Source: Peptostreptococcus canis (GTDB lineage: Bacteria > Bacillota > Clostridia > Peptostreptococcales > Peptostreptococcaceae). From it: a stretch of DNA of 32,265 bases. The stretch spans positions 1-32,265 of the forward strand of contig NZ_JABGBW010000014.1 in the NCBI RefSeq assembly GCF_014229965.1. Reading direction: 5' to 3'. Numbering within the stretch: position 1 is the first letter of the stretch; every line of letters begins with the position of its first letter. Made by a program: the position numbers and the translations under genes. The notes beneath the pieces are model-generated. The model did not search any database, was not told the origin of the DNA, and saw only the letters and a program-made list of their open reading frames with translations. This document shows, in pieces, positions 1 to 32,265 of this stretch.

Positions 1-1
1 T

Positions 2-526
2 GGAGCTATAGTGTGGAGATGTAGATGTCTAAAATGCGGAGAGTATATAGAGGCCACTAAAAAACAATTGGATAGAGGATATATCAAAGATTGCGGAAAG
101 CATAAATATGAGGATTTAATAGGTAAAAAAGTTGGAGAATTGAAAGTAATTTCATTTAATTATAAGTTAAAAAAATATTTATGTAAGTGTTCTTGCGGTA
201 ATGAAACATATGTTACGAGAAGTAACTTATTAAGTAATCATACTCAAAGTTGTGGACATTTAAAAAATGATAGGACTTTGGAGTATGTTGATGGAACATT
301 ACCTTATAATTTAACATCAAAATTATCTAAAAATAATACAAGCGGTATTAAAGGGGTAAGTAGAACCAGAAATAATAAATGGATTTCGTATATAACCCTT
401 AGAAGAAAGAGGTATACATTAGGTATTTTTGATAAAAAAGAAGATGCGATATTTGCCAGAGAGAAAGCAGAGAAAGAGAAGTTTGAACCAATAATAAAAA
501 AATCATTGGAAATAAAAAAAACATAA
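2..526 (+). CDS. AP2-domain, cysteine-rich DNA-binding protein (5' end cut by window edge)
   Basis: The frame is open to the left edge, and a GTG at 11 has no ribosome binding site, so the true start probably lies outside the window. The visible part begins with WRCRCLKCGE, followed by a second, similar cysteine module (LCKCSCGN ... SCGH). These look like two copies of a zinc-ribbon-like unit that ends in DCGK or SCGH, joined by a GKKVGELKVIS linker. The last ~60 residues (NTSGIKGVSR ... YTLGIFDKKEDAIFAREKAE) match the bacterial AP2 DNA-binding domain. In phages and mobile elements such proteins often carry an HNH nuclease; no HNH motif is visible here, so the role is probably DNA binding only. 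It is likely a relic or member of a mobile element outside the window. Domain call fairly sure; function unknown. Confidence 0.75.
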   Translation, partial: GAIVWRCRCLKCGEYIEATKKQLDRGYIKDCGKHKYEDLIGKKVGELKVISFNYKLKKYLCKCSCGNETYVTRSNLLSNHTQSCGHLKNDRTLEYVDGTLPYNLTSKLSKNNTSGIKGVSRTRNNKWISYITLRRKRYTLGIFDKKEDAIFAREKAEKEKFEPIIKKSLEIKKT

Positions 527-847
527 TATAATTTAATTATGTTTTTGCTGAATTTTGTCTTTTCATGATAGAAAACATGTGACTCTAAAAATATATTATA
601 TACGCAAAAATTAAAAATAGAAAAAGTAAAAATGCTTTTTTAAGCTAGATCAGCATATAGATAATCTTATATGAACAAATTAACAGAATAATAAGCTAAA
701 ATAAGATGACTGGATAATGATAAGATTAGACATTAATATCCTCACAATATTGTAGATATATGATATTATTGATAGAATATAATTGAAATAGTGATTTAAT
801 TGATAATAAATATTGGTTAAAATCGAAAATATTAAGGGGGGATTAAA
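527..847. other. 321-bp AT-rich intergenic region
   Basis: No convincing ORF, tRNA or long inverted repeat was seen. A TATAAT hexamer lies at 778-783 without a good -35 at 16-18 bp. TTGAAA at 783-788 is followed 17 bp later by ATAAAT (806-811), a weak possible promoter for the ABC exporter genes. The strong Shine-Dalgarno AAGGGGG at 834-841 serves the gene at 848. Confidence 0.5.
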
Positions 848-2602
848 ATGAGTGTATACAAAAAGTTATTTGCGTATGTACCGGATAAGAAGTATTTAGC
901 TGTATTGGCTACCTTATTTTCAGCAATATCAGCTATTTTAACTTCGATAGGATATTATTTTATTTATATTTTTTTGAGGGAAGTAGTTATTTTCAATAAT
1001 GAGGTACAGGCTAAATATTATGCAACTATGATTACAACTATTTTAATAATAGGTTCAATATCATATTTTGTGTCCGGATATTTTTCACATAAATTGGGAT
1101 TTAGATTAGAAACTAATCTTAGAAAAAGGGGTATTGATGGATTGACAGAATCCAGTTTTAGATTTTATGATTTATATCCATCAGGTTTGACTAGAAAGAT
1201 TATTGACGACAATGCTGCTCAGACTCATACGATTGTGGCGCATTTAATTCCGGATAGTTGTAATGCCATTTTTACACCAGTACTTACTATAGCGATAGGT
1301 TTTATAGTTGATATTAAGGTTGGAATAGTTCTTTTGGTTTTGACTGTACTGGGAGTTCTAATTCTGAATAAAATGATGGGCGAAAAGCAGTTTATGAAGA
1401 TTTATCAAGAATCACTTGAAAAGCTTAGTGCAGAAACTGTCGAATACATTAGAGGTATTCAGGTAGTAAAAATATTTGGAGCAAGCGTAACATCTTTTAA
1501 AGCTCTTCATAAAGCTATTATCGATTATTCAAAATATGCATATAATTATTCCAAAAGCTGTAAAAAACCATATGTAATATTTCAATGTATGTTTTTTGGT
1601 TTGGTATCGATTTTAATAATACTATACATGTTATTAAATATTGATGGTAGCAGTGCAGAAGTATCCGTAAGTATGATCATGGTTTTATTTTTAAGCGGTG
1701 TACAATTCGTAGGCTTTATGAGAGTGATGTACGTGAGTATGTATAGCTATCAAGGGAATGGTGCAGTAGATAAACTGGAAAATTTATTTTCTGAGATGCA
1801 AAAAGATAAACTCATATTTGGAAATGAAAAAGAACTAAAAAATTATGATATAGAATTCGAAAATGTATCGTTTGGATATGGCGATACTATGGTTATCAAG
1901 GATTTAAGTTTTAAACTGGATGGTGGTAAATCATATGCATTGGTGGGTTCGTCAGGAAGCGGTAAATCTACAATTGCCAAATTGATTTCGGGTTTTTATA
2001 AAATTGATGGTGGAGAAATAAAAATAGGTGGAAAATCAATAGAAAAGTATACTAAAGAAACATTAATAAAAAATATCGCTTTTGTTTTTCAGAATCCGAA
2101 ACTATTTGCTAAAAGTATTTATGAAAATGTGGCTTTAGCCAATAAAAATGCCACAAAAGAAGATGTCTTAAGAGCATTGCATTTAGCTGGTTGTGATTCG
2201 ATTTTGGATAAATTAAGTGATAGAGAAAATGCTGTAATAGGTAGTAAGGGGGTATATCTTTCAGGTGGTGAAAAGCAAAGAATAGCAATAGCCAGAGCAA
2301 TTTTGAAAGATGCAAACATTATAATAATGGATGAGGCCAGTGCTGCAGTTGATCCGGAAAACGAACATGAACTTCAATTGGCATTTTCTAATTTAATGAA
2401 AAATAAAACGGTTATAATGATAGCACATAGACTCACAAGTATAAGAAATGTTGATGAAATATTGGTATTGGAAAATGGAAAGATAATAGAACGTGGTAGT
2501 GATGAAGAATTAATGTCAAGAGAAACTAATTATAAATCTTTCCAGGAATTATATAGCAAGGCTAATGAATGGAGGGTTGGATATGATAGAGTACTTAATT
2601 AA
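848..2602 (+). CDS. ABC exporter half-transporter, TMD-NBD fusion, subunit 1
   Basis: The 584-residue protein has an N-terminal membrane domain (~1-310, several hydrophobic helices starting near residue 17) and a C-terminal ATPase domain. Visible ATPase motifs are Walker A GSSGSGKST (~367), Q-loop VFQNP, signature LSGGEKQ (~470), Walker B IIIMDEAS with the catalytic Glu, and switch His in AHR (~527). All are intact. The start is fixed by AAGGGGG seven bases upstream. It overlaps the next gene, another half-transporter, so the pair probably forms a heterodimeric exporter in the cytoplasmic membrane. The substrate cannot be told; fused pairs of this type export drugs, peptides or lipids, and some import siderophores (the YbtP/YbtQ type). 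No regulator gene is adjacent. Confidence 0.9.
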   Translation: MSVYKKLFAYVPDKKYLAVLATLFSAISAILTSIGYYFIYIFLREVVIFNNEVQAKYYATMITTILIIGSISYFVSGYFSHKLGFRLETNLRKRGIDGLTESSFRFYDLYPSGLTRKIIDDNAAQTHTIVAHLIPDSCNAIFTPVLTIAIGFIVDIKVGIVLLVLTVLGVLILNKMMGEKQFMKIYQESLEKLSAETVEYIRGIQVVKIFGASVTSFKALHKAIIDYSKYAYNYSKSCKKPYVIFQCMFFGLVSILIILYMLLNIDGSSAEVSVSMIMVLFLSGVQFVGFMRVMYVSMYSYQGNGAVDKLENLFSEMQKDKLIFGNEKELKNYDIEFENVSFGYGDTMVIKDLSFKLDGGKSYALVGSSGSGKSTIAKLISGFYKIDGGEIKIGGKSIEKYTKETLIKNIAFVFQNPKLFAKSIYENVALANKNATKEDVLRALHLAGCDSILDKLSDRENAVIGSKGVYLSGGEKQRIAIARAILKDANIIIMDEASAAVDPENEHELQLAFSNLMKNKTVIMIAHRLTSIRNVDEILVLENGKIIERGSDEELMSRETNYKSFQELYSKANEWRVGYDRVLN

Positions 2603-4304
2603 CAGGTTTGGCCTGACAAGACAGGGCGCTATAGATATGAGAAAAGCGACAATATCCAGTTTTGCAACGTATTCAGCAAATATGATTCCTGCCATTTTGT
2701 TGATGATTTTCATTGACGGGTTGCTTACTAATAACTTGAAAAGTTCCGGTTTTTACATTACTTTTTCATTGATATCAATAATTCTTATATATATAGCACT
2801 TAATATTGAATATGAGGCTCTTTACAATTCAACATATAAAGAGAGTGCAAATTTGAGAACTGAAACGGCTAAGAGGTTGAGTATACTTCCATTGTCATAT
2901 TTTTCAAAAAATGATCTTTCCGATTTGGCTCAAACTATAATGAGCGATATAGAGGCTATAGAGCATGCGATGAGTCACTCCATACCGAAAATTGGCGGAT
3001 TTTTCATATTTTTCCCTATAATATCTATATTGATGTTGATAGGAAATGTGAAATTAGGTTTAGCGGTTATATTACCTACAATATTAAGTATTATTTTGGT
3101 AATAATATCAAAAAAAGTGCAAATAAAAGGAAATGAAAAATATTATGGAACTTTAAGAGAGAATTCAGAAGCATTTCAGGAAACAATAGAATTGCAGCAA
3201 GAAATAAAAAGTTTCAATCTTTCAGAGGATGTGAGGAAAACCCTATATGAAAAGATGGATGATAGTGAAAGAATTCATATGAAGTCAGAAAAATCACTTA
3301 TGTATATAATAGGACTTTCGAGAATAGTAAGCTCATTAAGTTTGGCGGTGGTTATACTGGTTGGAATTTCACTTTTTTCTAACAATGAAATAAGTATTTT
3401 ATATTTACTTGGATATTTATTAGCTGCGATGAAAATAAAAGATATAGTTGATGCATCTAGTGAATTAATTGCGGAGGTGTATTATTTAGATCCTCGTATT
3501 AAAAGAATTAAAGAAATCAGAGAATCTGAAATACAAAAAGGAAAGGAACAGAAAATAAATAAATTTGATATTGATCTTAAAAATGTCAGTTTTTCTTACG
3601 ATAAACAAACAAATGTATTAGATAACATTACTTTTACTGCCAATCAGGGGCAGGTAACAGCTTTGGTGGGAGTTAGCGGCTGTGGAAAAACAAGTATACT
3701 TAGACTTATTTCAAGATTATATGATTATGACAAAGGAAAAATAGAGATAGATGGAATTGATATAAAAAGCATATCAACTAAGTCGTTATTTGAAAATATT
3801 TCTATAGTTTTCCAAGAAGTTACTTTATTTAATACATCAATTTTGGAAAATATAAGAATAGGTAGAAAAAATGCAACAGATGAAGAGGTTAAAAATGCTG
3901 CAAGATTGGCAAATTGCGAAGAATTTATAAATAAACTTGATAAAGGCTATGATACTTTTATAGGTGAAAACGGAGCTGAATTATCAGGTGGTGAAAGACA
4001 AAGACTTTCTATTGCACGAGCATTTTTAAAGAATTCTCCTATATTGATACTTGATGAAATATCTTCTTCTTTAGATGTAGAGAATGAAAAGAAGATTCAA
4101 GAAAGTCTTAGTAAATTAATAAAGGACAAAACGGTAATTATAATTTCACACAGATTAAAAGCAGTTGAAAATGTAGATAAAATAGTTGTTATTGATAAAG
4201 GTGTCGTTGAATCACAGGGAACACATGTAGAGCTTAAAGAAAAATCAAAAGTATATAAAAATCTTTTGAAAAAATCGAATCTTGCGGAAGAGTTTGTATA
4301 TTAA
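2583..4304 (+). CDS. ABC exporter half-transporter, TMD-NBD fusion, subunit 2
   Basis: The start is placed at ATG 2583 because GGAGGG (2571-2576) lies six bases upstream; an in-frame ATG at 2565 has no such site. This gives 573 residues and a 20-base overlap with the preceding gene, indicating translational coupling. The N-terminal ~310 residues are membrane-spanning. The ATPase domain has Walker A GVSGCGKTS (~362), Q-loop VFQEV, signature LSGGERQ (~467), Walker B ILILDEIS and switch His in SHR. Both half-transporters keep the catalytic Glu and a canonical signature, so neither site looks degenerate, unlike many asymmetric heterodimers. The most likely role is as partner of the 848-2602 product. 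Substrate unknown. Confidence 0.9.
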   Translation: MIEYLINRFGLTRQGAIDMRKATISSFATYSANMIPAILLMIFIDGLLTNNLKSSGFYITFSLISIILIYIALNIEYEALYNSTYKESANLRTETAKRLSILPLSYFSKNDLSDLAQTIMSDIEAIEHAMSHSIPKIGGFFIFFPIISILMLIGNVKLGLAVILPTILSIILVIISKKVQIKGNEKYYGTLRENSEAFQETIELQQEIKSFNLSEDVRKTLYEKMDDSERIHMKSEKSLMYIIGLSRIVSSLSLAVVILVGISLFSNNEISILYLLGYLLAAMKIKDIVDASSELIAEVYYLDPRIKRIKEIRESEIQKGKEQKINKFDIDLKNVSFSYDKQTNVLDNITFTANQGQVTALVGVSGCGKTSILRLISRLYDYDKGKIEIDGIDIKSISTKSLFENISIVFQEVTLFNTSILENIRIGRKNATDEEVKNAARLANCEEFINKLDKGYDTFIGENGAELSGGERQRLSIARAFLKNSPILILDEISSSLDVENEKKIQESLSKLIKDKTVIIISHRLKAVENVDKIVVIDKGVVESQGTHVELKEKSKVYKNLLKKSNLAEEFVY

Positions 4305-4384
4305 GTTTCTGTATATATTAAATTTGTGTGTATTAAATTTGTAAATATTAAAATCTTAATATAATAATTTATCTTAAAACAGGC

Positions 4385-4494
4385 AAGGGGTCATGACTAT
4401 AGTTGGTATTCTTTATTTTATCAAAATAAAAAAGTTATTTTTAAGTGGTTTTAAATTTCGATAAATAGAATATTTAATTATAGATTGACCCCTT
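4385..4494. terminator. Inverted-repeat element between convergent genes, possible bidirectional terminator
   Basis: AAGGGGTCA (4385-4393) and its exact complement TGACCCCTT (4486-4494) bound a 110-bp AT-rich stretch. Inside it, TTTATTTT (4412-4419) and AAAATAAA (4423-4430) form an 8-bp hairpin with a 3-base loop. The element lies between the 3' ends of the ABC genes and malQ. Termination is inferred from position; the wide spacing of the outer arms is unusual. Confidence 0.4.
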
Positions 4495-4511
4495 CTTATT
4501 TTTAATATAAA

Positions 4512-6014
4512 TTATCTATTTTTGTATCTACCATATAATCCAGTAATATGGCTTATATAATTTTTTAGATCATAATGAATATCATCTTTTAGAAGTCTGA
4601 ATTTCCAGTTTGATTTTGTTGTCGATGGTGTATTTATTCTCGACCATTCGCCAAAATCCAACCAGTCCTGAATTGGTATAATGGCAATATCAGAGCAAGA
4701 GCCAATGACTGCCCTTATAAGTCCTTCTGTATATTTTTCATATGTTTCAAGTCTAAGATATTGTTTTGCATATTCAAGTGGACCATAAGGAGCCGCTTCT
4801 AGCCATTGTGCTAAAGTCATATTATCATGAGTTCCGGTATATGATACTGTGTTCTTATAAAAATTATGAGGAAGATTTAGGTTCTCCGAATTTGTACCAA
4901 AACCAAATTGTATTATTTTCATTCCGGGAAATCCTGTGTATTTGAGTAAATCAATTACTTCATCTGTAATTATTCCTAAATCTTCAGCTACTATTTTAGC
5001 ATTTGGAATGTTTTCTTTTATCAAATCAAAAAATCTTTTTCCGGGTGCCTTTTTCCAATAACCATTCATTGCATCTTTAGTGGTTTTATCAATGCAATAA
5101 TAACTTTCAAAACCTCTGAAATGATCAATTCTTAAAATATCATATAGCTCTAGTGATTTTTCAATTCTCTTTATCCACCAATCAAAATTATTGTTTTCTA
5201 AATAATCCCAATTATATAAAGGATTTCCCCAGACTTGCCCTGTAGATGAAAATTCATCCGGTGGAACACCTGCAATTAAGGTAGGTTCTCCATTTTCATC
5301 TGTTAGAAATAATTCTCTATGAAAGTAAAAATCACAGCTGTCTTGCGAAATATAAATAGGAATATCACCAAATATTTCTATACCTTTATCATTAGCATAT
5401 TTTTTTAATCTGAACCATTGGTTGTAAAAGATATATTGTAAAAATTTATTGTATATTACCAGTGAGTGAAATTTTTTTAATAAGTCATTATTTTTTTCTA
5501 ATTCCAATTCAGATAAATTTTTAATTATACTCCATTCCCAGTAAGGTTTATTTTCATTAATTTCTCTTAATGACATATAAATTGAATATTCTTCCAACCA
5601 AAAATCATTATTTTTCTCAAAGTCTATAAAATCTGAAGAAAGGAAATCATAATTTTTAATTGCCTCCAGAAGTAATATTCTTTTAAGAGCTCTAGTTTTT
5701 TCATAGTCGACATATCTGGGATTTGAAAGATATTTGTCAACATCTATTGAATTAATATATTCATAAGTTAGTAGTCCATCTTCTACCAGTAAATCTATAT
5801 CTATTAAATCATAATTGCCGGAAAATGCCCCGTTTGTCTTATATGGAGAATAGGAATCTTCATTACAAGTGGAAGTAACGGGAAGTATTTGCCAAATGGA
5901 CTGACCGGTTTCGGCTAAAAAATCTATAAAATTATATGCTTCTTGTCCTAAACTTCCAATTCCATAGTTTGATGGTAATGAAAAAATAGGAAGCAAAATG
6001 CCTGCTTTTCTCAT
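4512..6014 (-). CDS. malQ: 4-alpha-glucanotransferase (amylomaltase, GH77)
   Basis: MalQ moves alpha-1,4-glucan segments between maltodextrins and releases glucose, in the cytoplasm. The 500-residue protein has the usual length and starts with the family N-terminus (RKAGILLPIFSLPSNYGIGSLG). Catalytic elements are present: nucleophile D297 in RIDHFRG, acid/base E344 in VAEDLG, and transition-state Asp D397 in GTHDN. The 250s-type loop region (VPPDEFSSTGQVWGNPLYNW) is also conserved. Translation starts at ATG 6014 after AAAGAAAGG. It is the second gene of a minus-strand unit, 50 bp after the GH13 gene, and lies beside the divergent glg operon. Together they process maltodextrins left by glycogen phosphorylase. 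Confidence 0.95.
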   Translation of the reverse strand: MRKAGILLPIFSLPSNYGIGSLGQEAYNFIDFLAETGQSIWQILPVTSTCNEDSYSPYKTNGAFSGNYDLIDIDLLVEDGLLTYEYINSIDVDKYLSNPRYVDYEKTRALKRILLLEAIKNYDFLSSDFIDFEKNNDFWLEEYSIYMSLREINENKPYWEWSIIKNLSELELEKNNDLLKKFHSLVIYNKFLQYIFYNQWFRLKKYANDKGIEIFGDIPIYISQDSCDFYFHRELFLTDENGEPTLIAGVPPDEFSSTGQVWGNPLYNWDYLENNNFDWWIKRIEKSLELYDILRIDHFRGFESYYCIDKTTKDAMNGYWKKAPGKRFFDLIKENIPNAKIVAEDLGIITDEVIDLLKYTGFPGMKIIQFGFGTNSENLNLPHNFYKNTVSYTGTHDNMTLAQWLEAAPYGPLEYAKQYLRLETYEKYTEGLIRAVIGSCSDIAIIPIQDWLDFGEWSRINTPSTTKSNWKFRLLKDDIHYDLKNYISHITGLYGRYKNR

Positions 6015-6064
6015 TTTTTTACCTTTCTTTACATAGTAATTTTTTATAATATAGTATCGAATTT

Positions 6065-7915
6065 TTAAATATTTATTTTAATTGCCGTATAAGAATTAGG
6101 CGGAATTACTATTCCATATTCAGTATTATATGGAAATTTATTACCGAATAACCATATACAATAATTTTTTTCTTCAATTATTATAGGCTTTTCAGAAAAG
6201 TTTACTACGCAAAAAATATCGTTTCTATAGTAAGAAATATATTTTTTGCCAGTATCTCCAAATTTAAAACCTGTTTTAAACGACTCTATGTTAGTGTTTC
6301 TCAGTTTTGAAAGTTCAATATAGTGATTAAGTATTTCTTCGTCTATATTATTTTCATCAAAACAAGCCCTGTTGAAAGGATCAGAAAATCCTTGCATTCC
6401 TATTTCATCACCATAGTAAATTGATGGAATTCCAGGAAGTGTGAATTGAATAAAAGAAGCAAATAATTGTAGTTCTTTTGCCCTATTATATTGTTCATTT
6501 GAAAGTCTAAAATTTTTTCTATCTTCGTTTTTAACGTCAGTTACTTCAATGCCCAGATTTGTTATTATTCTTTCAGTATCATGAGTGGAAAGCATATTCA
6601 TCATACAATCCAAGGCAGGTGTAGGATAGTTATTTATGATTTCAGACAATTTATTTTTAAACAAGATTGCATCTTTGTTTTTTACAAAAGATATAATTGC
6701 ATTTTTCCATGGATAGTTCATTACTGAATCCAGCTGTTCGCCAAGCAAATATCTTCTTCTAGAGCCATATGAAAATTTAGTTGATGCATCCTCCCAAACT
6801 TCACCAATTATAAAAGCATCATTATCCTTACTTTTCACGCTTTTTCTTAAGTTGTCAATAAATATATCAGGCAGTTCATCTACGACATCCAATCTCCAGC
6901 CTTTTATGCCCAGATTTTGCCAGTATCCTACTACACCGGTTTCATCATTAAAAATAAAGTCCATATAGTCTTCGTTTTCTTTTCGGAGTGTAGGTAAATT
7001 AGTAAATCCCCACCAAGATTCATAGTAGTTGGGATATTCTATAAACTTATACCATGGATAGTATCTTGATAACATTGAGTTATATGCACCAATGACATTG
7101 TACCGACTTTCTTTATTAAAATAAATACTATCGGAACCGGTATGGCTAAAAACTCCATCTAATATGATATGTATATCATTTTTTTCGAATTTTTTACACA
7201 TTTCATTAAAAATACTATTAGTTCCTAAATAAGAATCCACTTTAAAAAAATCGGAAGTCGAATATCTGTGATTTTCCGCACTTTCAAATATGGGATTTAG
7301 ATATATTAAATTGATATTTAAGTCTGAAAAGTATTCTTTTTTGTCAATTATGCCATTTAGATTTCCCAGAAAAAAATCTTTTGCAGAGTACTGTGGATCA
7401 TCTAATGGTGAGTTAGGAATATCATTCCAGTTGTCGTGAATTTTTCTTTCACTCTCATTCATTGCATTTTTAGGCTTAAATTTTGTGCTTCTATTGAATC
7501 TGTCAGGAAAAATTTGATACATAATTCCACCTTTGACCCATTCAGGAGTAGAAAATTCTGAACTGTATACTGTCATCTGCCATGGAAATACATAGTCCAC
7601 AATTTCTGCTTCATAATTCACCTGTGAAATGTATTTAGTGTCATGTTCAAATTGAATAATAAAATAATAGTAATATATGCTTGGAGTTAATGCTCCAACT
7701 GTTTTTTCATAAAAACTGTAATCTCCTTCTGAGCATGATTTATTCATTTCAAATTCGCTAATATTATCTGGATCTATATCATTGTAAATAACAAGTTTGA
7801 TTGATTTTTGGAATAAATTTTTATCAAGTTTTATTCTAAAAATTGTAGACTCATTATCTTTTACAGCACCAAAGGGTGTTTTATCTGTTAATTGATTGTA
7901 AATTACTTTTTTCAT
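6065..7915 (-). CDS. Cytoplasmic GH13 alpha-glucan hydrolase (neopullulanase/cyclomaltodextrinase-like)
   Basis: The 616-residue glycoside hydrolase family 13 protein has an N-terminal beta-sandwich-like region (~1-120) followed by the catalytic barrel. The four GH13 regions are visible: I DGVFSH (253-258), II GWRLDVVDE with nucleophile D343, III IGEVW with acid/base E372, and IV LSTHDTER with D446. The N-terminal extension plus the GGIMYQIFPDRFNRS motif fit the neopullulanase/maltogenic amylase group, which acts on maltodextrins, cyclodextrins or pullulan-type linkages. No signal peptide is seen, so it acts inside the cell. ATG 7915 follows AGAGGT by five bases. It is the first gene of a unit with malQ, diverging from glgB. 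Exact specificity cannot be set from motifs. Confidence 0.88.
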   Translation of the reverse strand: MKKVIYNQLTDKTPFGAVKDNESTIFRIKLDKNLFQKSIKLVIYNDIDPDNISEFEMNKSCSEGDYSFYEKTVGALTPSIYYYYFIIQFEHDTKYISQVNYEAEIVDYVFPWQMTVYSSEFSTPEWVKGGIMYQIFPDRFNRSTKFKPKNAMNESERKIHDNWNDIPNSPLDDPQYSAKDFFLGNLNGIIDKKEYFSDLNINLIYLNPIFESAENHRYSTSDFFKVDSYLGTNSIFNEMCKKFEKNDIHIILDGVFSHTGSDSIYFNKESRYNVIGAYNSMLSRYYPWYKFIEYPNYYESWWGFTNLPTLRKENEDYMDFIFNDETGVVGYWQNLGIKGWRLDVVDELPDIFIDNLRKSVKSKDNDAFIIGEVWEDASTKFSYGSRRRYLLGEQLDSVMNYPWKNAIISFVKNKDAILFKNKLSEIINNYPTPALDCMMNMLSTHDTERIITNLGIEVTDVKNEDRKNFRLSNEQYNRAKELQLFASFIQFTLPGIPSIYYGDEIGMQGFSDPFNRACFDENNIDEEILNHYIELSKLRNTNIESFKTGFKFGDTGKKYISYYRNDIFCVVNFSEKPIIIEEKNYCIWLFGNKFPYNTEYGIVIPPNSYTAIKINI

Positions 7916-8003
7916 TAATTACCTCTATTTCATAAACAGTATTATTTTTAAGATAGATTGTTGATAAAAATAACACTTAAAATTAATTTTAATAATAATT
8001 TAT

Positions 8004-8032
8004 ATTATATACATTTTTTAAAATTAAATCAA
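8004..8032 (-). promoter_or_regulatory. Promoter of the GH13-malQ unit
   Basis: On the minus strand, TTGATT (8032-8027) and a perfect TATAAT (8009-8004) are separated by 17 bp. The -10 lies about 90 bases before the GH13 start codon at 7915. Confidence 0.6.
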
Positions 8033-8049
8033 TATTAATAATGAAAGTG

Positions 8050-8076
8050 AAAATCATATCAATTTTATATGATTTT
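8050..8076. repeat. Perfect 10-bp inverted repeat, possible operator
   Basis: AAAATCATAT (8050-8059) and ATATGATTTT (8067-8076) are exact complements around a 7-base centre. The repeat lies upstream of the -35 boxes of both the divergent GH13-malQ and glg promoters, where one regulator could control both. It could also be a simple hairpin. Confidence 0.4.
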
Positions 8077-8172
8077 TAATATATTATATAATCTATGAGA
8101 GAAGATAGATTGACTTTTTAGATTTGGGTAAAATATAGTATCAATATAGAATCAAATAACACAAAAATATAG

Positions 8173-8202
8173 TGAAAATAATAATATTTGTGGTAATATA
8201 AT
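8173..8202 (+). promoter_or_regulatory. Candidate promoter of the glg operon
   Basis: A perfect TATAAT at 8197-8202 is preceded at about 18 bp by the weak -35 TGAAAA (8173-8178). An alternative upstream pair is TTGACT (8110-8115) and TATAGT (8134-8139) with an 18-bp spacer. Either would leave an untranslated leader of 70-135 bases before glgB. Confidence 0.4.
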
Positions 8203-8281
8203 TATAAAGATAAATTGGGAGGTTTTATTAACTTCTTAAATATATATTTTGATATATACAAAATATGTGAGGTGATTATTA

Positions 8282-10147
8282 ATGGTGGAATGCAAAGATT
8301 ATGATATGGCTGAATATTTGTTTCATGAAGGTACAAATTATCATTCTTTTGAGTTTTTGGGTTCTTTTTTGCAAGGGGATAGTTGTACTTTTAGAGTATG
8401 GGCTCCAAATGCAAAAAAGGTATTTGTAACAGGAGAATTTTGTGACTGGAATCCTAATAAGTATGAGGCTATTAAAATTACTGATTCAGGTGTATATGAA
8501 TGTGTGATTGATGGCATAAAACAGTTTGATTCATATAAATATGTTTTTATCACAAGAGATGGCAAAATGATTTATAAATCTGACCCATATGCCGTTCATT
8601 TCGAAACACGCCCTGCAACTTCTTCAAAAGTATACAAAATGGATGAATACGATTGGGGAGATGATAAATGGATGAGTACAAGGCAAATTCCATACTCAAA
8701 ACCTATGAGTATATATGAGGTACATTTAGGTTCATGGAAAAAGAAGCCCAACGGAGACTACTATACATATAAAGAATTGGCAGTTGAACTTACAAAATAT
8801 GTAAAAAAAATGAATTATACTCATATAGAAATACTTCCGATAATGGAATATCCTTTTGATAAGTCATGGGGATATCAAGTTACCGGATATTATGCTCCTA
8901 CGTCAAGGTATGGTTTGCCGGAAGATTTTATGTTTTTAGTGGATGAGATGCATAAGAATAACATAGGTGTAATTATGGATTGGGTACCAGGACATTTTCC
9001 AAAGGACGAATCGGGATTATTTGAATTTGATGGAGAATATGTATATGAATATTCCGATCCTAATAAAATAGAGCACAAAGAATGGGGAACAAGGGTTTTT
9101 GATTATGGCAGAAATGAGGTGAATTCTTTTCTGATTTCAAATGCCGTGTACTGGATTGACAAGTATCATGTTGATGGTCTTAGAGTGGATGCCGTGTCTT
9201 CTATGCTTTATTTGGATTATGGGAGAAGTGATGGAAATTGGAGCTCTAATAAATACGGAGGAAATGAAAATTTAGAAGCAGTGTCTTTTTTGAGAAAATT
9301 AAATACGTTTATAAAAAAAGAATATCCAGATGTAATGATGATAGCTGAAGAATCTACAGTCTGGCCGAAAGTAACTCATGATATAGAGCATGGAGGACTA
9401 GGATTTGATTTCAAATGGAATATGGGATGGATGAATGACTCACTAAAGTATTTAGAATCTGATCCTTTTTTTAGAAAAGGAATTCATAATAATCTGACAT
9501 TTTCAATGACATATGCATTTTCGGAAAATTATATACTTCCTTTATCACATGATGAGGTAGTACATGGGAAGAAGTCAATTTTGGACAGAGCTACTGTAGG
9601 ATTTGAGGATAAGTTTAGTAATTTAAAGGCTTTTTTAGGGTATATGTTTGCACATCCGGGAAAAAAGCTTGGATTTATGGGGTTAGATATTGCTCAGGTG
9701 ATTGAATGGAATGAAAGTGATGAACTGGACTGGAATTTATTAGACTTTGATAATCATAGAAATACTCAGAGATACATATCAGAGTTAAATAAAATCTATT
9801 CATCCAATGCGGAATTTTGGGATAATGATACTTGTTGGGATGGTTTTAAGTGGAATACGGTAGATGATGCTGATAACAATGTTTTTGCATTTTCAAGAAT
9901 TGATAGAAAAGGTAATGAAATTTTAATAGTAAGTAACTTTTCATCACAGATTCTTAGAAAGTATAAAATTGGTGTGTCAGAAAAATATAATTATAAGATC
10001 CTACTAAATTCAGATGCAAAAAAATTTGGTGGAAGTGGTATATTAAACAGAAATATTAAATCTATTCCAGAATCTTGGAATGGTTTTGAATATCATATAG
10101 AAATAACAATTCCTGCATTTTCGACAATGTATTTAACAAAAAAATAG
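8282..10147 (+). CDS. glgB: 1,4-alpha-glucan branching enzyme (GH13)
   Basis: GlgB cuts alpha-1,4 chains and rejoins them as alpha-1,6 branches during glycogen synthesis. Residues ~25-120 form the CBM48-type N-terminal module ([20 protein letters not shown]). The catalytic barrel carries YEVHLGSW, nucleophile D303 in GLRVDAV, acid/base E356 in IAEES, and H423-D424 in [10 protein letters not shown], a branching-enzyme-specific motif. At 621 residues it is slightly short for the family because it lacks the extra N-terminal module of longer enzymes. ATG 8282 follows GAGGTG by seven bases. It is the first gene of a plus-strand operon, with 22 bp to glgC. Confidence 0.96.
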
Positions 10148-10169
10148 TTTATGTAAGAGAGGTAATATT

Positions 10170-11336
10170 ATGGGACTAAAAAAAGAAATAGTAGCGATGT
10201 TGTTGGCTGGTGGACAAGGTACACGTCTTCAAATTTTGACTAAAAAAATGGCTAAACCGGCTGTTCCATTTGGAGGAAAATATAAAATAATAGATTTTCC
10301 ACTATCTAACTGTGTAAATTCTGGTATTTCTACTGTGGGAGTTCTTACACAATTTATGCCTTTAGAACTTAATTCTTATATTGGGAATGGTTCTCCTTGG
10401 GATTTAGATAGAATGGATGGTGGGCTTTCAATATTACCTCCATACACAGGTGGCGAAGGGGACTGGTATAAAGGAACATCAAATGCAATATATCAGAATA
10501 TGAAGTATATTGAACAATATGATCCAGAATACGTATTAATATTATCTGGTGATCACATTTATAAGATGAATTATAATGATATGTTAAAATTTCATAAGAA
10601 TAACAATGCAGATTTAACTATAGCACACATTGATGTGCCAATAGAAGAAGCAAGTAGATTTGGAATATTAAATACATTAAATGACTTGTCTGTAAGTGAT
10701 TTTGTGGAGAAACCAAAAGAACCTATTTCTACAAAAGCATCTATGGGAATTTACATATTTAATTGGAAAGAATTACAAAAATATCTTACTAAGTGTGAAA
10801 ACCTTGAAGGAACAAATTATGACTTTGGTAAGGATATTATTCCTATGATGCTAAAAGATAAGAAGAAAATATTTGCTTATCCATTTTATGGATATTGGAA
10901 AGATGTAGGAACAATTGAAAGTTTATGGCAGGCTAATATGGATTTATTGCATAACGTTGGTCAGTTCAATATTCATGACCCTCTTTGGAGAATATATTGC
11001 AGACATTACGAATCAATGCCTCAGTATATAGGAAATACCGCAGAGCTAAAAAATTCAATGATTTCTGAAGGTACTACTATAAAAGGAAAAGTAGTGGAAT
11101 CAGTTTTGTCTTCAGGTGTATATGTTGAAGAAGGAGCAGAAATATATAATAGTGTAATAATGAAGAATGCATATATAGGTAAAAATGCACGAGTATATAA
11201 CTCAATTATAGCTGAGGAAGCGATAATTGAGGATTCTTCAGAAGTTGGACATAAGAAAATCGAAAGTGGTAAGGATATGATTACTGTTGTAGGAAATAGG
11301 AATGTAGTTGGTAAAGGTGTACTTGTAAAAAAATAG
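10170..11336 (+). CDS. glgC: Glucose-1-phosphate adenylyltransferase, catalytic subunit
   Basis: GlgC makes ADP-glucose from ATP and glucose-1-phosphate, the committed step of bacterial glycogen synthesis. The 388-residue protein has the nucleotide-binding loop [10 protein letters not shown] (~12-21), the activator-site-like stretch [20 protein letters not shown], the catalytic-Asp motif LSGDHIYKM, and FVEKP, where the lysine contacts glucose-1-phosphate. The C-terminal ~100 residues are a left-handed beta-helix with hexapeptide-like repeats. AGAGAGGT precedes ATG 10170. Only 16 bp separate it from glgD, so GlgC and GlgD probably form a heterotetramer, as described for Firmicutes. Confidence 0.96.
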
Positions 11337-11352
11337 CCTAGGAGGGATAGAT

Positions 11353-12459
11353 ATGAACGCATTTTGTATATTATTTTCGGATAGTTTTAAAAACTATGAA
11401 ATTGGTGGTTTCGTAAAGAACAGAACTTTAGCATCTCTTCCTGTGGGGTGTAGATATAGATTAGTTGATTTTATGTTATCTTATTTAGTAGAAGCAAATG
11501 TTCCTAATATAGGTATTTTAGCAATAAATAACTACAACTCATTAATGGATCATGTAGGTTGGGGAAAGGACTGGGATTTAAATAGAAAAAATAGCGGACT
11601 TAAAATACTACCTCCGCTTGCCATATCTAATACCGGTTTAGCCAGAAATAAATTTGAGGCTTTGAATGAAGCAGAGCAATATATTAACTCTATGTTACAG
11701 GATTACTGTATAATAGCAGATCCCAATATAATTTGTAATATAGATTTTAGTGAAATGTTGAATTTTCATGAAAGTAATAATGCTGATATGACTGTAGCTT
11801 GTGCAAGAAGAAAACCGTTAGATGGTGAAATTGAAATGATGGTTGACAATAAAAATAGAGCTTTTGATTCTTTATATCATCAGCATGGAGCTGATTATGA
11901 ATGCAATACACTTTTAAAAATTACTATTTTAAAGAAAGACCTACTTAAGGAAATAATAAAAAAAGGAACGTCTCAGGGATGGGAAGATGTTGTAAGAGAT
12001 TATGTTTCAAAAAATTTCAACAGGCTGAATGTTTATGCATATCAAATAGAAGGTTATTGTTGTGTGATAAATAGTTTAGAAAATTACTTTGAATTTAATA
12101 TGGATTTATTAAATGAAGATATTAGTAAAGAAATATTCTTGTCAGGGAAAGAGATTTTAACTAGAGTAAAGGATAGTGTTCCTACTCTTTATGGTGAGTA
12201 TGCCAATGTTAAAAATTCAATGCTGGCAGATGGTTGCTCAATTAATGGAACAGTCGAAAATAGTATTATATTTAGAGATGTATTTATTGAAGAGGGAGCA
12301 ATCGTGAAAAATAGTATTTTAATGTCTGGTACAGTTGTAAAAAAAGGAGCTAAATTAGATTATGTTATAACCGATAAATCTGCCGTTATAAATGAAAACA
12401 AAGAATTAAAAGGAGATAAGAATTGTCAATTTACAGTTCCGAAAAATAAGGTTATATAA
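11353..12459 (+). CDS. glgD: GlgD, non-catalytic or regulatory ADP-glucose pyrophosphorylase subunit
   Basis: This 368-residue GlgC paralogue has the same overall layout (nucleotidyltransferase fold, then beta-helix) but lacks the GGxGTRL loop: the N-terminus reads FCILFSDSFKNYEIGGFVKNRTLAS. The catalytic LSGDH is replaced by IIADPNII. SLPVGCRYRLVDFMLSYLVEAN corresponds to the conserved [19 protein letters not shown] of GlgC. This pattern is diagnostic of GlgD, which in Gram-positive bacteria raises GlgC activity in a mixed complex and is inactive or poorly active alone. AGGAGGG precedes ATG 11353. It is followed by a hairpin and then glgA. Confidence 0.93.
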   Translation: MNAFCILFSDSFKNYEIGGFVKNRTLASLPVGCRYRLVDFMLSYLVEANVPNIGILAINNYNSLMDHVGWGKDWDLNRKNSGLKILPPLAISNTGLARNKFEALNEAEQYINSMLQDYCIIADPNIICNIDFSEMLNFHESNNADMTVACARRKPLDGEIEMMVDNKNRAFDSLYHQHGADYECNTLLKITILKKDLLKEIIKKGTSQGWEDVVRDYVSKNFNRLNVYAYQIEGYCCVINSLENYFEFNMDLLNEDISKEIFLSGKEILTRVKDSVPTLYGEYANVKNSMLADGCSINGTVENSIIFRDVFIEEGAIVKNSILMSGTVVKKGAKLDYVITDKSAVINENKELKGDKNCQFTVPKNKVI

Positions 12460-12496
12460 AAGATATACTATTCGAATAATTATATAGATTATATAT

Positions 12497-12530
12497 GTCT
12501 ACTTTGTTGGAATCAAACAATGAAGTAGAC
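12497..12530 (+). terminator. Hairpin between glgD and glgA (attenuator or weak terminator)
   Basis: GTCTACTT (12497-12504) pairs with AAGTAGAC (12523-12530), with additional TGTT/AACA pairing inside, followed by TATTTT. It sits in the 95-bp gap between glgD and glgA and ends 24 bases before the glgA start. It may lower read-through or set transcript ends within the operon. Confidence 0.5.
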
Positions 12531-12554
12531 TATTTTAAAAAATGAGGTGATGTA

Positions 12555-13979
12555 TTGAAGGTATTATTTGTAGCTGCTGAATCAGCTCCATTTATTAAAA
12601 CAGGAGGTTTAGGTGATGTTATAGGTTCATTGCCGAAAGCGCTTAAAAATAAAGGTATTGATGCAAGGGTTGTATTACCTCTTTATTCAAAAATAGATAA
12701 GAAAAAGTACAATATAAAATTTGTGAAGTATATTTATGTTTCACTTGGATGGAAAAACATATATTGCGGTATATTTAAAACTGAATATAAAGGAGTTAAA
12801 TATTATTTTATAGACAACGAACAATATTTCAATAGAAATTCTGTATATGGTCAGTTTGATGATGCTGAGAGATTTGCTTTTTTCTCTAAGGCATCGATAA
12901 TGATTATGCCACATATAGAGTTTAAAGCAGATATTATTAATGTCAATGACTGGCATACTGCTATGTCTATTATATATTTAGACAAATTAAAAAAGGATAA
13001 TGATTCATATTATATTGATATGAAAAGTGTATTGTCTATACATAACATTGAATTCCAGGGGAAATACGATAAATATCTGTTGGGAGACGTATTTGGTTTA
13101 GGCAATGAATATCTAAATGTGCTTACATTTGGTGACTGTTTGAATCTAATGAAAGGCGGAATACAACTTGCTGACAGAGTAAATACAGTGAGCGAAACCT
13201 ATTCTAAAGAAATATTAAATTCATTTTTTTCCTTTGGCTTAGATCCTATACTCAATATAGAAAACCATAAAATAAGAGGAATAGTAAATGGTATAGATTA
13301 TGAAATATTCGATCCGGAAGAAGATCAAAGTATTTATAAAAGATATAATAAAAAAAGTATTAATGATAAATATAAAAACAAACTTGCCTTGCAGAAAGAA
13401 TTATGTCTTGAAGAAAATATAGAAATACCACTGATAGGTATGGTTACCAGATTGACGGATCAAAAAGGTATAGGTTTGATTACCGAAGTTGCAGAACAAA
13501 TATTAAATATGGGAACACAGTTGGTTATTTTAGGAACAGGTGATCCAAAATATGAAGAACAATTAAGACATATGGAGAATATGAGGCATGATAGAATGAG
13601 ATCTATTATTATGTTTTCAAATCAAATGTCTTCTAAAATATATGCTGCAGCAGATTTATATATAATGCCATCAAAATCGGAACCATGTGGACTGTCTCAG
13701 TTAATTGCCATGAGATATGGGACAATACCAGTAGTTCATAGAGTTGGTGGTCTTAGAGATACTGTCGAGCCATTTAATATAGAAAATGGAACTGGATGTG
13801 GTTTTACATTTGAATCTTTTAATGCCTATGATATGTTAGATGCAATAAAAAGAGCTTTGGACGTTTTTTATTATGAGAAAAAAGCATGGAAGTTATTGAT
13901 TAATAATGCTATGTCATATAATTCAAAATGGGAAAAATCAGCTAAAAAGTACATTGAAATGTATAAGGAGATATTATAA
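12555..13979 (+). CDS. glgA: Glycogen synthase (ADP-glucose, GT5)
   Basis: GlgA transfers glucose from ADP-glucose to the growing alpha-1,4 chain. The 474-residue protein has the usual GT5 length and begins MKVLFVAAESAPFIKTGGLGDVIGSLP, whose KTGGLGD loop binds the ADP-glucose phosphates. The C-terminal catalytic motif SEPCGLSQLIAMRYGTIPVV (glutamate plus glycine-rich loop), followed by GGLRDTV, is intact. The start codon is TTG at 12555 with GAGGTGA (12544-12550) four bases upstream; no in-frame ATG gives the family N-terminus. A rare start codon plus an upstream hairpin suggests lower expression than its neighbours. Confidence 0.95.
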   Translation: MKVLFVAAESAPFIKTGGLGDVIGSLPKALKNKGIDARVVLPLYSKIDKKKYNIKFVKYIYVSLGWKNIYCGIFKTEYKGVKYYFIDNEQYFNRNSVYGQFDDAERFAFFSKASIMIMPHIEFKADIINVNDWHTAMSIIYLDKLKKDNDSYYIDMKSVLSIHNIEFQGKYDKYLLGDVFGLGNEYLNVLTFGDCLNLMKGGIQLADRVNTVSETYSKEILNSFFSFGLDPILNIENHKIRGIVNGIDYEIFDPEEDQSIYKRYNKKSINDKYKNKLALQKELCLEENIEIPLIGMVTRLTDQKGIGLITEVAEQILNMGTQLVILGTGDPKYEEQLRHMENMRHDRMRSIIMFSNQMSSKIYAAADLYIMPSKSEPCGLSQLIAMRYGTIPVVHRVGGLRDTVEPFNIENGTGCGFTFESFNAYDMLDAIKRALDVFYYEKKAWKLLINNAMSYNSKWEKSAKKYIEMYKEIL

Positions 13980-13989
13980 GTATAAAGAG

Positions 13990-14018
13990 TTGAATTTTTA
14001 TCTATTATATAGTATTAT
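13990..14018 (+). promoter_or_regulatory. Possible internal promoter for glgP
   Basis: TTGAAT (13990-13995) and TATTAT (14013-14018) are spaced 17 bp in the 111-bp gap between glgA and glgP. This could give glycogen breakdown a transcript separate from synthesis. In such AT-rich DNA chance matches are common. Confidence 0.35.
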
Positions 14019-14090
14019 TTATTGAATTAGAATATATTATTTTAAAAAAGTGATTAAAGTGATTATGGTAGTTTAAGTAAGGAGATGAAA

Positions 14091-16478
14091 ATGAATAATT
14101 TTACAGAAGATATAAAAACGTATCTTGAAACAAAGTTTGGAAATTCAATTGATGAGGCAAGTGAAAGGCAAGTGTATCAGGCACTTATGGTAAAAACAAG
14201 AGATATACTATCGCAAAAGAGGTATAAATACAATTCTAAGTTGAAGAATTCGTGTCAAAAGCAAGTATACTATATGTCAATGGAATTCCTTGTAGGTAGA
14301 ACTCTAAGAAATAATTTATTTAATCTGGGACTTGAAAAAGAAGTCAGAGAATTATTATCTGAATATTATTTTGATTTAGATGATATATATGCGATGGAAC
14401 CGGATCCCGGGCTTGGAAATGGTGGATTGGGAAGATTGGCATCTTGCTATATGGATGCCGCGACTAGCAATGACTATCCAATAACAGGTTTTTCTATTCT
14501 TTATGAATTCGGTATATTTAAGCAGATAATAAAAAATGGATGGCAACACGAATATCCAGACAATTGGCTTGATATGGGATCTTATGGGCTTGTATATAGA
14601 AATGATGAAGAAGTAGAGATTAAGTTCTACGGTAAAACTACTGAAGAGTGGACGGAAAAAGGGTTGAAAATTAGTCATAAAGATTATACATCTATAATTG
14701 CAGAGCCATATGATTTGATGATTTCTGGATATAAAAGTGATTCAGTAAATGTTTTAAGACTTTGGAAATCTAAAGCAAATGAAAGATTTGATATAAAATT
14801 ATTTGAAAAAGGTGAATACGCAAAATCCGTTGAATCTGAAGTCATTGCAAGTTCAATATCAAGACTTCTTTATCCGGCTGATGACAACGACAATGGAAAG
14901 GCACTGAGAATAAAACAGCAATATTTCTTTACAAGTGCATCACTTCAACAAATTGTGAGAAAACATTTTATGAATTACAATACATTGGATAATTTTGCTG
15001 AAAAGGTAGTAATTCATATAAATGACACTCATCCGGCTATGTGTATTCCAGAATTGATGAGAATATTACTGGATGAATATGATTACTCATGGGAGAAAGC
15101 TTGGGAAATAACTACTAATACATTTGCATATACAAATCATACAATAATGGCAGAAGCTCTTGAAAAGTGGTCAGTTCATTTATTTGAGCCTATTTTACCT
15201 AGAATATATACTATTATAAAAGAAATCAACAATAGATTTTGTTCATGGTGTAACGAAATTGGAGCATCACATGAACTTGAAACAATGTCTATAATACATA
15301 ATAATATGATTAGAATGGCAAATTTATGTATAGTAAGTAGCTTTAATGTAAACGGTGTTTCAAAACTTCACTCGGATATACTTGTGAAAGATACTTTTAA
15401 ATCTTTCAATAGAATATACCCGGGCAAGTTTGATAATGTAACAAATGGTATAGCCCATAGAAGGTGGCTTGGACAGTCAAATCCCGAGTTGGCAAATTAT
15501 TTAAATAATTTATTAGGGGTCGACTTTATAAATGATCTTTCTAAAATCAACAAATTGATAGAGTACAAAGATAATGAAAAAGTATTAAGGGATTTAGAGG
15601 ATATAAAAAGAATTAAAAAGACTCAATTGGCAATATACATAAAAGAATCTACAGGAATAAAGGTGGATCCGAATTCAATATTTGATGTACAAGTAAAAAG
15701 ACTTCATGAGTATAAAAGACAGTTGCTAAATGCACTTCATATAGTTTATTTATATAGAGAAATAAAATTTAATGGATTAAGACCTTTTCCAAGAACATTT
15801 ATTTTCGGTGCCAAAGCTTCTTCGGGATATGTGATGGCAAAAAATATTATAAAACTGATATGTTCTATTTCTGAAATGATAGAAGCGGATCCTTTAGTAA
15901 GGGATTATATAAAGGTAGTATTTTTAGAAGATTACAGGGTTACTTTGGCAGAAATGATTATTCCTGCAGCGAATATTAGTGAACAGATTTCACAAGCAGG
16001 AAAAGAGGCATCCGGTACAGGTAACATGAAACTGATGTTAAATGGAGCAATTACTTTAGGTACTATGGATGGTGCAAATGTTGAAATTCATAATGCAGTC
16101 GGTGATGAAAATATTTTTATTTTTGGGTTAACAACGCCTGAAGTAAATAGTCTTGCATTAAATGGATATAATCCTAGAGAATTATATTTAAATATACCTG
16201 AAATAAAGGATACTCTTGATTTTATAAGAATAATTGATGGAAATGGGACTAATTTTAATAATATAGTCGATTATTTAATAAATAATGATCCCTATATGTG
16301 TCTTGCAGATTTCATTAGCTATATAGAAAGCCAAAAGAATATAGAGAAAACTTATACTAATAGAGCAAAATGGAATAAAATGAGTCTTGTAAATATTGCC
16401 AAATCTGGTATTTTCTCTGCAGACAGAGCAGTAGAGGAATATGTCAATAATATTTGGAAAATAAATAAAGTTAGATAA
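14091..16478 (+). CDS. glgP: Glycogen/maltodextrin phosphorylase (GT35)
   Basis: GlgP removes glucose-1-phosphate from non-reducing ends of glycogen or maltodextrins using pyridoxal phosphate. The start is set at ATG 14091, six bases after AAGGAG (14079-14084); an ATG at 14085 would abut that site. The resulting 795 residues are normal for the family. Visible signatures are the N-terminal YYMSMEFLVGRTLRNNL and EPDPGLGNGGLGRLA, VVIHINDTHPA, and the pyridoxal-phosphate site EASGTGNMKLMLNGAITLG, with its lysine, followed by DGANVEI. It is the last gene of the glg operon, ahead of a strong terminator. Its product feeds phosphoglucomutase, with MalQ handling the short chains. Confidence 0.95.
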   Translation: MNNFTEDIKTYLETKFGNSIDEASERQVYQALMVKTRDILSQKRYKYNSKLKNSCQKQVYYMSMEFLVGRTLRNNLFNLGLEKEVRELLSEYYFDLDDIYAMEPDPGLGNGGLGRLASCYMDAATSNDYPITGFSILYEFGIFKQIIKNGWQHEYPDNWLDMGSYGLVYRNDEEVEIKFYGKTTEEWTEKGLKISHKDYTSIIAEPYDLMISGYKSDSVNVLRLWKSKANERFDIKLFEKGEYAKSVESEVIASSISRLLYPADDNDNGKALRIKQQYFFTSASLQQIVRKHFMNYNTLDNFAEKVVIHINDTHPAMCIPELMRILLDEYDYSWEKAWEITTNTFAYTNHTIMAEALEKWSVHLFEPILPRIYTIIKEINNRFCSWCNEIGASHELETMSIIHNNMIRMANLCIVSSFNVNGVSKLHSDILVKDTFKSFNRIYPGKFDNVTNGIAHRRWLGQSNPELANYLNNLLGVDFINDLSKINKLIEYKDNEKVLRDLEDIKRIKKTQLAIYIKESTGIKVDPNSIFDVQVKRLHEYKRQLLNALHIVYLYREIKFNGLRPFPRTFIFGAKASSGYVMAKNIIKLICSISEMIEADPLVRDYIKVVFLEDYRVTLAEMIIPAANISEQISQAGKEASGTGNMKLMLNGAITLGTMDGANVEIHNAVGDENIFIFGLTTPEVNSLALNGYNPRELYLNIPEIKDTLDFIRIIDGNGTNFNNIVDYLINNDPYMCLADFISYIESQKNIEKTYTNRAKWNKMSLVNIAKSGIFSADRAVEEYVNNIWKINKVR

Positions 16479-16515
16479 TTATTCTTGTAATATCGATAGT
16501 TTTGATGGACTTATA

Positions 16516-16558
16516 TAAGAGTGTCATGGATTTTTCCATGTCACTCTTAATTTTGGTG
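16516..16558 (+). terminator. Rho-independent terminator of the glg operon
   Basis: A 15-bp stem (16516-16530 with 16535-16549), containing one T-T mismatch, closes on a TTTT loop. A T-rich tail follows. It lies 37 bases after the glgP stop. Confidence 0.85.
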
Positions 16559-16598
16559 TATTTTTAATAAAGTTATTCATATTTATTCTATAATTTTT

Positions 16599-16627
16599 TT
16601 GTATAAGATGGATTAATTTGATATAAT
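16599..16627 (+). promoter_or_regulatory. Promoter of the RelA/SpoT-like and MoaA-like gene pair
   Basis: TTGTAT (16599-16604) and perfect TATAAT (16622-16627) are 17 bp apart. They lie about 30 bases before the ATG at 16659 and just after the glg terminator, so the pair is transcribed independently of glycogen genes. Confidence 0.65.
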
Positions 16628-16658
16628 ATTATTGTAATGAAAAAATGTGGAGGAATTT

Positions 16659-18020
16659 ATGGGGTTAAAAGAGTTTGAATTTATAGAAGCTGCCACTTCA
16701 ATACTCGGAGAGCAAAGACCTGCATTAGAGGTTATCGAGGAAGAGTTAGTGAAGTTTTTTGGTTCAATTCCACTAAAAGACAATGAACTGATTGCAGTAA
16801 CATCCCGAATTAAATCGGAAAGTAGCTTAAAAGAAAAGATTATTAGAAACAGATATTTAGTTGATTATTCAAATCCCAAAGATTTGCTATCAGATATACC
16901 TGATTTAATTGGTATTAGAATGGAATGCAAATTTATAAAAGAGGAAGAGGAAATTTTTTTGAAGTTGAAAAATTTTTTCAAATGTACAGATGATAGAAAA
17001 TATTTTTATTCCAAGAGTAATAAAAATATTAGATTATATTTATATGATAGGCAACCTCTTAGACAGAAAAATGGATTTGAAATTTATAAAATCGATGGTG
17101 AATACAAATTTTTGAATAGAAGAATAAAATTTGAATTGCAAATAAAATCTCTTGTAAATGTTTTCTGGAGTGAAATAGAACATAAAATAATTTATAAAAA
17201 TACTACATATTTGCTGGAAGATAAGTTTTTAAAGGATATGATGAGTTCAATAAAAAATAATCTTACTATGATAGATGATCAATTACTTAATATTTACAAC
17301 AATTTTAAACCGGATAATAATGTTGTTACAAATGTAAATAGAGATGAAATTGAAAAACTGTTTTCTAAATTTTTATATGATTCAATTACCAGAAAAATGG
17401 AAGAAAAATTGGCATTTTCGATTGACTTTAAAAAACCATGTAAAACAATTTTAAAGTATTCTTTAAATAAATATGACGATTCAATAGAAGGACTCAGTAG
17501 GTTTTTAACAGAAGAATATAGAAAGATAGGAAATTTTATTGAAAAAGATATAGATTTTAATTCTGAAATAATTCTTGAAAGAGAAATAAATTTTGACGAT
17601 GAATTTTCTAATAATGTTGCAGAACTATTTTTAAAAAAGATGAATTCAGAAGTCCCATGGAATATATTTTTTAGAGTGTTATTTGAGTTGGAACCTGAGA
17701 ATGATACAGAAGATTTTATGAATTTTATCAGTTTTTTCAAAAAGGCTCTTATTTCAGAAGAAAGTATATTTAATACTGTAGATAAATATGGTGAGTATAG
17801 TAATATAATAATAGATGATTTATATGATTGTATTTTTAAGATGTTGAGTAAAGTTGGTAAAATAGATATATTTTTTGATCATAATTTAAAAAAAATTAAT
17901 AGACTTGCATCAGAAGGTCTTGAATATGTATGCTATGAATTTGATACTTATTTTGATTATATGGAGCAAAAAAGAATTATATCAAAAACGATAACAGATA
18001 GTTTAATAAAAATTTTCTAA
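16659..18020 (+). CDS. RelA/SpoT-domain nucleotidyltransferase-like protein with long C-terminal extension
   Basis: The start is ATG 16659, five bases after GGAGG (16649-16653); a GTG at 16647 overlaps that site. The protein has 453 residues. The first ~200 match the (p)ppGpp synthetase fold: SRIKSESSLKEK (49-60) with ATP-binding basic residues, DLIGIR (82-87) with the Mg-binding Asp, FELQIK (158-163) with the catalytic-type Glu, and WSEIEHK (170-176). The guanine-binding loop, normally NGYxSxH, reads NGFEIYK (138-144), so the Tyr is Phe and the His is lost. Residues ~205-453 are acidic, probably helical, with no domain I recognise. Small alarmone synthetases are usually ~200-250 residues. 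No HD hydrolase motif is seen. It could make or bind a guanine nucleotide; activity is uncertain. The next gene follows after 12 bp. Confidence 0.75.
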   Translation: MGLKEFEFIEAATSILGEQRPALEVIEEELVKFFGSIPLKDNELIAVTSRIKSESSLKEKIIRNRYLVDYSNPKDLLSDIPDLIGIRMECKFIKEEEEIFLKLKNFFKCTDDRKYFYSKSNKNIRLYLYDRQPLRQKNGFEIYKIDGEYKFLNRRIKFELQIKSLVNVFWSEIEHKIIYKNTTYLLEDKFLKDMMSSIKNNLTMIDDQLLNIYNNFKPDNNVVTNVNRDEIEKLFSKFLYDSITRKMEEKLAFSIDFKKPCKTILKYSLNKYDDSIEGLSRFLTEEYRKIGNFIEKDIDFNSEIILEREINFDDEFSNNVAELFLKKMNSEVPWNIFFRVLFELEPENDTEDFMNFISFFKKALISEESIFNTVDKYGEYSNIIIDDLYDCIFKMLSKVGKIDIFFDHNLKKINRLASEGLEYVCYEFDTYFDYMEQKRIISKTITDSLIKIF

Positions 18021-18032
18021 AGGAGGTGTACT

Positions 18033-18908
18033 ATGGATAATAATTTATCCTACCTTAGAGTTATTTTAACGGAAGAAAATAATTACTCATTGATGTATCT
18101 ACAAAAAGAGATGGATTCTGAAATAATTACTCAAGATGTACAGGCAATGCAAATTGATGACTTTAAAAAAATAATATCATATTTTGCAAAGAGAGGACTT
18201 AAAAAAATAAAATTTGTAGGAGGAGAACCTCTTCTATATAAAGGATTAGAAGAACTTATTGAATTTTCAGGTTCTTTAGGAATAGATGAAATAGGTATTA
18301 CTACAAATGGAATTGGTTTGGGCACCAGAATTTTAGAACTTAAAAAACTGGGTCTTACCAATGTGAATATTTCATTAGATTCATTAAAAGAGTATAAATA
18401 TCAAGCTTTGACCAATGGTGGAAACTTAAAAGAAGTTTTTATTTCTATTGATGCCTGTCAAGCAGCTGGAATTAAGTTGAAAATAAATTGTGTTGCGATT
18501 AAAGATTTCAATGATGATGAGCTTATTGATTTTATGAAACTGACAATAAACAATGATATTGATATGAGATTGATAGAGCTATTGCCGTATGGAATCGATA
18601 AAAAAGTATTTGAAAGAGGATATATGGATTTAAAGGAATTTATTGATAATACTGAAGGTATATATGAAGATTCCGTTGATGATCTGAGTGTTTCAGAATA
18701 TTTTAAAATATATGAGGCTGTTGGAAGAATAGGAATAATTACCACATCAAGCAGAGAATTTAATGAAGATTTAAGAAGGATTAATATAAGTAATAGAGGA
18801 TACTTAAATGTTGGTCCAATGCAGAAAAATGAATATTTTATAAAAGACATTATCGATGATGAGGAAAAATTAGATGATTTATTTTATAAAATAACAGCTA
18901 AATTATAA
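18033..18908 (+). CDS. MoaA-like radical SAM-fold protein lacking all cluster cysteines
   Basis: The 291-residue protein follows MoaA (GTP 3',8-cyclase) along most of its length: YLRV (7-10), FVGGEPLL (61-68, SAM-binding type), ITTNG (89-93), VNISLDSL (111-118), KINCVAIKDFNDDE (150-163), RLIELLPYG (179-187), RRINISNRGYLNV (248-260). The radical SAM CxxxCxxC is replaced: LTEENNYSLMYL puts N16, L20 and L23 at the cysteine positions. The C-terminal cluster cysteines align with N244, L247 and G261. Only two cysteines remain (C142, C153), both elsewhere, and the MoaA C-terminal GG is absent. It therefore cannot carry the normal clusters and is probably a binding or regulatory protein. The reading frame is intact with an AAAGGAGGTG site, so it is not an obvious pseudogene. 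No other molybdopterin gene is nearby. Confidence 0.8.
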   Translation: MDNNLSYLRVILTEENNYSLMYLQKEMDSEIITQDVQAMQIDDFKKIISYFAKRGLKKIKFVGGEPLLYKGLEELIEFSGSLGIDEIGITTNGIGLGTRILELKKLGLTNVNISLDSLKEYKYQALTNGGNLKEVFISIDACQAAGIKLKINCVAIKDFNDDELIDFMKLTINNDIDMRLIELLPYGIDKKVFERGYMDLKEFIDNTEGIYEDSVDDLSVSEYFKIYEAVGRIGIITTSSREFNEDLRRINISNRGYLNVGPMQKNEYFIKDIIDDEEKLDDLFYKITAKL

Positions 18909-18983
18909 AAAAATGTTATATTTTTGAAATTATTATTGATATTTTTATTTTTTATAAAACATGTTATTATATAAAAGCAGGTT

Positions 18984-18989
18984 TATAAT
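18984..18989 (+). promoter_or_regulatory. Candidate -10 box for the Na/Pi cotransporter gene
   Basis: A perfect TATAAT at 18984-18989 lies 48 bases before the start codon at 19037. The -35 is poor. A second possibility is an extended -10, TGTTATTAT, at 18962-18970. Confidence 0.3.
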
Positions 18990-19036
18990 TCAAACATAAA
19001 AAGTGTTTGAAGATATTATTTAACAGAGGTGTGAAT

Positions 19037-20665
19037 ATGGAAATAGCTGTTTACTTAATCGGGGGATTAGGTATGTTCCTTTATGGAATGAATGTTATGG
19101 GGGATGGTTTACAAAAAGCCGCCGGAGAAAAATTAAAAAAGATTGTTGGACTTTTGACTACAAATAAGCTAAGAGGAGTATTTGTAGGGGCAATTGTTAC
19201 AGCAATTATTCAAAGTTCAAGTGCAACTACAGTTATGACAATAGGTTTTGTAAATGCCGGTATAATGTCGCTACAACAAGCTGTAGGTATTATTATGGGA
19301 GCTAATATAGGTACGACTATTACAGCTCAATTGGTATCGTTTAGTATAGAAAAGTATGCACCTATTGCAATAGGATTTGGAATGTTTGCATGGTTTTTTA
19401 CCAAACAGAAAAATGTGAGAAATTTAAGCGAGATATTAATAGGATTTGGTATTCTTTTTGTGGGAATGAGTTTCATGAAGGAAGCAGCATCACCAGTATC
19501 TCAAATGAAAGAAGTACATGAAGCTATGTTGTATCTTAGTAAAAATCCTATTTTAGGAGTGCTTGCAGGATTTATAATAACCGGAACAATTCAGAGCTCA
19601 AGTGCATCCATAGGTATACTTATTGTTTTAGCATCCCAAGGTGTGCTTCCAATTACTGCTGCATTACCAGTATTATATGGTGATAATATAGGTACATGTG
19701 TGACCTCTCTTTTATCTACTATAGGAGCGAGTAGAAATGCAAAGAGAGCAGCTATAATGCATTTAAGTTTTAATATTATTGGTACTATATTATTTATTCT
19801 TATTCTTAATAAGCCGATACTTGCAATAGTACAACAAATAAATCCGAATAATGTTCCTAGACAAATTGCAAATTCACATACGTTATTTAACTTGATAAAT
19901 GTAATAATTTTATTCCCGTTTAGCAGTTATATTGTGAAGCTTGCTGATAAACTAGTTCCTATTACAGATGAGGAACAAGAAGAAGTTGTTAATACAACTA
20001 AATTCCTTGATGAAAGAATGCTTGAAACTCCATCGATAGCTCTTTCAAATACAGTAGATGAAGTTATTAGAATGGCTAGTCGTTCAACTAGATCTTTAAA
20101 TGCAGCATATGATGCTATAAAAAATAATGATATGGAAAAAAGGGATAAGTGTTTTGAATATGAAAAAATTATTAACACATTACAGCTTGATATAACAAAT
20201 TTCCTGTTTAAGTTGACAACTACTAATTTAAGTGATAACGAAAGAATAAAAGCAGATGTATTATTTCATATAGTGAATGACATAGAGAGAGTGGGAGATC
20301 ATGCTGAAAACTTAGCTGAAATTTCAGGATTTATGCATGATAAAAAACTTTCATTTACTGACGAAGCCAGAGAAGAATTAGATGAATTATTTGAGTTTGC
20401 ATCTAATAACTTTTATGATTCAATTACTGCTATAAAGACTCATGATGTGGATTTAGCTACATTAATAGCAAGTAGAGAAAAGGATGTAAATAAACTTGAA
20501 AAGAAAGCTAGAGATTCACATATGAAGAGACTTCGTAATGGAGAATGTTCTGTGGAAGCGGGAATTTATTTCTTAGATATAATAACTAATCTTGAAAGAA
20601 TATCCGACCATTCAATAAATATTTTAGATGAAATGAATAGGTTGCAAGGAAAAATGGAAGTATAA
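19037..20665 (+). CDS. Na/Pi cotransporter family protein with C-terminal PhoU-like domain
   Basis: The start is ATG 19037 with AGAGGTG (19025-19031) five bases upstream, in preference to a TTG at 19007; this gives 542 residues. The N-terminal ~310 residues are membrane-spanning and contain two copies of the Na/Pi repeat, seen as TAIIQSSSATTVMTIGFVNAG and TGTIQSSSASIGILIVLASQG, each with QSSS. GANIGTTIT and GDNIGTCVTS follow the respective repeats. Residues ~340-540 are helical and PhoU-like, including IVNDIERVGDHAENL and ITNLERISDHSINI. The family moves phosphate with sodium or modulates phosphate uptake at the cytoplasmic membrane. It forms a single transcription unit ending in a terminator. 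Confidence 0.93.
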   Translation: MEIAVYLIGGLGMFLYGMNVMGDGLQKAAGEKLKKIVGLLTTNKLRGVFVGAIVTAIIQSSSATTVMTIGFVNAGIMSLQQAVGIIMGANIGTTITAQLVSFSIEKYAPIAIGFGMFAWFFTKQKNVRNLSEILIGFGILFVGMSFMKEAASPVSQMKEVHEAMLYLSKNPILGVLAGFIITGTIQSSSASIGILIVLASQGVLPITAALPVLYGDNIGTCVTSLLSTIGASRNAKRAAIMHLSFNIIGTILFILILNKPILAIVQQINPNNVPRQIANSHTLFNLINVIILFPFSSYIVKLADKLVPITDEEQEEVVNTTKFLDERMLETPSIALSNTVDEVIRMASRSTRSLNAAYDAIKNNDMEKRDKCFEYEKIINTLQLDITNFLFKLTTTNLSDNERIKADVLFHIVNDIERVGDHAENLAEISGFMHDKKLSFTDEAREELDELFEFASNNFYDSITAIKTHDVDLATLIASREKDVNKLEKKARDSHMKRLRNGECSVEAGIYFLDIITNLERISDHSINILDEMNRLQGKMEV

Positions 20666-20672
20666 TATAAGT

Positions 20673-20701
20673 AGAGTTCCTTTTTAAAGGAGCTCTTTTT
20701 T
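20673..20701 (+). terminator. Rho-independent terminator after the Na/Pi cotransporter
   Basis: AGAGTTCC (20673-20680) pairs with GGAGCTCT (20689-20696) through one G-T pair, with further T/A pairing into the loop. A run of Ts follows. Confidence 0.85.
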
Positions 20702-20737
20702 ATAACATAAATTTGATGAAATTAAGGAAGTGATGAT

Positions 20738-21802
20738 GTGAGAGAAAAGTATAATAAAATGTTAGATTATGAGATTATAAAAAAAATGCCTAAAATAGAA
20801 TTACATTGCCATTTGGATGGTTCATTGAGATATAATAGTGTAATTGAAGAAGCAAAAAAACAAAATATTGATTTGAAATTGACAGAAAATGAAATAAAAG
20901 AAAAATTAATTGCTCCTAAAGAGTGTGAATCACTAGATAGATATTTAGAGAGTTTTGAACTTCCTTTAAAAGTTATGCAGACAAGTGATAGCTTAAAGAG
21001 ATTTACTTATGAAGTTTTTGAAGATTCTTATAAAGAAGGAATAGTATATATGGAATTGAGATTTGCTCCTGTATTGCATATGGACAATGGTATGACTATG
21101 AAAGAAATTATAAGAGCTGTTATAGAAGGAATGAAAAATGCTGAAAAAAAATATGGTATATACGGAAATATCATACTATGTTGTATGAAAAACTACGATG
21201 AAAAGTATGCAATTGAAACAATAGAAGCTGGAAAAGATTATCTGGGCAAAGGTGTAGTGGGTATAGATCTTGCAGGACCGGAATTAGAAGGTTTTTCGAA
21301 AAAATTTAAAAATTCAATAAGATTAGCTAAAAATTATGGGTATTATATCACTATACATGCTGGAGAAGCTGCTTCAGGAAATAATGTATATGAGTCAATC
21401 AAATTACTCGGGGCTCAAAGAATAGGTCACGGTGTAAGGACTTTTGAGAGTAGTAAAGCATATAATGCAATAAAAAATAAAGAAGTATTTTTAGAGGTGT
21501 GCCCAAGCAGTAACATACAAACAAAGGCAGTTAAAAATTTAAAAACACATCCATTTATAGATTATTATAAAGATGATATACACATGTCTTTTAATACTGA
21601 CAACAGAACTGTTTCAGATACAACATTGAGTAAAGAGATTTTTTTAGCTGGTTCAATTATTGGTCTATCACTAGACGATTATAAGAAAATGTATTATAAT
21701 ACAGTTGGAGCGTCATTTGCCCTAGAATCAACCAAAAATAAATTATTAAATAAAATGGAATTGTTTTATAAAAACTTAAAAGGAGGTATTTTTTATGAGT
21801 AA
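20738..21802 (+). CDS. add: Adenosine deaminase
   Basis: The enzyme deaminates adenosine to inosine in purine salvage, in the cytoplasm. The 354-residue protein has the metal-binding HxH (ELHCHLDGS, H23 and H25), the catalytic His-Glu region TIHAGEA, RIGHGVR, and the metal-binding NTDN segment FNTDNRTVSDTTLS. All are intact and the length is normal. Translation starts at GTG 20738, seven bases after AAGGAAG; the next in-frame ATG (20759) has no site. The 3' end overlaps mrp by eight bases, so the two are co-translated. Confidence 0.95.
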   Translation: MREKYNKMLDYEIIKKMPKIELHCHLDGSLRYNSVIEEAKKQNIDLKLTENEIKEKLIAPKECESLDRYLESFELPLKVMQTSDSLKRFTYEVFEDSYKEGIVYMELRFAPVLHMDNGMTMKEIIRAVIEGMKNAEKKYGIYGNIILCCMKNYDEKYAIETIEAGKDYLGKGVVGIDLAGPELEGFSKKFKNSIRLAKNYGYYITIHAGEAASGNNVYESIKLLGAQRIGHGVRTFESSKAYNAIKNKEVFLEVCPSSNIQTKAVKNLKTHPFIDYYKDDIHMSFNTDNRTVSDTTLSKEIFLAGSIIGLSLDDYKKMYYNTVGASFALESTKNKLLNKMELFYKNLKGGIFYE

Positions 21803-22649
21803 TTGCGATACTTGTCCATCAAGTAATCAAGGAAATACAAATCCAGAAAATACTGGTGTAACAAAAAATCCTAATAATAAAATTAAAAATATAATAGGAG
21901 TAATGAGTGGTAAGGGTGGAGTAGGAAAATCTACTGTAACAACTCTTTTGGCTAGACAACTTTCAGAGCAAGGATATAATGTGGGTATATTAGATGCGGA
22001 TATTACCGGTCCAAGTATACCTAGATTAATGATGATTGATCATATAAAGGCTTATTCAGATGGTGAATTTATAATACCTGTTATGACAGATAATGGAATT
22101 AAAGTAGTTTCTTTAAATCTTTTGATAGAAGATGAAGATTCACCTGTAATTTGGAGAGGACCTATGATAGGTGGTGTTGTACAGCAATTTTATTCAGAAG
22201 TTTTATGGGGAGAATTAGATTATTTACTAATAGATATGCCTCCTGGAACTGGTGATGTTGCATTGACTGTGATGCAGTCTATACCACTTACCGGCATTGT
22301 AATGGTATCAATACCACAAAACCTGGTTTCTATGATAGTTGGCAAAGCTATAAATATGGCAAATCAATTGAAAGTTCCGGTTGTAGGTGTTGTAGAAAAT
22401 ATGAGTTATGTTGTATGTCCCGGATGCTCAGAAAAAATTAAAATTTTCTCTGATGAAAAAACAGATGAATTTTTAAAACAATATAATCTTGATCTATTAG
22501 GTGAACTACCTATGTCTCAAGAAATAATAAAGATTCAGAGTGACGGATTAGGTGAAATAAGTGATGGACTTAAAGAAATTATAAAGGGCATTGCAGATAA
22601 GGTTGAAGCATTCTGTAAAAAAAATAGAATAAAGATGTTTTTTAAATAG
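21795..22649 (+). CDS. mrp: Mrp/NBP35-family ATP-binding iron-sulfur carrier
   Basis: These P-loop proteins bind and deliver [4Fe-4S] clusters to apo-enzymes. The 284-residue protein has an N-terminal NCDTC pair typical of NBP35-type members, a deviant Walker A SGKGGVGKST (~38-47) with two lysines, LDADITGPSIPRL, LLIDMPPGTGD (Walker B region), and the cluster-binding CPGC in the C-terminal half. AGGAGGT inside the end of add serves ATG 21795. The link with adenosine deaminase is probably only transcriptional. Confidence 0.92.
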   Translation: MSNCDTCPSSNQGNTNPENTGVTKNPNNKIKNIIGVMSGKGGVGKSTVTTLLARQLSEQGYNVGILDADITGPSIPRLMMIDHIKAYSDGEFIIPVMTDNGIKVVSLNLLIEDEDSPVIWRGPMIGGVVQQFYSEVLWGELDYLLIDMPPGTGDVALTVMQSIPLTGIVMVSIPQNLVSMIVGKAINMANQLKVPVVGVVENMSYVVCPGCSEKIKIFSDEKTDEFLKQYNLDLLGELPMSQEIIKIQSDGLGEISDGLKEIIKGIADKVEAFCKKNRIKMFFK

Positions 22650-22684
22650 GATATTAATATTTGAAATAGAATTTAGAATAAATG

Positions 22685-22725
22685 ACCTCCAATTATCTCG
22701 AAGTTATAGATAGCTGGAGGTTTTA
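22685..22725. terminator. Bidirectional terminator between mrp and the small minus-strand gene
   Basis: ACCTCCA (22685-22691) pairs with TGGAGGT (22715-22721), with TATCT/AGATA pairing inside, followed by TTTATTTT. It lies between convergent stop codons and can serve both strands. Confidence 0.7.
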
Positions 22726-22729
22726 TTTT

Positions 22730-22990
22730 CTACAATTTTTTTATAGACTTAATTGAATTTAAAGGTATATATAAGGACTCACCGTGTTTTGAGTTTTCCT
22801 CATCTAAATATGTAACTGATAAAGTTAGTGATAAGTTATCATATTCCGAGATTGTTCCATATAGTTTTGAACTACATAGATATGAATTTACTTCAACAAA
22901 GTCATTCTTATGATTTTTAACAAAATCATGAAAAGTTACAGCCGGTCTTTTTTTATTTTTATTCTTATTGGCAGATGTAATCTTGATCAT
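22730..22990 (-). CDS. Small conserved-looking hypothetical protein, possibly Sm-like
   Basis: The start is ATG 22990, eight bases after AAGGAG (23004-22999 on this strand); a GTG further up overlaps that site. The protein has 86 residues: a basic N-terminus (MIKITSANKNKNKKRP), then a beta-rich-looking stretch with YGTISEYDNLSLTLSVTYLD and ending YIPLNSIKSIKKL. The pattern of a turn glycine, an xDNLxLxL strand and a closing IPLxxIxxI strand resembles small Sm/Hfq-type barrels, but this is by eye only. No membrane segment or cysteine pair is present. Coding is supported by the strong ribosome binding site and by the terminator placed right after the stop. Confidence 0.6.
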   Translation of the reverse strand: MIKITSANKNKNKKRPAVTFHDFVKNHKNDFVEVNSYLCSSKLYGTISEYDNLSLTLSVTYLDEENSKHGESLYIPLNSIKSIKKL

Positions 22991-23041
22991 AGAACTCACT
23001 CCTTCAAAAATTTTACAAACGATAAAAATTATTCCTCAATC

Positions 23042-23088
23042 ATAAGTAAAAAACTACTATATATTGATAAAAGTTTCTTTTTACTTAT
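23042..23088. repeat. Perfect 11-bp inverted repeat in a divergent promoter region
   Basis: ATAAGTAAAAA (23042-23052) and TTTTTACTTAT (23078-23088) are exact complements, 25 bases apart, between the small minus-strand gene and the Nudix gene. The right arm ends eight bases before the TATAAT at 23097-23102, overlapping where the -35 should be. Confidence 0.5.
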
Positions 23089-23096
23089 ATTTATTA

Positions 23097-23102
23097 TATA
23101 AT
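23097..23102 (+). promoter_or_regulatory. -10 box for the Nudix/GIY-YIG unit
   Basis: A perfect TATAAT lies 37 bases before ATG 23140. The -35 at 17 bp is only TTTCTT (23074-23079), overlapping the inverted repeat at 23078-23088. Confidence 0.4.
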
Positions 23103-23139
23103 GTAGTAAAAGTAAAGTAAATATCAAAAGGAGAAAAAG

Positions 23140-23748
23140 ATGATAGCCATAGATAAAAAAAATACAATTACAGATTTAAGAAGTGTATATACATCCAAAT
23201 TTTTAAATATGTTCGAAATCCACTACAAAACAAAAAACGGTAATAATAAAAAATGGATAGTTGCAACTAGAAAAAGCGAAGAGGAGTATAAGAAAATAAT
23301 ATTTGAAAATTACAATATAAAAAATGATGCGGTAATAATTGTAGGATATGATGAATCTAGAGATAGTGTAGTTATAATAAATGAATTTAGAATGTCTATA
23401 AATGACTATATTTATTCTTTTCCGGCAGGTTTGATAGATAATGATGAGGATTATAAAGAAACAGCTATAAGAGAAATGAGGGAAGAAACGGGTCTGGAAT
23501 TATATGAAATAGAAGATGAGAAGAGTTGTAAAAAAGCATTTTTATCAGTTGGTATGACGGATGAGTCAGTGGCAATCGTATTTGGAAAAGTAAGAGGAGA
23601 AATTTCTATTAAAAATCAGGAAGATAGTGAGATAATATATCCTTTTTATGTAGGTAGAGAGAGAGCTAAAGAAATATTGGAATCTAATAGTAATATAGAT
23701 ATTAAAGCGTGGCTTATTTTAAAAAATTTTTCTGAGGGTAAAATATAG
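23140..23748 (+). CDS. Nudix hydrolase, ADP-ribose pyrophosphatase-like
   Basis: The 202-residue protein has a complete Nudix box: G97, E103, then REMREETGL at 111-119, matching Gx5Ex7REUxEExGU. FPAGLID just before it and SVGMTDESVAIVFG after it match the ADP-sugar pyrophosphatase group, which splits ADP-ribose to AMP and ribose-5-phosphate. AAAGGAG precedes ATG 23140. The GIY-YIG gene follows after 12 bp, so the two are probably co-transcribed. The substrate is inferred from the subgroup pattern and could be another nucleoside diphosphate sugar. Confidence 0.88.
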   Translation: MIAIDKKNTITDLRSVYTSKFLNMFEIHYKTKNGNNKKWIVATRKSEEEYKKIIFENYNIKNDAVIIVGYDESRDSVVIINEFRMSINDYIYSFPAGLIDNDEDYKETAIREMREETGLELYEIEDEKSCKKAFLSVGMTDESVAIVFGKVRGEISIKNQEDSEIIYPFYVGRERAKEILESNSNIDIKAWLILKNFSEGKI

Positions 23749-23760
23749 GAGAGATATAAC

Positions 23761-24066
23761 ATGTACACATATTTAATCAGATGTCTTGATAATTCTCTTT
23801 ATTGTGGTTATACTACGGATATTGACAGAAGAATATCTGAGCATAAAAATGGAGTAGGATCAAAATACGTATCTGCTAAAGGGTTTCTCAAAGTGGAAAT
23901 CGTATTTAAATTGAAAGATAAAAGTAGTGCAATGAAATTGGAATGTTTTATAAAAAGACTTAGCAAAAAAAAGAAAGAAGAATTGATTGAAGGCTCAATC
24001 AATCATTTGAAAGGGTGTAATATTAAATATAATATATATAATAATAAAAGTAATGTCAAACGTTAA
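23761..24066 (+). CDS. Small GIY-YIG nuclease-domain protein (YhbQ/UPF0213 type)
   Basis: The 101-residue protein is almost entirely one GIY-YIG domain: YTYLI (2-6) and YCGYT (14-18) give the two motif strands, followed by R24, H28 and the metal-binding Glu E61 in MKLECFIKRL. All key residues are present. Stand-alone versions of this size are widespread in bacteria and poorly characterised; single-strand nuclease activity is known for some. AGGAGAG serves ATG 23761. The last codons form the left arm of the terminator. Confidence 0.88.
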   Translation: MYTYLIRCLDNSLYCGYTTDIDRRISEHKNGVGSKYVSAKGFLKVEIVFKLKDKSSAMKLECFIKRLSKKKKEELIEGSINHLKGCNIKYNIYNNKSNVKR

Positions 24067-24087
24067 TATGTTCGGCATTACTTTTTT
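24046..24087 (+). terminator. Terminator overlapping the 3' end of the GIY-YIG gene
   Basis: AAAAGTAATG (24046-24055) pairs with CATTACTTTT (24076-24085), with further pairing inside (AAC/GTT), followed by Ts. The left arm lies within the coding sequence, before the stop at 24064-24066. Confidence 0.8.
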
Positions 24088-24107
24088 GAAAAAAATTATT
24101 TATTTTA

Positions 24108-24136
24108 TTGACAAAAATGTGTACTATAGATATAAT
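24108..24136 (+). promoter_or_regulatory. Consensus sigma-A-type promoter of the GntR-ABC operon
   Basis: A perfect TTGACA (24108-24113) and perfect TATAAT (24131-24136) are separated by 17 bp. Such an unusually strong promoter is typical of a tightly repressed operon, and the spacer and -10 are covered by an operator-like palindrome. Confidence 0.85.
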
Positions 24137-24189
24137 ACAGTTAAAGTGTATTATATGCATAGTACATTAGTATTATAGACATAGTACAT
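24119..24189. promoter_or_regulatory. Three tandem palindromic operators of the GntR/YtrA-type regulator
   Basis: Three 22-bp sites share the form TGTAyTAT, four bases, ATArTACA: 24119-24140 (spacer AGAT), 24146-24167 (spacer ATGC) and 24168-24189 (spacer AGAC, left half starting AG in place of TG). Site 1 covers the promoter spacer and -10; sites 2 and 3 abut each other downstream of it. TGTACTA/TAGTACA-like half-sites are, as I recall, typical of YtrA-family regulators. Binding by the next gene's product (autoregulation) is inferred. Confidence 0.7.
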
Positions 24190-24229
24190 TTTATTTGACA
24201 AAATAAATAATGAGTGGAAAGGAGTGCCT

Positions 24230-24655
24230 ATGTTTGAAGCATTTGAATTTAATAATAATTCTCCGATTTATCTCCAGATAACCAAATTCTTTGAAGCAAT
24301 GGTATTTTTGGGTGAGTTAAAACCGGGAGATCTAATTCCTTCCCGAAGAGAGTTAGCCGGAGAGATGAGAGTAAATTTAAATACTGTTCAAAAATCCTAT
24401 GCGTATATGGAAGAAATAGGACTAATCACAACGGAGAAGAACAGATATAGCGTAATAACTAAAGATACAGACAAAATAGAAGAATTGAAGAATAATTATA
24501 TTAAAGAACCGCTAATTATATTTTTGAAAACAATGAAATCTATTAATATATCTAAAGATAGTGTCTTGGAGTTGATAGATAAATATTATGATATAGTTGA
24601 TGAAATGGAGGGTTTGGAAGATGATAATTGTAAAGAATCTGACAAAAAAATATAA
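24230..24655 (+). CDS. GntR-family transcriptional regulator, YtrA type
   Basis: The start is ATG 24230, five bases after AAAGGAG (24218-24224); a GTG at 24224 overlaps it. The product has 141 residues. The N-terminal winged helix-turn-helix (PIYLQITKFFE ... LKPGDLIPSRRELAGEMRVNLNTVQKSYAYMEEIGLI) is typical of GntR proteins, and the short C-terminal part (~60 residues) with no effector domain places it in the YtrA subfamily. Such regulators repress linked ABC transporter operons and often respond to cell-envelope stress or antibiotics. It is the first gene of a five-gene operon and its 3' end overlaps the ATPase gene by 35 bases. Three operator-like palindromes upstream suggest self-repression. 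Confidence 0.92.
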   Translation: MFEAFEFNNNSPIYLQITKFFEAMVFLGELKPGDLIPSRRELAGEMRVNLNTVQKSYAYMEEIGLITTEKNRYSVITKDTDKIEELKNNYIKEPLIIFLKTMKSINISKDSVLELIDKYYDIVDEMEGLEDDNCKESDKKI

Positions 24656-25340
24656 AAAATCAGGACATATGAAGAAGAAATATATGAATTATGCATTAGA
24701 TAATGTATCTTTAAATATAAAAGAAGGTGAAATTACCGCTATTTTGGGAATAAACGGTGCAGGAAAATCTACTTTACTTAAAAGTATTGCAGGGATTGTA
24801 AAGGTGGATTCTGGAAGTATATGTATAGATGAGGAGAGGTTAAACTCCAACATTTATAATAAATTGATTTTTATACCTGATTGTGATATACATTTTGCCG
24901 GGTTTACTATTAATCAAATGTTAGATTTTTATAGAGACTTTTATCCTTATTTTAATGACAAAAAAGCAGATGATATGCTTGAATTTTTTAAGTTAGAAAA
25001 AGATGTTATCATAGATTCTTTATCAAAGGGAAATATTGCAAAGGTAAAATTGGTGTTAGCGTTCTCTCTTGACTTAAAATATATTTTATTGGATGAACCC
25101 TTTAATGGAATAGATATTTTTAAAAGAGAAGAATTTGTGGGTATGATGGCAAAATATATGGACAAAAATCAATCAATAATTTTGACTACACATGAAATAT
25201 CCGATATAGAACAAATCGTGGATAGGGTTGTAATTTTAAGCGAAGGTAAGGTAGTATCAAATTTTGAGGCAGAAAAAATGAGAGATAAAGAAGGAAAATC
25301 AATTCTCCAGAAACTAAGAGAGGTGTCGATAAATGAATAA
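24621..25340 (+). CDS. ABC transporter ATP-binding protein (YtrB-like)
   Basis: The start is ATG 24621, eight bases after GGAGGG (24607-24612), in preference to an ATG at 24597. The 239-residue ATPase has Walker A GINGAGKST, signature LSKGNIAKVKL (a variant of LSGGQ with Lys, common in this group), Walker B YILLDEPFNGID and switch His in TTHEIS. It overlaps the permease gene by eight bases. With the two membrane proteins that follow it forms a transporter whose substrate is unknown. The YtrA-type regulator suggests an envelope-related or antibiotic-responsive role. Confidence 0.92.
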   Translation: MIIVKNLTKKYKKSGHMKKKYMNYALDNVSLNIKEGEITAILGINGAGKSTLLKSIAGIVKVDSGSICIDEERLNSNIYNKLIFIPDCDIHFAGFTINQMLDFYRDFYPYFNDKKADDMLEFFKLEKDVIIDSLSKGNIAKVKLVLAFSLDLKYILLDEPFNGIDIFKREEFVGMMAKYMDKNQSIILTTHEISDIEQIVDRVVILSEGKVVSNFEAEKMRDKEGKSILQKLREVSINE

Positions 25341-26157
25341 TTTTTTAAAAATATTCAAATATAATTTTTATATGAATAGAGGTTTATTTTTTATTCTCAA
25401 TATTATGGGATTGACTGCTTCGATTATATTTTTTATATTTTCTTCATTTAGTTTTAAAATGAATATATCAAGTTCTATAGCTGACTACAATATCAAAGGG
25501 TATAGCATGCTTGGTACAGAAGTTAAATTTATGAGTATTAATATTATAGCTTTAATATTAATTATTGCCATCTATGTAATATTATCAATATACAAAAGGA
25601 TATATAATGATGATGGCTCTATGTATGTTATGCTTCAATTACCTGTAAATAAAAATAATCATTTATTATCTATATTTGCTGAATCAATTATTTTTACTGC
25701 AGTTCAGTATATATTTTGTATTTTGATGATATTTGCTACCTACAAAGTTGCCTGCTATTTTTATAATGCAAACATATCACTTTTTAACGGTAGTTATGAG
25801 GCGGATGTATTAAAAAATTTTAAAAGTTATGCAGCACATTTAAGTTTGTCATTTGTAGAATTTGATGTTTTAGGTTCGTTGTACAGAATGACAATAACTA
25901 CTATTGGATTAGTCTCATTTACAATGTTTATATTGATTAATTTTTATAAATTTGGGAAAAAAACAATTGTCATTTTTATAATAGCCGGTTTATTATTGAT
26001 ATTTATTGAAATGAACTATTCGATCTCAATTATATATCATATTTTAATTTGTATGATAGATAGTGTTAATATTCAAAACTTGATAAATTCTTTAGCGATA
26101 ATAGCTGTTACTTTCGCCTATTCATCATATTTCTTTAGTAGAAGAATTGATTTTTAG
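25333..26157 (+). CDS. ABC transporter membrane protein 1
   Basis: This 274-residue, very hydrophobic protein has about six predicted membrane segments: near residues 15-38, 70-90, 110-135, 190-210, 218-235 and 250-268, separated by short polar loops. There is no ATPase motif. ATG 25333 follows GAGAGGTG and overlaps the ATPase gene by eight bases, and the next gene's ribosome binding site follows its stop directly. The layout is that of permeases in GntR-linked ABC operons. Sequence-level similarity to a named family was not recognised. Confidence 0.8.
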   Translation: MNNFLKIFKYNFYMNRGLFFILNIMGLTASIIFFIFSSFSFKMNISSSIADYNIKGYSMLGTEVKFMSINIIALILIIAIYVILSIYKRIYNDDGSMYVMLQLPVNKNNHLLSIFAESIIFTAVQYIFCILMIFATYKVACYFYNANISLFNGSYEADVLKNFKSYAAHLSLSFVEFDVLGSLYRMTITTIGLVSFTMFILINFYKFGKKTIVIFIIAGLLLIFIEMNYSISIIYHILICMIDSVNIQNLINSLAIIAVTFAYSSYFFSRRIDF

Positions 26158-26167
26158 GAGGTGCTTT

Positions 26168-27046
26168 ATGATAGATATTTTAAGATTATATTATTATGAA
26201 ATGGAAAAAAATAGGAAAAAGTTTATAATAATTTCAGTAGCAGTATTAATAATGATATTTTCGCTTTCTTATATTATGCTTGTTGATACATTTAACTATC
26301 TCTCAATACCAAATAATATAAAAATTTTTGGAGAATTTTCAAAGCATTCATCTGAAAATATCGGACTATCCGAATTAATAAAAAATTATTCAAAAGATAG
26401 AATAAGTATAAAAACGTATATAGAGCTGGGAATGGAATTTTATTTTGCGTTAGGAACTTTAATTTCAATATTGATGTCATTTGATATTGTGATGAAAAAT
26501 TATAGAAAAAAGAATCAAAGCTACTATATTGAATCAATGTTGCCAATCGGTATATGGAAGACAAAAATAGCAAAAATTCTGTGTGGTTACAGTTTATATG
26601 TTTTTTTTATAAGTATGTCTTTAATAGGAATGATGCTACTAGACAAGATTATGGGAATGGCATTTTCGGATATATATATTGCCGATGTGTGTGGAAAAAG
26701 CTTTGATAATCCTTTTGTACCTGGTGAATTTTTAAATAATGTTTTATTTATGTTTGCTTTTGTATTGACTTGTATAGTTGGAACACAGTTTTTGACGAGT
26801 GTACTTTTTACGGATTATAAAAGGGGAAGCAATTACAAAAGAATATCTTTTTTTATAGTATTGCCAATATGTATTTTCTTGATGACTCTTCTTATAATCG
26901 TTTTAGTGTTTGTGCCTGAATATGCAGTTTATACATCAAAATTGAATATAAAGCTAATAGTTCTCATTATTCTGACTTTTATATCGGGTGGCATGTTTGT
27001 AGCTGATGTTAAAATTACTAAAAAAAGATTGAAAGGAGGGCTATAA
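26168..27046 (+). CDS. ABC transporter membrane protein 2
   Basis: The start is ATG 26168 after AGGAGGTG (26156-26163); a TTG at 26147 lies within the preceding gene. The product has 292 residues with a hydrophobic segment at ~20-40, an external-looking loop to ~75, then about five more membrane segments ending at ~280. The pattern resembles ABC-2-type permeases (FDIVMKNYRKKNQSYYIESMLPIGIWKTKIAKIL in the first cytoplasmic loop). It may pair with the preceding protein as a heterodimeric permease. The following gene starts after one base. Confidence 0.8.
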   Translation: MIDILRLYYYEMEKNRKKFIIISVAVLIMIFSLSYIMLVDTFNYLSIPNNIKIFGEFSKHSSENIGLSELIKNYSKDRISIKTYIELGMEFYFALGTLISILMSFDIVMKNYRKKNQSYYIESMLPIGIWKTKIAKILCGYSLYVFFISMSLIGMMLLDKIMGMAFSDIYIADVCGKSFDNPFVPGEFLNNVLFMFAFVLTCIVGTQFLTSVLFTDYKRGSNYKRISFFIVLPICIFLMTLLIIVLVFVPEYAVYTSKLNIKLIVLIILTFISGGMFVADVKITKKRLKGGL

Positions 27047-27047
27047 A

Positions 27048-28514
27048 ATGAAAAAATCTCTTAAAAGAGGTATTGCTATATTTATAGGCATCCTATTTAT
27101 TTTTTCGATAAGTATTTATAATTTTACAGCAAAATATAAGCAAGAAATAAAATTGAAGACAATATATGGGGAAGCTAAGGAAATTGATAATATAAATATA
27201 GGATATTTAAATTTTTCAAAATATACTCATGATGATGACTATCCTATAGAAAATCAATTCAAAAAAAATCCTCCTGTTGTAAAGTTATTTAGAAGTGGCA
27301 AAAAAATGGATACTCCTAAAACGATATTTAGGAATAATAAACCGGTTTTTGAAATAAATGGGGAAATTTATACTGGTAAGGAAACGGATAGCGGAGAAAA
27401 TATATATATTAATGGACAAGGAGATGAAAGTGAACATATTGATGGTGCGGATCCAAAAGATGTTTATATAAGTATTAAGGAAGAAAAAATATTAGAAGAA
27501 AATAATAACTATTTTATAAGGATAGATAGAGACTCTGATTTATATAAAGAAATAAGAGATTACAATAAAAATAATACCAGTTTATTATCATTTGACAGAG
27601 TAGATGATAAATTATATATTTTATTAAAAGTTGAAAACACAAATGAAATAGACACAGTAAAAAATAACATACAGATAAAATATCGAAAAGAAAAAGATAA
27701 TAAAAAGATAGATTTTAAAGTTCCTGATTTAAAGGTGAAGGTTCATTTAATTGAATATAATTTAAATAGCAAAAAATATATGGAGAAATCCAGTTTTGAG
27801 TTTTCTGAAAAAATTAATATTGATTTTAAAATTGCTGATCCGGAGGAGTATTATCAGGAGTTCAAGACTGTATTACCATTTTTATATAAAGATAAATACA
27901 TTATTTTTACAAAAATAAATAATAAAAAGATTGCAAAGATTATAAATATAAAAGATGGGAATATAGTATCTAAAGAAGTAGAGGACAAGGATAATTTAGA
28001 TATTATATTCAATAATATTGACACATTACTACACCCATTATATATGTCTTATGATGAACAAAAAGATGCAGTTTTTGTAGTAGCAAAAGACGAAAATATG
28101 AAGAAACTTTTTTATATGTATATAAAAGAGAAAAATGGCGAGATATATATGGATAAGAAGTACATAGATATACGAACAGGTAATGAAATGTATAACATAA
28201 AAAAAGATGGAACATTGGTGGATGATAATAAAGATGACTATAATGAAACAGAATTTGATGAAGAATCCATAAAATATTTTATGAGAACGTATACTGATTT
28301 TGATGTTTCCAGACATAGTAATAAACTTGTTATTCTAAAAAAAGACGATTTCACAATAGGTGAATATAGAGAAAATCAATACATGAATAGCATTGTGCGA
28401 AATGATTTGATTATATATGATTTAAATAAAGAAAATATATTATATATTGGAAGATTTGAATTGAATCCGCATTTAAATAAATTTGTCATTTTGGAAAAAC
28501 TGAATAATAAGTAA
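27048..28514 (+). CDS. Membrane-anchored extracytoplasmic protein of the GntR-ABC operon
   Basis: The 488-residue protein has a basic start (MKKSLKRG), a single hydrophobic segment at ~9-27 and then a long polar, charged region expected outside the membrane. There is no lipobox cysteine, so this is a signal anchor and not a lipoprotein. The exterior part is rich in Lys, Asp, Glu and Asn and in YIxxDKKYIxI-like strands, suggesting a beta-rich fold; no known domain is recognised. AAAGGAGGG precedes ATG 27048, one base after the second permease, so it belongs to the operon. It could be a sensor or accessory subunit of the transporter. A long hairpin terminator follows. Confidence 0.75.
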   Translation: MKKSLKRGIAIFIGILFIFSISIYNFTAKYKQEIKLKTIYGEAKEIDNINIGYLNFSKYTHDDDYPIENQFKKNPPVVKLFRSGKKMDTPKTIFRNNKPVFEINGEIYTGKETDSGENIYINGQGDESEHIDGADPKDVYISIKEEKILEENNNYFIRIDRDSDLYKEIRDYNKNNTSLLSFDRVDDKLYILLKVENTNEIDTVKNNIQIKYRKEKDNKKIDFKVPDLKVKVHLIEYNLNSKKYMEKSSFEFSEKINIDFKIADPEEYYQEFKTVLPFLYKDKYIIFTKINNKKIAKIINIKDGNIVSKEVEDKDNLDIIFNNIDTLLHPLYMSYDEQKDAVFVVAKDENMKKLFYMYIKEKNGEIYMDKKYIDIRTGNEMYNIKKDGTLVDDNKDDYNETEFDEESIKYFMRTYTDFDVSRHSNKLVILKKDDFTIGEYRENQYMNSIVRNDLIIYDLNKENILYIGRFELNPHLNKFVILEKLNNK

Positions 28515-28521
28515 AGAATTA

Positions 28522-28599
28522 GGCAATTATTTTCTTGAAACATGTACTAATAAAAAACATTAAATAGTACAAGTTTAATAGAGAATAATTGTCTTTTTT
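28522..28599 (+). terminator. Long hairpin terminator of the GntR-ABC operon
   Basis: The outer stem GGCAATTATTTTC (28522-28534) pairs with GAGAATAATTGTC (28581-28593). An inner stem, including TGTACTA (28543-28549) with TAGTACA (28565-28571), continues it to about 28 paired bases with a 15-base loop. Six Ts (28594-28599) follow. Confidence 0.85.
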
Positions 28600-28601
28600 G
28601 A

Positions 28602-28607
28602 TATAAT
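28602..28607 (+). promoter_or_regulatory. -10 box for the LOG-family gene
   Basis: A perfect TATAAT lies 21 bases before the GTG start at 28629, just after the terminator T-run. No good -35 is found at 17 bp, since that position falls in the terminator stem, so the promoter is uncertain. Confidence 0.3.
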
Positions 28608-28628
28608 ATAAATCAGGTGGTGGTATAT

Positions 28629-29198
28629 GTGAATATAACTGTGTATTGTGGTGCAAATATAGGTAATAATAATATTTATGAAAAAGCCACAATAAAATTG
28701 GGGAAATGGATTGCATCTAATAATAATACTTTAATATATGGGGGGTCTAAATCAGGATTAATGGATGTTCTTGCTAGCGTTGTAATGAAAAATGGAGGCA
28801 AAGCTATTGGTGTAATTCCCAAATTTTTAATGGAAATAGAGCTTGCTCATGAAGGATTGACACAACTTATTAAGGTTGAAGATATGTCTAGTAGAAAAAA
28901 GAAAATGGTGGAATTAGGAGATGTATATATTGCATTGCCCGGTGGACCGGGAACATTAGAAGAAATTTCTGAAGTTATATCATGGTCAAGGTTAGGAAAA
29001 AATAATAATCCTTGTATATTATTTAATGAAAATAATTACTATGATAATTTAAAACATCAGTATGATCTTATGGTTAAAGAAGGATTTTTATCACAAGATG
29101 GCAGGGATAGAATTTTGTTTTCCAATGATTTAAATGAGATTGATAATTTTATAAAGAACTATAAGATTCCTGAAATTAGAAAATATGATAGAAAATAA
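28629..29198 (+). CDS. LOG-family nucleotide 5'-monophosphate phosphoribohydrolase-like protein (TIGR00730)
   Basis: The start is GTG 28629, six bases after AGGTGGTG (28615-28622), giving the family N-terminus MNITVYCGAN; an upstream GTG at 28617 overlaps the site. The 189-residue protein has YGGSKSGLMD (37-46), SRKKKM (88-93) and the diagnostic PGGPGTLEE (104-112). LOG proteins split nucleotide monophosphates to base plus ribose-5-phosphate, and are cytokinin-activating enzymes in plants. They are often mislabelled lysine decarboxylases. Its bacterial role is probably nucleotide salvage or housekeeping. It appears to be a single gene. Confidence 0.9.
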   Translation: MNITVYCGANIGNNNIYEKATIKLGKWIASNNNTLIYGGSKSGLMDVLASVVMKNGGKAIGVIPKFLMEIELAHEGLTQLIKVEDMSSRKKKMVELGDVYIALPGGPGTLEEISEVISWSRLGKNNNPCILFNENNYYDNLKHQYDLMVKEGFLSQDGRDRILFSNDLNEIDNFIKNYKIPEIRKYDRK

Positions 29199-29227
29199 GC
29201 ACTTTTTAATATTTATGTAAAGTATAT

Positions 29228-29256
29228 TTGAAGATTTTGTGATTTATTAGTATAAT
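29228..29256 (+). promoter_or_regulatory. Promoter of nrnA-truB-ribF
   Basis: TTGAAG (29228-29233) and perfect TATAAT (29251-29256) are spaced 17 bp, about 55 bases before ATG 29312. Confidence 0.65.
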
Positions 29257-29311
29257 AAATGGTGTTGGTTTTATTGATACCATCTATATTTTGGAAATAT
29301 ATGGAGGAATT

Positions 29312-30298
29312 ATGATTAGGTTTTTAGATGAAATAGATAAAATAATAGATTATATTTTAAGAAATGACAGATTTATAGTTACTTCACACATAAATCCGGA
29401 TGGCGATAATATAGGATCTTCAATAGCAATATATGAGTTTATCGCAGGTCTTGGAAAAGACGTGAAATATGTATTAGACGATGATTATCCGACAAATCTT
29501 AAATTTTTACTCGATGAAAAAATTAAAAATAAATCAAATGATATATTAGATAGAGGTCAAACAATTATAGCTTTAGATTCCGGAGACTATTCAAGAATTT
29601 GTATAGATAACGATATATTAGAAAAAGCAACTGAAATAATATGCATCGATCATCATATGACTAACGGAGAATATAGTAATTACAAATACATAGATACAAA
29701 AGCATCTTCAACATGTGAATTAGTATATAATTTAATTAAAAGATATGAAGAAAGATTTGAGAAGATGATAATATCTGAAAAAATTGCAACATCACTTTAT
29801 ACCGGACTTATAACAGATACCGGTAATTTTCAATATTCAAACACAGAGGTTTCATCTTTTATAATGGCAGCGGATTTAATGACTAGAAATGCTGATAAAA
29901 ATAAAGTTATTCAGAATATTTTTCAAAGCAATACATTAAAATTTTATAAAATACTTGGTGAATCACTATCAAAAATGGAAGTTATTGATGAAAAAATATC
30001 CATTATAATAGTTACAAATGAAATGCTTTTGAAAAATCAAGTAGCATATGATGACATAGATGCGATAACTCCTTATTCGAGGGATATAGAAGGAGTAGAG
30101 TTGGGAATTTTTATTAAAGAGAAATCTGTTGGGGAAATTAAAGTCAGTTTAAGGTCCAAAAACTATGTTGATTGCACAAAGATTGCAAAAGCATTTGGTG
30201 GAGGAGGTCACATAAGAGCTTCTGGATGCACAATAACGGATGTTTCTGTGGATGAAGCGAGAGAAATGCTTATAGCAGAATCTAAAAAACATATATAG
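29312..30298 (+). CDS. nrnA: DHH-family oligoribonuclease / 3'-phosphoadenosine 5'-phosphate phosphatase
   Basis: The start is ATG 29312, four bases after GGAGG (29303-29307), in preference to a TTG at 29291; the protein has 328 residues. NrnA degrades short RNAs and dephosphorylates pAp. The DHH phosphoesterase motifs are present: SHINPDGDNIGSS, ALDSGDYS, CIDHHMTN and a TDTGNFQYSN segment. The C-terminal DHHA1 domain carries GGGGHIRASG. All metal-binding residues appear intact. It heads an operon with truB (22 bp gap) and ribF, a combination common in Firmicutes. Confidence 0.93.
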   Translation: MIRFLDEIDKIIDYILRNDRFIVTSHINPDGDNIGSSIAIYEFIAGLGKDVKYVLDDDYPTNLKFLLDEKIKNKSNDILDRGQTIIALDSGDYSRICIDNDILEKATEIICIDHHMTNGEYSNYKYIDTKASSTCELVYNLIKRYEERFEKMIISEKIATSLYTGLITDTGNFQYSNTEVSSFIMAADLMTRNADKNKVIQNIFQSNTLKFYKILGESLSKMEVIDEKISIIIVTNEMLLKNQVAYDDIDAITPYSRDIEGVELGIFIKEKSVGEIKVSLRSKNYVDCTKIAKAFGGGGHIRASGCTITDVSVDEAREMLIAESKKHI

Positions 30299-30320
30299 GA
30301 ATCTGGAAAGGTATTAATGA

Positions 30321-31235
30321 ATGGATAGAATATTTAATATAAATAAGCCTGAGGGTATGACTTCACATGATGTTGTCTATAAAGTCAGGAAAATTTTAGG
30401 TATAAAGAAAGTCGGACATACAGGAACTCTTGATCCTGATGCTATCGGTGTTTTGCCAATTTGTGTTGGCAGAGCTACAAAAGTCAGTGATTTGATATTG
30501 AACAAAGATAAAGAGTATGAATGTGAAATGATACTGGGAATTGAAACTGATACATATGACTCTTCCGGAAAAGTGATATTTGAAAAAGAAATAAAAGGCA
30601 TAACCGAAGAGGACGTAAAAAAAGCTTTGCTATCTCAAATTGGTGAAATAGACCAATATCCTCCTATATACTCGGCTTTGAAAATCAATGGAGAGAAGAT
30701 GTGTGATATAGCAAGAAGTGGTAGGGCTGATGAAATAATTGTTAATCCTAGAAGAATTGAGATAAAAAATATAGAAATATTATCTATTGACTTGCCCAAA
30801 GTTTTGTTTAAGGTTGAATGTAGTAAGGGTACATATATAAGGAGTATTTGTCATGATGTTGGGGCGGATTTAGAAATAGGAGCTCACATGACATATTTAA
30901 AGAGAATTAAAAGTGGTATATTTGAATATGATAATACCATAACCTTGCAAGAACTAGAAAAATATAAACAAGAAAACAGATTGATAGAACATAGTTTTTC
31001 AATAGAGGAAACTTTATCTGAATTTCCGTATTTAATTTTAAATAATAATGCGGTTAAATATTATTCAAATGGTGGTGTAATTGAATCAAATAGATTTATA
31101 GACGGTGATTATTCTGAGAAAAGCAAAAGAGTAAGGGTTTATACCCCTGATAGAGATTTTATAGGTATAGGTATTTTGAATAAGGATAATGATAAACTAT
31201 GGGTTAAAAGTGAAAAAATATTTAGGTTAGGATAA
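30321..31235 (+). CDS. truB: tRNA pseudouridine-55 synthase
   Basis: TruB converts U55 of the tRNA T-loop to pseudouridine. The 304-residue protein has the family N-terminus (INKPEGMTSHDVV), the catalytic Asp D38 in GHTGTLDPDAIGVLP, YPPIYSALKINGEK and the CSKGTYIRSICHD motif. The C-terminal ~80 residues are a PUA-like domain. AAAGG at 30307-30311 lies nine bases upstream of ATG 30321. The gene sits between nrnA and ribF. Confidence 0.95.
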   Translation: MDRIFNINKPEGMTSHDVVYKVRKILGIKKVGHTGTLDPDAIGVLPICVGRATKVSDLILNKDKEYECEMILGIETDTYDSSGKVIFEKEIKGITEEDVKKALLSQIGEIDQYPPIYSALKINGEKMCDIARSGRADEIIVNPRRIEIKNIEILSIDLPKVLFKVECSKGTYIRSICHDVGADLEIGAHMTYLKRIKSGIFEYDNTITLQELEKYKQENRLIEHSFSIEETLSEFPYLILNNNAVKYYSNGGVIESNRFIDGDYSEKSKRVRVYTPDRDFIGIGILNKDNDKLWVKSEKIFRLG

Positions 31236-31245
31236 TGGTGGTATA

Positions 31246-32178
31246 ATGTTAGTTTTTAATAATATTGATGAAATAGATATTTCTTGTGATACTTGTGTTA
31301 CTATTGGGAATTTCGATGGTGTGCATAAGGGGCATCAAACGCTTATGAAAAAAGCTATAGAGTATTCAAAATTGAATAATCTAAAAAGTGTAGTTTTTAC
31401 ATTTGCTAATCATCCGGTAAATTATTTTAAACCTGGATATGTTAAAAATATTATTACGTATGATGAGAAAAAAACTTTATTAGAAGACTTGGGTGTTGAT
31501 GTTTTAGTGAATATACCATTTGGGGTGGAAATGACTGAAATATCAGCGGAGGATTATGTACAGAATATACTTATTGATAAACTTCACGTGAAAAAACTTA
31601 TAGTAGGTCATGATTTCACCTTTGCCAGAAAAAGAGAGGGAAATGTCGAAGTTCTTAAAAAACTAAGTACTGAAAAAGGCTTTGAACTGGAGATAGTAAC
31701 TCCAGTATTAGTTGATGGGAAAAGAGTGAGTTCTACTGATATAAGAGCAATGATAGCGGAAGGGGATGTGTCCGGAGCTGAGAAACTTCTGGGAAGATAT
31801 TTTGCAGTGGAAGGGATAGTAATAAGAGCAAGACAGATTGGAAGAACAATTGGTTTTCCGACTGCAAATTTAGATGTTGATAAGAATATGGTCATACCTC
31901 AAAAGGGAATTTACGCCACTATTGCAAAGATTGATAATAGGGTATTTTGTGGTGCTACAAGTATAGGTACTAATCCAACTGTAAATGGAAAAGGTCTTAG
32001 TATAGAAACATATATTTTGGATTTTGACGAAGATATTTACGATCAAAGGCTTAGAATTGAATTTGTAGAGCGAATGAGAGATGAAATAAAATTTGATAGT
32101 GTAGAAGGTTTAAAAGAGCAATTGACAGAAGATGTTGAATATGTTAGAAAAAACTATGTAAGACACTGTCAACCGTAA
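31246..32178 (+). CDS. ribF: Bifunctional riboflavin kinase / FAD synthetase
   Basis: RibF makes FMN from riboflavin and then FAD. The 310-residue protein has the N-terminal adenylyltransferase domain with TIGNFDGVHKGHQTL, VGHDFTFARKREG and VSSTDIRAMIAEGDVSGAEKLLGR. The C-terminal kinase domain has GRTIGFPTANLDV and TSIGTNPTVNG. Both are complete. ATG 31246 lies 10 bp after truB, after GGTGG. It is the last gene of the operon, followed by a terminator. No FMN riboswitch is expected or seen, since the gene is internal to the operon. Confidence 0.95.
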   Translation: MLVFNNIDEIDISCDTCVTIGNFDGVHKGHQTLMKKAIEYSKLNNLKSVVFTFANHPVNYFKPGYVKNIITYDEKKTLLEDLGVDVLVNIPFGVEMTEISAEDYVQNILIDKLHVKKLIVGHDFTFARKREGNVEVLKKLSTEKGFELEIVTPVLVDGKRVSSTDIRAMIAEGDVSGAEKLLGRYFAVEGIVIRARQIGRTIGFPTANLDVDKNMVIPQKGIYATIAKIDNRVFCGATSIGTNPTVNGKGLSIETYILDFDEDIYDQRLRIEFVERMRDEIKFDSVEGLKEQLTEDVEYVRKNYVRHCQP

Positions 32179-32209
32179 ATGAAAATGTCCCAAAAATTTT
32201 TAAACATTA

Positions 32210-32233
32210 GCACTGGTTTTCCAGTGCTTTTTT
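32210..32233 (+). terminator. Rho-independent terminator after ribF
   Basis: GCACTGG (32210-32216) and CCAGTGC (32221-32227) form a perfect 7-bp stem with a TTTT loop, followed by six Ts (32228-32233). Confidence 0.92.
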
Positions 32234-32265
32234 GCTATTTGGATATGCCGTGCACCCCAACAAGA

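Follow-up and report, generated by a model that had tools for sequence, protein, structure and literature searches.

What does a MoaA-type protein do once the residues that hold its iron-sulfur clusters are gone? An open reading frame in Peptostreptococcus canis (assembly GCF_014229965.1) raises this question, since its product resembles GTP 3',8-cyclase (MoaA) but has none of the six cluster cysteines. The window, that is, the whole stretch of DNA that was analyzed, comprises 32,265 nucleotides (positions 1 to 32,265 of contig NZ_JABGBW010000014.1). On its + strand, a glycogen set is followed by a gene for a RelA/SpoT-domain protein, the MoaA-like ORF and a Na/Pi-cotransporter-like gene, where the names other than RelA/SpoT-domain and MoaA-like are our reading of the ORFs (Table 1). 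A preliminary description of this DNA, made from its letters and reading frames, had called the frame intact, and it is indeed open, with an ATG start behind AGGAGG. The profile search proposed there returned PF04055 (E 5.9e-22) and PF06463 (E 4.9e-9; 36.7 bits, just below the cut-off of 37.4), and the MoaA family TIGR02666 was matched with E 6.1e-56 at 189.8 bits, short of its cut-off of 284.05. Both Pfam domains are matched at E 0.001 by all nine members of the genus clade described below, and among proteins of solved structure S. aureus MoaA is the closest in sequence (E 6.1e-25). No molybdenum cofactor (Moco) riboswitch or other known RNA reached its gathering score in the window, and a promoter and terminator scan around the RelA/SpoT-domain and MoaA-like genes was uninformative, with 21 promoter-like sites against 22.5 expected and 0 terminators.

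Table 1. Coordinates of the MoaA-like gene, its upstream neighbour and altered MoaA relatives. Positions without a locus handle refer to the window.
Feature	Position	Strand	Description	Basis
MoaA-like gene without iron-sulfur ligands	18033-18908	+	291 aa, open, ATG start	PF04055, PF06463, TIGR02666; MoaA fold
AGGAGG ribosome-binding site of the MoaA-like gene	18021-18026	+	Immediately follows the upstream stop codon	Read directly
Codons 16-23, former CxxxCxxC site	18078-18101	+	Now N16, L20, L23; varies within the genus	S. aureus MoaA alignment and family alignment
Codons 244-261, former C-terminal cluster site	18762-18815	+	Now N244, L247, G261; G261 in 9/9	Same alignments
Codons 241-271, former cluster-II region	18753-18845	+	18/31 positions genus-invariant	
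RelA/SpoT-domain gene, likely operon partner	16647-18020	+	457 aa; 12 bp 5' of the MoaA-like gene	PF04607, E 3.4e-13; model
Second MoaA copies of g11	L054:816-1661, L055:3595-4455, L056:3837-4676, L057:2547-3386, L058:3585-4433			
Tail-less six-cysteine MoaA-like proteins	L049-L053, L068, L069, L064:3637-4593, L138:8792		L049-L053 303 aa (L049 302 aa)	

Alignment with S. aureus MoaA places N16, L20, L23, N244, L247 and G261 at the positions of C24, C28, C31, C261, C264 and C278, respectively, and so bears out the six replacements that the preliminary description had read by eye. The motifs that it had listed as conserved are likewise present: GGEP, TTN, NISLDS and the NDDE region. Among the 61 rows of a family alignment, none of the nine from the genus clade has a cysteine in any of the six columns, and 46 of the 52 rows outside it have all six; the other six outside rows are five short copies without the first three cysteines and one row reading CCCFSC. 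Since no congener restores a single cysteine, the loss is common to the clade and is neither a strain quirk nor a sequencing error. Within the genus, the former ligand positions are occupied by Asn or Ser (16), Leu, Val, Phe or Pro (20), Leu, Lys or Ser (23), Asn, Lys, Arg or Glu (244), Leu or Ile (247) and Gly (261). In total, the window protein has two cysteines and its orthologues have one to three, which is not enough to ligate the two MoaA clusters through cysteine. The C-terminal Gly-Gly tail, which MoaA needs for catalysis, is absent from all nine proteins and present in 39 of the 52 other rows, and the nine all have Asn in place of Arg268 (S. aureus numbering). Neither change figured in the preliminary description, nor did the upstream RelA/SpoT-domain gene or the absence of MoaC from several genomes, both described below. 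One orthologue (G005, L036:6807-7694) is unique in having GGNP for GGEP and a single cysteine.

Some of the substitutes, namely Asn, Ser, Lys and Glu, could in principle bind metal, so that a cluster might be held by non-cysteine ligands or by bridging within a dimer. We consider this extremely unlikely, because positions 16, 20, 23 and 244 vary in the genus, positions 247 and 261 offer only Leu or Ile and Gly, and cysteines are so scarce. It is near certain that both clusters are absent from the MoaA-like protein, and we have very little doubt that radical chemistry is absent too: with the ligands missing, the protein would be expected neither to cleave SAM nor to produce 3',8-cH2GTP.

The fold has outlived the clusters. 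A structure model, computed from an alignment of 21 window and locus translations, all of them unchanged, has a pLDDT of 80.5 and a pTM of 0.82, with low confidence at both former cluster loops. The four best PDB matches found by Foldseek are MoaA chains (2fb2 and 1tv7; E 7.9e-18 to 5.9e-16), followed by viperin, and TM scores of 0.77-0.82 on the query to 1tv7/2fb2 indicate a MoaA fold with barrel and C-terminal domain. The best structural match of the model is thus a radical SAM barrel, on which the preliminary description had made its reading depend. We also considered a viperin-like defence protein and rejected it, as the PADLOC pVip profile scores 62 bits against 190 bits for the MoaA profile, CxxxCxxC is missing and the fold match is MoaA.

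Conservation of the interior was assessed in two ways. First, 58 alignment columns reach a conservation of 97% or more among the 39 Gly-Gly-tailed rows, and 25 of these are unchanged in all nine genus proteins. The kept residues include R9 (S. aureus R17), Y22 (Y30), GG.P, T90 (T102), S114 (S126), N152 (N165), R179 (R192) and E182; the losses comprise the six cysteines, the tail, R251 (S. aureus R268), T62 (T73), K259 and others. Second, we followed 17 non-cysteine pocket positions, which, with their SAM- and GTP-binding roles, we take to be those of the S. aureus MoaA papers of 2004 and 2006. Eleven of the 17 are unchanged in every orthologue (equivalents of R17, Y30, K69, G74, G75, P77, T102, S126, N165, R192 and R266), the equivalents of E76 and K163 are kept in eight of nine, and that of R71 is Lys in seven and Arg in two. 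Three positions are altered in all nine: T73 to Val, M197 to Leu and R268 to Asn. The last is one of three arginines in the Arg17/266/268 mutant named in the title of PDB entry 2fb2.

According to PMC5352715, both MoaA clusters are essential, and the second binds GTP, holding the guanine; affinity for GTP may therefore be gone in the MoaA-like protein. The region that formerly held this cluster has acquired residues of its own. Between positions 241 and 271, R241, R248, N251, S253, N254, R255, Y257, N259, G261, Q264, N266, Y268 and F269 are shared by all nine proteins and seldom or never occur in canonical rows. Because 20 of the 261 segments of 31 residues (241-271 included) are conserved equally or more, this conservation is suggestive only. 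It could mark the remodelled C-terminal site as the active site of a new enzyme that carries out non-radical chemistry on a nucleotide, with R241, R248, N251, R255, Y257, N259, Q264, N266, Y268 and F269 as the residues in point. No catalytic motif is recognised, however, and no neighbouring gene obviously supplies or uses a product, and we regard such an enzyme as distinctly unlikely. Overall, we lean slightly towards the view that the MoaA-like protein has retained a small ligand of nucleotide type.

The descent of the protein was examined in two trees. The more careful one was built from 54 of the 61 rows, leaving out five short g11 rows, two long-branched rows and the ligand columns. Here the nine MoaA-like proteins form a single clade (support 100/100), and a branch with 100/100 support separates this clade and C. 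difficile-type MoaA from the subfamily of the genus's ordinary MoaA. The nearest group to the genus clade consists of G030 and G080, with a support of only 83/73. A quick tree of all 61 rows recovers the same clade in the same subfamily. The stem of the clade measures 1.25 (careful tree) or 1.32 (quick tree) changes per site, and the sequences point to a burst of change on this stem with constraint afterwards.

Constraint is also seen in the substitution rates. In 35 of 36 pairs the synonymous sites have reached or approached saturation, with omega values of 0.06-0.18 where computable; the single clearly unsaturated pair (G002 and G007) has a dN of 0.033, a dS of 0.59 and an omega of 0.057. 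For comparison, omega is 0.05-0.10 in three pairs of closely related ordinary MoaA. Across the genus, 113 of the 291 positions of the MoaA-like protein are invariant, and the gene is, as judged from these comparisons, under purifying selection. The long stem, as a phase of fast change, is what one might expect of a decaying pseudogene, and missing ligands could in principle reflect an assembly error; both are refuted by nine intact genes out of nine, by the low omega and the invariant positions, and by the absence of the ligands from all copies. The finding accords with the earlier proposal that selection kept the fold without radical chemistry. Radical-SAM homology, lost catalytic ligands and purifying selection together make the protein a pseudoenzyme, for which a binding, sensing or structural role, as suggested at the outset, can fairly be inferred.

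Does this pseudoenzyme still belong to molybdenum cofactor synthesis? Each of the nine Peptostreptococcus genomes examined has one orthologue without inner stops; apart from the window's own (100%), these share 66-76% identity with the window protein. In addition, four of the genomes (G001, G002, G005 and G007) encode a second MoaA of the ordinary kind, about 30% identical, in which the six cysteines and Gly-Gly are present. The loci of these ordinary copies (L037-L040) also contain moaC, genes that we read as xanthine-dehydrogenase-like and, as tested in L037, a MoCF_biosynth protein. The ordinary MoaA is of the other subfamily and was likely acquired separately. MoaC occurs in exactly the same four genomes; neither MoaC nor ordinary MoaA was found in the other five, the window's own included, and a MoeA_N domain in none of the nine. 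In those five genomes, then, the MoaA-like protein cannot serve Moco synthesis. Its homology to MoaA and the company of ordinary MoaA and MoaC in four genomes could still be read as a retained role in that pathway, perhaps that of an accessory MoaA or of a dominant-negative one, but given the five genomes that lack both partners and the missing MoeA_N domain such a role is very unlikely. As to occurrence beyond these genomes, a scan of genome contigs with two short peptide patterns yielded 24 loci, seven from Peptostreptococcus and 17 from other family members; since it rests on these patterns, other cluster-free forms could be missed. TIGR02666 is matched in 221 of 299 genomes of a phylum sample, and among the matches listed there are no weak ones, so that this survey is silent on cluster-free MoaA elsewhere.

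If not the Moco pathway, the gene neighbourhood may hint at a partner. The RelA/SpoT-domain gene lies directly 5' of the MoaA-like gene in all nine genomes; the gap is 5-16 bp except in one genome, where it is 124 bp (start codons chosen by us). A Na/Pi-cotransporter-like gene is found on the 3' side equally regularly (9/9), and also near moaA in several other genera; adjacency alone thus fails to single out the upstream gene. Apart from these two, the neighbours vary over the genus.

The RelA/SpoT-domain protein was modelled with a pLDDT of 78 and a pTM of 0.50. Its N-terminal domain is best matched to synthetases of the RelP/RelQ type, and the model would thus liken it to these small alarmone synthetases, from which the protein differs by an added, all-helical C-terminal half of about 260 residues and by NGFEIY in place of GYRSLH/GYRSYH. 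The former motif occurs in all 15 RelA/SpoT-domain rows of alignment A3, and the latter in the three solved relatives compared; the motifs of the protein are thus only partly canonical. Eight of the nine genomes encode two further RelA_SpoT-domain proteins, one long and Rel-sized and one RelQ-sized, and G006 has the long one only, which makes the neighbour an extra, diverged member. PADLOC contains no match for this family of about 455 aa, and to our knowledge a RelA/SpoT-domain protein bordering moa clusters is undescribed.

Orthologues of the neighbour are present in 35 of 71 family genomes (E 1e-20). By hand count, a MoaA gene of the subfamily lies within about 5 kb of the RelA/SpoT gene in 28 of these 35; one genome has a distance of about 12 kb, and in the remaining six the RelA/SpoT gene lies elsewhere. 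In C. difficile the RelA/SpoT gene is followed by mobA, YbjQ-like, moaB-like, moaA, moaC and MOSC (the small-gene names are our own reading). The RelA/SpoT gene thus borders the moa cluster there, as in C. difficile-type relatives, and the Peptostreptococcus pair looks like a cluster remnant. Outside the family, no MoaA-like gene was seen around the RelA/SpoT gene in any of the ten loci examined, over stretches of 4.8-16 kb. The adjacency is hence ruled out as a general rule, and these loci, together with the six family genomes, indicate that the RelA/SpoT protein does not require the partner.

Alterations of MoaA are not confined to Peptostreptococcus. In g11, another genus of the family, five of six genomes encode an additional protein derived from MoaA (279-286 aa), which is intact in all five loci examined. 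Like the genus proteins it descends from MoaA and has lost the first cluster (CxxxCxxC loop); unlike them it has also lost GGEP, keeps the C-terminal three cysteines, adjoins xdhC and yqeB in 5/5 loci and falls in a separate clade. These copies represent a second, independent loss of radical chemistry, affecting the first cluster only. In other members the Gly-Gly tail is gone and the six cysteines are kept: the genera g14 (five loci, with one row, L051, reading CCCFSC) and g9 (two loci), and the genomes G080/G081. No moaC was seen in the examined stretch of these nine tail-less loci, and the proteins are possibly further steps of repurposing. G080 and G081 keep the pair of RelA/SpoT and MoaA genes in genomes without moaC. 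Another MoaA occurs in the same genomes for g11, g14 and g9 and none was seen in G080 and G081; the RelA/SpoT-domain gene was not found in g14 and g9. Taken together, the changes in g11, g14, g9 and G080/G081 mean that MoaA has been altered several times in the family.

Two further loci, L065:3351-4310 (G009) and L086:3376-4335 (G083), encode a MoaA of the same subfamily with six cysteines and Gly-Gly and have no moaC beside it. MoaC is absent from the whole genome of G009 and of the congeneric G031, so that the MoaA of G009 may have another use.

Based on these observations, we tentatively propose that the MoaA-like protein is a former radical-SAM enzyme kept as a non-radical, guanine-nucleotide-binding partner of the RelA/SpoT-domain protein. 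The proposal is anchored in what the data provide directly, namely fold, ligand loss in nine of nine, descent, selection, gene pairing and the absence of MoaC from five of nine genomes; the steps that connect them are more conjectural. The ancestor would have been a working GTP 3',8-cyclase of the C. difficile type. The Peptostreptococcus line would have lost the ancestral Moco cluster, with moaA staying beside the bordering RelA/SpoT-domain gene. Both 4Fe-4S clusters and the Gly-Gly tail may then have disappeared, in this presumed order of events, before the altered form was fixed under purifying selection. A nucleotide, with GTP or a (p)ppGpp-like relative as first candidates, might be bound by R9, K58, K60 (Arg in two orthologues), R179 and R249 together with the remodelled C-terminal site, and the protein could act as a non-catalytic partner or sensor towards the RelA/SpoT-domain protein encoded upstream, in a presumably regulatory role.

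The same pairing of genes in nine of nine genomes would be expected if the MoaA-like protein were a non-catalytic scaffold, its fold serving only as a surface for protein-protein interaction with the RelA/SpoT-domain protein or some other partner and binding no small ligand; for such a module, the disappearance of both clusters, R268, T73, M197 and the Gly-Gly tail would pose no difficulty. What is hard to explain without a ligand is that R9, Y22, K58, T90, S114, N152, R179 and R249, polar residues at positions lining the SAM and GTP pockets of MoaA, are invariant in 9/9, and we therefore find a ligand-free scaffold doubtful. In a more specific version of the nucleotide-binding partner, cluster-free MoaA would be a regulatory subunit that senses GTP or (p)ppGpp through the former substrate pocket and tunes an alarmone-type synthetase, the RelA/SpoT-domain protein encoded upstream; this is a speculative and rather unlikely extension.

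How does the protein compare with known systems? With MoaA itself (TIGR02666; 1tv7/1tv8/2fb3) it shares homology over nearly the full length, barrel and C-terminal domain, GGEP, TTN, NISLDS and 11 of 17 pocket residues, and it departs from MoaA in the absence of CxxxCxxC, CxxCx13C and Gly-Gly, in the exchange of R268 for Asn, and in a score of 190 bits against the cut-off of 284. By its name, NCBIfam family TIGR04347 ('pseudo-SAM/SPASM') likewise covers radical-SAM-like proteins that have lost the cluster; it belongs to another subfamily (SPASM), and the MoaA-like protein reaches 50 bits against its cut-off of 525. As far as we know, TIGR04347 proteins are not derived from MoaA, and we know of no earlier pseudoenzyme case in the MoaA lineage. 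A search of the open-access literature, considering the best-ranked matches only, gave no description of a cluster-free MoaA. Proteins with a radical-SAM fold and no cluster are thus, going by that family name, an already known kind, of which the MoaA-lineage pseudoenzyme is a new variety.

For genome annotation, PF04055 as the only evidence would credit these bacteria with a step of Moco synthesis that is beyond the ability of the MoaA-like protein. For the family, the genus provides a clean natural example in which a radical-SAM enzyme with two clusters was stripped of the ligands for its chemistry and kept for another use. The working type persists in C. difficile and related bacteria, and intermediate forms, tail-less or with one cluster lost, are found in other family genera. 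What a MoaA fold is used for without iron and sulfur thereby becomes a directly testable question and, if the regulatory version of the proposal is true, a cofactor-making radical enzyme would have been turned into a regulator of an alarmone-type synthetase.
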